From assembly GCA_029547185.1 (NCBI GenBank), contig JAKPPU010000056.1, positions 1-64,000 on the forward strand: a stretch of 64,000 nucleotides of DNA. The letters are read 5' to 3'. A program made the translations under genes and the position numbers. Below are positions 1 to 64,000 of the stretch, one piece after another. The notes beneath the pieces are model-generated. The model made no database searches. It was not told the origin of the DNA and worked only from the letters and a program-made list of their open reading frames with translations. This stretch comes from Deltaproteobacteria bacterium (lineage in GTDB: Bacteria; Desulfobacterota; Desulfomonilia; UBA1062). The stretch's first letter is position 1, and each line of letters begins with the position of its first letter.

Positions 1-195
1 AGGCGACATATGGAGGAGATTGCCCAGATCGACGCCGCGTGCCTTGATGAGCACGTAGTTCGTACCGGGCACCCGGGCGCTGACGTGGCCGAGGTAGTCG
101 GCGAGGCCGAGTTTTGCCAGGATGCGGCATCCGTCGGCCACCTTGACCTTCAGCTCCTCCACTACATTCCTGTCAACATTTACCGTATCTGCCAT
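1..195 (-). CDS. Class II aldolase/adducin family protein, N-terminal part only
   Basis: Only the first 65 codons are present; the gene runs off the left edge. It starts at an ATG behind a clear AGAGGAGG-type ribosome binding site. The translation contains a helix ending in CRILAKLGL, then GHVSARVPGTNYVLIKARGVDL, the pattern of the class II aldolase/adducin fold (L-fuculose-phosphate aldolase type, Zn-dependent in active members), where GH.S.R and the following NY.LIK strand are typical. The catalytic zinc ligands lie further downstream and cannot be checked, so the substrate is unknown. It is divergent in origin from nothing nearby: the next gene is on the same strand with a 560-base gap. 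Confidence 0.7.
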   Translation of the reverse strand, partial: MADTVNVDRNVVEELKVKVADGCRILAKLGLADYLGHVSARVPGTNYVLIKARGVDLGNLLHMSP

Positions 196-755
196 TTCGT
201 TCCTCCTCTGGTTCAATATATTAACCACAAGTTTTATATATCGTCCTTTCCGGCCCTGTCAAGGGCAAAGATCCTCCTTGGGGGGGATATGGGAGAAGGC
301 AGGGACGGGATCGTCAAGGAACGGATGGAAAACCTGAAGGAGCAGATCATTGATCCTGCCCGCTTGAATGCCGCAGACCGCCTCGGCGGGCCGGATCTTA
401 TTGTCTTCGGGGAGCTGCATCGGGCATCAGCGTGAAGGGCGAATGTAGTTTTATGAGAATATATTCAAGGAGATGCAGGGAGGAATCTCCGGGTCATCTC
501 AAGGGTGGATCCGCCAGGGACAGGACGGCAGAGTGGTTGAAAGTAGGGGAAGGGTGAAGGCCCCCATAACGGATGCAGGGAATGATTATCCTTTGCTCAT
601 CGCGAAGCCGTCCGGGGCGATCACCTCTTAATTAATAACAGAGGCGACAATATTTCGGAGTCAGGTTCATTCACACGAACTCTTCTCTCCTTTTTTCCTT
701 CATCCCCAAGGTCTCGCTTTTCACAAGCTCAGGGCGCTCTTCAATCCTTGTCCGC
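196..755. other. Gene-poor stretch between aldolase and acyl-CoA synthetase
   Basis: I see no convincing gene in these 560 bases. The first 60 bases on the minus side must hold the aldolase promoter and leader; an AT-rich patch (TATATATCG to AATATATT, about 219-245) is the most promoter-like segment. Short plus-strand open frames here (for example an ATG at 473, about 52 codons) have no proper ribosome binding site and match nothing I know; they may be remnants of decayed coding sequence. Confidence 0.4.
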
Positions 756-2933
756 TCATTTCTTGAGGAAGCGGTAGTACTCGTACATGCGGGCGCCCGC
801 TTTGACCGCGCGCTCGGGCGTCTGGTAGAACACGGGCTTGTAGGCCGATCCCTCGACGGTATACACCGTCTTGCTCTTGATGTCGGTAACCAGGCTCACC
901 CCGTAGACCGGCTTCTGGTAGGTTTCCATGAGCTGGGCAACGAGCTTGAGGTAGTTCTGCTCGAAGTCCTGCATGTAAGCCTTGATACCGTCGAAGAACT
1001 CCTTGGAATAGGTCGGGTCGGCCCGTTCCGCGGCATCGGTCATCTGGCCGATGAAGATCGCACGGCCGAGAATGCCGAGATTGATGATCGCATCGCACCC
1101 GTCCCACTTCATGAGCTCTTCCATGATGGTGGTCATGAGCTTGTTATCGGGCTCGCCCACGATGTCCACCGGGTTCGATCGGCTCCAGTATGGGGGGAGC
1201 ATGCTGTCGAAGCGTGCAAGGAGCTCTGGCGAAAGCGGAGGCACAATGAGCCCGTACCGTGAGCACAGGTCTGCCGTGATCACGCCCCATCCGCCGCCCA
1301 GGGTCATGATGCCCACGCGGTTGCCCTTGGGCAGAGGCAGGGAGGAGAAGGCGGCGGCGAGATCGAGGAGGTCCATGGACTGCTCCACCTTGACGATGCC
1401 CGTTTGACGGCAGACCGCATCGAAGACCTTCGCGTTCGATGCCATGGCGCCGGTGTGACTGGAGGCTGCGCGGCTGCCGGCATCGCTCTGGCCCCCTTTA
1501 AGCAGCACGATGGGCTTCTTCCTGCCGAGTCGCCGGGCGCTCTCGAAGAAGCGCCTTCCGTCGCGCACGCCCTCGATGTAGAGCATGACGATCTTCGTGT
1601 TGTCGTCGATCTCGAAGCCGTCGATGAAGTCTTCGATCGTGATCATGGCCTCGTTGCCCGAGCCGCAGAATCCCCGGATGCCGATGCCCTGCTCCTCGGC
1701 AAAGCCCAGAAACTGCACGCCCATGTTGCCCGACTGTGCGACGACCGCGGTGCCTCCCGACTTGTTCCGCACTGCGGAGCCAGTGCAGTAGAGGTTGATG
1801 TAAGGGTTCGAGATGCCCATGGTGTTGGGTCCGAGGATGAGAAGTCCTTCCTGCCGGGCCTTTTCGACCAGCTCGTCCTGGAGCTTTTTGCCCTGTGCGC
1901 CGGTTTCGCCGAAGCCAGACGAGATGAGCAGGACGTTTCGGATGCCCTTGGCTTTGAGCTTCGGGAGGAGGTCCATGACAAACCTGGCAGGGACCGTGAC
2001 CACGGCGAGGTCGACCTTTCCCGGCACCTCGCCGATATCCCTGTACACGGTCCTGCCGGCAATGGACCCGCCTTTCTCGTTCACCAGGTAGATGTCGCCG
2101 GGGAATCCGCCGCTGATGGTGTGCGACATGAGCAGATGGCCCCACTTGCCGAACTTCGAAGAGGCGCCGATGAAGGCGATGGATTTGGGATAGAACAGCG
2201 ATCCGATGGCCGTCGGGTCGACCGGCACGGTGGAAACGCTCTTCTTCGTGCCATCTGAGAGCACGACCAGCGCGTCGACGGCGCAGACACTGCCGTCTGA
2301 GGAGACGAGGAGCGGGTTGATGTCGATCTCCGAGATCCCGGGATTTTCTTCAGCCAGACGGGACAGGCCGGTGAGCGTGCGGATCAGCGCCTCCCTGTCG
2401 GCTGCCTTTTCACCGCGGAAGGAACCGAGCAGGCTTTGCGCCTTTATCTCGGAGAGCATCTCCTCGGCATCACTTTCGGTGAGCGGGGCGACACGGAGCG
2501 TAATGTCCGAGAGCGCCTCGGTGAAGATCCCGCCGATGCCGAACATGACGACGGGGCCGAAAGCCGGATCGTAGGAGAGGCCGGCCACGAACTCGCGCCT
2601 GCCGGAAAGGTACGGCTGGACGAGAATGCCCTCGAGCTCGTCTTTTGCCTCGCTCTCGATGGCGAGGGCCGCTTTCTGAACGGCCTCTTCACCGGTCAGG
2701 TTCAGGTGAACGAGACCGCGCTCGGTCTTGTGGAGAAGGGTCGCCCCGAGGCCTTTCAGGACGACCGGGAACCCGATCTCCTTTGCAACCGCCACTGCCT
2801 CGGCCGGGGTTCCGGCAACGGTCTCCCGGACCACCGGCACCCCGTATGACGAGAGGAGCTTTTTCGATTCATGTTCGCTGAGCGCCCTGCGCCCTGACCC
2901 GTCAGCTTTGACGATAACCTCTGCATTGTCCAT
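756..2933 (-). CDS. ADP-forming acyl-CoA (acetyl-CoA) synthetase, single chain, ATP-grasp-first domain order
   Basis: 725 residues. Family reaction: acyl-CoA + ADP + Pi <-> acid + CoA + ATP, a cytoplasmic substrate-level phosphorylation step. Residues about 20-225 are an ATP-grasp domain with the LHKTERG stretch that carries the second phospho-histidine site in the family. From about 240 a CoA-binding Rossmann domain follows (IGSLFYPKSIAFIGAS; later LGPNTMGISNP), then succinyl-CoA-ligase-like domains with SQSGNMG-like and SSHTGAMA motifs. So the beta part precedes the alpha part, the reverse of the usual alpha-beta fusions. Start supported by AAGGAGAGTGAC before the ATG. The enoyl-CoA hydratase and acyl-CoA dehydrogenase in the window suggest fatty or aromatic acyl-CoA metabolism, but substrate is not readable from sequence. 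Confidence 0.85.
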   Translation of the reverse strand: MDNAEVIVKADGSGRRALSEHESKKLLSSYGVPVVRETVAGTPAEAVAVAKEIGFPVVLKGLGATLLHKTERGLVHLNLTGEEAVQKAALAIESEAKDELEGILVQPYLSGRREFVAGLSYDPAFGPVVMFGIGGIFTEALSDITLRVAPLTESDAEEMLSEIKAQSLLGSFRGEKAADREALIRTLTGLSRLAEENPGISEIDINPLLVSSDGSVCAVDALVVLSDGTKKSVSTVPVDPTAIGSLFYPKSIAFIGASSKFGKWGHLLMSHTISGGFPGDIYLVNEKGGSIAGRTVYRDIGEVPGKVDLAVVTVPARFVMDLLPKLKAKGIRNVLLISSGFGETGAQGKKLQDELVEKARQEGLLILGPNTMGISNPYINLYCTGSAVRNKSGGTAVVAQSGNMGVQFLGFAEEQGIGIRGFCGSGNEAMITIEDFIDGFEIDDNTKIVMLYIEGVRDGRRFFESARRLGRKKPIVLLKGGQSDAGSRAASSHTGAMASNAKVFDAVCRQTGIVKVEQSMDLLDLAAAFSSLPLPKGNRVGIMTLGGGWGVITADLCSRYGLIVPPLSPELLARFDSMLPPYWSRSNPVDIVGEPDNKLMTTIMEELMKWDGCDAIINLGILGRAIFIGQMTDAAERADPTYSKEFFDGIKAYMQDFEQNYLKLVAQLMETYQKPVYGVSLVTDIKSKTVYTVEGSAYKPVFYQTPERAVKAGARMYEYYRFLKK

Positions 2934-3149
2934 GTCACTCTCCTTGCCTCTTTCTTACAACAATCTGCAGATAAAATAGCGTCATGAAAAATAGTGTCGC
3001 TGAAATTAATATAATTATCGCTGAAGGCGGGGAAAGTCCAGCAGACTTTGATAGAGATTGCTTCTCCTTGAGGAGTGATTTATTCTTGTATTATGAGAAG
3101 CGCACTCCAAAAAGGGGTGTGACATTGCAATATGGATAAGGAGGTAACT

Positions 3150-4046
3150 ATGGTGCCTGTATTCCTGTTCGAGGTTTTTCTCTGGCTTGTGTTCGCCGTG
3201 GCCATCGTCGACGGGTTCCGCAGATTCGGCTTCAAAGAAGGCCTCATCTTCTTCATTCCCCTCGTCATCTATGGATGGATTCTCGAAGAATCCGCCATCG
3301 CCATCTTTCACCGGTATGCCTACACCCCGGACTTCATCGTCAAGTATCTGGACGCACCCGTGTCCATAGCTGCCGGCTGGACAGCGATCCTCTACTCGGG
3401 GATCGTTATCGCGCAAGGCCTGGGCCTGAGCAGATTCAAGTCCGCCCTTTTCGTGGCGCTCTGGGGTCTGAGCATCGACTTTTCCATGGATGCCCTCGCG
3501 GTGCGTTTCCACTACTGGACGTGGTTTCCTCCCGCCGACGTCGTCCTTCCGTACTTCAATGTCCCGGTGTCGAACTTCGTCGGGTGGTTCATCATCCTCT
3601 TGTGCTTCACCTTCTTTCATCTCTATGGCAGGGACAAGGCGTATCGGAAGGTCCTCCTCGGCTTCGATGCGATGCTTCCCTCGCTGCCTCTGCTGCTCGC
3701 AGCCATCTACATCATGCTCGAGACAGAGTATGAGCGCGCCTTCACGAACCTGTCGTGGTGGCACATGACAGCCATGTTCCCGCTGCCGCTCATGATGGTC
3801 CTGGCCGTGTGGCTGATGAGGCTCACGCCTCTCCGGACAAGGGAGAACCGCATCCCGCTGCTCATTACGGAAGGTTTCCATATCTTTTTCATTCTCTCAG
3901 CCGTCTATGTATGGACGGTCACGGGGATATGGAGCTATGCCGTGGCTGCAGGCGTCGCCCTCATCCCGATCGTCACCTATGCAGTGCGGAGCAGGATCAA
4001 CCTTGCAGTCACCCCCGTCCCTGACAGGTATAGAGCCGTTCAATGA
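3150..4046 (+). CDS. Integral membrane protein of the carotenoid hydratase (CruF/DUF422)-like family
   Basis: 298 residues with about seven or eight hydrophobic segments. I place the start at the ATG preceded by AAGGAGGTAACT; an upstream in-frame ATG at 3132 has no ribosome binding site. The middle contains an acidic pair (SIDFSMDAL), then HYWTWFPP and a VPVSNFVGW segment. This order (D..D, W.W, G/VP..NF.GW) is the hallmark of the carotenoid 1,2-hydratase / bisanhydrobacterioruberin hydratase family (PF04240). No other carotenoid genes are nearby, so a carotenoid role is doubtful and the family call is moderate. It is followed after 49 bases by a permease on the same strand, probably co-transcribed. 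Confidence 0.55.
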   Translation: MVPVFLFEVFLWLVFAVAIVDGFRRFGFKEGLIFFIPLVIYGWILEESAIAIFHRYAYTPDFIVKYLDAPVSIAAGWTAILYSGIVIAQGLGLSRFKSALFVALWGLSIDFSMDALAVRFHYWTWFPPADVVLPYFNVPVSNFVGWFIILLCFTFFHLYGRDKAYRKVLLGFDAMLPSLPLLLAAIYIMLETEYERAFTNLSWWHMTAMFPLPLMMVLAVWLMRLTPLRTRENRIPLLITEGFHIFFILSAVYVWTVTGIWSYAVAAGVALIPIVTYAVRSRINLAVTPVPDRYRAVQ

Positions 4047-4095
4047 TCTGGTTTTCATGGTGATTGTGTTATAATGTCGGAGCGAGGAGGGTGTC

Positions 4096-5634
4096 ATGCG
4101 TGACAGGTTCAGGCTCTGGGGTGAAACGACGGCCTTTCTGGCCCTTTTCCTCGACAATCTCGGGGTGCTCGTATTCTTGAGCTCCATCCTCATCTTCACC
4201 TTCAACTATCCGTCGGAGATCATCCTGAAGCGGATGATTCCCGGGACAGCCATCGGCGTTCTCTTCGGCGACCTCGTGTATACCTGGCTGGCCATGCGGC
4301 TGCGGAAGAAAACCGGCCGCACCGACGTCACGGCCATGCCGCTCGGCCTGGATACGCCGTCCTCGATCGGGCTTGTCTACGCCGTGCTCGGCCCGGCTTA
4401 TGTCGCGACCCGCGATGCCGTGCTGACCTGGCACATCGGCATGGCGACCCTGTTCATGATTGGCCTTGTCAAGATCATCACCTCTTTCCTCGGCGGATTC
4501 GTGCAGCGCATCATCCCGACTGCCGGGCTCCTGGGATCTCTTGCCGGGGTGGGGCTCATGCTGCTCGGCTTTCTGCCCTTGCTCGACGTCTTCAACGAGC
4601 TCGTGGTGGGTATGGTGGCCATGGGGCTCATCTTCGCCATGCTCTTAGGCAGGCTCGAACTCCCGGGGAGGATGCCCGGCATCCTCATGGCCGTTCTTTT
4701 CGGAACCGTGCTCCACCTCATCCTGGGATACAGCGGGTACATCCCCGAGTTCCAGAAGCCGTCCTTCGAGGCGGGCTTGAGCCTGCCCAGCGTGTCGATC
4801 GGCTTCCTCAAGGACCTGCCGAGGGCCATCCAGTACCTGCCCATCGCCATTCCCTTCGGCATCCTGACCATTATCGGAGGGATCAACAACACCGAGAGCG
4901 CACGCCTTGCCGGCGATGACTACGCCACGAGAGACATCCTTCTGACAGAGGCGTTCACCTCTCTCATCGCCGCCTTCTTCGGCGGCGTGGCGCAGACCAC
5001 ACCGTACATCGGCCATCCGGCCTACAAGAAGATGGGTGCCACGTACTGGTATACGCTGCTCGCCGGGCTTCTCGTAGGCATCGGCGCGGTAGTGGGACTG
5101 CTCTCCCTCATCGTGAGCCTCATTCCGCGCGCGGCCCTGGCTCCGATCTTCATGTTCATCGGCTTCGAGATCGTACGCCAGGCATACCGGGAATCGCCGC
5201 CCGAGCATTCCGAGGCGGTGAGCTTCAGCTTCCTGCCGGTCATCGCGAGCCTGATCATGATCATCCTGCCCCAGTTCACCGGCGCTGCGGGCATAACGCC
5301 CGACAAGCTCCCGGCCAGGCTCGGGATCATGCTCCAGACGCTCACCGTGCTCAGCAACGGGTTCATCCTGACGGCACTGCTCTGGGGCGGCATGCTGGCA
5401 TTCGTTATCGACCGCAAGCCCAGGATGGCCGCCCTCTATTCCCTCGTGTGCGCCGTCCTGACCCTCTTCGGCCTCATCCACTCGGTCCTTCCCACGGGTG
5501 AGGTGTACCTTCCCTGGAGAGTCGCATCACACCTGCACTACACGATCGTCCTGGGCTACGTCCTCCTCGCCGCAACCTTTCTTCTCCTCGGCATCGGCAG
5601 CCATCACGAAGACCAGATCAAAGGACACGAGTGA
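4096..5634 (+). CDS. NCS2-like nucleobase permease family membrane protein
   Basis: 512 residues, mostly hydrophobic (about 12-14 membrane segments), ATG preceded by GAGGAGGGTGTC. The early segment GTAIGVLFGDLVYTWLAMRL and the TAMPLGLDTPS loop resemble xanthine/uracil permeases of the NCS2 (UraA/AzgA-like) superfamily, which import purines or pyrimidines with a cation. A central GGINNTESARLAGDDY segment is the position where NCS2 proteins carry the conserved E in TM8, and GGVAQTTPYIGHPAYKKMGA matches the TM10 region. It belongs to a divergent prokaryotic clade whose substrate is not established, so nucleobase uptake is inference. Ends in a convergent intergenic region with a large nested hairpin. 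Confidence 0.65.
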   Translation: MRDRFRLWGETTAFLALFLDNLGVLVFLSSILIFTFNYPSEIILKRMIPGTAIGVLFGDLVYTWLAMRLRKKTGRTDVTAMPLGLDTPSSIGLVYAVLGPAYVATRDAVLTWHIGMATLFMIGLVKIITSFLGGFVQRIIPTAGLLGSLAGVGLMLLGFLPLLDVFNELVVGMVAMGLIFAMLLGRLELPGRMPGILMAVLFGTVLHLILGYSGYIPEFQKPSFEAGLSLPSVSIGFLKDLPRAIQYLPIAIPFGILTIIGGINNTESARLAGDDYATRDILLTEAFTSLIAAFFGGVAQTTPYIGHPAYKKMGATYWYTLLAGLLVGIGAVVGLLSLIVSLIPRAALAPIFMFIGFEIVRQAYRESPPEHSEAVSFSFLPVIASLIMIILPQFTGAAGITPDKLPARLGIMLQTLTVLSNGFILTALLWGGMLAFVIDRKPRMAALYSLVCAVLTLFGLIHSVLPTGEVYLPWRVASHLHYTIVLGYVLLAATFLLLGIGSHHEDQIKGHE

Positions 5635-5780
5635 TATGCGGACGGTATGATTCAGGAAATCGATGTATCTGCCTATCCAGAGCGGCATTGATTTCAAACA
5701 GAACGTGCACTGGGAGCCGGGGAGGGTCCTGGATGAACCGTCAATCGTTTTTTGCGGATGCTGCCCAAACGGAGACGTAA

Positions 5781-5840
5781 GGCCTCTTGATCCCGTACTG
5801 TTTGAGCCTCCTGAAAGGAGGCGAGTTTACGGGATCGGCC
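5781..5840. terminator. Nested inverted repeat between convergent genes
   Basis: GATCCCGTA at 5789-5797 pairs perfectly with TACGGGATC at 5828-5836. Inside it GCCTCCT pairs with AGGAGGC across a GAA loop (about 5806-5822), and GGCC at 5781 can pair with GGCC at 5837 with a bulge. A second short palindrome, GCCTTAAGGC, follows at 5838-5847. It sits between the permease stop (5634) and the hydratase stop (5927), so a bidirectional terminator or mRNA-stabilising structure is likely. There is no clean T run. Confidence 0.5.
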
Positions 5841-5926
5841 TTAAGGCTTAAGGTCGCGGATGCATCAGAAAACGATTTCGGTGAAGGAAAGGTCCTCCCC
5901 GGCTCCCTCTCCACCGATCGCATCTT

Positions 5927-6748
5927 TCAGCAATCCTCCGGCTCAGGAAATTCTGGCTTCTTCTTCGAGAGAAAGGCAGAGATCCCATGGACACACTCAC
6001 CGCTCGCAATGAGGTCGACCGCCTCCTGGGTCTCGAAGGCCAGGGCCTGATCATAGGGCATGTCCGGTGTCGACCGAATTACCTTCAAGGCATGGCGGAC
6101 CGATCTCGGACCGTTTTCCGCGATTGCATCGGCCAGGGCGAGAGCGTCTTCGAGGACCTTGCCCGACCTGCTGATCCGGTTGGCCAGACCCAGCGAGAGG
6201 GCCTCTTCCGCCGCGACCTTCCTTCCGGTCAGGATCAGGTCTGCAGCCTTCGAAGGGCCGACCAGCCTCGTCAATCCCACGACGCCACCGTGATCGGGCA
6301 TGAGGCCCAGCCTGACTTCGGAGAAGCAGAAGACGGCAAGAGGGTCCATGACCCGCAGGTCGCATCGCGAGGCGATCTCGGCGCCTCCTCCGTAAGCGAG
6401 GCCGTTGACGGCCGCGATGATGGGCACGGGGAGCATGACGAGGCTGTCGGTCGTTGTCCTGACGCGCCGGATGAGGTCCATGGCAGGCCCTTTCTCGTGC
6501 TTTTCGACGGCCTCGATGAGGCGCACCACCTGGGGGTTGTCGAGGCCTACGTCGAACCCGGCGCTGAAGGCCTCGTCTCCTGCCCCGGTTACGACGATGA
6601 CCCGGGGCATGCGGGCAATGAGATCGGCCACTGCCGCTTCGAGGGAGTCCCACATGCGCTCGTCGAAGGCATTCTTCTTCCCCGGCCGGTCAAAGGTGAC
6701 CACCGCGACCTTGCCGATGCGCTCGAGCCGTACGCCGTAGTCTGCCAT
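5927..6748 (-). CDS. Enoyl-CoA hydratase/isomerase family protein
   Basis: 273 residues, crotonase fold, cytoplasmic. Oxyanion-hole and active-site segments are visible: FSAGFDVGL near residue 65, AVNGLAYGGGAEIASRCD with the first catalytic-type Glu, and SEVRLGLMPDHGG with the second Glu position. Both Glu positions used by true hydratases appear filled, so trans-2-enoyl-CoA hydration is the simplest call, although crotonases are functionally diverse. The C-terminus ends EFPEPEDC. It lies 24 bases downstream of a nitroreductase on the same strand, likely one transcript. Other acyl-CoA genes in the window (ADP-forming synthetase, acyl-CoA dehydrogenase) fit a beta-oxidation-type setting. Confidence 0.85.
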   Translation of the reverse strand: MADYGVRLERIGKVAVVTFDRPGKKNAFDERMWDSLEAAVADLIARMPRVIVVTGAGDEAFSAGFDVGLDNPQVVRLIEAVEKHEKGPAMDLIRRVRTTTDSLVMLPVPIIAAVNGLAYGGGAEIASRCDLRVMDPLAVFCFSEVRLGLMPDHGGVVGLTRLVGPSKAADLILTGRKVAAEEALSLGLANRISRSGKVLEDALALADAIAENGPRSVRHALKVIRSTPDMPYDQALAFETQEAVDLIASGECVHGISAFLSKKKPEFPEPEDC

Positions 6749-6772
6749 GGGCTCACCCCTGTTCCTGTATGC

Positions 6773-7327
6773 TTAGAAAGGATCTCCGAATTTGTTGCAG
6801 TAGAGGAAGCTCGCGAGCTCCTTGCGCGGCGGCCCCGATTTGGCAGGCGCAGCAGGCTCGCCTATCGGGATCACGGCCACGACCTCATAGCCTTCGGGCA
6901 CGTTCAGGATCTTCCTGCAGGCCTCGTGGTCCATGAGGCCCACCACGACCGTGCCCAGGCCCATCTCATAGGCCTTGAGACACAGGTTCTGCACCGCCAT
7001 GCCCAGATCGAACATGTACCAGTTGGGGAGCTTGGTGACGTCTTTTCCGCCGTAGCACCCCGAAACCCCGGTCTTGCCGCAGGCCACGATGAGGGCGGAT
7101 GCGGTCAGCGATCCTTTTGTGGCCGGGTTTTTCTCGGCATAGGTGCCCGTCACCTTTTCGATGAGGGCCTTGTCTCTCACGACGACGAACTCCCAGACCT
7201 GCGTGTTGGCCCAGGACGGGGCCCACCTCGCCGCCTCGATGATCGACCTGATCTCGTCATCGGTCACATATCTGTCGGAGAACTTCCGCACACTCCTTCT
7301 GCCCATGATTGCCTGGTCGAGATCCAT
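6773..7327 (-). CDS. Nitroreductase family FMN-dependent oxidoreductase
   Basis: 184 residues from the ATG preceded by GGGAGGGAAT; an in-frame ATG 12 codons upstream lacks a ribosome binding site. Features of the small nitroreductase fold: IMGRRSVRKFSDRYVTDDEI at the N-terminus (FMN phosphate-binding Arg/Ser), AARWAPSWANTQVWEFVVV, and the late AYEMGLGTVVVGLMDHE and EVVAVIPIGEP motifs. Such enzymes reduce nitro groups, quinones or flavins with NAD(P)H; the true substrate is not predictable. It sits upstream of the enoyl-CoA hydratase, divergent from larC. Confidence 0.85.
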   Translation of the reverse strand: MDLDQAIMGRRSVRKFSDRYVTDDEIRSIIEAARWAPSWANTQVWEFVVVRDKALIEKVTGTYAEKNPATKGSLTASALIVACGKTGVSGCYGGKDVTKLPNWYMFDLGMAVQNLCLKAYEMGLGTVVVGLMDHEACRKILNVPEGYEVVAVIPIGEPAAPAKSGPPRKELASFLYCNKFGDPF

Positions 7328-7513
7328 ATTCCCTCCCTTTGTAAAACGTGTGGGTAATTTCACTTCGGATACCGGGATGATACACGTCTCGTAATCAAAT
7401 TTCCAGAGGTTTCAGGGATGAGCACGGGAGCATACCTGATAGCGCTTGAGGCTGAGGGCTCACGAAAACAAAGACGTTGTACGGCGGCTCTGAAATATGG
7501 CAAAGTGGAGCAA

Positions 7514-7529
7514 CCCTCTTTAAAGAGGG
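7514..7529. promoter_or_regulatory. Perfect 16-bp palindrome upstream of larC
   Basis: CCCTCTTTAAAGAGGG is a perfect palindrome that ends 26 bases before the GTG start of larC, in the region divergent from the nitroreductase. Length, symmetry and position suit an operator for a dimeric repressor or activator of the lar genes; no regulator gene lies next to it, so the binding protein is unknown. Confidence 0.45.
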
Positions 7530-7555
7530 CACACACGATCTATAAGAGGCGAGGA

Positions 7556-8734
7556 GTGAAGATTCTCATTATCGATCCCGTCGGCGGCATCAGCGGCGAT
7601 ATGCTGCTGGCCGGCCTGGTCCACATGGGATGCCCGGTCGATTATCTCAAGGACGTCCTGGGACGGCTCCCCATCGACTCCTTTTCCCTGGAGACCTCTG
7701 AGCGGAGCGTGCACGGAATAGGCGCCCTCCACCTTTCCTTCGTCTGCAAAGAAGAGCAGGAGGAGAGGACGTATGCCGCGATCAGAGACGGGATCCTCTC
7801 TTCATTGCCCGATGGGATCCGCGAAAAGGCCACTGCCGTCTTTGAATCCCTTGCAGAGGCTGAGGCATCGATCCACGGCGTGGCCGTCGAAGAGGTGCAC
7901 TTCCACGAGGTGGGCGCCCTCGACTCCATTCTCGACATTGCAGGCATTGCCGCTGCCATAGAGTATTTCAAGGTCGATGCGATTTTCTGCCGCAGTATCC
8001 CTCTCGGTAGGGGAATGACGAAATCGAGGCACGGCATCATTCCTCTGCCTGCGCCGGCAACGGTCAAGCTCCTCGAGGGAAGGCAGGTCAGGTTCACCGA
8101 TATCGCCTTCGAGCTTGCCACGCCGACCGGTGCCGCGGTTGTTGCCGCCCTTGCGGAAGAGAGGACGATTCCTTCGGATATAGCGGTCAGGGCTGTGGGG
8201 TACGGGTGCGGAACCAGGGAGATCGAAGGCTGGCCCAACCTCTGCCGCACGATCCTCGGGGAGGCAGCGCCCGGGGAGCCAGGGGTCCGCACGTATCTTG
8301 TGGAAGCGGATGTGGATGACATGATCCCCGAAGACGCAGAAGCTGCCCTGGCACGGCTCTTCGACGCAGGGGCGAAGGATGCAGGGCTCACCCCGAAGAT
8401 CATGAAGCGCGGCAGGCCGGGATTCTCCATTCAAGCGGTCTGCGCCTCCGGGCATCTCGAAGGCGTGCTTTCCTGTCTGCTGACCCATACCACCTCGATC
8501 GGAGCGCGGTACTATCCTGTTGAAAGAAGGGTCCTCGAACGTACTGCTTATCGTATCGGGACGCGCTTCGGCAGTGTCGGAATCAAGGAGAGCGTGCTGC
8601 CCGACGGATCGAAGCGCTTCAAGCCCGAGTACCGCGATCTCGCGAAGATCGCGGAAGAGCAGGGCATCCCCGTAGCGGTTGTAAGGGCCGAAGTCGAAAG
8701 GGCGATGAGGGAATACAAGGGAGAGGATACATGA
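7556..8734 (+). CDS. larC: Nickel-pincer cofactor biosynthesis protein LarC (nickel insertion)
   Basis: 392 residues. LarC inserts nickel into the P2TMN precursor, with CTP, to finish the nickel-pincer nucleotide cofactor. N-terminus KILIIDPVGGISGDMLLAGL and the EVHFHEVGALDSILDI segment are family signatures; the later half contains EADVDDMIPEDAEAAL and a TPKIMKRGRPGFSI stretch. I choose the GTG at 7556 because the signature begins immediately and AAGAGG lies six bases upstream; the frame is open further upstream without family similarity. Unlike Lactiplantibacillus plantarum, where larC is split and needs a frameshift, the gene is one continuous frame. Overlaps larB by four bases (ATGA). Confidence 0.9.
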   Translation: MKILIIDPVGGISGDMLLAGLVHMGCPVDYLKDVLGRLPIDSFSLETSERSVHGIGALHLSFVCKEEQEERTYAAIRDGILSSLPDGIREKATAVFESLAEAEASIHGVAVEEVHFHEVGALDSILDIAGIAAAIEYFKVDAIFCRSIPLGRGMTKSRHGIIPLPAPATVKLLEGRQVRFTDIAFELATPTGAAVVAALAEERTIPSDIAVRAVGYGCGTREIEGWPNLCRTILGEAAPGEPGVRTYLVEADVDDMIPEDAEAALARLFDAGAKDAGLTPKIMKRGRPGFSIQAVCASGHLEGVLSCLLTHTTSIGARYYPVERRVLERTAYRIGTRFGSVGIKESVLPDGSKRFKPEYRDLAKIAEEQGIPVAVVRAEVERAMREYKGEDT

Positions 8735-9534
8735 GCCGCGCGAACAAGCCGGAAGAGAACCTGCCCGGTGAAGGAACGATGAGAGCCCTGCTCGAGAGGC
8801 TGACGCAGGGCGAGCTCGGAATCGACGAGGCGCAGGAGATGCTCGTCCGAATGCTCTACGAGCACGGCGAGGACTTTCTCCTCGACATCCACCGCCACAG
8901 CCGGACAGGCTTTCCCGAGGTGATCTTTGCCAGGGGAAAGAGCATCGATCAGATACGCGAGATCGTGAGGAGCTTCCTCGAGAAGAACGGCAAGGCGTTC
9001 GTTTCCCTGGCGGATGAGAAGACCATCGAGGTCCTCAAGGAAACCTTCCCCCATGCCAGGACAGCTCAGGCCGGAAGCCTCGCGGTGTTCGCCGCGGGTG
9101 GGCAGCCGGAAAAGGACCTCGGCATCGTGGGCGTGATCACGGCAGGGACTGCGGACACTCCCTTTGCCAAGGAATGCGCCCTGCTGCTGGAGGAGATCGG
9201 GGCAGAGGTTATCAGGGCCTTCGACTTCGGGGTGTCAGGCCTCCACCGGCCTTTTCTCGGCGTCCGCACGACACGGGATGCGGACGTCCTCGTGGTCTTC
9301 GCGGGCATGGACGGGATTCTGCCCACCATGATCGCATCGCTGACCGACAAGCCCGTGATCGCGGTTCCCACACCGGTCGGCTACGGACTGGGGGGAGAAG
9401 GGGATACCGCGCTTCGGACCATGCTTCAAAGCTGCATTCCCGGTCTCGTCGTGCTGAACATCGGCAACAGCGTCGGGGCTGCAGCCGCTGCAATGAGAGT
9501 TTTGAAGGCAGTCAGGAGACGGCGAAATGAATGA
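8731..9534 (+). CDS. larB: Pyridinium-3,5-biscarboxylic acid mononucleotide synthase LarB
   Basis: 267 residues. LarB carboxylates and hydrolyses nicotinic acid adenine dinucleotide to the bis-carboxylated pyridinium mononucleotide, the first step of nickel-pincer cofactor synthesis. The C-terminal half (about 120-260) has the PurE-like fold: LGIVGVITAGTADTPFAKECALLL, GVSGLHRP, and VVFAGMDGILPTMIASLTDKPVIAVPTPVGYG. The N-terminal part (LTQGELGIDEAQEML) is the usual helical extension. Start codon overlaps the end of larC and is preceded by GGGAGAGGATAC. Ends inside the larE start, so the three lar genes are translationally coupled. Confidence 0.92.
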   Translation: MSRANKPEENLPGEGTMRALLERLTQGELGIDEAQEMLVRMLYEHGEDFLLDIHRHSRTGFPEVIFARGKSIDQIREIVRSFLEKNGKAFVSLADEKTIEVLKETFPHARTAQAGSLAVFAAGGQPEKDLGIVGVITAGTADTPFAKECALLLEEIGAEVIRAFDFGVSGLHRPFLGVRTTRDADVLVVFAGMDGILPTMIASLTDKPVIAVPTPVGYGLGGEGDTALRTMLQSCIPGLVVLNIGNSVGAAAAAMRVLKAVRRRRNE

Positions 9535-10333
9535 AAAGCTGGGAGAGCTGAGAGAGGCGATCAGGGGAAAAGGCAGGATTCTCGTCCTGTTCTCCGGCGG
9601 ACTCGACAGCACCCTCCTTGCATGGCTAGCCTATGACGTCCTCGGAGAAGACGCCCGGGCGCTCACCTTCCATTCCCCCATCATTCATAAGGAAGAGGCG
9701 GCCGAGGCGAGGATGACCGCCGAGATCATCGGCATTCCGTGTGAGGTCGTCAGCGTGGACGAGACCGGGGAAGATCCTGCGTTCTCCGTCAACCCACCGG
9801 AGCGGTGCTACCTGTGCCGGAAGATCAGGAACCGGATAGCGCGGAAATACGCGGACGAGCAGGGGATAGCCGTGATCGCGGACGGGCTCAATGCCTCTGA
9901 TTTCGGAGACTACCGTCCGGGCATGAAGGCGGCGAGGGAAGACGGCGTATGGCAGCCCTTTGCCGAATTCGACATCACCAAGGAAGAGATCCGCGAGATC
10001 TCCCGTCAGATCGGCCTGCCCACCTGGGACAAGCCCAATACGGTCTGCCTGTGCTCCAGGTTTCCCTTCGGCACCGAGATCACGATCGAGAGGCTGAAGC
10101 GGGTCGAGGATGCCGAGACCTTCCTCAAGAGGCTCGGATTTTCCGTCTGCCGCGTGCGCTACTTCCCGCTCGAGACCGCGGTGGTCGAGGTCGACGACAT
10201 TGCAAAGGCCGTCGAGCACAAAGAACTGATCGCCGCCGCCCTGCGGGAAAAGGGTTTCCTGTTCGTCACCCTCGACCTCGAGGGATTTGCGAGCGGAAAG
10301 CTCAACAGGACCATCAAGGCAAAAGACGAGTAG
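9527..10333 (+). CDS. larE: Pyridinium-3,5-bisthiocarboxylic acid mononucleotide synthase LarE, multi-cysteine type
   Basis: 268 residues; adenylates the biscarboxylate and transfers sulfur to make the dithio form. The PP-loop SGGLDST is at residues 24-30. RCYLCRK gives C94 and C97, and VCLCSRFPFG gives C174 and C176. The L. plantarum enzyme has a single sacrificial cysteine in a CLxSR-type loop; here the extra Cys forms a CxC, which resembles LarE proteins thought to carry a [4Fe-4S] cluster and act catalytically. That assignment is inference. Start is preceded by AGGAGACGGCGAA and lies within the end of larB. Convergent with a DUF362 gene 18 bases on. Confidence 0.9.
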   Translation: MNEKLGELREAIRGKGRILVLFSGGLDSTLLAWLAYDVLGEDARALTFHSPIIHKEEAAEARMTAEIIGIPCEVVSVDETGEDPAFSVNPPERCYLCRKIRNRIARKYADEQGIAVIADGLNASDFGDYRPGMKAAREDGVWQPFAEFDITKEEIREISRQIGLPTWDKPNTVCLCSRFPFGTEITIERLKRVEDAETFLKRLGFSVCRVRYFPLETAVVEVDDIAKAVEHKELIAAALREKGFLFVTLDLEGFASGKLNRTIKAKDE

Positions 10334-10351
10334 CCCCGGGGTGATTCAGCC

Positions 10352-11650
10352 TTAAATCTTTATCACCGGCGGGATATTGGCCTTGGTGCCATGGAGCTTG
10401 GCGAGAATGAGGAGCTTGAGGGACTTGATCGGGTTTACCGGCACGAGCTTCAAAGGCGTAATGTGGAGCCACTTCATCATGCCGTCGAGGTTTGCGGCCA
10501 GGTTGTTGCACCCGGGCGATGTCGTCACCTTTGATCTGCCCAGCCTTTTGCAGAGCTCCTGGTAGCACTCGCCGATCGCGCAGTCGCCGGCTATGTGCAC
10601 GGGCGCATTCGCACCCTCGATGTCGGCCCGATCGATCCCTTTGCCCATGAAGATCGTGAAGCTGCCTTTGCCTTTGAAGTCCTGGGAGAGAACCTCGAGC
10701 AGGGCCTCGGTGTTGCGCTTGCAGCCCTCGGTGCAGCACATGGTCTTTCCCCGGACGATCTTGACCTCCGGGGGGAACTTTTCGAGCAGGTTCCAGCTGA
10801 AGCTCTGCCTGCGCTCATCGAAGAGGGCCTTGTTCACGATCTCTATTTTCGAGATGCGGGATTCGCCCAAGCCGTACTTTGCGGCGAGCTTCAGGTGTTC
10901 CACCTCTTTGAGGTCGAATCCGAGGAACTTCGATCCGACGATGTCCACTGCCAGGGGGTCGTCTCCGCCGATGAGCACGTTCAGGGGCACGACGCACTGG
11001 TCTTTCAGGGCCAGGGCAGGGTAGTGGCCGTAGTTCGTCGCCTCGATCCCGTCGATCAGGGTGAAGTCGGGCCTGATGTTCGCATAGATGTCCGCGAGCT
11101 TCTGATGGAGCTTGAAGTTGTGGTCCGCGATCCGGCTCTTCTGGTGGACCAGCCCGAACTGGTTTTTGATCCCGAGGGTGACCGTGGTCATCGAATGGCT
11201 CTTGAGCTTGGGAATCGAGATGTAGAGGTTGTCGGATCTCTTTCGGATGAGGTGCTCGTGGACGAAGTCGGGGATCTGTATGAAGGCCTCGAGCCTGGGC
11301 AGGAACATCGGGATCTCGGCTGTCTCGTCGAGGTAGACGGGGATCGCCCCTGTCTCTTCGCACATCTTCTTCATGCCGCAGATCTCGTACACGAGCCGGG
11401 TGAAGTTCCCCTGTGTGCTGTTTTCGATGACGTAAACGTTTCGCGCGCCCTGTCTCCGGAAGTAGCGGACCGCTGCGCCGACCACCTCGGGCGAGGTGAA
11501 GACATGGGGTTTGAAATCGATCCCGTTGACCTTGATGAAGACGTCCCGGGAAGGTTTGAGCATGGCCTTTCCGCCCCCGAAGGCCTCGAACATGGCGGTT
11601 ACGGCGGCGTCGAGACCCTGCCCGGTATCTTCGAATCTCACCTTTGTCAT
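10352..11650 (-). CDS. DUF362 domain protein
   Basis: 432 residues, ATG preceded by GGGGAGGAGATGCC. The N-terminal two thirds match the DUF362 family: VFIKVNGIDF, VTSPEVVGA-like region, YISIPKLKSHSMTTVTLGIKNQFGLV, and LNVLIGGDDPLAVDIVGSKFLGFD. The C-terminal part has clustered cysteines (MCCTEGCKRN, GDCAIGECYQELC, SPGCNN), suggesting metal or Fe-S binding though no classic ferredoxin CxxCxxCxxxCP pair is seen. DUF362 proteins have no agreed biochemical role. It faces larE tail to tail. A link to nickel-pincer chemistry is only positional. Confidence 0.75.
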   Translation of the reverse strand: MTKVRFEDTGQGLDAAVTAMFEAFGGGKAMLKPSRDVFIKVNGIDFKPHVFTSPEVVGAAVRYFRRQGARNVYVIENSTQGNFTRLVYEICGMKKMCEETGAIPVYLDETAEIPMFLPRLEAFIQIPDFVHEHLIRKRSDNLYISIPKLKSHSMTTVTLGIKNQFGLVHQKSRIADHNFKLHQKLADIYANIRPDFTLIDGIEATNYGHYPALALKDQCVVPLNVLIGGDDPLAVDIVGSKFLGFDLKEVEHLKLAAKYGLGESRISKIEIVNKALFDERRQSFSWNLLEKFPPEVKIVRGKTMCCTEGCKRNTEALLEVLSQDFKGKGSFTIFMGKGIDRADIEGANAPVHIAGDCAIGECYQELCKRLGRSKVTTSPGCNNLAANLDGMMKWLHITPLKLVPVNPIKSLKLLILAKLHGTKANIPPVIKI

Positions 11651-11830
11651 GGCATCTCCTCCCCTTTACCTGCTTTTGCCTGAACCCGGGGAAGGAGTCA
11701 ATCGGCATGTTTGAATGGAGCGTGCCGGCATCCCCGAGACGAAACCCTGGAAAACGGAAATTTTGTCTTCTCTTTCAGAGACGCCTATAATAGAAAAAAT
11801 GGTATTCAAGCTTAAAGCAAAGGAATGCCC

Positions 11831-12763
11831 ATGCACATGAACGCAGCCGGTACGCATACCCACGAGCACGAGGAGACCTCGAGCATCAGACTGGCGTTTT
11901 TTCTGAACTTCGGCTTCACCCTCTTCGAGATCGCAGGGGGTATATGGACGAACAGCATGGCCATCCTCGCGGATGCCATTCACGATCTCGGCGACTGCTT
12001 CGCTCTGGGCGCTGCCTGGTATTTCGAGCGCGTATCCGAAAAGGCGGGAGACCAATACTATTCCTACGGGTATCGCCGCTTCTCGCTCCTGGGCGCGCTC
12101 ATCAGCATCGTGATCCTCGTGGTAGGCTCGCTCTTCATCCTTTCAGAAGCCATCCCCAGGCTTTTCCATCCGCAAGTCTCGCATGCCCCGGGCATGGTGG
12201 TCTTCGCTGTCTTCGGCATCGCGGTCAACGGCGCGGCAATGTTGAGGCTCAAGGAAAAAGAAGGGATGAATGCCCGGATCGTGGCCTGGCACCTCCTCGA
12301 GGATGTATTGGGCTGGGTCGCCATCCTCATCACCGGGATCGTGCTGCTGTTCTGGCCGATCAAGAGGCTCGACGCGATCCTCTCCATCTTCATCACCGTC
12401 TATGTCCTCTACAATGTCCTCAAGAACCTCAAGAGCACCATGAGCATCTTCCTCCAGGGGATCCCTGGCAATGTCGACCTTCCGGGGATCGAGCTGGAGA
12501 TCAGCAGGATACAGGGAGTCGAGAGTCTCCATCACACCCATGTCTGGACCCTCGACGGCTACCATCATATCCTTACCACGCATGTGGTTCTTAAAGGGAA
12601 ATACGCCATGGAAGACATCGCCTGCCTCAAGGATGAGATCAGGAGGATCATAGAGAAGCATGACATCGCCCACTCCACCGTGGAGCTCGAGTTCGAGGGC
12701 GAATCGTGCCGGATTACGGGCAGCAACTGCAGGCACAATGGAGAGAACGGGGACTGCATCTAG
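11831..12763 (+). CDS. Cation diffusion facilitator family metal exporter
   Basis: 310 residues from the second of three closely spaced ATGs (11825, 11831, 11837), chosen because AAAGG lies about seven bases upstream. Six membrane segments followed by a cytoplasmic domain. TM2 carries ADAIHDLGD and TM5 carries HLLEDVLGW, the HD/HD zinc-site pattern of Zn2+/Cd2+ exporters; the His-rich N-terminus (HMNAAGTHTHEHEE) is typical of CzcD-like members. The C-terminal domain contains SLHHTHVWTLDGYHHILTTHVVL, with further metal-binding His. It probably exports zinc or a similar divalent ion by proton antiport. Divergent from the DUF362 gene. Confidence 0.9.
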   Translation: MHMNAAGTHTHEHEETSSIRLAFFLNFGFTLFEIAGGIWTNSMAILADAIHDLGDCFALGAAWYFERVSEKAGDQYYSYGYRRFSLLGALISIVILVVGSLFILSEAIPRLFHPQVSHAPGMVVFAVFGIAVNGAAMLRLKEKEGMNARIVAWHLLEDVLGWVAILITGIVLLFWPIKRLDAILSIFITVYVLYNVLKNLKSTMSIFLQGIPGNVDLPGIELEISRIQGVESLHHTHVWTLDGYHHILTTHVVLKGKYAMEDIACLKDEIRRIIEKHDIAHSTVELEFEGESCRITGSNCRHNGENGDCI

Positions 12764-12827
12764 GCCTTTTCATCAGCGAAGCTGAAGGCAGGAGTTCATC
12801 CATGCACGATGAGCGGGAGAAGGCAGA

Positions 12828-12848
12828 TATTTACCGATCCGGTAAATA
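12828..12848. promoter_or_regulatory. Perfect inverted repeat with 9-bp arms
   Basis: TATTTACCG and CGGTAAATA are exact reverse complements separated by ATC. It lies between the metal exporter stop (12763) and the start of a PH-like membrane protein (12941), on an AT-rich background. No T run follows, and the loop is too short for an RNA hairpin, so a DNA operator for a dimeric regulator is more likely than a terminator. Confidence 0.5.
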
Positions 12849-12940
12849 CATTACTGAATAGAATCATGGAAAGGAGCCGTGTGTGATTCGGAGAATCAGT
12901 TGCCGGATCAATTCAGGTGTTACGGGAAGAGAGGATCATC

Positions 12941-13372
12941 ATGGAATATAAGCATACCCAGAAGGGATATATGCTGGGTGGAAGCCTGATCGGGATGGCA
13001 GCCATCCTTGCGGGGATATCCGCGCACATCGGCTGGAAACCGGCAAGCATCGTTGTGGAAATCGTCCTTTTGGGCACGGCCGTGCTCTTTTATTCCCTGA
13101 CTGTCTCGGTCACGGGAGGCGAGCTCGTGATACGCTTCGGCCCCGGTCTCATCAGGAAACGGATTCCTCTCTCGCGGATCAGGGATGCCCGGATCGTCAG
13201 AAACCCGTGGTACTACGGGTGGGGGATTCACCTCACTCCCCATGGATGGCTCTACAATGTATCCGGCCTGGCTGCCGTGGAGGTCGACTATATATCGGGA
13301 GGGCGTTTCAGGATAGGGACCGACGACCCGAAGGGGCTCCTGCAGGCCATCAAGGAGCGGAGCACGGCGTGA
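12941..13372 (+). CDS. Small membrane protein with PH-like domain
   Basis: 143 residues from the ATG preceded by AGAGAGGATCATC; an upstream in-frame ATG is poorly placed. Two hydrophobic segments (about residues 11-30 and 35-52) are followed by a beta-rich region: VTGGELVIRFGPGLIRKRIPLSRIRDARIVRNPWYYGWGIHL, then a YNVSGLAAVEVDY strand and FRIGTDDPKGLLQAI. This arrangement resembles bacterial PH-domain membrane proteins (YdbS/bPH type). Function unknown. It is followed within 40 bases by yjbQ. Confidence 0.6.
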   Translation: MEYKHTQKGYMLGGSLIGMAAILAGISAHIGWKPASIVVEIVLLGTAVLFYSLTVSVTGGELVIRFGPGLIRKRIPLSRIRDARIVRNPWYYGWGIHLTPHGWLYNVSGLAAVEVDYISGGRFRIGTDDPKGLLQAIKERSTA

Positions 13373-13408
13373 ATGAATGTGAATGAATCTTTGAAAAGGA
13401 TAAGGACA

Positions 13409-13825
13409 ATGAAATCGTTCAGGAGAGAGCTCTGGTTCAATACGAAGAACCGCATTGAATTCATCAACATTACCCCGCAGGTAGAAGAGTGCCTCCGGGA
13501 GAGCGGTGTCAGGGAAGGTCTCGTTCTGGTGAATGCCATGCACATCACGGCAAGCGTATTCATCAACGATGACGAATCCGGTCTTCACCACGACTTTAAG
13601 CTGTGGCTGGAAAAGCTCGCCCCGCACGATCCCGTATCCCAGTACCGCCACAACGTGGGCGAAGACAATGCCGACGGCCACATGAAGCGGCAAGTCATGG
13701 GCAGAGAGGTGGTGGTGGCGGTTACGGAGGGAAAGCTCGACTTCGGCCCCTGGGAGCAGATCTTCTATGGAGAGTTCGACGGCAGGAGGCGGAAGCGCGT
13801 TCTCGTGAAGATCATCGGGGAGTAG
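13409..13825 (+). CDS. YjbQ family protein (UPF0047)
   Basis: 138 residues from the ATG preceded by AAGGATAAGGACA, giving the usual family length; the frame is open 12 codons upstream. Signature segments: [40 protein letters not shown], and [20 protein letters not shown] with conserved His residues that form a probable metal or active site, then [17 protein letters not shown]. coli YjbQ has weak thiamine-phosphate synthase activity; the physiological role of the family is not settled. Ends in a bidirectional hairpin shared with the ferritin-like gene. Confidence 0.85.
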
Positions 13826-13858
13826 CCCGCCGGCGCCCGGGGGCGGGAGGGCTATTTC
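13826..13858. terminator. GC-rich hairpin between convergent yjbQ and ferritin-like genes
   Basis: CCCGCC pairs with GGCGGG, flanked by AGCCC and GGGCT, followed on the plus strand by ATTTCTTTTTCTT. The T-rich tail doubles as the lysine-rich C-terminal codons of the ferritin-like gene on the other strand, so terminator and coding sequence overlap. Confidence 0.6.
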
Positions 13859-14163
13859 TTTTTCTTGAGCCTGCTCATCATGTCCTCGACTTCTTTGTAT
13901 CCGTCCTCATAATGTTTTTCCTCGTCCGGATTGAGCTGCCTGAGGAGTTTGAGGAACTCGCCGGCATGCTCCAGCTCCTCGTTGGACACGTCGAGGAGGA
14001 CGGTGATGGCAAGCTTGTCGTCGATGGATTCGGCCAGTTGCGTATATATCTGCACTGCCTCGTATTCGGCGGCGATGCTGAAGCGTATCGCGCGGATGAG
14101 CTCGTCCCTTGTCAGCTTGCGGTCGCTCTTTTTCACGGAAAATACCGATGAGAACTCGGGCAT
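13852..14163 (-). CDS. Encapsulated-ferritin-like (EncFtn-type) small iron protein, no encapsulin nearby
   Basis: 103 residues, ATG preceded by AGGAAGGAGGGATACC. Two helices carry AAEYEAVQIY (E33, E35, Y40) and NEELEHAGEF (E63, H66). This E..Y...E..H arrangement with a short two-helix core matches the encapsulated ferritin family, which builds the ferroxidase site across a dimer. The C-terminus ends in a lysine run (RLKKKK) and shows no encapsulin-loading peptide of the LTVGSL type, and no shell gene is in the window. Likely an iron oxidation or storage protein working without a shell, or loaded by a distant one. It lies 85 bases downstream of a copper ATPase on the same strand. Confidence 0.7.
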   Translation of the reverse strand: MPEFSSVFSVKKSDRKLTRDELIRAIRFSIAAEYEAVQIYTQLAESIDDKLAITVLLDVSNEELEHAGEFLKLLRQLNPDEEKHYEDGYKEVEDMMSRLKKKK

Positions 14164-14248
14164 GGTATCCCTCCTTCCTGTTCATTCCTGCAATGTTCGA
14201 ACAAGTCCATGGCAGTATAATAGGGACCTCTGCGGATGAGGACCAGCA

Positions 14249-16294
14249 TCACCTCACCCTTTCCCTGAGTTTTCCCCTCATGCGCCACAGAAGCTGGGCA
14301 TTGACCGCCACGATGATCGTCGAGGCGGTCATGGCGATTGCTCCGGCAGCAGGAGGAAGCACGAACCCCCATGGATAGAGAACTCCTGCTGCGAGAGGGA
14401 TGGCGACGATGTTGTAGGCCGTCGCCCAGAAGAGGTTCTGGACCATCTTCCGGTAGGTAGACCTGCTGAGCTTGAGGACCTCGAAGACATCTCTCGGATC
14501 TGACCTCACCAGCACGATATCGGCGGATTCGATGGCCACGTCCGTGCCTGCACCGATCGCAATCCCCAGGTCGGATGCCGCCAGGGCGGGTGCGTCGTTC
14601 ACCCCGTCGCCGACCATGGCGACGCGGAAGCCCTTTCCTTCGAGATCCTTGATTTTCTTTGCCTTCTGGTCCGGCAGGACCTCGGCAAAGTAAGCGTCGA
14701 GGCCGAGATCGTCGGCCACCGTCTCGGCGACGAACCGCGAGTCTCCAGTGAGCATCATGACCTCGATCCCCATCGACTTGAGATCGTGGATCGCCTCCCT
14801 CGATTCCGGCCTCACCGTGTCGGCGAGCTGTATGACCCCGATGACCTCTCCCTCTTCGATCACGTATACCGTCGTTCTGCCTGCCTCGGAGGCAGCCTCC
14901 ATGAGAGGCCTGTCAGCAATTATCCCCTTTTCCCTCAGGTAGCCGGGACTCACGACCATGATGTTCCGGCCGTCGATGGTCGCCTGGGCTCCCCTTCCCG
15001 GAATGATCGTGAAATCTTTGGGGGATGTGAGAGAGAGCCCTCCGGCCTGAGCCTTCTCGACGATGGCCCGGGCGATCGGGTGCTCGGATCTGCTTTCAAG
15101 GGCTGCTGCCAGGGAGAGAACACTGTCCGGCTTCCATCCCTCATCCGTGATCACGTTCACGACGGAAAATGTTCCGAGGGTAAGGGTTCCGGTTTTGTCG
15201 AATACCGCGGCATCGATATCGCGTGCCCTCTCAAAGGCAGAGCGGTCATTGATGAGGAGCCCGTTTCTTGCAGCCAGGGTCGTCGAGATTGCAACCACGA
15301 GTGGTACGGCCAGCCCGAGCGCATGGGGGCAGGTGATGACCATGACGGTCACCATCCGGGCGAGGGCGAAGACGAAATCCTTGTCGAGGACCAGCCAGGT
15401 GATCAGGGTAACGCTGCCCACGCTCAGGCTGATGATGGTGAGCCAGAACGCCGCCCTGTCGGAAAGAACCTGCGCCCTCGATCTGCTTTCCTGTGCGCGC
15501 CTCACCATGTCGATCACCTGGGAGAGGTAGGTATCCTTTCCGGTCTTCGTGACATCGATCGTCACGGCGGACTCCCCGTTGATCACCCCGCCGATGACGC
15601 TGTCTCCCTCGCCTTTTTCGACAGGCCTGCTCTCTCCGGTGATCATGCTTTCATCCATCGTGGTTCTCCCCTCGGTGATCCGGCCGTCGATGGGGACCTT
15701 TTCTCCGGGTTTCACGAGAACAGGGTCTCCCTTTTTGAGACTGTCCACCGGGACCTCCTCGATGCTTCCGTCCTTTCGGATGAGGTTCGCCCGGGAAGGC
15801 ATGAGCTTGACCAGCTCTTCCAGCGCCCCGGATGCTCCTGATATCGAGCGCATCTCGATCCAGTGGCCCAAGAGCATGACATCGATCAGGGTGGCGAGCT
15901 CCCAGAAGAACACCATGCCCGGAAGCCCGAAGACCACGGCAGCGCTGTATGCGTATGCCACGCTCAAGGCGAGGCTGATTAAGGTCATCATGCCCGGCTG
16001 GCGTTGTTGAAGCTCACCTCTCAAGCCCTTCAGGAAGGGAAGCCCGCCATGGAAGAAGATGATCGAGGAGAAGAAGAGCAGGACGAAAGGGTCGATCCGT
16101 GGACCGATCAGCGGTCCCCATCCGAAGAAATCCCTGATCGTGGGGGAAAGGAGAAGAACCGGGAAAGTGAGGATGAGGGATACGAAGAACCTCTTCCGCA
16201 AGTCTTCGATCATGCGGCCGTGATGGTCATGCGGATGCGCAGGCTGTCTCTCATGAGGCATATGGCGGCCGGGTTGTCCGGAATCGTGCTCCAT
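14249..16294 (-). CDS. copB: P1B-3 type copper-transporting ATPase (CopB-like)
   Basis: 681 residues. Inner-membrane efflux pump for copper. The N-terminus is His-rich (GRHMPHERQPAHPHDHHG) and lacks a CxxC domain. Membrane metal site: TM6 CPH within VITCPHALGLAVPL, TM7 N-x6-YN-x4-P (NLFWATAYNIVAIP), TM8 MTASTIIVAVNA; this set defines the P1B-3 (CopB) subgroup. Phosphorylation loop DKTGTLT, actuator TGESRP and hinge GDGVNDAPAL are intact, as is the HP of the nucleotide domain (SEHPIARAI). Lies between a UPF0182 gene upstream (43 bases) and the ferritin-like gene downstream, suggesting a metal-stress transcript. Confidence 0.93.
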   Translation of the reverse strand: MEHDSGQPGRHMPHERQPAHPHDHHGRMIEDLRKRFFVSLILTFPVLLLSPTIRDFFGWGPLIGPRIDPFVLLFFSSIIFFHGGLPFLKGLRGELQQRQPGMMTLISLALSVAYAYSAAVVFGLPGMVFFWELATLIDVMLLGHWIEMRSISGASGALEELVKLMPSRANLIRKDGSIEEVPVDSLKKGDPVLVKPGEKVPIDGRITEGRTTMDESMITGESRPVEKGEGDSVIGGVINGESAVTIDVTKTGKDTYLSQVIDMVRRAQESRSRAQVLSDRAAFWLTIISLSVGSVTLITWLVLDKDFVFALARMVTVMVITCPHALGLAVPLVVAISTTLAARNGLLINDRSAFERARDIDAAVFDKTGTLTLGTFSVVNVITDEGWKPDSVLSLAAALESRSEHPIARAIVEKAQAGGLSLTSPKDFTIIPGRGAQATIDGRNIMVVSPGYLREKGIIADRPLMEAASEAGRTTVYVIEEGEVIGVIQLADTVRPESREAIHDLKSMGIEVMMLTGDSRFVAETVADDLGLDAYFAEVLPDQKAKKIKDLEGKGFRVAMVGDGVNDAPALAASDLGIAIGAGTDVAIESADIVLVRSDPRDVFEVLKLSRSTYRKMVQNLFWATAYNIVAIPLAAGVLYPWGFVLPPAAGAIAMTASTIIVAVNAQLLWRMRGKLRERVR

Positions 16295-16337
16295 GGATGA
16301 AGGGCTCCCCCTTTATCGATTCTGGTCTCGCCCGAGA

Positions 16338-19049
16338 TTACGGCGTATTTGCTCCCCCTTTCCTGATGTCCTCGCTCAGCCCTGCCTTGAGCTTGTCCAT
16401 GGCCCTGCCGAAGGCGGTCCAGTCTCCCTTTTGGAGCGATCTCTCGGCCTCCCGTATCTGTTCGAGCAGCTCCTTTTCACGTTCCGGCTTGATTGCCTGT
16501 CCGGGCAGGGCCTGCTGCACTTCCGGGACTCGTGGAGGCTGCGTGCCGAAAATCGCATTGACGGCCTCCCCGACCGTGGGCTGCATGACCACCTTTCCGC
16601 CATAGGCCATGATGACCCGTTTCAGCTGGGGGATGTTGGTGCCTTCCGATATGAGGTAGACCGGCTCGACATAAATGAAGGATCGGTCGAGCGGAATCAC
16701 GAGCAGGTTCCCCCTGATCACCTTCGATCCCCGCTGGTCCCAGAGGGAAAGCTGCTGGGAGATCACGGTGTCCTGGTTGATCATGGCCTCGATCTGTGCC
16801 GGACCGTAGAAGATGCGGTCTTTGGGGAGCTTGAACACGAGGACTTCCCCGTATCTCTGGGCGTCTGACCTGCTGGCGACCCAGGCGATCATGTTGTTCC
16901 GGTTCTGGGGCGTGATGGGCATCATCATGATGTACTGGAGCTCCTTCTCCCCGGGCAGCCGTATAAGAACGTAGTACGGCTGCATCCTGTTCCGGGTTTC
17001 TCCGTAGCTCTCCTGCGGCAGAGACCAGAGGTCCTCCTTGTTGTAGAAGACCTGGGGAACGGTCATGTGGTAAGTGCGATACTTGTCGATCTGGATGGCG
17101 AAGAGGTCTTCGGGATAGCGGATGTGCGCCCTGATTCCCGGAGGCATCTCGCTGCTCTTCCTGAACACCCCCGGGAATGCCTTCCGGTATACCCTGATGA
17201 CGGGGTCCTGCTCGTCGAAGACATAGAAATGCAGGGACCCGTTATAGGCATCCATGACCGCCTTGACGGAATTCCGGATGTAGTTTCTCTTCCCTTGATA
17301 CGGCTCGGAATAGGGGTAGTACTCCGAGGTCGTGTATGCATCCTGTATCCAGAAGAGTCTGCCTTCGCTCAGCACGAGATAGGGATCCTTGTCGAGGGAG
17401 AGAAAGGGCACCGCGGAATGCATCCTCTCGGCAATGTCTCTCCGGATCTGGATCCGGCTCGTCGGCTTGAGGTAGCCGGAAATGAGGATGTTGATATCCC
17501 GCTCGTTCCAGGAAAAAAGGAGCCTTTTCCAGAAGGAGCTCAAAGGGATGCCGCCGGTCCCCCGGTATGAGGTGTAGACGTTGCTGTCTCCCTTGGGGTA
17601 GTCGAGCTCCCTGATTCCCGTATCCACGATGCGGTAGCCCCGGGCTCTCTCCGCATAGTAGAGGGCCGGCTGAGCCACCTGGAAAAACGGCGAGACAGGC
17701 GGAATGTCTTCGATCACATACCGGGGAAGGCCTTCACCGACCGATTCGGTTACGAAGCTCATGACGAGGCCATATCCGTGGGTGAACTGGAGGGTGCTGT
17801 TCACCCAGGTCCGGGCCTTTTCCGGAAGCTCTTCGGAGAGCTCCCGGGCCGAGAGCATGACTTGCCGGTATCCTTCTCCCGGAACATGGTACCTGTCCAC
17901 GTCCACTTCATAGAACTGATAGTACAGGCGAATCTCCTGGGTCTGCCTGTAGGTCTGCAGGATAGGACGCCAGTCCCAGAGCCGGATGTTCCGGATGGTG
18001 TCATCGTTGTCCTCGATTGCGGCCGGAGTGATATCGTCCACTGCGGAATAGGCCTGCTCGCGTATCCGGTCGAGAAGGTATGCCTTCCTCGTCAGGGAGA
18101 TGTTGTTCTCGATAAACGGTCTTTCGAGGTCGAACTCCTTGGGCTGTACGATGAACTTTTCCAGGAACGAGGGAACGACCCCGAGAGATACCACCGAGAT
18201 CAGGATGAAGGCGCCGACCGGGATAACGAGGAGGAGGCCGTTTCTCAGGAAGATATTGAGCACGATGGCTGCCGCGAGGGCAAGGCTCGCAAAAAACATG
18301 ATCCACAAGCCGGCAAGAACGGCGTGATACTCGACATACCCTATTCCGTAGACGACCCTGTGCGGAGAGAAGAGGAGCTCGTACCTGTCGAGCAGGTAGC
18401 CCGCGGCGAAAGAAACGAAGAAAAGACCCCCGAGAAGGGAGATGTGGGCGAGAACCGGCCGGGTTATGTGAAGCATGGCCCTTCTTCCCAGAGGGATCCT
18501 CTCGAAGAAGAAATAGATCAGGGCGACCGCGATCAGGGTAATGAGGGCCAGGGTCGTGAGACTGTTCTGGATAAGCTCGAAGAAGGGGAGGACGAAGAGG
18601 AAAAACCCGAGATCGAGCCCGAAGATCGGGTCTGTCTGTCCGAAAGGCTCCCTCCATATGAACTGGAGAAGGATATTCCACTGGCTCATGATCAGCAGAG
18701 AGAAGAGCCCGGAGAAGATCAGAATCGCTATGACGGCACCGAGGCGTGCCTTCGAGATATTGATCAGGTGGCGATCGGGACTCATCAGATACTGATTGTC
18801 ATAAGCGCATGCCCTGACAGCGGCTTCGAAGTTGAGCATCGAAAACAGGAAGATGATGATGAAAGGAAGACCGAAGGCCGCAAGCTGAAGGAAGAGGGTC
18901 CGCGAGAATATCACACGGAACCCGAGCTCTTCCATCCACAGCCAGTCCACGAGTATCCGTGCTATGAACGAGAAGACAAGGGGAGAGGCAACGAGGATGA
19001 GGGCTATGATCCCCGCAATGAGAGTTCTGTTCCTGTATCCCGCCATCAT
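16338..19049 (-). CDS. UPF0182 family large membrane protein
   Basis: 903 residues, the usual size for UPF0182. About seven N-terminal membrane segments (first at residues 8-35) are followed by a long soluble region. Family landmarks include the QFIWREPFGQTDPIFGLDLGFF stretch, FTHGYGLVMSFVTE followed by GLPRYVIEDIPP, and the C-terminal FIYVEPVYLISEGTNIPQLKRVIMAYGGKVVM. The tail after about residue 830 is charged and helical. The family has no established function. Start ATG-ATG at 19049; ribosome binding site is weak (GTAAGAA). Probably the first gene of an operon with the copper ATPase. Confidence 0.9.
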   Translation of the reverse strand: MMAGYRNRTLIAGIIALILVASPLVFSFIARILVDWLWMEELGFRVIFSRTLFLQLAAFGLPFIIIFLFSMLNFEAAVRACAYDNQYLMSPDRHLINISKARLGAVIAILIFSGLFSLLIMSQWNILLQFIWREPFGQTDPIFGLDLGFFLFVLPFFELIQNSLTTLALITLIAVALIYFFFERIPLGRRAMLHITRPVLAHISLLGGLFFVSFAAGYLLDRYELLFSPHRVVYGIGYVEYHAVLAGLWIMFFASLALAAAIVLNIFLRNGLLLVIPVGAFILISVVSLGVVPSFLEKFIVQPKEFDLERPFIENNISLTRKAYLLDRIREQAYSAVDDITPAAIEDNDDTIRNIRLWDWRPILQTYRQTQEIRLYYQFYEVDVDRYHVPGEGYRQVMLSARELSEELPEKARTWVNSTLQFTHGYGLVMSFVTESVGEGLPRYVIEDIPPVSPFFQVAQPALYYAERARGYRIVDTGIRELDYPKGDSNVYTSYRGTGGIPLSSFWKRLLFSWNERDINILISGYLKPTSRIQIRRDIAERMHSAVPFLSLDKDPYLVLSEGRLFWIQDAYTTSEYYPYSEPYQGKRNYIRNSVKAVMDAYNGSLHFYVFDEQDPVIRVYRKAFPGVFRKSSEMPPGIRAHIRYPEDLFAIQIDKYRTYHMTVPQVFYNKEDLWSLPQESYGETRNRMQPYYVLIRLPGEKELQYIMMMPITPQNRNNMIAWVASRSDAQRYGEVLVFKLPKDRIFYGPAQIEAMINQDTVISQQLSLWDQRGSKVIRGNLLVIPLDRSFIYVEPVYLISEGTNIPQLKRVIMAYGGKVVMQPTVGEAVNAIFGTQPPRVPEVQQALPGQAIKPEREKELLEQIREAERSLQKGDWTAFGRAMDKLKAGLSEDIRKGGANTP

Positions 19050-19546
19050 TTCTTACAGCGCTCCCCAGGCATTCCGGAATAATCCCGATTGAGCCGATGG
19101 TGAAGGTCTACCGCAAGAGATGCTACAAAAAGAATGCCATCGAAACGCCTTGGGGCTCGACGCATATGACGAGCTCGAACCAACTCCCGAACCAAGGAGG
19201 AGACCACCACGGGGCCTGTCGTACCCGCAGTGCTGTTGGGCCGCCATGACTGCAGCAGAGACCGCATGGCGAAGGTTCTCCTTGTGCCCGAAGGCCGTTG
19301 ACGGATGATGTCCCTTTGCATGGGAATGTGTCCAGTTTTTCTGGACAGCCTGCCGGTTATCGGCTCTCTTCTTTCCGTATCCATCCCTGCCGACCAGTCG
19401 GACCTTCCTTGCAGGATATTGGCATGGTCATTGTATCTCTGATTGAAGCGAAGAGCCCCTCGATCTCCGAAGATCACGTAAAGGAACCGCCGAAAGACAG
19501 AGAAGAGGAGTCCGGAAAGGAGATCTGCGCAAAGGGAGAGAAAAGC
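19050..19546. other. Divergent intergenic region
   Basis: About 500 bases between the divergent UPF0182 and site-2 protease genes. The protease frame is open back to 19298, but that extension lacks family similarity and a ribosome binding site, so I treat it as non-coding. A possible promoter on the plus strand is TTGCAG, 17 bases, TGTATC (about 19408-19436). I see nothing else that I can name. Confidence 0.35.
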
Positions 19547-20704
19547 ATGTTCGGAAGAAAGATAAGGATCTTCAAACTCTTTGGATTTTCCGTCTTCATC
19601 GACCTCAGCTGGATAATCATCGCTGTCCTCGTTACCTGGTCGCTGGCCCAGGGCTATTTCCCTTACTTCAATCCGGGCCTTTCTGCCGGGGCGTATTGGG
19701 TCATGGGAGTGGTGGGTGCCCTCGGACTTTTCCTGTCCGTCATTTTCCACGAGATGAGCCATTCGCTGGTGGCGAGGAGGTTCGGGCTTCCCATGAGGGG
19801 AATAACCCTCTTCATCTTCGGAGGCGTCTCGGAGATGACGGAAGAGCCGCGGAACCCGAAGACCGAATTTTCCATGGCCATAGCCGGTCCTGTCTCGAGC
19901 ATCGTGATCGGGTTCCTTTTCTACGGCCTCTACCGGGCAGGCCTGCAGCTCGCCTGGTCAGAACAGGTCTGGGCAGTTCTCTCATACCTGGCATTCATCA
20001 ACTTTGCCCTTGCCGTATTCAATCTCATCCCTGCATACCCTCTCGATGGCGGCAGGGTCCTGAGATCGGGCCTGTGGTCGTGGAAGGGAAATTTGAGATG
20101 GGCGACACGGACGGCATCCCGGATCGGATCGGGCTTCGGGATGGCCCTCATCATTCTCGGAGTCTTGAGCATCCTGACGGGAAATTTCATCGGAGGCCTG
20201 TGGTGGTTCCTCATCGGCTTGTTTCTCCGGAACGCCTCCAGCATGTCCTATACCCAGCTTCTCCTCGAGAGGGCTCTCAAGGGAGAGCCTATCCGCGATA
20301 TCATGAACACCCATCCGGTATCCATTCCTTCCGGGACATCGATCGACGACCTGGTTCACAATTACTTCTACCGGTATCACTACAAGATGTTCCCGGTTCA
20401 GACCGAATCGGGAAAGCTCGAGGGGTGCATTACCCTCGACAAGATAAAGTCGGTGCCCAAGGATCAATGGAAGGATACGACCGTGGAAGATGTGGCTTCG
20501 GGGTGTGCTCCGAATAATACCGTGGATGCCTCGACCGATGCCCTGAACGTGATGGCCAAGATGAACCGTGAAGGGGTGAGCAAGCTCCTGGTTACGGAGG
20601 ACGGGGCTCTCGAAGGCATCGTCACCTTGAAGGATCTGTTCGATTTCTTTTCCATAAAGGCCGACCTTGAAGGAGGAGAGGAAGGAGTTCCCAGAAGGCG
20701 GTAG
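19547..20704 (+). CDS. Site-2 protease family (M50B) intramembrane metalloprotease with CBS pair
   Basis: 385 residues from ATG at 19547, behind AAAGGGAGAGAAAAGC. Zinc site HEMSH in LSVIFHEMSHSLVARRFG and the second motif NLIPAYPLDGGRVLRS with the Asp ligand are intact. Four to six membrane segments surround them. Residues about 245-385 form two CBS domains (IRDIMNTHPVSIPSGTS; VEDVASGCAPNNTVDASTDALNVM; EGIVTLKDLFDFF). This is the SpoIVFB/CBS subgroup of S2P proteases, which clip membrane-anchored regulators, possibly under nucleotide control by CBS. The substrate is unknown. Confidence 0.9.
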   Translation: MFGRKIRIFKLFGFSVFIDLSWIIIAVLVTWSLAQGYFPYFNPGLSAGAYWVMGVVGALGLFLSVIFHEMSHSLVARRFGLPMRGITLFIFGGVSEMTEEPRNPKTEFSMAIAGPVSSIVIGFLFYGLYRAGLQLAWSEQVWAVLSYLAFINFALAVFNLIPAYPLDGGRVLRSGLWSWKGNLRWATRTASRIGSGFGMALIILGVLSILTGNFIGGLWWFLIGLFLRNASSMSYTQLLLERALKGEPIRDIMNTHPVSIPSGTSIDDLVHNYFYRYHYKMFPVQTESGKLEGCITLDKIKSVPKDQWKDTTVEDVASGCAPNNTVDASTDALNVMAKMNREGVSKLLVTEDGALEGIVTLKDLFDFFSIKADLEGGEEGVPRRR

Positions 20705-21074
20705 GAAAGATCCGGCGCATAACCTCCATCCGAACCCGGGTGGCAGGGTCCTGCACCCGGTGACCGTTGCCTGTCGGGATGCGTATTCCCGTACAATGGG
20801 AAAAATCCTGTCTTGCAGGACAGCAGCGGCTGTGCGAGCGGCAGGGGATTGACATAACTCAATGAAATGGTAAAGAAAATATTTTCACCCCTCTTGGCAT
20901 GCTCTTTGTAATAAAGACAAAATCTCCGATTCGAATGTGAACTGCGGGCTCTCCCTGGGAGTGGCAGACCCGAGGAGAGGGCGTTCATGCACCCTGCTCA
21001 TTCACATCCTCGATGAAGAGGCCGGTGAACGATACTCTTGCGATGCTGCTCACTCTCTCATATGGAGGTTCCCA
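20705..21074. other. Leader and promoter region of GAPDH gene
   Basis: A 370-base gap. It contains a sigma-54-like promoter (listed separately) and a TTGACA at about 20849 followed by AT-rich sequence without a good -10 match. The GAPDH frame is open from 20937 but family similarity starts only at the GTG at 21075. An imperfect repeat CCTGTC...GACAGG around 20800-20825 could form a weak hairpin. Confidence 0.35.
20894..20910 (+). promoter_or_regulatory. Sigma-54-type promoter
   Basis: TTGGCATG-CTCT-TTGTA matches the -24/-12 consensus TTGGCACG-N4-TTGCA with the invariant GG at 20896-20897 and exactly ten bases before the -12 GT at 20908-20909. It is upstream of the GAPDH gene. An NtrC-family sigma-54 activator is encoded elsewhere in the window, so sigma-54 control is plausible in this genome. 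Confidence 0.5.
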
Positions 21075-22067
21075 GTGACAAGAGTCGCGGTGAACGGGAT
21101 GGGAAGGATAGGCAGGGCTCTCTTCAAGGTTCTCCTTGAGACCCCTGAGCTTGAGATCGCGGCGATTAATGATCTCATGCCTCCGGACAATCTCGCCTAT
21201 CTACTGAAATATGATTCCGTCTATGGACGGTATGACAAGATCGTTGAAAGTGCGGAGAGTGCCATCGTGGTAAATGAAAAGACATACCGGTACTACCAGG
21301 AGAAGGATCCCCGGGACCTTCCCTGGAAAGACCTTCAGGTCGATCTGGTATTCGAGTGCTCCGGGGTGTTCACGAAGCGAGAGGACCTCGAAAAGCACCT
21401 CCAGGCAGGCGCATCCCGGGTGATCCTCTCCACCAGGGCAAAGAGCGAGGATATCGAAACAGTAGTCTTTGGCGTCAACCGGCCCAAGAAGGAAAGCAGG
21501 ATCATCTCCTGTGCGAGCTGCACGACGAACTGCATAACCCCCCTGCTGGAGATTATGGGAAGAAGGATCGGCGTCCACAAGGCGATTCTGACCACGGTCC
21601 ATGCCTATACCTCTTCTCAGAACCTCGTAGACGGCCCCGAGAAGAAATGGAAAAGGGGCAGGGCAGCGGCCATAAATCTGGTACCTACGACAACCGGTGC
21701 GGCAAAGGCGACGACAAAGGCTTTGCCCGAGTTCGCCGGAAAGTTCGACGGGATAGCGGTACGCTCCCCGGTTCCCGTGGGGTCGATATCGGATGTCGTT
21801 TTCCTCGCGAAGAGAAAGACGGACGAGAAGGAAGTAAACTCCGTCTTCCGCGAAGAGGCAGGGACCGAGCGATACAAAGCCGTACTCAGCGTGGTGGAGG
21901 ATCAGCTCGTATCGTCCGACATCATCCAGGACTCTCATGCCTCCATCGTGGATGCAAACATGACCCAGGTGGTCGACGGCGATCTGGTGAAGGTGATGTC
22001 CTGGTACGACAACGAATGGGGATATGTGAACCAGATGGTGCGAACGGCAGTCCAGATGGTGATGTAA
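21075..22067 (+). CDS. gap: Glyceraldehyde-3-phosphate dehydrogenase, type I
   Basis: 330 residues. Oxidises glyceraldehyde 3-phosphate with Pi and NAD(P)+ in glycolysis, or runs in reverse. Start is a GTG preceded by TGGAGG at six bases; numbering then places the catalytic SCASCTTNC cysteine at C149, as in the classical enzyme. The N-terminal dinucleotide fold (VAVNGMGRIGRALFK, INDLMPPDNLAYLLKYDSVYG), TTVHAYTSSQNLVDG with the catalytic His, PTTTGAAKA, RSPVPVGSISD and WYDNEWGY are all present. ND at 32-33 suggests NAD preference. Followed by a strong terminator. Confidence 0.95.
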   Translation: MTRVAVNGMGRIGRALFKVLLETPELEIAAINDLMPPDNLAYLLKYDSVYGRYDKIVESAESAIVVNEKTYRYYQEKDPRDLPWKDLQVDLVFECSGVFTKREDLEKHLQAGASRVILSTRAKSEDIETVVFGVNRPKKESRIISCASCTTNCITPLLEIMGRRIGVHKAILTTVHAYTSSQNLVDGPEKKWKRGRAAAINLVPTTTGAAKATTKALPEFAGKFDGIAVRSPVPVGSISDVVFLAKRKTDEKEVNSVFREEAGTERYKAVLSVVEDQLVSSDIIQDSHASIVDANMTQVVDGDLVKVMSWYDNEWGYVNQMVRTAVQMVM

Positions 22068-22223
22068 CAGGGAAGACCTGATGATCAGGGAGAATGAGAA
22101 GTAGCAGGAATAGCCCGTGAAGAGAAGGGAGGAAAGGTGAACGAACTGAAGATCTTTGAGAAACTCTCTCATGGGCAAAGGCGTAAAACAAAAAGAGAAT
22201 GGACCACGTATGCTCCTCTTAGC

Positions 22224-22272
22224 GGGGGTTGGAGAACCTACCTCAGCCCCGTTCTCCAGCCCCCATTTTTTT
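22224..22272 (+). terminator. Strong Rho-independent terminator after GAPDH
   Basis: GGGGGTTGGAGAAC at 22224-22237 pairs with GTTCTCCAGCCCCC at 22251-22264 over 14 positions with one G-U wobble; the loop is 13 bases and seven T residues follow one A later (22266-22272). Confidence 0.85.
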
Positions 22273-22330
22273 CCTACAAAAAGGGGTAAGGGAAGAAAAC
22301 CCGTAAGAGGAGATGCTCGATATATGATAT

Positions 22331-22360
22331 GCACCGAGCGAATGAGAATTCGCCCGGTGC
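22331..22360. repeat. Inverted repeat near the end of polX
   Basis: GCACCGAGCGAAT pairs with ATTCGCCCGGTGC around a GAGA tetraloop with a single mismatch. Located 100 bases beyond the polX stop on the minus strand. No U tract follows on either strand, so Rho-assisted termination or 3'-end protection is as likely as intrinsic termination. Confidence 0.45.
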
Positions 22361-22459
22361 TATGATATAGCTCTTCGTGGAACAATCCGGAGTCATGCCT
22401 TATCGTGAGCCCCTCTTCTGCAAAGAGATCGGCTCCTTTCGGCTCATGGAGAACAGCGG

Positions 22460-24181
22460 CTATCTCCGATTGAATCGCCTTTTCAATTCATCTACAGGCA
22501 GGCAGTTGATAACATCGCCTGTCTCGAGCCATCCCCTCCTGGCCTGGTTGATGCCGAGATACATGTAGTTCAGGTCGGATACGCTGTGGGCGTCGGTCGA
22601 TATGGCTATTCCGATCCCCATCTCCTTTGCCGCCTTGCAGTTGATGTCATTGAGGTCGAGCCGGTCGGGGTGTGCGTTGAGCTCGAGAAAACACCCCTTT
22701 TCCCGTGCCGCCTCCATGACCCGCTCCATATCTATCTCATAGGGTTTTCGTTCATTGATCAGTCTGCCCGTGGGGTGAGCGAGAATGGTGAAATAGGGAT
22801 TATCCATAGCCCGAATCACCCGCTCTGTCTGTTTTTCCTCGGGCAGCCTCTGATGGTAATGGATGGAGCAGACCGTGAAATCGAGCTTTTTGAGGATGTC
22901 GTCGGGATAATCGAGAGATCCATCGAGGAGGATATCGACCTCGGCCGATTTGAGGACGGTTATTTCCGGGAACCGTTCGTTGACCCTGTCGATCTCATCC
23001 ATCTGCCTCAAGAGGGCCTTTTTGTCCATTCCGTGTGCTATCGTGACCTCGGGCGAATGGTTGGTGATGGCGATGTACTCATATCCGATATCGACTGCGG
23101 CGCGCACCATCTCTTCGAGGGTGTTGCGGCCGTCGGTTGCCTTGGTGTGGGTATGGAGGTCTCCCCGGATATGCCGGAGGGTGATGAGATGGGGAAGGGC
23201 GTGCCTGCGCGCCGCTTCGATCTCGCCCCTGTCCTCTCGGAGCTCGGGTTCGATGTACGGCAGACCCACCGAATGGAAAACCTCATCCTCGGTAAGGCCT
23301 GCAATTCGATCGTCTCCGTGGAAAACACCGTACTCGTTTATCTTGAGACCTTTTTCCTGCCCGAGCTTGCGTATGGCGATGCTGTGCAGCCTGGAGCCGG
23401 TGAAGTAGTGGAGGGCAGCCCCATAGCTGACCTCGGGAACCGCCCGCAAGTCCATCTGGAGGCCGGAGCGCAGGATCACGGTCGATCTGGTAGTCCCTTT
23501 CGATACGATCGTTCTCACATCCTCGAAGCGGGTAAAGTAATCCATCACCTTTTCCTGATCCACGCAGATTACGAGGACATCGAGATCACCGACCGTCTCC
23601 TTCTTGCGGCGATAGCTTCCGGCAACAACTGCCTGGCGAACATCCCTCGAACCTTTCAGATAAGAAAGGATCGATCGGGCGATCTCATCGGCAACAATGA
23701 ATTTGATCCTTTTCTCCTCGGTGGCCTTGGAGGCGATTTCCTCGAGGATCTTCTTTTCAGTCTTCCTGCCGAACCCTTTCAGCCTCTGAATTTCCCCGCG
23801 TTCAGCAGCTTGCTTCAACTCATCCACCGTGCTTATGCCGAGTTCTTCATGCAGAATGTGGATCCTCTTCGGCCCGAGACCCCCGATTCCCATGAGGGTG
23901 CTCAAATCTTCGGGGAGCTTCTCTTCCAGTTCCTCGAGCTGGTGGAGCTTCCCTGTCCGGGCGATTTCGCTGATCTTGGCGGCCAGGTCCTTGCCGATCC
24001 CCGGCAGCTCCGTGAGATCATCTCCCTCTTCGATCATGTCGGATATGCTCCTCGCCTCGGACTCTACGGTAAAGGCTGCATTGCGGTAAGCCCTTACGCG
24101 GAACGGGTTCGCTCCCTCGATCTCCAGCAGGTCGGCCATCTTTTCGAGCACACCTGCAATCTCCTGATTATGAACGGGCAT
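22460..24181 (-). CDS. polX: Family X DNA polymerase / 3'-5' exonuclease PolX
   Basis: 573 residues, ATG preceded by GGAGGATAAACC. Residues 1-90 form the 8-kDa-like helix-hairpin-helix domain (FRVRAYRNAAFTVES, LTELPGIGKDLAAKI); 95-150 a second HhH; the polymerase catalytic core carries GSYRRKKETVGDLDVL with two metal-binding Asp and MDLRAVP with the third. From about 335 a PHP domain starts with GDLHTHTKATDG and continues to NAHPDRLDLND and STDAHS, the metal-binding histidines of the exonuclease/AP-endonuclease activity. Full length for bacterial PolX; acts in base-excision repair gap filling. Likely last gene of the long minus-strand run from the ATPase genes, or a separate unit. Confidence 0.95.
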   Translation of the reverse strand: MPVHNQEIAGVLEKMADLLEIEGANPFRVRAYRNAAFTVESEARSISDMIEEGDDLTELPGIGKDLAAKISEIARTGKLHQLEELEEKLPEDLSTLMGIGGLGPKRIHILHEELGISTVDELKQAAERGEIQRLKGFGRKTEKKILEEIASKATEEKRIKFIVADEIARSILSYLKGSRDVRQAVVAGSYRRKKETVGDLDVLVICVDQEKVMDYFTRFEDVRTIVSKGTTRSTVILRSGLQMDLRAVPEVSYGAALHYFTGSRLHSIAIRKLGQEKGLKINEYGVFHGDDRIAGLTEDEVFHSVGLPYIEPELREDRGEIEAARRHALPHLITLRHIRGDLHTHTKATDGRNTLEEMVRAAVDIGYEYIAITNHSPEVTIAHGMDKKALLRQMDEIDRVNERFPEITVLKSAEVDILLDGSLDYPDDILKKLDFTVCSIHYHQRLPEEKQTERVIRAMDNPYFTILAHPTGRLINERKPYEIDMERVMEAAREKGCFLELNAHPDRLDLNDINCKAAKEMGIGIAISTDAHSVSDLNYMYLGINQARRGWLETGDVINCLPVDELKRRFNRR

Positions 24182-24246
24182 GGTTTATCCTCCGATCTTT
24201 TCAGTCATACGTCAACTCGTGATCCTGTATTGTGAGCGCGTCTTGC

Positions 24247-25485
24247 TCATCGGTCTCCCGCCGTACCCCTGAGGCAGTAGATCGTCTCAAACGAAGAAAA
24301 GAGGTCGATGTAATCTTCCAGACTCCTCGTAAGCAGAAAGTTGTTCTTGACCTTGGTCCGTGCATGTTCTCCTATACGCCTCCGCAAGGGCTCATCCCTG
24401 ATCAGCTGGACAATCCGTTCGGCGCACTCCCGAATCGAAGAGACCAGGAATCCGTCAATCCCGTCCCCTATCTGATAGCGTATTCCTCCCACATTACCCC
24501 CCACGACCGCAGCCCCTTTCCACATGGCTTCTGTCACGGTGAGCCCGAACCCTTCCCGAAGGGATTTCTGAACCACGACTGCAGCCCGTCTCTGGAGAGC
24601 ATTCACCAGAGAGGTATCCTGCCTGCTGATGACGATGATGCGATCTTCCTGCTCGTTCAGAATGGAATTGTACACCTGCTCCCCTTCAGGGTCGTCCGTG
24701 GCAATGTTCCCGAGAAGAACCAGGGTGCACTCGGCATCCTTCCTGGCGATTCTGAATGCCTCGATGACCCCCATCGGGTCCTTCCATTTGTCGAAGCGGG
24801 ATATTTGTGTGATGATGGGAAGGTCTGTAGGGATACGGTAATAATCGAGCCTCTCCTGGATATCGCTCTCGCTCATCTCCCGGTTCTTGATGGAGAAGGG
24901 ATCGATGGCGGGTTTGAAGAAGAGCTGGGGTATTGAAAGGTTCTGGCGGTATTCCTTCAGGGTGAAGATAGCGGTGTCATACTGCTCGATAAACAGGAGG
25001 AGATAGTTCCACAGTGCCCGGTTCGGCTCGGTGAGATCGACATGGCATCTCCAGACCCACGGGCCGCGCTTCTTGTAGTGTTCTACCATGGGCAGGGGCT
25101 GAGGATCATGGATTATGACGAAATTATGGTTGTCAAGGTGATTGCGTACTGCATTCTCAAAGATGATCTGCTCATAGATGCGGTATTTCCGCTCGGTCAG
25201 GTTGATGCTTCCTCCCTGCAGTGCATTATGCATTTTTTTGGTGATGCTGAAAAAATCCGGGGCACCTTCGATCACCCGCCACCCTGTTCTTATGCCGGCG
25301 CTGTTCATGAGAAGGGTCAGGGGTGAGAGCAATTCAGCGACGCCTCCCCCGTAATAGGTCGAATTGATGTGTGCGACGTGCAGGTCCTTCAGTTTCCGGG
25401 CCTTATCCATGATCCTGTCCACAGCCTCTGCACCGATGTACTGTTCGTAATCCTCAACGGTATTCAGCTTAAGCTCCATTGACAT
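24247..25485 (-). CDS. treT: Trehalose glycosyltransferring synthase TreT (GT4)
   Basis: 412 residues, GT-B fold, ATG preceded by AAAGGAAACGCC. TreT reversibly makes trehalose from NDP-glucose and glucose. Typical segments: HVAHINSTYYGGGVAELLSPL, GWRVIEGAPDFFSITKKMHNALQGG, FVIIHDPQPLPM, and the C-terminal donor site REGFGLTVTEAMWKGAAVVGGNVGGI with the E-x7-E pattern. Lies 12 bases downstream of a decayed galT. Trehalose as compatible solute or carbon store would fit a sodium-dependent energetics gene cluster, but that link is inference. Confidence 0.88.
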   Translation of the reverse strand: MSMELKLNTVEDYEQYIGAEAVDRIMDKARKLKDLHVAHINSTYYGGGVAELLSPLTLLMNSAGIRTGWRVIEGAPDFFSITKKMHNALQGGSINLTERKYRIYEQIIFENAVRNHLDNHNFVIIHDPQPLPMVEHYKKRGPWVWRCHVDLTEPNRALWNYLLLFIEQYDTAIFTLKEYRQNLSIPQLFFKPAIDPFSIKNREMSESDIQERLDYYRIPTDLPIITQISRFDKWKDPMGVIEAFRIARKDAECTLVLLGNIATDDPEGEQVYNSILNEQEDRIIVISRQDTSLVNALQRRAAVVVQKSLREGFGLTVTEAMWKGAAVVGGNVGGIRYQIGDGIDGFLVSSIRECAERIVQLIRDEPLRRRIGEHARTKVKNNFLLTRSLEDYIDLFSSFETIYCLRGTAGDR

Positions 25486-25497
25486 GGCGTTTCCTTT

Positions 25498-26081
25498 TTA
25501 GGAGTGATCGTTATCCGCTTGCAGGAATGAGGCGTCCTCTTCCGGAAGGTCGGTGTTGATGCTCATTCCCGAGCCGATCTCGAACCCCGCCCTTGTCGTC
25601 AGCCGCGGTCTGACCCTGATGAACCAATGCTCATCTCCATTTCCATGAGCTCTGTATAGCGCCTGTGGTAGCATTCTATGACGACCTCGGCTTCTTGTGA
25701 GGTCATCGTGGGGAAATGACGGTTGTGCAGAGGATTTTCGATGATGACCTCGTGATGGCCGTATCCGTCCATGGCCGTATAGATGCCCCGCTTCGTCCTC
25801 TTCAGGTCTCCCCCGGGGGTGAGGACAGGATACTTGTTCGCTGCGATCCGTGCCTGCCACGGGAGATCGGGCCCTTTGATTTCGAGGATGACACGGGGGA
25901 GCATCTCTTCGTTTCCCGGACAAAACGGGCAGCTCACGTCGTATGCCGGCTGCTCTTCAGGTGCGTGACGGGTTTCGACAATCTCCCGGGGCCTTTTCCT
26001 CCTCGAAAGGGCATAGATCACCCACTGTCCGGTGACCAGGTTCTGTCTCATTTCGTTTGCGTGCGAGGGGATATCGTTCAT
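25498..26081 (-). pseudogene. galT: Galactose-1-phosphate uridylyltransferase, internally deleted and frameshifted
   Basis: The first reading frame (from the ATG at 26081) encodes a normal GalT start: RQNLVTGQWVIYALSRRKRP, CPFCPGNE, ANKYPVLTP, GYGHHEVIIENPLHNRHF, ending with junk after about residue 148. Another frame then gives a normal GalT end: EHWFIRVRPRLTTRAGFEIGSG, MSINTDLPEEDASFLQ, ending at 25498. Between them the middle of the protein, including the catalytic HPH region (about 130-150 residues of a 330-residue family), is missing. The junction lies near 25630-25650. So the gene has lost its centre plus frame and cannot make active enzyme, unless the sequence here has an assembly fault. 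Confidence 0.8.
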
Positions 26082-26157
26082 ACTGGCGCTTCCCGGGGCA
26101 GGCAGGGCATTCCCGGCCCAATCCTTTCAAAATGCACGGCTGCCATATATCGTTGCC

Positions 26158-26574
26158 TTACGGCAGTATCTCCAGGAGCCGTGCAGAGAACTCAAGGTGG
26201 TTGCCTGCCATGGGATGGTTGGTGTCGATGAAGACCGTCGAAGCAGAAACCTTGCGGACGATACCCCTGAGAACCTCTCCATCGGAACGGGTGAACTCCA
26301 GCCAAGTCCCGATATTGGCGGTATTGCCGTGAGGGATCTCGTTTTTCTCGACCTCCCTGACCATGTCTTCCCGGTATTCGCCGAATACCATCCCGGGCGG
26401 AACACGGTCTGTTTTCCTCTCTCCGGGGGATAGACCGATGACGGCATCCTCAATGGCAGGAAGAACATCGCCCTTCCCGATAGTGAACTGCAGAGGTGCA
26501 CTCAGGATGGTTCCATTTTCCATGAGTCCGGAGAAATCCACCACCACGGTATCCCCTTTTCGTGCCTTTCTCAT
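26158..26574 (-). CDS. FKBP-type peptidyl-prolyl isomerase, SlyD-like
   Basis: 138 residues from the ATG preceded by AAAGGAGGAACTC; an upstream in-frame start is not supported. Layout is the SlyD type: KARKGDTVVVDFSGLMENGTIL, TIGKGDVLPAIEDAVIGLSPGERKTDRVPP, an insert-in-flap region about 65-115, and the closing NHPMAGNHLEFSARLLEI. The metal-binding His-rich tail of E. coli SlyD is absent. Probable cytoplasmic folding helper. Same strand as neighbours, about 75-100 bases from each. Confidence 0.85.
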   Translation of the reverse strand: MRKARKGDTVVVDFSGLMENGTILSAPLQFTIGKGDVLPAIEDAVIGLSPGERKTDRVPPGMVFGEYREDMVREVEKNEIPHGNTANIGTWLEFTRSDGEVLRGIVRKVSASTVFIDTNHPMAGNHLEFSARLLEILP

Positions 26575-26674
26575 GAGTTCCTCCTTTATCTGTCTTCCTC
26601 CTGCATGCAATGAGCCGGCTAAATACATTGCCGATTCATGAATACCTCCAGGGACTTGCGCGGGTGAAGGACCC

Positions 26675-27676
26675 TTACGGTACGAGGTTCATGGGCGATC
26701 CCCTGACGAAGGCCTCGATGTTTTCCACCGTTGTGTTCAGGATATCCAGAAGTGCCTCCTGGGTATAGAACGCGCTGTGGGGGGTGATATAGACGTTGCG
26801 CATGCGGAGCAGGACCTGATCCGCCAGCAGCGCTTCGAGATTGTGCCTTCTCTGGAAGATCGACCGCAGGAGTTCTGCTTCCTCACGGATCACGGGCTCC
26901 TCGGGAAGGACATCGAGCCCGGCTGCCGAAACGCGTCCCCCTGCAAGGGCCGAGAGGAGGGCCTCTACGTTCACGAGAGATCCTCGGGAGGTGTTGATGA
27001 TGATGGCCCCTTGCTTCATGATCTCGAACTGGTCAAAGGAGATGAGGTTCCTGGTTTTCTCGCTGGCAGGAACGTGCAGGGTGATGATGTCCGACCGCCT
27101 GAGGAGCTCGCTCATATCGAGGTAGGTAAAGCCCATGCCCCTGGCAATGTCGTCACGCCGTTTCACATCGAAGGCCACGACCTCCATATCGAAGCCTCTG
27201 GCTATGCGAATGACGCACAGGCCGATATTGCCGGTCCCGATCACACCGAGTACCTTACCGTGGAGGTCGAACCCCTTGAGGCCCTCGAGGGAGAAATTGC
27301 CCGAACGCGTCCGGTCGATTGCCTCGGTGAGGCGGCGTGATATGGTGAGGATGAGCCCGAACACGTGCTCGGCAACAGTGCACGAGCCGTAGGACGGAAC
27401 GTTCGAGATTTTGATGTCATGATCCCTGCAGTACCCCAGCGCGATGTGATCGAACCCGGTCGATCTGGTGGCGATGAGTTCGAGTGAAGGCAGTAACCTG
27501 AGAACATCCTCTCCCAGGGAGGAATATATGAAGGTGGAGATGATCTGCACGTCTGCGAACCCCGCTGCATTCGATATGCTCAAAGGTTCTTTCCGGAAGA
27601 GGATCTCGTTTTCGCGATCGAGTCTTGAAAAGAGGTCCTGCTCCCAGGGCTCTGCTTCGAAAATGGCTATCTTCAT
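26675..27676 (-). CDS. D-isomer-specific 2-hydroxyacid dehydrogenase (D-lactate dehydrogenase-like)
   Basis: 333 residues. NAD-dependent reduction of a 2-oxoacid. The Rossmann motif GTGNIG sits near residue 146 after KVLGVI; catalytic residues are visible as NTSRGSLV (Arg), LDVLPEEPV (Glu) and TPHSAFYT (His). The N-terminal FEAEPWEQDLF and NVPSYGSCTVAEHVFGLIL segments are those of the D-lactate dehydrogenase clade. If it makes D-lactate it would interest in light of the lar genes, which serve lactate and related racemases, but substrate is not determined. Located 36 bases after a PfkB kinase. Confidence 0.85.
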   Translation of the reverse strand: MKIAIFEAEPWEQDLFSRLDRENEILFRKEPLSISNAAGFADVQIISTFIYSSLGEDVLRLLPSLELIATRSTGFDHIALGYCRDHDIKISNVPSYGSCTVAEHVFGLILTISRRLTEAIDRTRSGNFSLEGLKGFDLHGKVLGVIGTGNIGLCVIRIARGFDMEVVAFDVKRRDDIARGMGFTYLDMSELLRRSDIITLHVPASEKTRNLISFDQFEIMKQGAIIINTSRGSLVNVEALLSALAGGRVSAAGLDVLPEEPVIREEAELLRSIFQRRHNLEALLADQVLLRMRNVYITPHSAFYTQEALLDILNTTVENIEAFVRGSPMNLVP

Positions 27677-27712
27677 TTCTTATCCCTGTGCGCCTCTGCA
27701 CAAAAGGCAGAT

Positions 27713-28648
27713 TCATCCACCGGCTCGTATCTTCTTGTACAATTCTTCCGTATCCCCCTTCCGACACAGCTCGCTTCCAGGGGACATGACTGCCGAGGTC
27801 CCGGCCGCCACACCATATTTCACGGCCTCTTCGATCCCGCACCCCCTGCTTAAGCTCAAGGCAATGCCTGCAACCATGCTGTCGCCCGCCCCGACCTTGC
27901 TCACGACGCTGACGCTCGGTGCACGCACATACATGCTCCTGTCCTTTCTCACGAGGAGAGCGCCTGCCGCACCCAGGGAGACGACAATATTCTCGCACTT
28001 CCCCTCGTTCACGATGGCTTTGGCCATTTCCTCGATATCATTCTCTTTTCTGCCATCTCTGCCCCTGAGCATGCAGAGCTCACGTCTGTTGGGCTTGATC
28101 ATAAAGATGGACAGCTGAACGGCATGCCTCAAGGCCTCGCCTGATGTGTCGACAATAAGCTTCGCGTTTAAACGCGATGCCTTCTTTGCCAGGAGGGCAT
28201 AGAAGTGGGCAGGAACCCCGGGAGGGAGGCTGCCGCTTCCGATGATGTATTCGGGTTGGGAACCGAGGGTGTCCAGCAATCCGAGCAGGGATTGCCATTC
28301 ATCTTCCTGCATGGTGGGCCCGGGCATTCCGAAGCGGAACTGGTTTCCGCTCGTTTCCTCGAGCACGATGAAATCTTCCCGTGTTTCACCGAGGATATCC
28401 GTCTTCCGGCAGCTCACCCCTTCCTGACCAAGCAGTGTGGTGAGCAGGTCGCCGAATATCTTGCCTGAGGGGAAGAGGGCGAGGGAGTCCCCGCCCAGGT
28501 TTTTGATCGCTCGCGAGACGTTGATTCCTCCCCCGCCCGGCTCATGCCTGGGAGAAGAGCACCGCAGCTTTTGTTCGGCAACGACCTGAGGTATGCGGCA
28601 GCTCGTATCGATGCTCGGGTTCATCGTGAGCGTGACGATCCCACCCAT
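27713..28648 (-). CDS. PfkB family sugar-phosphate kinase (1-phosphofructokinase / 6-phosphofructokinase II type)
   Basis: 311 residues from the ATG preceded by CAGGAGAACCGCAT; the frame is open 73 codons further upstream but that part antisense-overlaps the ATPase gamma gene. N-terminus IVTLTMNPSIDTSCRIP and PGGGGINVSRAIKNLGG are typical of the FruK/PfkB subgroup; the catalytic KVGAGDSMVAGIALSLS motif is intact. Phosphorylates a fructose phosphate or tagatose phosphate with ATP. It starts 34 bases after atpG, so it may be co-transcribed with the ATPase operon. Confidence 0.85.
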   Translation of the reverse strand: MGGIVTLTMNPSIDTSCRIPQVVAEQKLRCSSPRHEPGGGGINVSRAIKNLGGDSLALFPSGKIFGDLLTTLLGQEGVSCRKTDILGETREDFIVLEETSGNQFRFGMPGPTMQEDEWQSLLGLLDTLGSQPEYIIGSGSLPPGVPAHFYALLAKKASRLNAKLIVDTSGEALRHAVQLSIFMIKPNRRELCMLRGRDGRKENDIEEMAKAIVNEGKCENIVVSLGAAGALLVRKDRSMYVRAPSVSVVSKVGAGDSMVAGIALSLSRGCGIEEAVKYGVAAGTSAVMSPGSELCRKGDTEELYKKIRAGG

Positions 28649-28682
28649 ATGCGGTTCTCCTGTAGACCTTGTTTCAGCGATT

Positions 28683-29573
28683 TCATCGGTTCCTTCCTTT
28701 AAGGACATTGAAGCCGGATATGATGTCGAGCAGCTCCTCGGTGATGGCCACCTGCCGCACCTGATGATATTGACCCTTGAGCTCGACGATCCTGTCCCTG
28801 ATATTTTTTTCCGCACCCTGCATGGCGGCAAGCCTGCTGGCGTTTTCGCTTGCAAGCGATTCGGCAAAGGCCTGGAAGAGGTTCGAGATGAGGTAGTGCT
28901 TCACCAGGTGCGAGAACAGGGTATCTGCATCCATCCGGAAGACGGGCAGCTCCCTGGTGGGCCACGGCCGGCCCCGGAGCTCCCGCAGCCATTCCTGATC
29001 GAGGGGGAGCAGACGTACCGTGACAGGCTCGTAGGCGGCGCCCGAGAGGTGATGGTTGTACTCGAGAATGACCCGGGAGATCTTCGATTCGGTGCTCCAT
29101 CGGTCAATGATGCCGATGAGGTCCTGCACGGCAAACGGTATGCCGGCAGGCGAGCTCGGCACCATGAGATTTTCCTCCACAGGAAGCCCGATGCCGATGA
29201 GACGGTCGTAGACCCTCTGCCCGATGGATACGACCAGGCTGTCCTCACCGCCGATCTCGAGCCGGGCCATGGTACGAACCGTGTGCTCCGCGATCCTGTC
29301 ATTGAACTGGCCGCACATACCCTGGTCCGATCCGAAGACAATAATGCCGGTGCGGACTCGTGAAGGCTCTCTCAATGGAGCTCTTCCGAGCGGATAGGCC
29401 TGAAGCAGACCCCGGAAGGCAAGCAGGATGCCCCAGCTGTACCCTGACAGAGATTCCTGGGCCTGCTCGTATTCCCGGATGTTCGCTGCAGCTAAGGCTT
29501 TCATCATTCTCACGACGGAGAGAAGGTCTTCCGCCGTCTCATACCTCTTTCTCGCCGCTTCAAGGTTGGGCAT
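28683..29573 (-). CDS. atpG: N-type F1F0 ATPase gamma subunit
   Basis: 296 residues; central rotor stalk of F1. N-terminal helix LEAARKRYETAEDLLSVVRMMKALAAANI and C-terminal helix ENASRLAAMQGAEKNIRDRIVELKGQYHQVRQVAITEELLDIISG are the coiled-coil pair of the family; FGSDQGMCGQFNDRI is the conserved middle motif. Sequence departs from ordinary AtpG in the same way as the alternate (N-type) ATPases. Overlaps the end of atpA by 14 bases and is the last ATPase gene in the operon. Confidence 0.9.
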   Translation of the reverse strand: MPNLEAARKRYETAEDLLSVVRMMKALAAANIREYEQAQESLSGYSWGILLAFRGLLQAYPLGRAPLREPSRVRTGIIVFGSDQGMCGQFNDRIAEHTVRTMARLEIGGEDSLVVSIGQRVYDRLIGIGLPVEENLMVPSSPAGIPFAVQDLIGIIDRWSTESKISRVILEYNHHLSGAAYEPVTVRLLPLDQEWLRELRGRPWPTRELPVFRMDADTLFSHLVKHYLISNLFQAFAESLASENASRLAAMQGAEKNIRDRIVELKGQYHQVRQVAITEELLDIISGFNVLKGRNR

Positions 29574-31128
29574 ACCGTTCCCCCTGCACCCTGTTCTGAA
29601 CGATTTCCCTGGCCAAACCGGTCAGGGCATCCCGATCCTCTTTCGAGAGATCCTCGTTCGCTTCTATCCTGCTGCACACCTCGGTGAGCCGGATTTTCAC
29701 GATCGAGCGGATCTCCCGCTCTATGTCTTCGATCTCATCCAGGGCAATATCGGTAAACGCCCCATTCGTCACGGCCACGAGAATGGCCACCTGCTCGCAT
29801 GCGCTCATGGGCTCGAACTGGGATTGCTTCAGCACCTCCCGGACGCGCTCGCCCTTTGCAAGGATCTTTTTGGTCTTCTCATCGAGCCTTGTACCGATCC
29901 GGGAGAAGGTTTCCAGCTCCTCGAAGAGCGAGTAGGAGAGCCGCAAATCTCCCGCTACGGAGCGGTATGCCTTGAGCTGGGTCTTTCCGCCGACCCGGGA
30001 TACCGACCGGCCCTCATCCACTGCGGGCAGCTGCCCCCTCTGGAAGAGGTCGGGAGAAAGGTATACCTGACCGTCGGTGATGGAGATGAGGTTCGTGGGG
30101 ATATAGGCCGAGATGTTCTGGGCCTCTGTCTCGACGATGGGCAGGGCTGTGAGCGATCCGCCCCCGAATTCCTCTTTCAGATGGGTAGATCGCTCCAGGA
30201 GGCGTGAGTGGATATAGAATATGTCCCCGGGAAAGGCCTCCCTGCCCGGAGGGCGCCTGAGGAGGAGCGATATCTCCCGGTATATTCTGGCATGATGCGT
30301 GAGATCGTCGTACACGACCAGCACATCCTTGCCCCTGGCCATGAAATACTCGCCTATGGAGGTTGCGCTGTACGGGGCAACGAACTGGAGTCCGGGCGGG
30401 TCATCACCCGATGCCGTCATCACGATCGTATACTCGAGGGCTCCCCGTGATCCGAGGTCGTCGATGACCTTGGCAACAGAAGCATTTTCCTTGCCGATCG
30501 CACAGTAGATGCAGATGACGTTCTGCCCTTTTTGATTCATGATGGTTTGAATGGCAATGGCGGTCTTGCCTGTCTGCCTGTCTCCCACGATCAGCTGACG
30601 CTGCCCTCTCCCGATGGGGATGAGGGGATCGATGGCCTTGATCCCGGTCTGAAGCTGTACGGTAACCGGGAGGCGGTCCATGATCTGCGGGGCAGGCCGT
30701 TCGATCGGCAGGTATTCATCAGAGCGTATGGGGCCGAGGCTGTCGAGGGGCCTGCACACCGAGTCCACCACCCTGCCGATCAATGCCTCGCCCACGGGCA
30801 CGGAAAGCACGCTGTTCGTCCGAGAGACCTCCATGCCGGCCGAGAGATCCGAGCTTTCATCCAGAAGGACGATCCCCACATTCTCGGGGGTGATGTCAAA
30901 GGCGATTCCCAGATGGTCTTTGGGGAGCCGGACAACCTCATCCACTTTTATGCCGGGAAGCCCTGTCGCCTGGGCGATTCCCTGCTCGATGCGGAAGAGG
31001 GTTCCGACTTCCCTGATGCCGAGCTTCGGGTGGAAACCTTTGAGGACCTCCTTGGGCAATCCCGATGTCTGCTCCAGGGGGGCCAGGATATCGGCGAGGA
31101 TATGAGGATCGGGAGGTGCTTTAGTCAT
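29560..31128 (-). CDS. atpA: N-type F1F0 ATPase alpha subunit
   Basis: 522 residues from the ATG at 31128, which overlaps the atpF stop (ATGACTAA); an open extension upstream antisense to nothing useful lacks similarity. Non-catalytic nucleotide-binding subunit: P-loop IVGDRQTGKTAIAIQT, the IYCAIGKENASVAKVID segment, and the VYDDLTHHARIYREISLLLRRPPGREAFPGDIFYIHSRLLER region. The N-terminus is longer and different from standard AtpA, consistent with the alternate ATPase family. Confidence 0.93.
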   Translation of the reverse strand: MTKAPPDPHILADILAPLEQTSGLPKEVLKGFHPKLGIREVGTLFRIEQGIAQATGLPGIKVDEVVRLPKDHLGIAFDITPENVGIVLLDESSDLSAGMEVSRTNSVLSVPVGEALIGRVVDSVCRPLDSLGPIRSDEYLPIERPAPQIMDRLPVTVQLQTGIKAIDPLIPIGRGQRQLIVGDRQTGKTAIAIQTIMNQKGQNVICIYCAIGKENASVAKVIDDLGSRGALEYTIVMTASGDDPPGLQFVAPYSATSIGEYFMARGKDVLVVYDDLTHHARIYREISLLLRRPPGREAFPGDIFYIHSRLLERSTHLKEEFGGGSLTALPIVETEAQNISAYIPTNLISITDGQVYLSPDLFQRGQLPAVDEGRSVSRVGGKTQLKAYRSVAGDLRLSYSLFEELETFSRIGTRLDEKTKKILAKGERVREVLKQSQFEPMSACEQVAILVAVTNGAFTDIALDEIEDIEREIRSIVKIRLTEVCSRIEANEDLSKEDRDALTGLAREIVQNRVQGERYAQP

Positions 31129-31909
31129 TTCTCGCCTCCTGCCTGCTGCCGAAGGCATCGGTGATGACCTTCGATACCTGATCTTCAAGGTCTCCGAGGA
31201 ATTGCTCGACTCCCCAGCGAAGCTTGTATCCGTCGATGGTCATCTCGATCCCCAGAACCCCGTCGGATATCCGCTGGTACTGAATGGCTCGGGATTCGGG
31301 GAATTCTTTGGTGATGGCATCGGAGAGCTTCCGGCGCAGGTCTTCGCTCAAATCGAATGAGCTCTTTACGACCGTGGGGGTTTTCCCCTTCCTGACCTCT
31401 GCAGCGAGCTGATTCTTGCGAGCCCCCTCGATTTTTTTGAGCTGTGCAATGAAGACATGGACGAGCCCTTCTTCAATGGGCGTGTTCGTGATCTCGGAAA
31501 TGGCGGATTCTGCAATGCTTGACGCGTCGTGGAGGCTCATGATTCTCAAGCGCTCTGCGATGTCTCGTTTCTTCCGGCTCATGGCATCCTGGAGCCGGGC
31601 AAGATCCGCTTCGGCCTGTTTGCGCGCCTGCTCGAGGAATTCGTCGCCTCTCTTTTTCGCCTCTTCTTCAGCTGCCAGGAGGAGCTGATTTCTTTTTTCA
31701 TCGAACTCCCGATTCTTCTGTCGGTACAGCTGCAGCTGCTCGTGGGCCTCTTCCTCTCTCTTTTTGGCGTCATCGATTGACGAGTCGATTTTTTCCCTGC
31801 GTTCGTTCATGGCGCTCACGATCGGATTGAAGAGGAAGTGCTTGAGGAGAGCCACCAGAATCAGAAAATTGATGATCTGCGCGATGACCGTAAACCAGTC
31901 GATAAGCAC
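31121..31909 (-). CDS. atpF: N-type ATPase b subunit with delta-like C-terminus
   Basis: 262 residues, longer than a plain b subunit (about 160). One N-terminal membrane helix (LIDWFTVIAQIINFLILVALLKHFLF), then a long charged coiled coil (about 30-150), and a C-terminal region with LRRKLSDAITKEFP and GVLGIEMTIDGYKLRWGVEQFLGDLEDQV. The last part looks like the C-terminal strand-helix of the delta subunit, and no separate atpH exists in the operon, so b and delta roles appear fused, as described for N-ATPases. Stator stalk. Starts 10 bases after the c-subunit gene. Confidence 0.9.
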   Translation of the reverse strand: MLIDWFTVIAQIINFLILVALLKHFLFNPIVSAMNERREKIDSSIDDAKKREEEAHEQLQLYRQKNREFDEKRNQLLLAAEEEAKKRGDEFLEQARKQAEADLARLQDAMSRKKRDIAERLRIMSLHDASSIAESAISEITNTPIEEGLVHVFIAQLKKIEGARKNQLAAEVRKGKTPTVVKSSFDLSEDLRRKLSDAITKEFPESRAIQYQRISDGVLGIEMTIDGYKLRWGVEQFLGDLEDQVSKVITDAFGSRQEARND

Positions 31910-31919
31910 GGCTTGCTCC

Positions 31920-32189
31920 TTATCGGGTCGTGAAATGGCTCCAGAATGGGTTGGCGAAGAGCAGGATCATGGAGACGACGAGGCAGTAGATCGCCACCGA
32001 TTCAATAATGGCGAGCCCCACGAAGAGTGTTCGTGATATGGTTCCCGATTCATCCGGCTGCTGGGAGATGGCGGTCATGGCCTGGGCGACCGCTCTGCCT
32101 TCACCGAGGGCAGAGCCGATGGAGCCGATGCCCATGGTGATTCCTGCGGTAAAAATGGAAACCATACCGATGAGTGTCGCTGAATCCAT
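31920..32189 (-). CDS. atpE: N-type ATPase c subunit with sodium-type binding site
   Basis: 89 residues, two membrane helices forming the rotor ring. Helix 1: TMGIGSIGSALGEGRAVAQAM; loop QQPDES; helix 2: IIESVAIYCLVVSMILL. Aligning to the sodium-dependent Ilyobacter c subunit, Q32 becomes E30, E65 is E63, S66 is S64 and Y70 is Y68. So the E-S...Y core is present together with a second carboxylate, the two-carboxylate form reported in some Na+ rings. This predicts Na+ (or Na+/H+) coupling; measurement is needed to tell. Confidence 0.92.
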   Translation of the reverse strand: MDSATLIGMVSIFTAGITMGIGSIGSALGEGRAVAQAMTAISQQPDESGTISRTLFVGLAIIESVAIYCLVVSMILLFANPFWSHFTTR

Positions 32190-32234
32190 ACAATAGTTCT
32201 CCTTTCCTCCTGAGAATGAAAAGAGAGGAGGTTC

Positions 32235-32945
32235 TCATTTCTCGTTTGCCTGTCTCTCCTCGGTTCCGACCCTCTCTGCCGATGCGATATAGATCATGGC
32301 GAGGACCGTGAATATGAAAGCCTGGATCATACCGATCAGAAGTCCCAGCGCCTGCATGATAACCGGGAAGAAGAACGGGATGACGGCAAGAAGGATCGCT
32401 GCGATCTTGGTCTCGGACATGATGTTCCCGAAGAGCCTGACTGCCAGCGCGAGCGTCCTGGTGAATTCACCCATGATATTGAACGGAAGCATGAGAGGCG
32501 TAGGTTTCGTGTACTGCTTCAGGTATGAGAGGAATCCCTCGTTCGCTATTCCATAAACGGGAACGGCGAAAAACACGCAGATGGCAAGACCTGCCGTCGT
32601 GGAGAGAGAGCTCGTAGGAGGAACGTATCCGGGAAGCTCCATAAAGAAGTTCGAGAAGGCGATGAAGAGGAAGAGCGTTCCGATAAAGGCAATATACTTC
32701 CCGGGCTGCTCGTTGGCGATATCCCGGATCTGGCCGGATATGGTCTCCACAACGGCCTCGAGGAAGTTCTGCCACTGTCCGAAGCTCCGGCCGGATGAAA
32801 TACGGCGGGTGGCGAGCCATGACAGGATCGTCAGGGCAGCCATGGTTATCCAGGTGTAGAGAATCGTCACGTTGAGCTTTATCCAGCCCGCCTGCCAGAG
32901 GATGACGGCGTCGGGAGTGATCTCTCCGATCTTCAGGATTTCCAT
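32235..32945 (-). CDS. atpB: N-type ATPase a subunit
   Basis: 236 residues from the ATG at 32945, inside the end of atpR; the open frame continues upstream only as a shadow of atpR. Membrane channel half that passes ions to the c ring. Five or six helices; the essential Arg lies in RTLALAVRLFGNIMSETKIAAILL. C-terminal helix pair MQALGLLIGMIQAFIFTVLAMIYI is typical, including the conserved Q. N-type features are the short N-terminus and direct neighbourhood to atpR. Confidence 0.92.
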   Translation of the reverse strand: MEILKIGEITPDAVILWQAGWIKLNVTILYTWITMAALTILSWLATRRISSGRSFGQWQNFLEAVVETISGQIRDIANEQPGKYIAFIGTLFLFIAFSNFFMELPGYVPPTSSLSTTAGLAICVFFAVPVYGIANEGFLSYLKQYTKPTPLMLPFNIMGEFTRTLALAVRLFGNIMSETKIAAILLAVIPFFFPVIMQALGLLIGMIQAFIFTVLAMIYIASAERVGTEERQANEK

Positions 32946-33247
32946 TGTTCCGCCTCGATCTCTTTTCCCGATCTGCTTCCCGAAGGCCTCCACAGCAATA
33001 CCATGAGCTGCCTTGCCAGGATGAACCCGACGAGGCAGGCAGCGAACTTCTGCCACTCGCCGCTGCTGACCGCAAAGAAGACCCCGATCACGAAAGCTGC
33101 CCGCAAAATGAAGCTGCCCATGAGGAAAAGACCGGGCCTTCGCGCACATCGGACCTTGAGGATCGTAACCATGAGCCCGCTGAAATAAAGGAGCCCTGCG
33201 CCGAACCCACAGAGGAAAACGAGGGCTAGCTGAAGTGAGTGGCTCAT
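32933..33247 (-). CDS. atpR: N-ATPase-specific membrane subunit AtpR
   Basis: 104 residues with three hydrophobic helices (about 5-30, 40-62, 68-88). AtpR is found only in N-type ATPase operons, where it is thought to help assemble or stabilise the c ring; conserved membrane Arg residues (FILRAAFVIG; LARQLMVLLW) are visible and are proposed in the literature to interact with c-subunit glutamates. Overlaps atpB by 13 bases. Confidence 0.88.
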   Translation of the reverse strand: MSHSLQLALVFLCGFGAGLLYFSGLMVTILKVRCARRPGLFLMGSFILRAAFVIGVFFAVSSGEWQKFAACLVGFILARQLMVLLWRPSGSRSGKEIEAEQWKS

Positions 33248-33254
33248 GATCCGA

Positions 33255-33576
33255 TCATCTCCTTTCCCTTCTGTCTCCGGTACGACCGAGCGAGTTCTGC
33301 ACCCAGTACCACGCGTTCAGACAGCCGAGGATTATCCCGGCAAAGAGGAGGATCAAAGTCCATGAATGCGTGCTCGGCCATGTTCTGTCTATCCATATCC
33401 CGAGGGCAATTCCTGCCAGGGTCGGAATGGTGACCGCCCAGCCTACCATTCCGATCATGCCCAGGCCGAAGATGATGCTGCTCCGCTTGTTGCGTTCGGC
33501 ATTCTCCTTCCTGAGGCCTTTTGCCCGCACCTTTCTGATGAACCGCTCAAACCGCTTTTGCCTGTTCTCCCTGTAA

Positions 33577-33584
<8 letters not shown>
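33255..33584 (-). CDS. atpQ: N-ATPase subunit AtpQ (AtpI-like)
   Basis: 109 residues from the ATG at 33584; upstream part of the frame is a shadow of atpC. A basic N-terminal helix (RKVRAKGLRKENAERNKR) precedes two membrane helices, the second ending with WTLILLFAGIILGCLNAWYWV, the G..LG...A.YW pattern of AtpI/AtpQ proteins. AtpI-type proteins assist c-ring assembly. Overlaps atpC by eight bases and is seven bases upstream of atpR. Confidence 0.85.
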
Positions 33585-35443
<1,859 letters not shown>

Positions 35444-35541
35444 CCAATGCCCATATTGAAAGAAAAGACGTTGAAGGGTTTTATGCGGTTTATCCTGATG
35501 GAAGAGAGGGCGTTGACAAATCTTGAGGAGTCTACATGGTG

Positions 35542-36309
35542 TTACTGACCCGCCAGCCTGCAGGTCTTGTCCCCGTTCCCTCCGGATCTCAAGTCGTCGG
35601 ATCTTAAGGTATTGATATCTTGATTCTCGAGGAACTGCTTCATCTTCTGGAGAGATCTGACCTGGAGCTGCCGTACCCGTTCCTGGCTCAATCCCAGCTG
35701 AGAGCCGATTTCCATGAGTGTAACCGGGGGATCCGAGTAGAACCGCTTGAGAATGATGAACAGCTCCCTGCGCGTCAGCATGGTGAATCCCTGCTGAAAG
35801 AGGAACGAGACCTGCCGCGAGATCTCTCTTCCGGAGTAGAGCGATTCAAGGTCGAAGTCGTCCGTGAGGTAATCGACCCATCGATCCGTCTCGCTGGGAT
35901 CTCCTGCAATGGTTTCATCCAGGGAAAGGAGATCCTTTGTGTGCCGCAGGGTTCCTGTACGAATCTTGCTGCTCTTGCGGATGAAATCCTTGATGGATGC
36001 CTCGATCCACCATACGGCATAGTAAATGAAGTGCACGCCGCGGTCAGGATCGAACCGTGTGAGGGCCTTCATGAGCCCGAGGTTTCCCTCCTGAACGATC
36101 TCAAGATAGTTGTGGCCGCTGTTAAAATATTTCTGACTGACCTTCACGACGAACCTCAAGTTTGCATGGATGATCTTCTGTCCTGCATTCACATCACCCT
36201 GCTGGTACTGTTTTGCCAGCTTGTATTCCTCTTCGGGCAGCAGGAGAGGGTATCGTCTTATTTTCCGGAGATAGAGCTGAAGCTCTGAGTAATCATGTCT
36301 GTTTGCCAT
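35542..36309 (-). CDS. RpoH-like (sigma-32 type) alternative RNA polymerase sigma factor
   Basis: 255 residues. Region 2: HANLRFVVKVSQKYFNSGHNYLEIVQEGNLGLMKALTRFDP, then FIYYAVWWIEASIKDFI for the core/-10 part; region 4: TLMEIGSQLGLSQERVRQLQVRSLQKMKQFL. Region 1.1 is missing and the early YLRKIRRYPLLLPEEEYKLAKQY matches heat-shock type sigma factors (RpoH family). The order of conserved parts is complete, so it is probably active. The start overlaps the end of the Lon-like gene by 17 bases (AAAGG nine bases upstream), implying translational coupling. The N-ATPase operon starts about 170 bases downstream. Confidence 0.85.
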   Translation of the reverse strand: MANRHDYSELQLYLRKIRRYPLLLPEEEYKLAKQYQQGDVNAGQKIIHANLRFVVKVSQKYFNSGHNYLEIVQEGNLGLMKALTRFDPDRGVHFIYYAVWWIEASIKDFIRKSSKIRTGTLRHTKDLLSLDETIAGDPSETDRWVDYLTDDFDLESLYSGREISRQVSFLFQQGFTMLTRRELFIILKRFYSDPPVTLMEIGSQLGLSQERVRQLQVRSLQKMKQFLENQDINTLRSDDLRSGGNGDKTCRLAGQ

Positions 36310-37978
36310 ACGTCATTACCTTTCCCGAATACAGTTTCAGGGTTTCGATGGGATTCTTTGGCCCATGCGGTTTCAGATCCGGGCCAGCGAGTTTTACCTT
36401 TTGCCTTTGGGGAAGAGCAGTTTGTGCACGGTATGCGAATTCAGGGTACATTTCCCAGGCAGCCTTCGATATATGCTCGGCAGTGACGGTAAAGGCCTCG
36501 GAATAATCCCGCGCCCTGCCTATCACTGCCAGGACCTTCGAGAAGTGGCTTTCGGTGCTGTCCTGATACATTCCCGGATCGCTGAAGAGCGAAATGATCG
36601 CCTTCCTGGCGGATATATCGAGAGGTTTTCCCGAAGGGATCTCTCCCGCTTTGCGGGGATGCGTCTCTTGCGATTTTTCCTCTCTGCCCGAGGCGCAAGC
36701 GGTGATGGGTTTCCCTGCGAGATGGAGAAAATCCGGATCCGCCAGTGAGAGGATTGAATAGCCGGAGGAGCTGCCCGTGACGACAACGGTCGTATGGAGG
36801 GGTATGGCCTCGGGCGCAATGTTGCCCGAGGCGAACATGCAGCAGCGGGGGTCCGTGCTCATGCCCCGGAGCTCTCTGCACAGCACGGCAGCCTTCAGCA
36901 GCTCCCAGAGGTGAAAATGTCGCAGGACCCATGATGCCTCGACGACGAGAAAGCCCCCGTTTGCCTCGTGGAGCGCCCCGGCCCTGACAAAGGTGAAGCC
37001 GGCCTGGCAAGAGGGAAGAGCAGACTCGCTGGAGACACTGCCGAACAGGCTCTCCTGGTCGGCATCATGGGCAAAGACGAGGGGCGGTTCCTGGATGCTG
37101 CCCCTCGTTACGAGGACATTGACGGAGTATGGCGAGTACAACAGCTCCTGTGAGCCATCCCCGGAGCCCTCACGGGAGCAGGAGACCGAATCCGTGCTCA
37201 CCGGCAGGGTAAAGATATGGAGGTTCTCGAGAATATCTTCACCCACTTCCTCCAGGTAAACGAGTATCCTCGAGTTCTTCCGGTATTTATTTTTCAGGGC
37301 CAGCAGCAGGGGAGCAATGGTTTCCCTGGCCTTGTTCGCAGTTAAGGAGTCGAGCTCTTCGGAGCACCTTTTCTTGAGCAGCCTGATTTTGTCCCGAGCC
37401 AGCTGTTCGTCCGCTCTTGCCGTCCGGCAGAACGGGATGCAGGGAGTATCTCCCGCAGCCGTGTAAGGGGTTGCTTTTCGGGGGTCTCTTTCCGTCTGAC
37501 GAGACCCGATTCCCTGCTCCTCATCCTCTTCACCGGAGCCGGCCTTTGCGAGGGTCTGGTAGATAGGCTGAGCCACATCCTGCTCCTGTCTATCGAAGCT
37601 CGTCCTCAGACGGTCTGCCTCAAGCCGGTAGTCTTCTGAGGCAAAGATGCTCCGGAGCCTGCACCGGGCCTGCTCGATAAAAAACTCCATATCCGAGCGG
37701 AATATGGGCCCGAACCCTGGTGGAAGGCTTAAGATGCGCGGGCGTGATTCCGCATGGAAATTATGGACGCAGCACCAATCTGAGGCCGCAGGGTAAGCAT
37801 ACCCTTCGGATGTCAGGGCCTCCATCATCTCGCTTCGGCTCAGCTCGCTGCCTTTCTCGGACAGCAGGAACAGAAAGGAAGGACGGGTTGCACCTCTCAT
37901 CCTCCTGCCCCTCCCGAGCACTTCCATAGGGGGAAAAGCCAATTTTTCCAGGAGATCATGATCATGTACGCTTCCCAC
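36293..37978 (-). CDS. Lon-like (AAA_32) pseudo-protease lacking Walker A and protease domain
   Basis: 561 residues; related Lon-like proteases are near 800. The family blocks are recognisable: DWCCVHNFHAESRPRILSLPPGFG with FRSDMEFFIEQARCRLRSIFASEDY (residues 67-117), NVLVTRGSIQEPPLVFAHDADQESLFG, and the Walker-B-like HEANGGFLVVEASWVLRHFH. But where relatives have GxPGTGRT/K near residue 40, this protein has FLFLLSEKGSELSRSEMM, with no P-loop, and it ends soon after the sensor region (AAWEMYPEFAYRAQ) without the Ser-Lys protease domain. It therefore looks like a non-proteolytic, probably ATP-independent derivative. It directly precedes and overlaps an RpoH-like sigma gene. Confidence 0.75.
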   Translation of the reverse strand: MGSVHDHDLLEKLAFPPMEVLGRGRRMRGATRPSFLFLLSEKGSELSRSEMMEALTSEGYAYPAASDWCCVHNFHAESRPRILSLPPGFGPIFRSDMEFFIEQARCRLRSIFASEDYRLEADRLRTSFDRQEQDVAQPIYQTLAKAGSGEEDEEQGIGSRQTERDPRKATPYTAAGDTPCIPFCRTARADEQLARDKIRLLKKRCSEELDSLTANKARETIAPLLLALKNKYRKNSRILVYLEEVGEDILENLHIFTLPVSTDSVSCSREGSGDGSQELLYSPYSVNVLVTRGSIQEPPLVFAHDADQESLFGSVSSESALPSCQAGFTFVRAGALHEANGGFLVVEASWVLRHFHLWELLKAAVLCRELRGMSTDPRCCMFASGNIAPEAIPLHTTVVVTGSSSGYSILSLADPDFLHLAGKPITACASGREEKSQETHPRKAGEIPSGKPLDISARKAIISLFSDPGMYQDSTESHFSKVLAVIGRARDYSEAFTVTAEHISKAAWEMYPEFAYRAQTALPQRQKVKLAGPDLKPHGPKNPIETLKLYSGKVMTYGKQT

Positions 37979-38034
37979 TCATCACCCGGCTTCGCTCTCC
38001 TCGAGAATACGACCTGTCCATCATAGCGACCGAT

Positions 38035-38301
38035 TCATTCGAACCATTCAGGGAAGTTTTTCCTGACATCCCTGGGACGTTTGAATTTGATGCGGCCGGA
38101 TACGAACATGCCGGCGATCATTCGGGCGATAAGCCTGTCCTGGAATGGATTGACCCGATCCTGAAAAGCCCCGGACATGCAAAGCTCAGGTGTAATGCTG
38201 ATACCATCACCGATCGCCTCCATGAGGTCATAGAGGGTGGTAGTAATTTCAGCCTTTTTGCTCCTTGAACCGAGAGCACTATGACCACTGTGTATGCTCA
38301 T
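38035..38301 (-). CDS. Small protein of unknown function upstream of Lon-like/sigma pair
   Basis: 88 residues, ATG preceded by AGGAGGATTTACT, a strong ribosome binding site. Sequence contains KKAEITTTLYDLMEAIGDGI in the first half and RLIARMIAGMFVSGRIKFKRPRDVRKNFPEWFE at the end; no membrane segment or cysteine cluster (one Cys). I do not recognise it firmly, though short proteins with ITTTLYDLMEAI and a closing SGRIKF occur in deltaproteobacteria. It lies 56 bases upstream of the Lon-like gene and probably shares its transcript. Confidence 0.7.
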   Translation of the reverse strand: MSIHSGHSALGSRSKKAEITTTLYDLMEAIGDGISITPELCMSGAFQDRVNPFQDRLIARMIAGMFVSGRIKFKRPRDVRKNFPEWFE

Positions 38302-38810
38302 AGTAAATCCTCCTGTCGTTTCTCTGATGAGGCAGGCAATATATCGGACCTCATCCGACAGCCCCCCATCGCGTAGTCATACGTCATACCCTGTTTATTC
38401 AAATGGTATGCCGAAATATCCGAATCTGAAAAATCACATGATATCAGCACAATATGCGCAGACGGCCGTCCCATGCGGGTCCGTGGGGGAATGGTTGCCG
38501 TCCTATTATGTGGGATGAATCCTTTTTTACAAGAATCTCGCTGGTGATATTTCGGATTATATCCATTTCTCGACAAGTTATGTGAGAGCCCGCAGGGAGC
38601 GAAAATCTCATACGCCTGGAATCATTGCATTTTACGTATCAATCGATCTTTGATCTTTTCACGTTCCCGGGGAGATCCTGTGCCGATTCTTTCCACGGAT
38701 GCTGCAAGTTAATGATTATTCGTATATTTCCGATCGCTCATCCCTGAGCGTACGGCATGGTCTCTCTTGCCGGCCAAGGGGAGTTTCCTGTGCAGCAGGG
38801 CATGGAGGAA
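38302..38810. other. Intergenic region upstream of the small-protein/Lon/sigma set
   Basis: About 500 bases with no supported gene. On the minus strand it should hold the promoter of the 88-residue gene; a TTGAAT at about 38400 is the best -35-like element, without a convincing -10. A short hairpin TCGGA-TGAGG-TCCGA occurs near 38345-38360. A 92-codon minus-strand frame across 38298-38576 has no ribosome binding site or similarity and is discounted. Confidence 0.35.
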
Positions 38811-39065
38811 CTACATGTGCCGTGGAACTTCATGCTTATGGAGGAGGGCGTACAATCGAGATCGGGAAAGGCCGGAGATCCTGCATGCATTTGAAACATT
38901 TCCCGAGGTACACCGCATCAGCTCCAGGAGGTAGAAGCGCTCCACCTCGGCCAGATACCTGGTGCGGACCGAGCGCAGACCGGGAAGGGCAGGCGACGGG
39001 GTCCGTTTCACCTTTGATATGATCTGATCGAAAGAGGGCCTGTAAATGTTCATGGCATGGATCAT
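38811..39065 (-). CDS. Stand-alone Fis-type helix-turn-helix protein
   Basis: 84 residues. The C-terminal half (AEVERFYLLELMRCTSGNVSNACRISGLSRSRLYALLHKHEV) is the Fis-type DNA-binding domain normally found at the end of NtrC-family activators; it closely parallels the end of the full regulator encoded 300 bases upstream (SEIEEQYLKELLRQTKSDIKGACKVSGLSRSRLYALLKKYEI). The N-terminal 30 residues look unlike any receiver or AAA domain. Start may be ATG 39065 or 39053; neither has a strong ribosome binding site. It could be a true small DNA-binding protein or the surviving tail of a duplicated regulator. Confidence 0.6.
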   Translation of the reverse strand: MIHAMNIYRPSFDQIISKVKRTPSPALPGLRSVRTRYLAEVERFYLLELMRCTSGNVSNACRISGLSRSRLYALLHKHEVPRHM

Positions 39066-39087
39066 ATAACAAGCTGCATGCCAACAT

Positions 39088-39127
39088 GGCCCTTCTTGAA
39101 TAAAGAAAACAAAGGGCCTCGTTTTTT
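39088..39127 (+). terminator. Plus-strand intrinsic terminator without an obvious gene
   Basis: GGCCCTT (39088-39094) pairs with AAGGGCC (39112-39118), followed by TCG and six T residues. It points in the plus direction, where no coding gene precedes it for kilobases; both neighbours are on the minus strand. Confidence 0.5.
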
Positions 39128-39362
39128 CAAGTAATTACAATTTTGACTGTTTTCTGATCCCCACGTTTGCCCAAACAGGAATCCCCTCGATTTTCCCCGG
39201 AGGCCTTTCCACGAAACGGTTGACGTTATCGATCAAACAAAGATCTATGGGGAGGCGGGATCTCTCCTCGAGAGTCCTGTTTTTTAATAAACTGGTCCGC
39301 TGAGAAAGACGAGACACTCTCCTGTACGAAGACAGGCGCTTCAGAGGGGGGAGGCAGCGGGA

Positions 39363-40766
39363 TCAGGAGATCTCGTACTTTTTGAGCAGGGCGTAGAGGC
39401 GCGAGCGTGAGAGCCCCGAGACCTTGCATGCGCCTTTGATATCCGACTTCGTCTGGCGGAGAAGTTCCTTGAGGTACTGCTCTTCGATCTCGCTGACAGC
39501 CTCCTCCCTCACGTCCTTGAGGCTGGGGAGGCTCGCATCGCCGAAGATCCTGTGATTCTCGTGCTGCGACTGCTTCTTTGCCGCAGCGTTCCTCTTGACC
39601 TGGACATGGATATGGTAGGGCAGATGCTTGGGGACGAGGATGGGGCTGTCATGGGCAACGGCCATCGCACTCTCCAGCGCATGGATGAGCTCCCTGACAT
39701 TGCCGGGCCAGGAATACTGGAGGAGAATGTCGCGGAACGCTGCACTGACACGCTTCGGCTTCATGCCGTACTTTTTGCTGTGCCGCTTGAGGTAATGGTT
39801 CGTCAGGTCCGGGATATCATCGATACGGTCTCTCAAGGGGGGCAGGTCGATGGTGATGGACCTGAGCCGGAACAGGAGGTCTTTTCGAAACCTCTTGTTC
39901 TGTACGAGGTCTTCCAGGTCGCGGTTGGTCGCGGAGATGACCCTGAAGTCGCTTTCCACCTCGCTCGATTTTCCGATGGGCCGGAACTTGCCTTCCTGGA
40001 GGACCCGGAGGAATTTCTTCTGGATCGAGAGAGGGAGCTCTCCCACTTCATCGAGGAACAGGGTTCCCTTGTGCGCCTGCGTCACCAGGCCGTGCTGGGC
40101 CCTGTCCGCACCGGTATACGATCCCTTTTCGTGCCCGAAGAGGATGCTCTCGACGAGGTTTGGCGGGAGCGCTGCGCAGTCGACCACGACGAAATCATTG
40201 CCGGCTCGAAGCGAGTGGTTGTGAATGGCCCGCGCGAAGAGCTCTTTTCCGGTGCCGGTCTCTCCGGAGATGAGGACGCTCGCATCGTTCGAGAGCGTCT
40301 TGCTCAGGAGGGTCAGGCATTTTTTCATTCCGGGGCTATGGCCGATGATGCCCTCTTTCTCGAAATCGAGGGCAGTCTGCGGCAGCGTGCTGCTCTCGTG
40401 GTAGAGCACGGCATCCTTGAGAAGCTGGGCCAGATCGGTTTTCGAAAAGGGTTTCTCGATGTAGTCCCATGCGCCCCGGGACAAGGCCAGGTCCACGGAA
40501 TCAGGGTCTCCGTATGCGGTGATGACGATCACCTCGGGAGAGCCCGTGTTCCTGCAGATCTGGGGGATGATATCGATGCCGTTTCCATCCGGCATGCGGA
40601 CATCAAGAAAGACGATATCGTAAGGATCGGCCCGTACCGCATCGAGCCCCTCTTCGAGGGTGAACGCCTGGGCGCTGTTATACCCCAAGGTTCTCGATAC
40701 ATTTGCAATCGAGCTGCAAACGAGCTTGTCATCGTCGATCACGAGGATCCTTTTACGTTCTTCCAT
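39363..40766 (-). CDS. NtrC-family sigma-54-dependent response regulator
   Basis: 467 residues: receiver domain 1-120 with phospho-acceptor D55 (IVFLDVRMPDGNG) and acidic pair DDD at 11-13; AAA+ domain about 140-385 with P-loop SGETGTGKELFARAIH and the sigma-54 contact loop GSYTGA (consensus GAFTGA; A to S and F to Y); a GTLFLDEVGELP Walker B; C-terminal Fis-type HTH ending CKVSGLSRSRLYALLKKYEIS. Activates sigma-54 promoters when phosphorylated by the hybrid kinase just upstream, whose stop lies nine bases before this ATG. Target genes are unknown. Confidence 0.92.
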   Translation of the reverse strand: MEERKRILVIDDDKLVCSSIANVSRTLGYNSAQAFTLEEGLDAVRADPYDIVFLDVRMPDGNGIDIIPQICRNTGSPEVIVITAYGDPDSVDLALSRGAWDYIEKPFSKTDLAQLLKDAVLYHESSTLPQTALDFEKEGIIGHSPGMKKCLTLLSKTLSNDASVLISGETGTGKELFARAIHNHSLRAGNDFVVVDCAALPPNLVESILFGHEKGSYTGADRAQHGLVTQAHKGTLFLDEVGELPLSIQKKFLRVLQEGKFRPIGKSSEVESDFRVISATNRDLEDLVQNKRFRKDLLFRLRSITIDLPPLRDRIDDIPDLTNHYLKRHSKKYGMKPKRVSAAFRDILLQYSWPGNVRELIHALESAMAVAHDSPILVPKHLPYHIHVQVKRNAAAKKQSQHENHRIFGDASLPSLKDVREEAVSEIEEQYLKELLRQTKSDIKGACKVSGLSRSRLYALLKKYEIS

Positions 40767-40775
40767 GGTTAAATC

Positions 40776-42761
40776 TCATAAGACGGTTTTTGTGAAATGT
40801 AAATCATTTCTCCCCAGCGCCAGATCGATTGCATCCGCCAGGATACGGGAGGTAAAGGGCTTTGACAGGTAGACGGAAAAGTCATCGTGCCGCTTTTTCA
40901 CTTCCCTGATCGCTTCCTCCGACCCCGAGCAGAGAATGACCGGCAGATCCTTGCGCATCCCGAGCATTTCTGAGGCCATCTCGTCGCCGTTCATGGAGGG
41001 CATGAGCTGGTCGGTGATGAGCAGGTCGAACGCCTCCGGGGTTTTCCGGAAGAGATCGAGTGCCCTCAGAGAATCATGCGTCGATGCCACCCGATACCCC
41101 AGGCGTATGAGCATCTGATGGATGCTCTTCAGTTCAAGGGTATTGTCGTCGACCAGGAGGATCCGCCCCTTGCGCACCGAACCCCCATGGAGCGTCTCCG
41201 CTGCCTGAGCATCCGGACCTCCGGCAAGCTTCGGGAAGAAGACCTCGAAGGTCGAGCCTTTTCCGGGCTTGCTGAGGACGATTATGGACCCTCCTGCATT
41301 CTTTACGACCGTATGCACGACTCCCAGGCCCAGGCCCGTGCCCTTGTTCGATTTCTTCGTCGTAAAGAGGGGATCGAAGATCTGATCGATGATCTCCGGG
41401 CTCATTCCGCATCCGGTATCCTTTACCGTGAGCTTGACGTATTCTCCGGGATTCAGAACGGACACGAAGGCAGGAGAAGCGTCGTTTACCCGAACCTCTG
41501 CCAGGGTTATGGTCAGGGTGCCTTCAGGGCTGTTCTCCATGGCCTGGACGGCGTTCAGGCCGAGATTGGTGAGAAACTGATAGAACTGGGGAGGATCGAT
41601 TCTCACGAGGGCCTCGGTAGGGGCTATTTTCTGCCTCAGGATGATGTGAGGAGGGAGGGACCGGCTGACGGCCCTGACGGCGTCCCGGGTAACGGCCTCT
41701 ATGGACACAGGCTTGAAGGCATGCTCCTTCCTCGAACCGAAGAGCTTTATCTGGTTCGTGACCTCCTTGCCGATGCGTGCAGCCTCCATGATCTGGCTTA
41801 AGTACTCCCGCTCAGGGGCGTCTGCAGGAAGCGAGTCGCAGACGAGCTCGGCATTGATGATGATAGGCTGCAGGATGTTGATAAAATCATGAGCTATCCC
41901 GCCCGCAAGCATCCCCAATGCCTCGGTTCTCCGTTTTCTTTCGAGGGCTCTCTGCAAGACCTTTTCTTCCGTGACATCGTGCTCGATGACCGTATAGTTG
42001 GTGATGGTTCCGGCCTCGTCCTCAACAGGAGAGACGATGACCTCCAATTCCCGGATGCCGCCGTCGGCGCCGGTTCTCTTGACCTGTCCCCTCCAAGGCT
42101 TTCCGCCAAGCCGCTTGAGAGAGAATCCATCCGAGACGTACTGCTCATACGGCTCTCCCGGAAGCTCGCGTCGGGGAACCTCAAGCGCATGTTCTGCGGC
42201 GGGGTTGAGGTATTGGACCATGCCTTCGGAGTCGAGAATGAAAACGCTTTCGGTGGTGTGCTCGAAGGCAGAGACGAGGAGCCTATTTACCTGCTCCGTG
42301 CGCTTGTTCTCCCCGCCTTCCCGCCCATGGTGCTCATTTTGCCGCGCGTGCCCTGCCTTGTCCCTGAACCGAAGGAGAACATTTTTGAGCATTATGGGAA
42401 GGACGGCAGGGTAGAGGTCGGAATCCCTCTCAAGATAGGCATACATTCCTTCTTCGAGGGCCTCTGCGACCATTTGAGAAGATGATGCATCACTCAGGGC
42501 GATAAAGGGCGGACAGCCGTTTATTCCTTTGACCTCGCGATAGAGGCCGAGGCCTGTATTGTCGGGCAGTGTAAGCTCTGTGACCACGAGATCAAACCGG
42601 GCGCCTCGGCCACAGAGAAGGGAGACGGCCTCTCCGGCGAGACTGCAGTCGATGATCTCACACTCCCTGAAGCCCTTCTTCACAGCTCGGTGGAAAGCCT
42701 GGCGATCATGCCGGCTTCCTTCAACCAGAAGGATGCGATATGTATCGTTTCGAGCTGTCAT
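40776..42761 (-). CDS. Hybrid sensor histidine kinase with two receiver domains
   Basis: 661 residues, no membrane segment, so cytoplasmic. Order: N-terminal receiver-like domain (1-125), coiled coil, PAS (about 165-280; AFEHTTESVFILDSEG), histidine phosphotransfer H-box GGIAHDFINILQPI, kinase ATP-binding domain (NLGLNAVQAME; DTGCGMSPEIIDQIFDPLFTTK; GTGLGLGVVHTVV) and a C-terminal receiver with LLITDQLMPSMNG. The first receiver is degenerate: the phospho-site aspartate is E62 (VVTELTLPD) and the acidic pair is E14-G15, so it probably does not accept phosphate. Paired with the NtrC regulator downstream. Confidence 0.92.
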   Translation of the reverse strand: MTARNDTYRILLVEGSRHDRQAFHRAVKKGFRECEIIDCSLAGEAVSLLCGRGARFDLVVTELTLPDNTGLGLYREVKGINGCPPFIALSDASSSQMVAEALEEGMYAYLERDSDLYPAVLPIMLKNVLLRFRDKAGHARQNEHHGREGGENKRTEQVNRLLVSAFEHTTESVFILDSEGMVQYLNPAAEHALEVPRRELPGEPYEQYVSDGFSLKRLGGKPWRGQVKRTGADGGIRELEVIVSPVEDEAGTITNYTVIEHDVTEEKVLQRALERKRRTEALGMLAGGIAHDFINILQPIIINAELVCDSLPADAPEREYLSQIMEAARIGKEVTNQIKLFGSRKEHAFKPVSIEAVTRDAVRAVSRSLPPHIILRQKIAPTEALVRIDPPQFYQFLTNLGLNAVQAMENSPEGTLTITLAEVRVNDASPAFVSVLNPGEYVKLTVKDTGCGMSPEIIDQIFDPLFTTKKSNKGTGLGLGVVHTVVKNAGGSIIVLSKPGKGSTFEVFFPKLAGGPDAQAAETLHGGSVRKGRILLVDDNTLELKSIHQMLIRLGYRVASTHDSLRALDLFRKTPEAFDLLITDQLMPSMNGDEMASEMLGMRKDLPVILCSGSEEAIREVKKRHDDFSVYLSKPFTSRILADAIDLALGRNDLHFTKTVL

Positions 42762-42785
42762 ATTTCCCAGGCCAGCCTATCTGCT

Positions 42786-42813
42786 CATGGAAGGGCACGC
42801 GTTCTCTTCCATG
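42786..42813. repeat. Inverted repeat in the kinase leader
   Basis: CATGGAAG (42786-42793) and CTTCCATG (42806-42813) are perfect reverse complements around a 12-base loop, 25 bases upstream of the hybrid kinase start. It could be an activator binding site or a leader hairpin. A weak sigma-54-like element on the minus strand (AAGCAC-N5-TTGCA, 42852-42837) lies just upstream but has lost the GG doublet. Confidence 0.35.
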
Positions 42814-43046
42814 GTCTCATTGCCCACTCGATTCCCTGCAACACGGGTGCTTTACGGATATGGATAAAACCTTTTCAAATCTACTCCAAGCCGCAAAAAC
42901 TCTCGCGAACGTTTGCCCCTGGATGGTGCGGATCAGCGCTGAATGACGTTTCTGAATTATCGGCTATAGCAATCCAATACAGGCCTCACCATGTACCATG
43001 GATTTCTCCCGATGGCAAAGAGAAAATAAAGGGTGAGGGTGTGCCC

Positions 43047-43640
43047 TCAAAGGTCCTTAAGGATGCTCGAAAAGGGAATGACGCCTTCTCTCAAGAGCTT
43101 GGGCGGCCAGACGGTCAGATCGACCAGGGTCGAGGGCATGCCTCCGGGCGTTTCTCCCCCATCGAGGATGGCATCGATATCGAGGTTCCATGCCGCCACT
43201 TCCCGGGGAGTCCTCGCAGGCTGCATCCCGGAGGGATTGGCCGAGGTCGAGGTTATAGGGCCTGCAATCCTCGTGAGGGCGAGGGCCATCGGGTGGGGGG
43301 ATACGCGGAGTGCAACCTTCCCCTGGGGTGCGAGCAGAGAGTGGATCTCGGGTCTTGCCGGGAGAACCGCGCTCAAAGGGCCGGGCCAGAAGTGCTTGAT
43401 AAGGGACTCCTGGCTCCCGCCGATCTCTGCAATCTCTCGAGCGGAGGCGAGGTCGACTGCCAGCACGATCATTCCCTTTGCCGCATCCCGCCCCTTGATA
43501 CGGATGATCCGCTCGATTCCCTCATGGTCTGTGATAGCCGATCCGAGTCCGTAGAAGGTTTCCGTGGGGTAGGCAATGACCGTGCCCGATCGAGCGGCAA
43601 GGAGGGGGACGATCTTGGATACATCCTTTGTAATGAGCAC
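43047..43640 (-). CDS. tsaC: L-threonylcarbamoyladenylate synthase (TsaC/YrdC-type)
   Basis: 197 residues. Makes threonylcarbamoyl-AMP from threonine, bicarbonate and ATP for the t6A37 modification of ANN-decoding tRNAs. Conserved YPTETFYGLGSAI near residue 27, IKGRDAAKGMIVLAVDL (KxR..KG substrate site), WPGPLSAVLPA, VALRVSPHP and ITSTSANPSG are all present. Length fits the YrdC-only form, without the extra Sua5 domain. Two bases downstream of purE on the same strand. Confidence 0.92.
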   Translation of the reverse strand: MLITKDVSKIVPLLAARSGTVIAYPTETFYGLGSAITDHEGIERIIRIKGRDAAKGMIVLAVDLASAREIAEIGGSQESLIKHFWPGPLSAVLPARPEIHSLLAPQGKVALRVSPHPMALALTRIAGPITSTSANPSGMQPARTPREVAAWNLDIDAILDGGETPGGMPSTLVDLTVWPPKLLREGVIPFSSILKDL

Positions 43641-43642
43641 GT

Positions 43643-44131
43643 TCAGAGCTTCTTGATGCTCTCGTCCGCTTCGAGCACGCCCTTCTTCATATCTTCGCGA
43701 TAAAGAGCGAGCTTCTCGAAAAGCTCCGGGTGAGAGATCGAGAGGATTTCGGCAGTGAACAGAGCGGCATTCTTTGCGCCTGCCTTTCCGATCCCCATGG
43801 TCGCAACCGGTACCCCGGGGGGCATCTGTGCTATCGAAAGAAGCGCATCCATGCCGTTCAAAGAGGACGAATCAATGGGTACGCCGATGACCGGCAAGGT
43901 CGTGTGGGCAGCAATCACGCCCGCGAGGTGCGCCGACATGCCGGCTCCCGCGATGACGACGGAAAAGCCGTTCTCTCTTGCAGATCTCGCAAACTCGGCC
44001 ACCTCATCGGGGGTTCTGTGTGCCGACAGGATGCGCATCTCGAAGGGGATGCCGAACTGGCGCAGCACGGCGGTGCACTCTTCAAGCACCGGGAGGTCGG
44101 ACTTGCTTCCCATGAGAACGGCTACCTTCAT
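43643..44131 (-). CDS. purE: N5-carboxyaminoimidazole ribonucleotide mutase PurE
   Basis: 162 residues. Moves the carboxyl of N5-CAIR to C4 in purine synthesis (class I PurE), or carboxylates AIR if purK is absent. Core motifs MGSKSDLPVLEEC, SAHRTPDEVAEF with the catalytic His, GAGMSAHLAGVIAAHTTLPVIGVP and GMDALLSIAQMPPGVPVATMGIGKAGAKNA are complete. Start overlaps the purD stop by four bases. No purK is in the window. Confidence 0.95.
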   Translation of the reverse strand: MKVAVLMGSKSDLPVLEECTAVLRQFGIPFEMRILSAHRTPDEVAEFARSARENGFSVVIAGAGMSAHLAGVIAAHTTLPVIGVPIDSSSLNGMDALLSIAQMPPGVPVATMGIGKAGAKNAALFTAEILSISHPELFEKLALYREDMKKGVLEADESIKKL

Positions 44132-45408
44132 GTGAACCTCCTTAAGCCCTTGTGGCCGATATCTTTTCGATAATGGGCCCCATCGAAGGAGATGAGGGAT
44201 ACGGCACGATAAGCCTTGTCGATGGCGGCCTTCAGATCACCGCCTACCGCGGTCACGCCGAGCACCCTGCCGCCGGAGGTGACGACCTGATTGTCCCGGA
44301 TCCTCGTCCCGGCATGGAAGACCTTCACCCCATCGATTTTGCCGGCATCGCCGAGCCCGGAGATGACCTTGCCCTTTTCGTACGGTCCCGGATAACCTCC
44401 CGACGCCATGACCACGCACACGCTCGGGCCGTCTTCCCAGGCAAGCTCCATGTTCCTGATGCTTCCGCCCTTTGCCGTCTCGTAAAGCACGGGCACGATA
44501 TCGCTCTTCAAGCGCATGAGCAGGGGCTGGGTTTCCGGATCGCCCATGCGGGCGTTGAACTCGAGGACGTACGGTCCTGTTTGAGTCATCATGAGACCGG
44601 CATAGAGCACGCCTTTGTAGGTGATCCCACGCTCTCTCAAGACACGGACGAGGGGATAGAGGATGGTATCGAGGACGCGGCCGTACGCATTCTCGTCGAG
44701 CACGGGCGCAGGGGAATACGCACCCATGCCTCCGGTGTTGGGGCCGAGATCGCCGTCATAGGCCGGCTTGTGGTCCTGGGAAGAGGCCAGCGGCACGATG
44801 TGCTCGCCGTCGCAGATCGCGATGAAGGACGCCTCTTCGCCCACGAGCCGCTCTTCCACCACGATCGAGGCTCCGGCGCTTCCGAAGGCCTTTTCGACAA
44901 GGATCTCGTCGATGGCCGAGCAGGCCTCGTCCGCGCACGAGGTCACGATCACGCCTTTGCCGGCTGCCAGGCCGTCGGCCTTGACAACGGTGGGGAAGCA
45001 GGCTTCCCGGACATAGGCTCGGGCCTTGTCCGCATCGGTGAACACCCCGCAGGCAGCCGTGGGGATGGAGGCCTTCTGCATGACCTCCTTGGCGAAGCTC
45101 TTCGAGCCTTCGAGCTGCGCCCCTCGCTTGTCCGGCCCGAAGATCGCGAGGCTCTCCGCCCGGAAGGCATCCACGATCCCTGCCACCAGCGGGGCTTCGG
45201 GACCCACCACGGTGAGCTCGATGGCATTGTCCTTGACGAACTTCAGGAGCGAGCCGATGTCTTCTGCCGGGATATCCACGCAGATGGCGTCCTCTGCGAT
45301 GCCCCCGTTTCCGGGGGCGCAGAACACCCCATCGACGAGGGGGCTTTGCGCGATCTTCCAGCTCAAGCCGTGCTCCCTGCCGCCTGATCCTACGACGAGG
45401 ACCTTCAT
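44128..45408 (-). CDS. purD: Phosphoribosylamine-glycine ligase PurD
   Basis: 426 residues, ATP-grasp enzyme; joins glycine to phosphoribosylamine. N-terminal KVLVVGSGGREHGLSWKIAQSP, the central VVKADGLAAGKGVIV ATP lid, EERLVGEEASFIAICDG, HKPAYDGDLGPNTGGMGAYSPAP and EFNARMGDPETQ are canonical. Lies between purH (10 bases upstream) and purE, forming a purine operon. Confidence 0.96.
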   Translation of the reverse strand: MKVLVVGSGGREHGLSWKIAQSPLVDGVFCAPGNGGIAEDAICVDIPAEDIGSLLKFVKDNAIELTVVGPEAPLVAGIVDAFRAESLAIFGPDKRGAQLEGSKSFAKEVMQKASIPTAACGVFTDADKARAYVREACFPTVVKADGLAAGKGVIVTSCADEACSAIDEILVEKAFGSAGASIVVEERLVGEEASFIAICDGEHIVPLASSQDHKPAYDGDLGPNTGGMGAYSPAPVLDENAYGRVLDTILYPLVRVLRERGITYKGVLYAGLMMTQTGPYVLEFNARMGDPETQPLLMRLKSDIVPVLYETAKGGSIRNMELAWEDGPSVCVVMASGGYPGPYEKGKVISGLGDAGKIDGVKVFHAGTRIRDNQVVTSGGRVLGVTAVGGDLKAAIDKAYRAVSLISFDGAHYRKDIGHKGLRRFT

Positions 45409-45418
45409 GGGCGCTCTC

Positions 45419-46990
45419 CTAGTGCCTGAAGTGGCGCATGCCGGTGAAGATCATGGCCATATCGTGCTCGTTCGCCGCGTCGATGACCTCCTGATCCCTC
45501 ACAGAACCGCCGGGCTGTACCACGGCTGTGGCGCCCGCATGAGCCGCCTCGTCGATCCCGTCGCGGAACGGGAAGAAGGCATCGGAGGCAACCACCGAGC
45601 CTTTCGTGGAAAGGCCAGCGTTGGCGGCCTTCAAAATGGCGAGCTTCGAGGAATCGACTCGGCTCATCTGGCCTGCACCCACGCCGATGAGCTGGTCCTT
45701 CGTCGCGTAGATGACCGCGTTGGACTTGACGTACTTGACGATCTTCCAGGCAAACTTGAGCGCCTCCATCTCGTCTTTCGAGGGAGCGCGCTTCGTGACC
45801 ACCTTGGCCTTCTCGAGATCGACGTCTCCGAGGTCGCGGTCCTGGAGCAGGAGGCCGCCGACGACCCGGCGGGTGAAAAGGAGAGGCTTCTTCGCCGACC
45901 TTCCCTGGGAGATCTCGGGCACCCTGAGGAGCCGGATGTTCTTCTTCTGGGTGAGGATGTCGAGTGCCTCTTTCGTGTAGTCGGGCGCGATGACCACCTC
46001 GGTGAAGACGTCGCCTATGGCCCGCGCGGTATCGGCATCCATGGTCCTGTTCAGACCCACGATCCCGCCGAAGGCCGAGGTCGCATCAACGTTGAAGGCA
46101 TTCCTATAAGCCTCTGCGAGCGATTTTTCGGACTGGGCAGCCCCGCAGGGATTCGAATGCTTGAGGATCACGCACGCGGGCTTTTCGAACTCCATAATGA
46201 GATCGAGAGCGGCATCGGCGTCCATGATGTTGTTGTAGGAGAGCTCCTTTCCCCAGAGCTGTTCGGCATTCGAGAGCGAAGGCTGGTTCACGGAGATATC
46301 GCTGTAGAAGGCGGCCTTCTGATGGGGATTCTCGCCGTAGCGCATGACCTGTCTGCGTTTGTACTGGGCCGTATAGGTGAGCGGGAACTCCGATTCTTCG
46401 ATGTCTAAGGACTGCAGGTAGTTCGAGATGGCCGCATCGTAGCGGGCAGTCAGGGAGAAGGCGTTCCGGGCGAGTTCGAAGTTGGTCTTCTCGCTCACGG
46501 AGCCGCCGGTGCTCTTCATCTCCTCGATGATTTTCCCGTAGTCGGCAGGGTCGGTGACCACGGTGACAAACCGGTAGTTCTTTGATGCCGCCCGCACCAT
46601 GGCAGGGCCGCCGATATCGATGTTCTCGATGGCGTGCTCGAGCGAAGCGCCTTTTGCGACCGTATCCTCGAACCGGTACAGGTTGACCACGAGCATGTCG
46701 ATGGGCTTGATGCCCTCCTTTTTCATGGCTTCGAGGTGCTCGGGGTTGTCTCTCATGGCGAGCATCCCGCCGTGAACCTTGGGATGAAGCGTCTTCAAGC
46801 GGCCGTCCATCATCTCCGGGAATCCGGTATAGTCCGAGATGTCGACGACGCTGATGCCGCTCTCCCGCAGGACCCTGGCCGTGCCCCCGGTCGAGATGAT
46901 TTCTACGCCGAAGGATGCAAGCTGTTTAATAAAATCAACAAGTCCCCCCTTATCGGTAACACTGACCAATGCACGTTCAATTTTCGGCAT
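45419..46990 (-). CDS. purH: Bifunctional AICAR transformylase / IMP cyclohydrolase PurH
   Basis: 523 residues, ATG preceded by AAAGGAGTTTTT. The last two steps of IMP synthesis. Residues 1-190: IMP cyclohydrolase, methylglyoxal-synthase-like fold (ERALVSVTDKGGLVDFIKQLASFGVEIISTGGTA; TLHPKVHGGMLAMRDN). The rest is AICAR formyltransferase with RYGENPHQKAAFY, VILKHSNPCGAA, and C-terminal DAFFPFRDGIDEAAHAGATAVVQPGGSVRD. Complete; heads purH-purD-purE-tsaC. Confidence 0.96.
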   Translation of the reverse strand: MPKIERALVSVTDKGGLVDFIKQLASFGVEIISTGGTARVLRESGISVVDISDYTGFPEMMDGRLKTLHPKVHGGMLAMRDNPEHLEAMKKEGIKPIDMLVVNLYRFEDTVAKGASLEHAIENIDIGGPAMVRAASKNYRFVTVVTDPADYGKIIEEMKSTGGSVSEKTNFELARNAFSLTARYDAAISNYLQSLDIEESEFPLTYTAQYKRRQVMRYGENPHQKAAFYSDISVNQPSLSNAEQLWGKELSYNNIMDADAALDLIMEFEKPACVILKHSNPCGAAQSEKSLAEAYRNAFNVDATSAFGGIVGLNRTMDADTARAIGDVFTEVVIAPDYTKEALDILTQKKNIRLLRVPEISQGRSAKKPLLFTRRVVGGLLLQDRDLGDVDLEKAKVVTKRAPSKDEMEALKFAWKIVKYVKSNAVIYATKDQLIGVGAGQMSRVDSSKLAILKAANAGLSTKGSVVASDAFFPFRDGIDEAAHAGATAVVQPGGSVRDQEVIDAANEHDMAMIFTGMRHFRH

Positions 46991-47048
46991 AAAAACTCCT
47001 TTCGTAAGATGTATTCAAAAGAGAGTAACAGGCAAGTTCAAAATGAAA

Positions 47049-47636
47049 TTAATTGTTCCGTGCCCCGTTAAACCCCACCCTTTGCATGTAATACCAGGTA
47101 AGAAACGGAACCATTCTCTCGAACAGCCCCATATCGAGATAACCGATGTGCTCCATGTGGTTCTTCACCTCCGCTCCGGAGATGTCACCGGAGATCATCC
47201 CGTCCCTCAGGCGGGTGATGCGGAAGTACAGACTGTCTCTCATGGAGGCGTCTTCCACGTAAGCGGAGACATACCGGCTCATTTCCGCAAACAGGCTTTC
47301 CATGTCCATGAGCCCGGGCGTGCTCGTACTCTCGGACTCGAGCTCGTCGATGAGCGAGGAGAGGAACGACCTCGCGTCCTCGAGGCCCAGCCGGTAGGTC
47401 TCTTCAACCACGATCTCGTTGTACTCTTCCATGAATGAGGTGCTGAACTCGATGGAGTGAAACTCGTGCACGTACGGATGGTCCTCGCCCAGGATTTTCG
47501 TGAGAAGAGAGTCCGCCTTATCCTTCCACTCGACGGAAGGCTCCCTCTCGAGCTGATCTGCCAGCAGGCTGCTCACCTCATCGAACAGGTCCCTGATGAG
47601 ATCTATGTACTTGCCGATGCACCGGTTCTTTTTCAT
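47049..47636 (-). CDS. Hypothetical protein upstream of purH
   Basis: 195 residues, acidic and largely helical by eye (ELESE, EEYNEIVVEETYRLGLEDARSFL), no cysteine-rich motif beyond C6, no membrane segment. Ends KNHMEHIGYLDMGLFERMVPFLTWYYMQRVGFNG. I do not recognise a family. It lies 58 bases upstream of purH on the same strand and could be co-transcribed. The start has no visible ribosome binding site; a TTGACC and a TATGAT element sit just before the ATG, so leaderless translation is possible. Confidence 0.6.
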   Translation of the reverse strand: MKKNRCIGKYIDLIRDLFDEVSSLLADQLEREPSVEWKDKADSLLTKILGEDHPYVHEFHSIEFSTSFMEEYNEIVVEETYRLGLEDARSFLSSLIDELESESTSTPGLMDMESLFAEMSRYVSAYVEDASMRDSLYFRITRLRDGMISGDISGAEVKNHMEHIGYLDMGLFERMVPFLTWYYMQRVGFNGARNN

Positions 47637-47711
47637 GAAAGCATCATAACACAGCGATATGGGATATGGTCAAGCCTGTTCATATGGTCACCTTTATGTT
47701 AATACTATTTC

Positions 47712-48398
47712 ATGTGCCATGCAGATATTCAGAACATGCTTCACGACAGGGCTGAACTGAAGAGGCATATCGCAGACGTCCTGGGCTCAAGAGAGCGAAG
47801 GATCATTCCCCGGGATAATCTCCGTGAATCGGCGGTCCTCGTACCTTTGAGCTGGGATGGAGACGATCCTTTCCTGCTCGTCACAAAGCGCTCGATGAGC
47901 GTGGAGCACCATAAGGGGGAGATCTCCTTCCCCGGAGGAAGGGCTGAAGAAAGTGATGAGAGCCTCGTCTTCACGGCCTTACGGGAGGCGGAAGAGGAGA
48001 TCGGGCTTAAACCCAAGGATGTGGAGGTCCTCGGGTTGCTCGATGACCACATCTCCATTGTCGGCTACCATATCACTCCCGTCGTGGGCGTGGTTCCGTG
48101 CCCCTACGAATTCACGATCAATTCCGAATCCGAGACCTTGCTCTTCGTTTCCCTCGCGAGTGCGCTCCAGGACACGGTCTGGATGGCGGAAGAGACGAGC
48201 TTCATGGGGAAAGGCATCCATATTTATTACCTCCAGATCGATGGAGGGGTGATCTGGGGAGCAACCGCGAGGATCCTCAAGCACTTCGTCGATCTCATTG
48301 CCGGGAGAACCATTCCCTTCGGTGAAGTCTCGCCCGAGGCAAAGGCCTGGGTAAAGGGCCTCCTCACCATGCAGGCCGGCTACCGGCTTAATGTATAG
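47712..48398 (+). CDS. Nudix hydrolase, CoA pyrophosphatase type
   Basis: 228 residues. Nudix box GEISFPGGRAEESDESLVFTALREAEEEIG is close to the canonical GX5EX7REUXEEXGU. The preceding SVEHHKGEISFPGG and the LREAEEEIGL neighbourhood, together with FLLVTKRS upstream, match the NudL/CoA diphosphatase subgroup, which cleaves CoA or acyl-CoA to 4'-phosphopantetheine and 3',5'-ADP. Starts at ATG 47712 without a clear ribosome binding site (next ATG 47736). Divergent from the hypothetical gene and convergent with purC. Confidence 0.85.
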   Translation: MCHADIQNMLHDRAELKRHIADVLGSRERRIIPRDNLRESAVLVPLSWDGDDPFLLVTKRSMSVEHHKGEISFPGGRAEESDESLVFTALREAEEEIGLKPKDVEVLGLLDDHISIVGYHITPVVGVVPCPYEFTINSESETLLFVSLASALQDTVWMAEETSFMGKGIHIYYLQIDGGVIWGATARILKHFVDLIAGRTIPFGEVSPEAKAWVKGLLTMQAGYRLNV

Positions 48399-48407
48399 AT
48401 CCCCGTT

Positions 48408-49301
48408 TTACCTCGATATGGATCTTCCCGTCAAAATCTCGTAGGCGGAGAGATACTTCTGCGATGTCTTCCGGATGACCTCTTCGGGAAGCTTCGGCCC
48501 GGGCGGTGTCTTATCCCAGTTGAGGGTTTCCAGGTAATCTCTCACGAACTGCTTGTCGAAGCTCGGCTGCGGACCTCCGGGCTTGTATGCCTCTTTTGGC
48601 CAGAACCGGGATGAATCTGGGGTGAGAGCCTCGTCTATGAAAACGAGCTCGCCGTCGATGAGGCCGAACTCGAACTTCGTGTCCGCAATGATGATTCCCT
48701 TCTCGAGGGCGTCCTCCGAAGCCATGGTGTAGATCGCCAGGGAAACGTCACGAACCTGCTCCATGAGGCTTTCTCCCACGAGCTCCTTTGCCTGATCGAG
48801 ACTGATGTTGAGATCGTGCTGGCCCTGCTCGGCCTTGGTCGACGGGGTGAAGACAGGCTCGGGAAGCTTATCGGATTCCTTGAGCCCCTTGGGAAGGGTG
48901 ATGCCGGATAAGGAGCCCTTCTCGCGGTACTCCTTCCATCCCGACCCTGAGATGTAACCTCGCACGATGCACTCGACGGGAAGGGGCTTTGCCTTTTTCA
49001 CCAGCACGGACCTCCCCTTGAGCCTGGCGTCTCCTTTGAAAGGATCAGGATACCTGTTCACATCGGAGGTTACGATGTGGTTGTCTATGAGATGAGAGGT
49101 CTTTCTGAACCAGAAGAGCGAGATCTGATTCAATACGTGGCCCTTCAAGGGAATCGGATCGGGCAGGACGACATCGAAGGCCGAGATCCTGTCTGTCGTC
49201 ACCATGAGGAGGTGATCCTTGTCCGCCTCGAATATCTCGCGCACTTTTCCGCTGACGAGCTTTTTGCCGCCGGGGATCGTATAGTCGGCAAGGTTCTCCA
49301 T
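48408..49301 (-). CDS. purC: SAICAR synthase PurC
   Basis: 297 residues from the ATG preceded by CGAGAGGAGAGTCT; an open extension upstream lacks similarity. Adds aspartate to CAIR. Long (yeast-like) form with [77 protein letters not shown] and [31 protein letters not shown]. Separated from the other pur genes by a plus-strand Nudix gene, divergent from threonine synthase. Confidence 0.96.
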
Positions 49302-49453
49302 AGACTCTCCTCTCGAGGAAAAAAATAGACGGTAAGGATGCCAAAAAAGTATTGAAAAAGTCAATAGCCTATTATACATTGACGACCTTTGGAAAGGACT
49401 TGAATGCAGATTTTGCGTCTGTATTCAAAGGCAGAAGCTGCGACGAGGCAGAG

Positions 49454-50836
49454 ATGACGGATGCGAACATGTCCGAAGTTCAGGGAAAGCTGGTTTACTC
49501 ATGCATAGGGTGCGGAGCACACTATGACATCTACGATTTCGTCTACACCTGCCCCGAGTGCAGATCGCTTCTCAAAATAGAAAACCTGAACTTCGATCGA
49601 TATAGAGATATCCCTCCGGAGAGATGGAAGGAGATCTTTGATTCGCGGAAAAACACCACCTTGCCCGAGCTTTCCGGCATCTTCCGCTTTCACGAGCTGA
49701 TCCTGCCCATTGTTCCCCTCGAGGACATCATCTATCTGGGAGAGGGTCAGACCCCCATCGTGAAAGCCAACCCGGAGTTGAGCGATTGGGCAGGGGCGCC
49801 GTTTCTCGTCAAGAACGACGGGCTCAACCCGTCGGCGAGCTTCAAGGACCGCGGAATGGCCTCGGCCACAAGCTTTCTGAATCATGCCATCCGAGCCAGG
49901 AACCTCGACGACGTGCTCGGCATCTGCGCCTCGACCGGCGATACGTCGGCTGCGGCTGCCCTTTACTTGAGCTACCTTCCAAAGGCGAAGGTCAAGGCAG
50001 TCGTCCTTCTTCCCAAGGGGAAGGTCACGCCGGCGCAGCTTTCCCAGCCGCTGGGGTCAGGGGCCCAGGTGATCGAGATGCCGGGTGTATTCGACGACTG
50101 CATGCGCGTCGTTGAGGAGCTTGCCCAGAACTACCACGTCTTTCTCCTCAATTCGAAAAATCCGGTGAGGATCCTGGGGCAGAAGTCGTACGCATACGAA
50201 GTCGCCCAGCAGCTGAGCTGGGATACCGGGGACCTGGTGGTGGTGGTTCCCATCGGGAATGCGGGAAACATCACGGCGATCATGGAGGGATTCATCGACC
50301 TCCACGAACTCGGCATCATAAGGGCCCTGCCCACGATCCTCGGTGTGCAGAGCCATCACGCCGACCCCATCACGCGCTGGCGGGCCACCGGAACGTATAC
50401 GCCGCTCAAGGTAAGCCCTTCGGTCGCCCAGGCAGCCATGATCGGAGACCCGGTTTCATTCCCCAAGGTCAAGAAGCTCGTGGAGAACCACTACAACGAT
50501 CTGTTCCATGTCGTGTCCGTGACCGAGACCGAGATCATGGAAGGCATGCTCACTTCGAACCGGCACGGCCACGTCGTGTGCACCCAGGGAGGAGAATCCG
50601 TCGCCGGGTTGAAGAAGGCCCTCGAAGAAGGCATCGTCAAGAAGACGAGCAGGTTCGTCCTGGATTCAACCTCTCACCAGCTCAAGTTCGCGCTGTTCCA
50701 GCAGATGTATTTCGAAGACGCGTTCGGCCCGGAATATGGAATCGTCACCAAGGACTGCCTGAAAAGCAAGCCTGTTTCCCTGGATGCAAGCGCGCATACG
50801 ATAGCCCAGTACCTCGGGTTGAAAAAGAAGGGGTAG
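49454..50836 (+). CDS. thrC: Threonine synthase with N-terminal zinc ribbon
   Basis: 460 residues from ATG at 49454 (CGAGGCAGAG upstream). The frame is open from a TTG at 49352 but without similarity, and another ATG at 49469 is possible. CIGC and CPEC (C17, C20, C33, C36) form a zinc ribbon seen in many archaeal-type threonine synthases; the PLP lysine lies in NPSASFKDRGMA, the glycine loop in VVPIGNAGN. Converts O-phosphohomoserine to threonine. Followed by metK after about 180 bases. Confidence 0.9.
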   Translation: MTDANMSEVQGKLVYSCIGCGAHYDIYDFVYTCPECRSLLKIENLNFDRYRDIPPERWKEIFDSRKNTTLPELSGIFRFHELILPIVPLEDIIYLGEGQTPIVKANPELSDWAGAPFLVKNDGLNPSASFKDRGMASATSFLNHAIRARNLDDVLGICASTGDTSAAAALYLSYLPKAKVKAVVLLPKGKVTPAQLSQPLGSGAQVIEMPGVFDDCMRVVEELAQNYHVFLLNSKNPVRILGQKSYAYEVAQQLSWDTGDLVVVVPIGNAGNITAIMEGFIDLHELGIIRALPTILGVQSHHADPITRWRATGTYTPLKVSPSVAQAAMIGDPVSFPKVKKLVENHYNDLFHVVSVTETEIMEGMLTSNRHGHVVCTQGGESVAGLKKALEEGIVKKTSRFVLDSTSHQLKFALFQQMYFEDAFGPEYGIVTKDCLKSKPVSLDASAHTIAQYLGLKKKG

Positions 50837-50938
50837 GGCATGAAAGAGAACGATCTCGTGGGAAAGAACGGCAGGCGCTCCTGCCATCAGAGAAAATGCT
50901 TAAGGTTTTCGAGGCATTATGTGTGTCCGGATATACCG

Positions 50939-50967
50939 TTGGACTTTGCACGATTGTGGTATATATC
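50939..50967 (+). promoter_or_regulatory. Possible sigma-70 promoter upstream of metK
   Basis: TTGGAC (50939-50944) and TATATC (50962-50967) with a 17-base spacer, 50 bases before the metK start. Each box has four or five consensus matches. I found no SAM- or SAH-riboswitch pattern in this leader. Confidence 0.4.
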
Positions 50968-51017
50968 AAGGTATCATTTCGCATGAACTGAATAAAGACC
51001 GCTAGGAGGAGCAATTC

Positions 51018-52180
51018 ATGTCAAACAGGAATTTTTTGTTTTCATCCGAGTCCGTCACCGAAGGCCATCCCGATAAGGTTGCCGACAACATCTCTGATGC
51101 GATACTCGATGAAATAATCGCACATGATAAGAATGCCCATGTGGCCTGCGAAACCATGGTGACGACCGGCCTTGCCATCGTTTCAGGAGAGATAACGACA
51201 ACGCACACCTTCGATGTCCAGAGGGCAGTGCGCCAGACCATAAAAGATATCGGATACACCGAAGACAGCATGGGATTCAGCTGGAATACCTGCGGCGTCA
51301 TGGTAACCCTTGACCGCCAGTCTCCGGACATCAATCAGGGCGTTGAAGAAACCGGCGTGCATGAGCAGGGAGCAGGCGACCAGGGAATGATGTTCGGATA
51401 TGCTTGTGACGAGACCGATGTCCTGATGCCGGCCCCGATCTACTATGCGCAGCGCCTCACCAAGGGTCTCGCCGATGTCAGGAAGAGCAATATCCTGGAA
51501 TTCCTGAGACCGGACGGCAAATCACAGGTGACGGTAGAGTATGAAGAAGGCAGGCCCAAGAGGGTGGATGCCGTGGTCATCGCTGCCCAGCACAGCGAGG
51601 ACGTGGACAACGCTACCCTCACCGAGGGGATCATGGAAGAAGTCATCAAGAAGCAGATTCCTGCAGACATGCTCGACAGCAGAACCAAATACTTCATCAA
51701 TGCCACAGGCCGGTTCGTGCTCGGCGGCCCCCATGCCGACTGCGGACTCACCGGACGCAAGATTATCGTTGACACCTACGGCGGCTTTGCAAGCCACGGC
51801 GGAGGGGCCTTCTCCGGCAAAGACCCTTCGAAGGTCGACCGCTCGGCCGCCTATATGGCCCGATACGTGGCAAAGAACATCGTGGCTTCCGGCCTGGCAA
51901 AATGCTGCGTCGTACAGCTTGCCTATGCCATCGGCGTGGCGGAGCCGGTATCGATAATGATCAACACTCAGGGCACAGGCGTCATCGACGATAATAAGCT
52001 GGCCAAGGTCGTGGGGGAGGTATTCCCCTTGAAGCCCAAGGGAATCATCCAGAAGCTCGACCTCCTGCGTCCAATCTTCAAGAAGACGGCTGCATACGGC
52101 CACTTTGGCAGAACAGAGCCTGAATTTACCTGGGAAAAGACCGACATGGTCGATCAACTCAAGGAAAAGGCAGGTGTGTA

Positions 52181-52181
<1 letters not shown>
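51018..52181 (+). CDS. metK: S-adenosylmethionine synthase
   Basis: 387 residues, ATG preceded by AGGAGGAGCAATTC. Makes SAM from methionine and [27 protein letters not shown] opens the protein; [33 protein letters not shown] and [19 protein letters not shown] are the conserved substrate and phosphate loops. The TAA stop shares one base with the ahcY ATG (TAATG), so the two enzymes of the methyl cycle are translationally coupled. Confidence 0.97.
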
Positions 52182-53629
<1,448 letters not shown>

Positions 53630-53649
53630 TTAAAGATCTCAACGAACAG

Positions 53650-53689
53650 GGTCCGGTCCATGCGGATGAAAAGCAGGGCCGGCCTTTTT
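53650..53689 (+). terminator. Probable terminator after ahcY
   Basis: GGTCC repeats at 53650-53659 can pair with GGGCC-GGCC at 53676-53684 using G-U pairs and a one-base bulge, followed by five T residues. Weaker stem than the GAPDH terminator. Confidence 0.45.
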
Positions 53690-53699
53690 GCATTCTCAA

Positions 53700-54536
53700 T
53701 CAAACGTGAGCATCGAGCCAGGTGTGGAGATCTGCGAGCACCTTGGCACGGTCCGGGGGGAGCTCGTTGTACACCTCGTGCTTGAGGCCGATGTAGCGTT
53801 TGAACGTCTTGTCCGCCGATCCGAGAGCATCGAAGAGCTCTTTCTGACCCGAAAAGGAGGTATCGATCGAGCCGAACTGGATGAGCACGGGTACCTCAAT
53901 CCTGCCCGCGTTCGAGGCGCCGATGGCGAGGTAGGTGTTCATCTGCTCGGCAAGCCTCGGCGTGATCACGTCAAAGACGAGAGGATCGGCGATATAAGCC
54001 TTTACGACATCCGTATCCCGGGAGATGAACTCGGGAGGCAGCGGGGATTTCACATGGATCTTCGGAAGGATTCTCGACAGGACCCTGGTGGCAATGAGAA
54101 TGGGCTTGCCGATCTCGGGCCCCGGTGCTGATCCCGTTCCCGAGAGGATGAGCCCGTGCAGCCCTTCGGGGTACTGCTCGACGAGGTTCATGGCGATGAG
54201 GCTCCCCATCGAGTGGCCGAGGACGAAGGAAGGGACGCCGGGGAGGGCTTTCAGGATCACTTCCCTGCGGAACTGCCGCTGATCGTCGATGAACTCCTGG
54301 AAGCTGTTCACATATGCCCGCCGTCCGTCGCTCCTTCCGTGTCCCCGGTGGTCGGTCCCGAACAGCGCATACCCGGCGGGCACAAGCTCGTTCACGACAA
54401 AGGCATACCGGTCGATGTGTTCGGCATATCCATGGATCACCTGGAGGGCGGCCTTGGGCGTGCCGTCGGGCAGCCATGCCTTCCAGTAGAGAGACAGGCC
54501 GTCAACGGTCTTTATCTTTCCGGTTTCAGTTTTCAT
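53700..54536 (-). CDS. Alpha/beta hydrolase, monoacylglycerol lipase / lysophospholipase-like
   Basis: 278 residues from the ATG preceded by AGGAGGCTATTC; an ATG six codons upstream lacks a site. Nucleophile elbow GHSMGS (about residue 113), QVIHGYAEHIDRY oxyanion region, DHRGHGRSDG, catalytic Asp and His in FGSIDTSFSG and GLKHEVYNE. This is the Hydrolase_4 subgroup (PldB-like), acting on monoacylglycerols or lysophospholipids. No signal peptide. Convergent with ahcY. Confidence 0.88.
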   Translation of the reverse strand: MKTETGKIKTVDGLSLYWKAWLPDGTPKAALQVIHGYAEHIDRYAFVVNELVPAGYALFGTDHRGHGRSDGRRAYVNSFQEFIDDQRQFRREVILKALPGVPSFVLGHSMGSLIAMNLVEQYPEGLHGLILSGTGSAPGPEIGKPILIATRVLSRILPKIHVKSPLPPEFISRDTDVVKAYIADPLVFDVITPRLAEQMNTYLAIGASNAGRIEVPVLIQFGSIDTSFSGQKELFDALGSADKTFKRYIGLKHEVYNELPPDRAKVLADLHTWLDAHV

Positions 54537-54668
54537 GAATAGCCTCCTGTTCACTATATTTCATATACACGAGTGTGATATTGTCATAAAGAGTGCCCGA
54601 GCACAACCGCCATTTGCCCGAAAGGGTCCTTCAGGTACTCCAAGACCGGTCATTCTCACGAAGATCTG

Positions 54669-54697
54669 TTGACAGACGCCGTCATTAGCGTTATAAG
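54669..54697 (+). promoter_or_regulatory. Sigma-70 promoter of the acyl-CoA dehydrogenase gene
   Basis: TTGACA at 54669-54674 and TATAAG at 54692-54697 with a 17-base spacer: eleven of twelve consensus bases. The start codon is at 54762. Confidence 0.75.
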
Positions 54698-54698
54698 A

Positions 54699-54714
54699 AT
54701 GAATGCTCATTCAT
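54699..54714. promoter_or_regulatory. FadR(TetR)-like operator overlapping the transcription start
   Basis: ATGAATG-CT-CATTCAT has perfect 7-bp arms and begins two bases after the -10 box, exactly where a repressor would block initiation. The core TGAATG..CATTCA resembles operators of TetR-family fatty-acid regulators such as Bacillus FadR, which release DNA on binding long-chain acyl-CoA. No regulator gene is adjacent. Confidence 0.6.
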
Positions 54715-54761
54715 AAAAAAGGGTTAACGAGTGTCAAGACAATCCAAGTAAGGAGGGTATT

Positions 54762-56582
54762 ATGGCAAGTCAATGGGTAGACATGAGGGATATGAAATTC
54801 CTGATCCATGAAGTTTTCAAGATTGAAGATCTTTTGGGAAAGCCGCCGTACCAGGATCATGACGTCGACATGATCAACATGGTGCTCGGCGAGGCAGAGA
54901 AGCTCTCGGAGAACGAGATCGCTCCAACGTACCCCGACGAGGTGAACAGGAAGCCTGTCGAGGCGAGATTCGAAAACGGCAAGGTCTATGTCCCCGAGGC
55001 ATACCACAGATTGTGGCAGCTCTACTGCGAGGGCGGGTGGATGGGCACATCCGATCCATACGATGTCGGAGGCCAGGGCCTTCCGGCGATCGTAAGCGCA
55101 GCTGCGGCGAACATGTTCCTCTCAACCAACCAGGCATTCCTCATGTATCCTGGTCTTACCCACGGTGCTGCACGGATCATCTATGATTTCTACCAGGGCC
55201 CCATGAGAGACCTCATCCTCCAGAACATGTACAGCGGCAAATGGGCAGGCACCATGTGTCTGACCGAGCCGGGCGCCGGTTCCGACGTGGGTGCGCTGAA
55301 AACCACCGCAAAGAAGAACGCTGACGGCACTTACTCGATCACCGGTACGAAATGCTTCATCTCTGCCGGCGACCACGACCTCACCGAGAACATCATTCAC
55401 CCGGTTCTTGCCAGGATCGAAGGCGATCCGAACGGAACGAGGGGCATCTCCATCTTCGTGGTTCCCAAGATAAAGATCAATCCGGACGGCTCTCTGGGCG
55501 AGTCCAATGACGTGACCACCGGCAACATCGAGAGCAAGATGGGCATCCACGGCAATGCAACCTGTACGCTCAACTTCGGCGAGAACGGCAAGTGCGTCGG
55601 CTGGCTCATGGGCGAAGAGCGCGAGGGCATGAAGATCATGTTCCACATGATGAACGAAGAGCGCCAGGGCGTGGGCATGATGGGCGTCGGCCTCTCCACC
55701 GCCGCATACCTCCATGCGCTGTCCTATGCCAAGGAAAGGCTCCAGGGCGTCAACATCATGGAGATGAAGAACCCCGATGCCAAGCAGGTGCCGATCATTC
55801 AGCACCCCGACGTCCGCAGGATGCTCCTCAAGATGAAGTCCATGACCGAGGGTATCCGGGCGCTGTGCTTCTACTGCTACTTCGCAATGGACAAGAGGTC
55901 AGCAGCGGCCGACGACGCCGAGAAGGACAAGTGGCAGGGCATGGTCGAGATGCTGACCCCGATGGTCAAATCCTACTGCACCGACGCTGCAGACGACATC
56001 ATCAAGATGGCGATCCAGACCTACGGCGGCTACGGCTTCTGCAGAGAGTACCCGGTCGAGCAGTTTGCCAGGGACAACAAGATCAACACCCTCTATGAAG
56101 GAACCAACGGCATCCAGGCAATGGACCTCCTCGGCAGGAAGCTCGGCATGAAGAAGGGCCTGTACTTCATGAACCTGCTCGGCGAGACCCAGGCCGAGAT
56201 CGCAAAGGCCAAGAACAGCGAGAACTTCAAGGAAGAGGCAGCCATCGTGGAGAAGGCCCTCAACAAGTGCGCAGAGACGGCCATGACCTTCAGCGCGCTC
56301 ATCAGAACCAACCCCTTCATCCCGCTCATCGCTGCGTACGACTTCCTCAACTGCCTGTCCGAGTCCCTCGTGGGCTGGTTCCATATCTGGATGGCCAATG
56401 TCGCCACCGAGGCCCTCAAGACCGCGACCCTCGACAAGGAAAAGGCATTCTATACCGGCAAGATCGAAGGCGCCAAGTTCTTCATCAACCGCATCACTGC
56501 CCTCGTTCCTGCAAAGTGCGAGACCCTCGTGAAAGACGAGATCAGCGCCTGCAGGATCCCGGAAGAGGCATTCGCCGTCTAG
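54762..56582 (+). CDS. Acyl-CoA dehydrogenase, long (about 600-residue) form
   Basis: 606 residues, ATG preceded by AAGGAGGGTATT. FAD-dependent alpha,beta-oxidation of acyl-CoA. GTMCLTEPGAGSDVGALKT and ITGTKCFISAGDHD are the substrate/FAD signatures; YGGYGFCREYPVEQFARDNKINTLYEGTNGIQAMDLLGRKL is the second ACAD signature with the catalytic region; the extra C-terminal 150 residues are the Acyl-CoA_dh_C domain. This subgroup is often linked to fatty-acid or aromatic acid degradation. Has its own promoter, operator and terminator, so it is a stand-alone unit. Confidence 0.93.
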   Translation: MASQWVDMRDMKFLIHEVFKIEDLLGKPPYQDHDVDMINMVLGEAEKLSENEIAPTYPDEVNRKPVEARFENGKVYVPEAYHRLWQLYCEGGWMGTSDPYDVGGQGLPAIVSAAAANMFLSTNQAFLMYPGLTHGAARIIYDFYQGPMRDLILQNMYSGKWAGTMCLTEPGAGSDVGALKTTAKKNADGTYSITGTKCFISAGDHDLTENIIHPVLARIEGDPNGTRGISIFVVPKIKINPDGSLGESNDVTTGNIESKMGIHGNATCTLNFGENGKCVGWLMGEEREGMKIMFHMMNEERQGVGMMGVGLSTAAYLHALSYAKERLQGVNIMEMKNPDAKQVPIIQHPDVRRMLLKMKSMTEGIRALCFYCYFAMDKRSAAADDAEKDKWQGMVEMLTPMVKSYCTDAADDIIKMAIQTYGGYGFCREYPVEQFARDNKINTLYEGTNGIQAMDLLGRKLGMKKGLYFMNLLGETQAEIAKAKNSENFKEEAAIVEKALNKCAETAMTFSALIRTNPFIPLIAAYDFLNCLSESLVGWFHIWMANVATEALKTATLDKEKAFYTGKIEGAKFFINRITALVPAKCETLVKDEISACRIPEEAFAV

Positions 56583-56606
56583 AAGCGGCAGGGAAAAGAT
56601 ACTATT

Positions 56607-56640
56607 AAGAGGGGAGGTGTATCCGCCGCCCCTCTTTCTT
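56607..56640. terminator. Terminator after the acyl-CoA dehydrogenase
   Basis: AAGAGGGG (56607-56614) pairs with CCCCTCTT (56629-56636); inside, GGTG pairs with CGCC around TATC, with one mismatch between the two parts. T-rich bases follow (TCTTCTT). Between convergent genes. Confidence 0.7.
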
Positions 56641-56652
56641 CTTGAAGATCTT

Positions 56653-57126
56653 TTAAGCCTCCCCTCGATAGACCCCACCATAGTGATTCGATGAGAGAGA
56701 TTTTCCGGCCCTGCTCAGCTCTCCCGCTTGGATACGGGCGATGAAAAGAGTGTGGTCTCCGGTAGCGACGGTGCTCTCAACCACGCAGTCAAGATATCCG
56801 AGGGCCTGGTTCAGAACAGGGTTGCCGCCCGGGGAGAGGCCGAACTCGACGTCATCGAATTTTCTCTTCCAGTCCGGGATCTTGAATTTCTTTACGGAAT
56901 CGAGGGCATCTTCCGCAAGGACATTGATGGCAAAATATCCCGCATTCACAATCTGTGATCGGGATAAGCGGTTGTTCCTCACAGCAACGGCCACGAGGGC
57001 CGGATCATGGGAGCACTGAGTTACCCATGACGCAATCATGCCGTTATAACTCCCGTCTGCAGATATCGTGATAAGATAAATCCCGTAGTGAAACGTATCG
57101 AGCACATCCTGCCACGATTTTTCCAT
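56653..57126 (-). CDS. Flavin reductase-like, FMN-binding protein
   Basis: 157 residues of the flavin reductase / split-barrel FMN-binding family: DVLDTFHYGIYLITISADGSYNGMIASWVTQCSHDPALVAVAVRNNRLS is the FMN-binding part, GYFAINVLAEDALD and LGYLDCVVESTVATGDHTLFIARI are the later strands. Such proteins reduce flavins with NAD(P)H or serve as electron carriers; some sit next to rubredoxins in anaerobes, which is not the case here. ATG preceded by AAGGAGAAAGATTTT. A palindrome lies just upstream. Confidence 0.88.
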   Translation of the reverse strand: MEKSWQDVLDTFHYGIYLITISADGSYNGMIASWVTQCSHDPALVAVAVRNNRLSRSQIVNAGYFAINVLAEDALDSVKKFKIPDWKRKFDDVEFGLSPGGNPVLNQALGYLDCVVESTVATGDHTLFIARIQAGELSRAGKSLSSNHYGGVYRGEA

Positions 57127-57706
57127 AAAATCTTTCTCCTTAATATCCTAATATAGGATTGATTGTGCCGATTTAAAGGATCACCGGCATGTACTCGTCA
57201 TATCCGACTGCTCGGAACTCTCATGCCTTGAGTCCTTGCAATAATTCAGTAACCCCCTATCAGAAATCATATCGGCCCTTATAGTACCCGGGGAGGGAAG
57301 ACGGCATACAACAAAGGCATGGATTCTTTCAGAGGGGCACAATGCTTAAATGCCTGGATGGAGGAGCCGGACATTTTGGCCTTTGACTCCACCCGGGCAC
57401 TGTGCTAGGTGAGTGCTGTCATGGATAACGAAGAGAGCGATAGAAACAAGAAAATCTGATTCCTCTGCCTCGGCACGGGTCATCTGTCCACAGGCAGGGG
57501 AGAGATGATCGTGCCGGATCCTTAAAAGCTCCTGATCCTTAAGAACCCGGTCGATCTTGCGAAATCCACAAAAGGTGCGGATGTATGTTCAAGCATGATC
57601 GAGATGCATATTCCCGGGAAGCAGACTGCCTCCGAGAAGTTCTTGAATTTCCGCATCCGTCCGGATCGAGAAGGCCCTTTGTCGGGCAACAGCGTGGGGG
57701 TTCTGC
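57127..57706. other. Gene-poor region between flavin reductase and transporter
   Basis: About 580 bases. Contains the 57145-57159 palindrome near the flavin reductase start; an imperfect hairpin CGGCACG...CGTGCCG (about 57466-57514); and a repeat of GATCCTTAA at about 57519 and 57534. A stretch near 57320-57410 reads like decayed coding sequence on either strand but matches nothing I know. I searched by eye for M-box and Mn2+ (yybP-ykoY) riboswitch patterns before the transporter and saw neither. Confidence 0.35.
57145..57159. promoter_or_regulatory. Palindrome at the flavin reductase promoter
   Basis: ATCCTA-ATA-TAGGAT has perfect 6-bp arms and lies 19-33 bases upstream of the flavin reductase ATG on the minus strand, overlapping the likely promoter. 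A redox or flavin-responsive regulator is possible; none is encoded nearby. Confidence 0.45.
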
Positions 57707-59014
57707 ATGTATTGGCTGAGCAAAACCTTTCACCGCATCCGCCGATTCAGGAGGAGGCTCCTGATCTTCCTCTCCGTGCTCGGACCCGGGATCATCGTCA
57801 TGATTGCAGACAACGATGCGGGAGGGATATCAACCTACGCCGTCACCGGATCGAAGTACGGGTTCTCGCTCCTCTGGGTTTTTCTCATTCTCCTTCCCAT
57901 GGCATACTATGTACAGGAGATGACCGTCCGGGTGGGTGCCGTGACGAAACGGGGGCAGGCCGAGGTTATCTTCGAAGGCTTCGGCCCCTTCTGGGGCTGG
58001 TTCTCCATCGTGGACCTGATCCTTATCAACTGGCTCACCTTGATTACGGAATATGTCGGCATGACGGCCGCCATGAGCCTCTTCGGCATCCCCGCGTGGA
58101 TCACCTTCATTGCAGTGACGATCATTCTCTTCACCGTTGTCCGTACGGGACAGTACTGGACGTTCGAGAAGATAACCCTCTTATTCTGCCTCTTCAACCT
58201 CGTCTACATCCCGGCAGCCATCTGGGCCATGGACACACCGACCGCGCCCGCGTGGAGCAAGGTCTTTCAGGGGTTCTACCGTCCGGAAATGGGCAGCTTC
58301 AACATCGATCTCCTCTTCATCATTCTCGCCAATCTCGGGACCACCATCACACCGTGGCAGCTCTTTTTCCAGCAGAGCGCCGTCGTCGACAAGGGGCTCG
58401 ATATCCACGATATCGGATTCGGGAAGGCCGAGACCTTTGCCGGATCTTTTCTCACCTGTCTCGTGGCCGTATTCATCATCATTGCAACCGGCGCAGCCTT
58501 CTTCTATCATCATCCGCCCATCGAAATCGCCGACGCCCGGCAGACCGCCGAGGCCATCGTGCCTCTCCTTCCTGCAGGACATGGGGACCTTGCCCGGAAG
58601 CTCTTCGCCATAGGCCTCTTCGATGCGGGATTCCTGGGGGCCTTGTGCATCTCGCTCGCGACTTCGTGGGCGGTCGGTGAGGTTTTCGGATGGGCCCATT
58701 CCCTCAACCAGAAGGTCAAGGATGCGCCATGGTTCTATCTCATCTATCTCCTCATGCTGATCACCTCCGGGGCCGTGGTGCTCATACCCGGCGCCCCGCT
58801 CGTTACGATCACCATGTACGTCCAGGTGGTGGCGGTCACCCTGCTTCCCGCTTCGCTCATCTTCCTCCTGCTCATCCTCAACGACAGGTCCTTCATGGGG
58901 GATTTTGTGAATACGCGGCGGCAGAACATCATGAACTGGTCTATCGTCGTTCTCGTCATTGCAATGTCTTCACTCATGGGTGTAAGCACCCTGTTTCCGG
59001 AATTGTTCAAATAA
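57707..59014 (+). CDS. Nramp-related metal transporter with non-canonical metal site
   Basis: 435 residues, about 11 membrane helices. TM1 has GPGIIVMIADNDAGGISTY: the classic DPGN becomes D37-A-G-G, so the Asp is kept and the Asn lost. TM6 has NLGTTITPWQLFFQQSAVVDKG where Mn/Fe Nramps have MPH: Met and His are replaced by Thr and Trp. Loss of the soft Met ligand is what distinguishes Nramp-related magnesium transporters from Mn2+/Fe2+ importers. The gene is followed 19 bases later by a protein with MgtE N and CBS domains, which supports Mg2+ as substrate. Start ATG has only a weak site (GGGGG). Confidence 0.8.
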   Translation: MYWLSKTFHRIRRFRRRLLIFLSVLGPGIIVMIADNDAGGISTYAVTGSKYGFSLLWVFLILLPMAYYVQEMTVRVGAVTKRGQAEVIFEGFGPFWGWFSIVDLILINWLTLITEYVGMTAAMSLFGIPAWITFIAVTIILFTVVRTGQYWTFEKITLLFCLFNLVYIPAAIWAMDTPTAPAWSKVFQGFYRPEMGSFNIDLLFIILANLGTTITPWQLFFQQSAVVDKGLDIHDIGFGKAETFAGSFLTCLVAVFIIIATGAAFFYHHPPIEIADARQTAEAIVPLLPAGHGDLARKLFAIGLFDAGFLGALCISLATSWAVGEVFGWAHSLNQKVKDAPWFYLIYLLMLITSGAVVLIPGAPLVTITMYVQVVAVTLLPASLIFLLLILNDRSFMGDFVNTRRQNIMNWSIVVLVIAMSSLMGVSTLFPELFK

Positions 59015-59033
59015 GTACCAGGGAGGTGCCGCT

Positions 59034-60323
59034 ATGGCAGCCGACAACGGTTTCAAGGCAAAGGGAATCGATCAGATCCACGGATCGGAGCAGTTCCGTT
59101 TCCACTTCTTCTCTGAGCTGCTCAAGCGGCCTGTCTGCATCGACAACATAAAGAACCGGATCGGCAGGCTCAGCGATCTCGTCTTCCTCCTGAAGGAGCC
59201 CTATCCCGAAGTCGTTGGCATCTATATCGAGCACGGTTGGGGGAAGCCCACCGAGCTTGTCCCGTGGTCGAAGGTGATAAAGATCGAAGATGACGCCATC
59301 TTCATCGCTCCTCCCGATGGAGGAGAGGCGTTTCCTCCCTTCGTCGATCAGCCGGGCTGGATCCTCATTGAAAAGCATCTCATGGGCAAGACGGTCCTCG
59401 ATATCGACGGGAGGAGGGTCGAGGTCGTCAATGATGTCCATTTTCTCGAGACGAGGAGCACCCTGCTGCTCGTGCATGTCGACTTCTCCTTCGGCGGTTT
59501 TTTCCGCAGGTGGGGCCTCGGGAAATACGAGCTCGTTAAAAGCAATCTGATCTCCTGGAGATACATCCAGCCTCTCTCTGTTGAAGATGCAGTATCGACC
59601 GACAAGGTGACCCTGTCCGTCACCAAAAAGCAGATGCTCGAGCTTCCGAGCGAAGACCTGGCGGACTTCCTGGAAGAGCTGCCCGGAGAAGAGCAGCAGG
59701 TTTTGTTTTCCGCCCTCGACAGCGAGAAGGCGGCAGAGACCCTCATGGAGGCGGAGCCCAGGGCACAGCGGCAGATCATTGCCAATCTCCGTGAGGAGAA
59801 GGCGCGTAAGATCCTCTCGGAGATGACGACTCCTCAGCTCGCGGGCCTCTTTTCGGTGCTTCCCCACGACGACGTTACCGAGCTCATGGCCTACCTGGAC
59901 AGGGAGCAGGCAGAGCGTGTCCGGGAAATCCTTTCCGAGCGTGAGATCACGGTGCACAATCTCATGTCTCCGGATTACTTTCTTGCATCGAAAACAGACA
60001 AAGTGGGCAATGTTCTAGCAGCGGTCAGGGCTTCCGGCAGAGAGCCGAGGAGCATCTCCTACATTTACATAGTCAATGGCGATGGGAGGACGCTGCTCGG
60101 CGTCGTCGATCTCCGTGAGCTCGTGATATCGCCCGATGATCTACCCGTGACCGAGGTCATGAGCTCTCCGGTCGTCACTGCCGAAGAGGATGATGTCCAG
60201 GACGACATCGAGGAGATGTTCGCGAAGTACCATTACCGGATGATACCCGTGGTCGACGGCCAGGACCGCATGCTCGGCGTCATCTACTACAACGATGTCA
60301 TGAAAGGCGCCGCGAGCCGCTGA
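59034..60323 (+). CDS. PRC-barrel / MgtE N-domain / CBS protein without a transport domain
   Basis: 429 residues, soluble, ATG preceded by GGGAGGTGCCGCT. Residues about 25-195 form two PRC-barrel-like segments (IGRLSDLVFLLKEPYPEVVGIYI; LMGKTVLDIDGRRVEVVNDVHFLE). Residues 205-300 are the helical MgtE N domain (LPSEDLADFLEELPGEEQQVLFSAL; ILSEMTTPQLAGLFSVLPHDDVTELMAYL). Residues 305-425 are two CBS domains (VHNLMSPDYFLASKTDKVGNVL; VTEVMSSPVVTAEEDDVQDDIEEMFAKYHYRMIPVVD). In MgtE these domains bind Mg2+ and gate the pore; here the MgtE pore is missing, so it likely regulates the Nramp-related transporter encoded just before. Confidence 0.88.
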   Translation: MAADNGFKAKGIDQIHGSEQFRFHFFSELLKRPVCIDNIKNRIGRLSDLVFLLKEPYPEVVGIYIEHGWGKPTELVPWSKVIKIEDDAIFIAPPDGGEAFPPFVDQPGWILIEKHLMGKTVLDIDGRRVEVVNDVHFLETRSTLLLVHVDFSFGGFFRRWGLGKYELVKSNLISWRYIQPLSVEDAVSTDKVTLSVTKKQMLELPSEDLADFLEELPGEEQQVLFSALDSEKAAETLMEAEPRAQRQIIANLREEKARKILSEMTTPQLAGLFSVLPHDDVTELMAYLDREQAERVREILSEREITVHNLMSPDYFLASKTDKVGNVLAAVRASGREPRSISYIYIVNGDGRTLLGVVDLRELVISPDDLPVTEVMSSPVVTAEEDDVQDDIEEMFAKYHYRMIPVVDGQDRMLGVIYYNDVMKGAASR

Positions 60324-60346
60324 AAAACATCAAATAGGAGGAGATC

Positions 60347-60460
60347 ATGCCCCGTGTGAAGATGACGAGAACCGGAAAGCTGGTGCTGTACTTCCTGCAG
60401 TTCTACCTGGTGGTCCTGCTGATCCTCTTGCTGGTCAAGTTCCTCGGGGTTTTGTCCTGA
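60347..60460 (+). CDS. 37-residue single-pass membrane peptide
   Basis: ATG preceded by AGGAGGAGATC, a near-perfect ribosome binding site, 23 bases after the MgtE-N/CBS gene. The peptide has a basic N-terminus (MPRVKMTRTGK) and one hydrophobic helix (LVLYFLQFYLVVLLILLLVKFLGVLS). Strong site, operon position and clean topology argue that it is real. It may be a small regulatory subunit of the transporter, by analogy with small membrane proteins such as MgtS or KdpF; that is inference. Confidence 0.7.
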   Translation: MPRVKMTRTGKLVLYFLQFYLVVLLILLLVKFLGVLS

Positions 60461-60502
60461 TGCTGTCCACCTTGGAGAACCCGGCCGCAGGAAGACTATC
60501 CG

Positions 60503-62158
60503 TCAGCGGTTTCCCCTGGCGGAAGAATATGTTTTGAAGCCGCCGGAGAGGTTCTTCGACGTGAACCCGTGCTGCGCGAGAATGCGATGGGCGATGTAGC
60601 CCCTCATTCCCACTGCACAGTACACGACATAGGTCTTGGTTTTGTCGAGCTCGGGGAGCCTCTTGCGCAACTCCCGAAGCGAGATATGGACCGCCCCGGG
60701 GATCATGCCCGATGCCTTGATCTCCGACGATTCGCGCAGGTCTAGAAGGACGTGGTCTTCATTCAGCTCGGGCAGTTCGCGCCAGAAGATCGCCTCCATG
60801 TCGCCTTTCAGGATGTTGCCGGCAGCGAATCCCGCGATATTGACGGGGTCTTTGGCAGAGGAATAGGGCGGGGCATAGGCAAGCTCGAGCTCCTCGAGAT
60901 CAGAGACCCGCATCCCCCCATGGAGGGCTGTGGCAAGCACGTCGATTCTCTTGTCCACGCCGCCTCCTCCAACGATCTGGCCGCCGAGGATCCTTCCGTT
61001 ATCGGGCGAGAAGAGCAGCTTGATGGCCATCTGCTCTGCCCCGGGATAGTACGAGGCATGGGACCCTGAATGGGTATAGCTCACGAGATACGGTATCTTG
61101 TTCTGCAAGAGGAGCTTTTCATTGGCACCGGTCGAGGCTGCCGTGAGGTTGAATACCTTGAGTATTGCCGTTCCCAGGGTACCCGGAAACGTCGATGAAC
61201 GGCCCATGGCATTGTCCGCAGCGATACGGGCCTGCTTGTTCGCAGGGCCTGCAAGCGCCGTGGCCGTCGGAATCCCCAGAACGAAATCACGGGTGCATAC
61301 CGCATCGCCCACGGCATAGATATCGGGGTCCGAGGTCTGCATGGCCGGATTCACCCAGATGTGGCCCTTCTCGCACAGAGTAAGCCCGGCCTCTTTGGCA
61401 AGCCGGTTCTCCGGTCTGATCCCGACGGAGAGGATGAGCATGTCGCACTCTATGGGAATGCCCTTCTCTGTTTCGACGGCAAGGCGGTCTCCCTTCCGGG
61501 TGATGGCTTTGAGCCCGTTTCCGAGCTCGCATACGACCCCCTGTTCTTCAAGGGCATCCTGAACAATCGCTGCCATCTCCGGATCGAGAGGAGGGAGGAT
61601 CTGGTCGAGCTTTTCGAGGATGGTCGTCTTCACTCCCCGCTGGACGAGGTTCTCTGCCATCTCGATGCCGATGAAGCCTCCGCCGACGATAACTGCCGAT
61701 CCCGGATTTCCGGACTCGACCCTGGCCTTGATCCGGTCTGCATCCGGTATGGTGCGGAGCCTGAAGACATTCTCCCCGTCTATCCCTTCAATGGGCGGAA
61801 GGATCGGCTCGGCGCCCGGAGACAGGATGAGCTTGTCATAAGTTTCACGATAGGTTTCGCCGGTCAGGAGATTCCTGACCTCGACCGCCTTGCCCTGGCG
61901 GTCGATCCCTGTTACCTCGCTGAAGGTGCGGATATCGATGTTATAGCGGGTGCTGAAGGCGGCAGAGGTCGTCACCAGGAGGCTGCCGCGCTCCCTGATG
62001 GTCCCTCCGATATAGTAGGGCAGGCCGCAGTTGGCAAAGGAGACGAACTCTCCCCTCTCGAAGATGATGATCCGCGCGTGCTCATCAAGCCTGCGGGCCC
62101 GGGCAGCAGCGGTCGCTCCTCCGGCAACGCCGCCTATGATGATAAGCTTCGTACTCAT
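60503..62158 (-). CDS. CoA-disulfide reductase / NADH oxidase-like flavoprotein with C-terminal rhodanese domain
   Basis: 551 residues from the ATG preceded by AAAGGAGAAGGC. Residues 1-445: FAD/NAD(P)H disulfide reductase fold with IIGGVAGGATAAARARR, active-site single Cys in SFANCGLPYYIGG, NAD site VIVGGGFIGIEMAENLVQRG, and the FAD segment DIYAVGDAV. Residues about 460-550: rhodanese domain with NEDHVLLDLRESSEI and active Cys in VVYCAVGMRGYIAHRIL. This CoADR-RHD architecture reduces CoA disulfides, persulfides or polysulfide and is common in sulfur-using anaerobes. Full length. Confidence 0.92.
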   Translation of the reverse strand: MSTKLIIIGGVAGGATAAARARRLDEHARIIIFERGEFVSFANCGLPYYIGGTIRERGSLLVTTSAAFSTRYNIDIRTFSEVTGIDRQGKAVEVRNLLTGETYRETYDKLILSPGAEPILPPIEGIDGENVFRLRTIPDADRIKARVESGNPGSAVIVGGGFIGIEMAENLVQRGVKTTILEKLDQILPPLDPEMAAIVQDALEEQGVVCELGNGLKAITRKGDRLAVETEKGIPIECDMLILSVGIRPENRLAKEAGLTLCEKGHIWVNPAMQTSDPDIYAVGDAVCTRDFVLGIPTATALAGPANKQARIAADNAMGRSSTFPGTLGTAILKVFNLTAASTGANEKLLLQNKIPYLVSYTHSGSHASYYPGAEQMAIKLLFSPDNGRILGGQIVGGGGVDKRIDVLATALHGGMRVSDLEELELAYAPPYSSAKDPVNIAGFAAGNILKGDMEAIFWRELPELNEDHVLLDLRESSEIKASGMIPGAVHISLRELRKRLPELDKTKTYVVYCAVGMRGYIAHRILAQHGFTSKNLSGGFKTYSSARGNR

Positions 62159-62490
62159 GCCTTCTCCTTTCTGTTTCTTATCACGGGACCGGCTCGATCC
62201 CGCTTCCGTTACCTTCCTGAATACCAAGACATGATTTTATCACAATTCGATGAAAGCGACACAGGCATTGTCATTGCCTCGCGCGGGGCAGATTTGACGA
62301 TACGCCTTTACGGACAGGCATGGGGGAATGGGCACGAGAGGCGCTATCTCTCCGTGATTGGGCCATGTCCTCGAGGAAAAGAACTTCGCTATGAATATAA
62401 AGATTTGAAATCAGAGAACCGACAAACGAATCAGCACAAAGAATTTATGATGAGTGCATTTACTGCATGTGCATGGATAAGGGGAAATGC
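62159..62490. other. Divergent intergenic region
   Basis: About 330 bases between the divergent CoA-disulfide reductase and chemoreceptor genes. It becomes AT-rich from about 62385 (AATATAAAGATTTGAAATC), where the chemoreceptor promoter probably lies. No gene, palindrome or RNA feature could be supported; no clear flagellar sigma-28 pattern seen. Confidence 0.35.
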
Positions 62491-64000
62491 ATGAAAGAAA
62501 GTATGAAAATCCTGTTCCTTCGGCCGTTGATGTTTCAAGAGACCATACCCGTCGCTGTCCTCGTTCCCACCCTGGTGGTTTTTTTCATGTACGTCTCTGA
62601 TGCAGTGATGGAGAATTTCCTCCTCGTGCTGATGCTCGCATCTGCCGCCGTGATCTGGGGCCTCATTCTGGGTTCCCTGACAAAATATTTCCTTGTCCGC
62701 CCTGCCATCGAGGTCATGGAGAAGGAATCATGCTCGCTGGCCGAGGTCCAGCGAGCCGTACGCTGCGTATCAATGCTTCCTTCGGCAGAGGCAATCGTCA
62801 TTTTCTTGAGGTTCGGTCTTTTCGGCAATCTCATTGCCGTAACGCCGGTCTACCTCAAGGGGTCCATAGGGATGCCCGTGTACCTGTTCGCGATAAATTC
62901 ATTGATCATGATCGGTCTCTGGGCCATGCCGATTTTCTATCTTACTTCGGAAAACAGTCTGACCTCCTTCTATATGAACAGCAACCTCAGAGGGGTGCTG
63001 GACAGCGACATGCGTATGTTCAGAATGAGTCTCAGCAGAAAAACCCTGTTCACGATTCTTCTGATAGCCCTTCCCCCCCTTCTTCTCATTCTCGGCCTGC
63101 TGAATCTTTCCGTGGCGACCAATCTCGGGATAGACTCCCTCCATCTGGCGTTCATTGTTGTCCTCTGTGAGACCGCAGTGGTTACGGTCCTCTGCGGCTT
63201 TCTGCTCATGAGGAGCCTTTCTCTCTCGATAGGGAAGATGTCCTTCATGTTCAAGGACATGGCAAAGGGGCAGGGTGATCTCACCAGGCGGCTCCATGTA
63301 ACAGGGCTCAATGAGGTGGGAGAGCTCGCCTTCTGGTTCAATGAGTTCATGAATGATCTCGAGCAGATTGTGGGGCATGTCCGGGAAACCTCTCTTGAGC
63401 TTCACTACACCATTGAAGATGTAAATACCGGTTCCCAGGGACTCTCCCAGGCCACCCAGGAACAGGCGGCTACTGTGGAACAGATATCGGCATCCATCGA
63501 TGAGATGAACTCTTCGGTCAAGAGCAACTCCGAGCTCATCAATGAAGGGAAAGAGTCTTCGAGCGCCGTCACCGAGCTCATCGATCAGAACAAGCAGGTT
63601 TTTGCCGATCTCATGAGCGCTGTCCGAGAGATTTCCCTGGACTCCCGGAAGATCGGAGATATCGTATCGACCGTCAACGAAGTGGCCTTTCATACGAATC
63701 TCCTTGCACTGAATGCCTCGGTCGAGGCGGCCAGGGCGGGCGAGCACGGCAAGGGCTTTGCCGTGGTTGCAGGCGAGGTGAGAAATCTCGCCCAGCGGTC
63801 TGCCCAGGCTGCCGGTGAAATCAAGGCCCTCATTGAAGGGACTGTGAGCCGGATCAAGAACGGCGACGAGATGATGGAAAAGGCCTCCTCCTCCCTCGAG
63901 GAGCTCATGGCGCGCATGGAGTTCTTTTTCAGGATGATGGAGACGATCAGCACCTCCAGCATAGAGCAGAGGCAGAGCATCGGCGAGCTCTCAAGGGCCA
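62491..64000 (+). CDS. Methyl-accepting chemotaxis-type protein with six N-terminal membrane helices, partial
   Basis: At least 503 residues; runs off the right edge. ATG at 62491 follows AAGGGGAAATGC (another ATG at 62503 is possible). Six hydrophobic segments occupy residues about 15-250 with only short loops, then a HAMP-like linker (SIGKMSFMFKDMAKGQGDLTRRL; GELAFWFNEFMNDLEQIV) and the signalling domain with the hairpin tip EVAFHTNLLALNASVEAARAGEHGKGFAVVAGEVRNLAQRSAQAA. There is no periplasmic ligand domain, so the membrane region itself may sense membrane state or a hydrophobic signal. No che genes are in view. Confidence 0.9.
   Translation, partial: MKESMKILFLRPLMFQETIPVAVLVPTLVVFFMYVSDAVMENFLLVLMLASAAVIWGLILGSLTKYFLVRPAIEVMEKESCSLAEVQRAVRCVSMLPSAEAIVIFLRFGLFGNLIAVTPVYLKGSIGMPVYLFAINSLIMIGLWAMPIFYLTSENSLTSFYMNSNLRGVLDSDMRMFRMSLSRKTLFTILLIALPPLLLILGLLNLSVATNLGIDSLHLAFIVVLCETAVVTVLCGFLLMRSLSLSIGKMSFMFKDMAKGQGDLTRRLHVTGLNEVGELAFWFNEFMNDLEQIVGHVRETSLELHYTIEDVNTGSQGLSQATQEQAATVEQISASIDEMNSSVKSNSELINEGKESSSAVTELIDQNKQVFADLMSAVREISLDSRKIGDIVSTVNEVAFHTNLLALNASVEAARAGEHGKGFAVVAGEVRNLAQRSAQAAGEIKALIEGTVSRIKNGDEMMEKASSSLEELMARMEFFFRMMETISTSSIEQRQSIGELSRA

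Follow-up and report, generated by a model that had tools for sequence, protein, structure and literature searches.

LonC proteases such as MtaLonC and TTC1975 combine a LonC helical domain with an AAA core (PF20437/PF13654), and MtaLonC is ATPase-free and takes unfolded substrates only (PMC3391209). In Caulobacter, the stress sigma factor sigmaT is degraded by Lon (PMC10662116). Group 3 sigma factors usually carry the domains sigma2, sigma3, and sigma4, and extracytoplasmic function (ECF) factors are without sigma1.1 and sigma3 (PMC4598750). In the Rrp2-RpoN-RpoS pathway of Borrelia burgdorferi, an NtrC-type regulator and sigma54 drive a second sigma factor gene (PMC2940757, PMC3037356).

A locus with likenesses to several of these systems is found on the minus strand of contig JAKPPU010000056.1 from a deltaproteobacterium, of which we analysed a stretch of 64,000 nucleotides (the window). 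As in Borrelia, we propose that an NtrC-type regulator and sigma54 act on a second sigma factor gene, although in our locus the second sigma factor is an RpoH derivative, its regulator is encoded next to it, and the -12 part of the sigma54-like element is non-canonical. The conserved finding is a two-component, probably sigma54-driven module that makes an RpoH relative without region 3 together with an 88-amino-acid protein. A dead LonC relative (pseudo-LonC, or pLon) and a superoxide reductase travel with the response as optional extras.

A preliminary description of the window had placed three open reading frames here, and all three are present: the gene of the 88-amino-acid protein (38035..38301), that of pLon (36293..37978, 561 amino acids), and that of the sigma factor (35542..36309, 255 amino acids). 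The sigma gene does start inside the end of the pLon gene, by 17 nucleotides, but this overlap occurs only in G000 and G003 among the genomes compared, and the others have gaps of 5 to 14 nucleotides. Upstream lie genes for a stand-alone Fis-type helix-turn-helix (HTH_8) protein of ~80 amino acids (38811..39065), an NtrC-type response regulator of 467 amino acids (39363..40766), and a hybrid histidine kinase of 661 amino acids with PAS, HATPase_c, and Response_reg domains (40776..42761). The regulator has the make-up of a sigma54 enhancer-binding protein, with a receiver (PF00072), a sigma54 AAA+ domain (PF00158), and an HTH_8 domain (PF02954), and a GAFTGA-type loop reads GSYTGA. The Fis-type protein is a paralogue of its DNA-binding domain, with 53% identity to residues 412-466. 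Downstream of the sigma gene, positions 32235-35369 hold ATP synthase genes in atpD-atpC order, resembling an N-ATPase operon.

Eight genomes (G000 to G007) sample the genus, a Candidatus Phosphitivorax clade of anaerobic sludge bacteria. The organism belongs to a deltaproteobacterial clade, and orthologues of its sigma locus are found in Syntrophaceae UBA6087, UBA1062, and Phox-21; the last is known as Candidatus Phosphitivorax anaerolimi. The gene order in the genus is hybrid kinase, NtrC-type regulator, Fis-type protein, 88-amino-acid protein, superoxide reductase (in some genomes), pLon (in some genomes), and sigma factor. Genes for the 88-amino-acid protein, sigma factor, kinase, and regulator also stand together in G013 and G021, which belong to other genera of the same family; these loci showed no adjacent pLon. 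From this synteny, the PAS histidine kinase, the NtrC-type regulator, the 88-amino-acid protein, and the sigma factor are read as the conserved unit. The 88-amino-acid protein, whose fold is not recognised and which has no match in Pfam, the PDB, or most of the phylum, is encoded in seven of the eight genus members (the gene is degraded in G007), and its gene adjoins that of the sigma factor in G013 and G021 too; by gene order it accompanies the sigma factor more constantly than pLon does. The superoxide reductase (Desulfoferrodox) gene is intact in four genomes (L051:6555-6944, L054:7775-8161, L055:5592-5978, and L056:5678-6064) and comes after the 88-amino-acid gene in G001; in G002 it is an internally deleted remnant, and no copy was found in G000. 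In G013 the regulator gene is followed by a second, truncated sigma gene (L058:4459-5031), which has a promoter-like element of its own (TGGCATAACAATTGAATA).

A sigma54-like -24/-12 element of the form GG-N10-GA, CGGCATACCATTTGAATA, precedes the 88-amino-acid gene at 38396..38413. The block CGGCAYACSAWTTGAATA, ~90 nucleotides before that gene, is common to all seven alignable genus genomes and is also present in G007. Outside the genus, G021 has TGGCATGCCAATTGAATA and G013 the weaker form TGGCACAACAATTGTATT, so that the element is kept in ten genomes, with more variation in these two. Further upstream, an imperfect dyad, TCCY-N7-AGGA (38498..38520), is conserved in an alignment of seven genomes and is a candidate enhancer site for the regulator. 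A second sigma54-like element, TGGCATGCAGCTTGTT, lies before the Fis-type gene (39068..39083), and the corresponding TTGGCAT...TTGTTA site is conserved in 7/7 genomes compared.

The length and spacing of the conserved element fit a sigma54 promoter, but its -12 dinucleotide is GA or GT, and the canonical GG-N10-GC core was not found there. The element pattern occurs once in the window, against 0.14 occurrences expected; the canonical sigma54 pattern is not enriched in the window. Across three genomes, the pattern with the variant -12 gives 13 occurrences in total versus 1 for a reversed-pattern control, and in relatives it is met again close to flhA and a porin gene. TTGWW in place of TTGCW at -12 seems to be common in the clade (window elements; L131, L133-L136). 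Because the genome has one sigma54 gene and a sigma54 activator is encoded next door, sigma54 control of the operon is likely, although unproven, since the -12 dinucleotide is not the canonical GC.

The sigma factor contains regions 1.2, 2, and 4 (Pfam), and RpoH (sigma32) is its best NCBIfam match. The preliminary description had called it RpoH-like, which stands as far as these regions and the sequence are concerned, but the protein scores 176.6 bits on the RpoH model, far under the cut-off of 323.1, and region 3 is absent. Judged against E. coli RpoH, the genome's own RpoH (contig 192), and RpoH of a sister family (f2), it lacks the ~45-50 residues that in those proteins separate region 2.4 from the region 3.2 linker; these correspond to region 3.0/3.1 and include the RpoH-box segment. 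The absence of domain 3 is shared with ECF factors; unlike these, the protein keeps region 1.2 and RpoH-like sequence and has no recognised anti-sigma partner. The genome encodes three such region-3-less factors, the one in the window and two on contigs 52 and 73 (L069:6133-6894 and L070:5304-6065), beside an RpoH of canonical length. Among 345 genomes of the phylum, region-3-less matches at E 1e-38 or better, all of which cover most of the sequence in one piece, come only from the family of the source organism. In open-access literature, searched also for the phrase "lacks region 3", we found no described RpoH-type factor of this make-up, which is weak evidence that there is none. Within the genus, the window's sigma factor is 95-96% identical to those of six other genomes and 87% identical to that of G007, with dN/dS of ~0.02 (~0.01 in the close trio G004-G006).

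pLon was described from the sequence as a dead relative of Lon, without a P-loop at the expected place and without a Ser/Lys protease domain. This description holds, and the protein is more exactly a relative of LonC. Pfam recognises AAA_32 (PF13654, E 2.5e-25, residues 297-419) and LonC_helical (PF20437, E 5e-12, residues 67-98); the protein has a LonC-type AAA core and LID, and solved LonC chains match by sequence. Where the genome's own LonC has the Walker A stretch GVPGTGKKT, pLon aligns with the unrelated sequence LSEKGSELSRSE (residues 36-56), and a G-x4-GK[S/T] motif was found nowhere in pLon or its five orthologues. Pfam detects no protease domain, and all six pLons stop before it in an alignment with intact LonC. 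The same form in six of eight genus genomes rules out a sequencing error, and a search of window positions 30-45 kb with the protease portion of the genome's intact LonC gave no significant match, so a protease domain displaced by frameshift is ruled out as well.

Structure prediction points to the same family. A first AlphaFold2 model from six sequences was too poor to use (pLDDT 46); after intact LonC sequences were added, the model reached pLDDT 76.6 and pTM 0.75, although it thereby leans to the LonC fold and is not independent of homology. It matches LonC structures, namely 8k8v (Z 25.1, rmsd 3.1 Å over 325 residues) and the N-terminal domain of MtaLonC, 4fwv (Z 24.7), versus Z of ~12 for non-Lon AAA+ chains. 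pLon thus resembles LonC proteases in helical domain, AAA core, and predicted fold, and in being, by prediction, ATPase-free like MtaLonC, but it differs in having neither a Walker-A-like motif nor a Ser-Lys protease domain, in evolving fast, and in its place in a sigma operon. The genome has a separate, intact LonC of 814 amino acids on another contig, with AAA_32, LID, and Lon_C domains; a search of the genome's contigs with pLon itself gave no match. A recent truncation of the genome's own LonC is unsupported, as the pLons form one long-branch clade, the place of which is uncertain.

Within the genus, six of the eight genomes have pLon next to the sigma gene (G000 and G002-G006). The linkage does not extend further. 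In G001, pLon is an internally deleted remnant of which the two ends and a small internal fragment are left; its frame is changed, and ~1.3 kb is missing relative to G004; in G007 it is absent. Among the matches listed from the 345 genomes, pLon is restricted to the genus, and those from elsewhere are full-length LonC or shorter frames, which run into a contig end in the cases examined. Since the core in G013 and G021 has no pLon beside it, pLon is a genus-level addition. In the close trio G004-G006, the pLon core has a dN/dS of ~0.37 (pairwise Nei-Gojobori, bootstrap 0.25-0.59), excluding the N-terminal part of the frame, which in these genomes shares DNA with the superoxide reductase gene in a different reading frame. 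The same pairs give 0.06-0.08 for intact LonC, ~0.05 for the regulator, and ~0.01 for the sigma factor. Constraint within pLon is strongest in the helical and LID parts (~0.14-0.25 in the closest pairs, with one pair reaching 0.33), and its linkers evolve near neutrality. By these rates, pLon is under purifying selection, maintained where present but loosely.

We give about an even chance to a stress cascade that runs from a two-component system and sigma54 to an alternative sigma factor, with optional cargo that includes the dead LonC as a non-catalytic ring or holder. The PAS histidine kinase and NtrC-type regulator would turn on the putative sigma54-type promoter before the 88-amino-acid gene. 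The operon would yield the 88-amino-acid protein and always the sigma factor, with superoxide reductase in some species and the dead LonC in most, and the region-3-less sigma factor would then steer RNA polymerase to its own regulon. pLon, presumably capable of neither ATP hydrolysis nor cutting, would most likely be a ring or holder, a role suggested by homology with LonC and by its retained helical and AAA scaffold, which may admit unfolded chains. It would be optional stress cargo like superoxide reductase, and not an obligatory regulator of the sigma factor. The cargo reading is favoured because pLon is genus-restricted, lost in G001 and G007, and fast-changing compared with the sigma factor. 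The non-canonical -12 dinucleotide counts against the cascade, and two further points count against the cargo reading: the close spacing of pLon and sigma genes, with LonC beside RpoH in f2, would also fit a direct LonC-sigma relation, and the weak constraint on pLon would also fit slow decay.

The preliminary description had suggested that pLon could bind the sigma factor and so protect or sequester it, in the manner of a former sigma-degrading protease turned holder. In six genomes pLon immediately precedes the sigma gene, which agrees with this, as does the fate of Caulobacter sigmaT as a Lon substrate. The strongest case left for a LonC-sigma relation is the linkage in f2, a family of the same class: in 11 genomes, intact LonC and full-length RpoH are encoded within ~3 kb on one contig, and at the six loci confirmed on DNA (L059-L062, L099, and L100) LonC is directly upstream of RpoH. 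No sigma gene was seen beside LonC at the f2 locus of G040, or in the flanks read at 36 LonC loci outside f2. Joining pLon to f2 LonC is not rejected in the tree test (p-AU 0.084); placing it with the source family's own LonC instead has a support of only 52/60. A dedicated partner role is nevertheless unsupported, since pLon is absent from other genera where the core persists, and two genomes of the eight in the genus have retained the sigma factor but lost pLon. In G001 the sigma factor is 98-99% identical to those of close relatives that keep pLon, with no relaxed constraint seen, and pLon changes fast beside a near-static sigma factor. A partnership is possible but not favoured, and we consider it unlikely. 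That an RpoH-destroying protease, still intact and RpoH-linked in f2, became a dead LonC ring that binds and controls the region-3-less sigma factor is quite unlikely. Among the open-access papers listed, none deals with a pairing of LonC or pseudo-Lon with a sigma factor, which is weak evidence of absence.

Slow decay of an old LonC copy with little remaining function would account for the lost P-loop and protease domain, a dN/dS ~5x that of intact LonC, the near-neutral linkers, the remnant in G001 and absence in G007, and the parallel decay of superoxide reductase in the same operon. It accounts less well for open frames of ~560-616 codons that persist in six genomes although their products have diverged to 34-45% identity with that of the window, for a dN/dS clearly below 1, lowest in the helical and LID parts, and for the retention of invariant LonC residues; we hold decay, too, to be unlikely. 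pLon could instead be a dominant-negative or adaptor subunit that enters mixed rings with the cell's intact LonC and tunes its activity. Every pLon genome in the genus has an intact LonC (~806-845 amino acids) elsewhere, and pLon retains the AAA and helical interfaces. However, shared interfaces are doubtful because pLon is only ~22-24% identical to the genus's intact LonC, and G001 and G007 keep LonC without pLon, so that mixed rings appear very unlikely. Optional stress cargo of the cascade remains our preferred reading of pLon.

That LonC and RpoH recur as neighbours within one class points to membership of LonC proteases in heat-shock-type regulons; the papers searched do not yet ascribe such a role to them. 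The losses of the dead LonC beside a constant sigma factor amount to a natural experiment on whether the pseudoenzyme matters. The sigma factor itself shows that domain 3, which ECF factors have also lost, can disappear from an RpoH-type factor that nonetheless stays ~95% conserved within a genus.

Follow-up and report, generated by a model that had tools for sequence, protein, structure and literature searches.

The window analysed here is a 64,000-nt stretch of deltaproteobacterial DNA, and on its forward strand three open reading frames follow one another closely, as an earlier note made from the sequence alone had described. The first, nrmT (57707..59014), codes for a 435-aa protein assigned by Pfam, structure matching and phylogeny to the NRMT-type divalent cation transporters. 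The second (59034..60323) encodes a putative soluble regulator of 429 aa with PRC, MgtE_N and CBS domains, and the third (60347..60460) a predicted single-helix membrane micropeptide of 37 residues, whose ATG at 60347 is preceded by the Shine-Dalgarno sequence AGGAGG (60336..60341, forward strand) that had also been pointed out. Since the intergenic gaps measure 19 and 23 nt, with all three genes on the same strand, they most likely form one operon. Upstream we find what we take from the translations to be an acyl-CoA dehydrogenase-like ORF and, on the opposite strand, a flavin-reductase-like ORF; downstream, again on the opposite strand, lies presumably a CoA-disulfide-reductase/rhodanese-like ORF, named in the same way. 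The host genome contains two CorA and two MgtE-pore genes besides this cassette, and an NrmT-type transporter like that of the window was present in one of the seven congeners searched; the cassette is therefore accessory and patchily inherited. One genome with an intact cassette carries further NrmT-like gene fragments with stop codons (G026:C6:4448-4687 and G026:C116:454-828) that are likely decayed copies.

The nrmT product matches the Pfam Nramp family (PF01566) with an E-value of 7e-71, and the loss of the DPGN Asn and of the MPH Met/His proposed in the earlier note was confirmed: TM1 reads D37-A-G-G40 where Nramps have DPGN, and TM6 reads T212-T-I-T215-P-W217 where they have A-T-x-M-P-H. 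The ion site is DxxG-TxxT in place of DxxN-AxxM, and the published NRMT signature is DxxG-TxxA/T (PMC8806188). This pattern is nearly universal among relatives, with DNDAGG in 74/75 and GTT(I/V)(T/A)PW in 73/75. The best relative of solved structure is EleNRMT (PDB 7qia, E 6e-66), whereas MntH structures match only at 6e-17. In maximum-likelihood trees all NRMT-like sequences separate from the Nramps with a support of 100/100; the window transporter falls inside a group that we call clade A (100/99), whose sister, clade B, contains EleNRMT, while the deepest branching on the NRMT side is made uncertain by the long branches of L026 and EleNRMT. By sequence and phylogeny, the window transporter thus belongs to the NRMT magnesium transporter group and stands apart from the Mn/Fe Nramps, as had been predicted. 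The suggestion of a channel-like system found no support: NRMTs have the Nramp fold and work as carriers, and EleNRMT is an uncoupled transporter (PMC8806188). Some related genomes encode Nramp proteins of ~630 aa (L020, L021, L027-L029), which were considered as sensor fusions and rejected; the three that were scanned consist of Nramp plus a C-terminal Usp (universal stress protein) domain and lie on the canonical Nramp side.

For the second protein, Pfam finds PRC segments at 24-95 and ~109-180, MgtE_N at 205-301 and two CBS stretches reaching to 424, and no MgtE pore domain, in agreement with the domain reading of the earlier note. The sensor does sit on a separate chain, and its gene co-occurs with the transporter among relatives; the split itself is already known, as a neighbouring MgtE-N-like gene beside NrmT has been reported (Shin 2014, PMC4072509). 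An AlphaFold2 model of the regulator (pLDDT 78, pTM 0.40) leaves the mutual placement of the domains uncertain. Its residues 191-426 match the MgtE cytosolic domain 2yvy with a Z score of 20.5 over 235 aligned residues and an rmsd of 14.7 A, which we take as reflecting domain placement in the model. The VIA-align matches listed comprise MgtE and CBS structures; PRC-barrel structures are not among them, which is no argument against the PRC domains.

It is only in its domains that this protein fits the description as Mg2+-sensing. In MgtE, Mg2+ is bridged by E59, D91, D95, D226, D247 and the plug-helix residues E258/D259 (PMC5882242), and we expected these sites in the regulator; on residue mapping most of them proved to be missing. 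Only E59 (E235) and D247 (D421) are kept, D91, D95 and D226 are replaced by P267, G271 and H400, and the chain stops short of the E258/D259 equivalents. Among the relatives, the E59 and D247 positions are Glu or Asp in 40/41 and 41/41 sequences, Pro prevails at D91 and His at D226, and D95 is variable. The ATP pocket of MgtE, formed by Y170, R187, D188, N203, V207 and F227 (PMC5529423), is in contrast largely retained: Y343, R361, E362, V381 and Y401 of the window protein are identical or conservative, N203 (S377) being the exception, and the relatives keep Y170, R187, V207 and F227 (Tyr/Phe), mostly D188 (Glu/Asp), but not N203. Because the ATP pocket is kept and most Mg2+ ligands are lost, the regulator more likely reads adenine nucleotides than Mg2+ alone, as far as residue conservation can indicate.

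The 37-residue peptide, hydrophobic from about residue 12 to 34, matches no Pfam or NCBIfam family, and we found no published account of it in the literature searched; it appears to be new, and it is the new part of the findings at this locus. Using a profile built from five close relatives, we found it directly 3' of the sensor gene in 70/70 scorable loci (complete sensor gene and either enough downstream sequence or a peptide match; the remaining loci stop at contig ends), with a median gap of 10 nt. These loci come from the best 80 of 449 matches and hence from the nearer part of the clade, within which they cover ~14 phylum-level groups. An SD-like sequence precedes the gene in 53/70 relatives. 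The pooled dN/dS is 0.19 in frame, the two alternative frames giving 1.2 and 2.6, and mismatches are distributed 0.44/0.22/0.63 over the codon positions, a pattern indicating that the gene is under purifying selection. L17, Y20 and L27 are invariant and L14, F32, T7 and R3 nearly so. Between residues 13 and 32 the degree of conservation rises and falls with a helical period (best angle 102 degrees, p 0.0018), as would suit a helix packed along one face. A search for a fourth conserved gene found no neighbour shared by more than 11 of 72 loci, and the conservation of the peptide is therefore not plain synteny. The proposal of an extra subunit thus gains credibility from the 70/70 conservation and the dN/dS of ~0.19; instead of a chance reading frame, the peptide is probably a subunit that has been overlooked. 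None of the three outcomes that the earlier note had named as refuting it was observed.

Co-occurrence was examined in two genome samples, both chosen regardless of the peptide. In 395 genomes of the window's phylum, seven have a clade-A transporter (>550 bits, the next match being at 300); an independent peptide profile search gave six strong matches, 6/6 in those seven genomes. The seventh has a weak match adjoining its nrmT, and one more weak match elsewhere in the sample (G206) is probably chance. Among 297 genomes of Acidobacteriota, the phylum of the host of L070, 16 have a clade-A transporter (>500 bits), and all 15 strong peptide matches fall within these 16, the sixteenth transporter being cut by a contig end. 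Fisher tests, in which relatedness is ignored, give p-values of 1e-12 and 2e-24 for the two samples. Two deeper loci (L148, L172) have the order nrmT-peptide-sensor, and four (L173-L176) have nrmT-peptide with no sensor gene seen within ~3 kb. The peptides of these loci are longer (58-74 residues, with an N-terminal extension), L175 giving a weak match (E 0.0025). In the tree, the transporters of the deeper peptide-bearing loci that were placed form one clade together with clade A (97/93). In the clade B loci, ordered sensor-nrmT, the same peptide was sought and not found. As the sensor-less loci keep nrmT-peptide and clade B has the sensor without the peptide, the distribution argues that the peptide follows the transporter, not the sensor. 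Four clade B genomes of one family have a different 29-residue membrane ORF (MKxxxSWxVTxLFLIGSxxFLRWL) 400-650 nt 3' of nrmT (L151:4675-4764, L152:3254-3343, L153:1733-1822, L154:3970-4059).

The operon of the window is preceded by a 580-nt leader, which contains a possible 12-residue acidic leader peptide, MDNEESDRNKKI (57421..57459, forward strand), with an SD before the ORF. Its counterpart in the nearest relative (L032) is MDEESDRYSKA, with an in-frame 3-nt indel, a weak comparison of two genomes only. Directly 3' of the ORF lies a hairpin (57471..57516, forward strand) whose stem recurs in the folds of both sequences, with z-scores of -0.9 (window) and -2.1 (L032) that are weak alone. A leader role of MDNEESDRNKKI in the window is a guess from these sequences, and the ORF is an acidic variant only, lacking Pro-Pro. 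A short ORF of the type M..[EDQKR]PP[SG] occurs in 37/79 regions of 700 nt upstream of nrmT, compared to 1-8 in dinucleotide shuffles. An MEPP[SGN] ORF lies 130-280 nt 5' of nrmT in 24 loci (L033-L038, L040, L042, L043, L047, L051, L052, L054, L055, L059, L063, L068, L070, L073, L079, L087, L088, L101, L108), although no more than 25 ORFs of this form exist on both strands of all loci combined (1.45 Mb). The remainder of the peptide is divergent; because the Pro codons vary at third positions, the signal lies in the protein. The motif was noticed while reading leaders and counted afterwards, and thus carries no advance prediction. In eight aligned loci, mostly Syntrophaceae, the ORF is followed by a conserved inverted repeat similar to TCCCGGAAAT...ATTTCCGGGA. 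A search 5' of the sensor in 12 clade B loci gave no MEPP leader. In enterobacteria, Mg2+ transporters are under the control of acidic and proline-rich leader peptides (PMC8092293, PMC6460261), and by analogy the MEPP-type leader peptide, the new part in the relatives, may be a regulator.

With regard to the metal, an Rfam search of the window gave no family at gathering score and no M-box at its operon. Nine clade-A operons (L049, L053, L056, L061, L064, L071, L078, L080, L104) have an M-box riboswitch 230-670 nt 5' of nrmT, and where inspected it precedes a terminator-like hairpin and T run; this supports Mg2+ as the probable metal of these nine operons. The leaders at M-box loci are of the MKQEDGQPPSSGG type. 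Seven loci (L049, L053, L064, L071, L078, L080, L104) have a second conserved leader segment between the M-box terminator and nrmT (e.g. L053:4490-4700), consisting of an ORF MKQEDGQPPSSGG... and the elements TGGAAG...GCGATAG...CTTCCA. The segment also occurs in L045 without a neighbouring M-box and is possibly a further structured RNA.

Taken together, we lean towards a three-gene uptake cassette for a divalent cation, most likely Mg2+, which we consider somewhat better than an even bet and which would combine an NRMT carrier, a nucleotide- or Mg2+-responsive regulator and a small membrane subunit. The genes, their conservation, the clade of the transporter and the inheritance of the peptide together with it are observed, and from these we infer the substrate, the physical contacts, the direction of regulation and the topology as follows. 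NrmT would act as an NRMT-type carrier whose widened binding site passes hydrated Mg2+. The cytosolic regulator would use its CBS pair to bind an adenine nucleotide, might bind Mg2+ as well at those few acidic positions that are left, and would limit uptake in the replete cell. The peptide of 36-37 residues would be a dedicated single-helix membrane subunit of NrmT, with one conserved helix face, made up of L14, L17, Y20, L24, L27 and F32, packing on the transporter and stabilising or modulating it, and with its basic N-terminus (MPRVxMT) on the cytosolic side. Some observations count against this reading: the window operon has no M-box, its host has the CorA and MgtE-pore genes mentioned above, the NrmT of Acidobacterium capsulatum gave an Mn2+ result (PMC4072509), and a DtxR-type gene stands beside the deep relative L175.

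For the peptide, a role as NrmT subunit is the most likely one, followed by a turnover factor and, least, an anchor of the regulator. MgtR and MgtU are small peptides through which MgtC and MgtB are brought to FtsH, and mgtR (30 aa) and mgtU (28 aa) are single-helix peptides encoded at operon ends that act in this way in Mg2+ transport (PMC8092293); the last place of our peptide in the operon would fit a similar turnover factor of NrmT, or a protector like MgtS, rather than a stoichiometric subunit. We hold this to be rather unlikely, since the cross-phylum conservation is above expectation for a fast-evolving regulator and the peptide stands directly behind nrmT in the deeper branches. That the cassette imports Mn2+ or Fe2+ instead of Mg2+ is, on balance, also unlikely. 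The A. capsulatum NrmT, encoded with a partial MgtE gene, acted as an Mn2+ transporter that rescued Mn2+ uptake and Mg2+ uptake only at low millimolar concentrations, co-expression of the partial MgtE being of no help (PMC4072509), and EleNRMT carries both Mg2+ and Mn2+ (PMC8806188). The gene adjoining L175 (L175:451-1119, upstream of the sensor-less, peptide-bearing NrmT relative) codes for a DtxR/MntR-type repressor with a FeoA domain; as the TM1 motif of that transporter is altered as well, its metal preference may differ, and the neighbourhood suggests Mn/Fe there. Against such a metal for the cassette speak the nine M-boxes and the NRMT motif in practically all members. An even smaller chance is given to the reading that the peptide partners the soluble regulator or anchors it, bringing it to the membrane: in all 70 scorable clade-A loci the gene next to the sensor on its 3' side is that of the peptide, but in L173-L176 no sensor gene was found nearby and clade B combines sensor and NrmT without such a peptide. 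Although every genome has many short ORFs, a chance reading frame is already refuted by the 70/70 conservation, the low dN/dS in this frame alone and the codon-position pattern.

Small membrane proteins are systematically overlooked by annotation. The present one is tied to a single transporter sub-clade with no exception among scorable loci, and it is present both with and without the regulator gene. It is possible, though we would not yet call it probable, that a sub-clade of SLC11/Nramp carriers spanning ~14 phylum-level groups has an overlooked obligate single-helix micropeptide subunit, many of its operons lying under a new acidic/Pro-Pro leader (MEPPS/G) that would read translation at low Mg2+. 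The peptide makes two questions testable, namely the role of the MgtE-like fragment next to NrmT, which the 2014 work had left open, and the possibility of small subunits for SLC11-family carriers, for which, to our knowledge, none is known.

Compared to the known NRMTs (Clostridium acetobutylicum Ca_c0685 and EleNRMT), the window system shares the Nramp fold, the DxxG-TxxA/T site, a separate MgtE-N-like gene nearby and, in some members, M-box control. The EleNRMT group and the window clade are sister clades that differ in gene order (nrmT-sensor-peptide in the window, mostly sensor-nrmT in clade B) and in the conserved micropeptide, absent from those clade B loci that we examined. With the cytosolic domain of Thermus thermophilus MgtE (2yvy/5x9g), the regulator shares the fold of MgtE_N and CBS pair and the ATP-pocket residues, but it is devoid of pore and plug helix, has PRC-barrel domains in front and has most Mg2+-bridging residues replaced. 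The peptide resembles MgtS, MgtR, MgtU, KdpF and AcrZ in being a single helix of ~30-50 residues that acts on a transporter or has its gene beside that of one; there is no demonstrated sequence relation to these, and its candidate partner is an SLC11-family carrier. The MEPPS/MEPPG leaders of the relatives, finally, are like the enterobacterial mgtL, mgtP, mgtQ and corL in being short acidic or Pro-rich ORFs 5' of an Mg2+ transporter, but they differ in sequence, occur in other phyla and precede another transporter.
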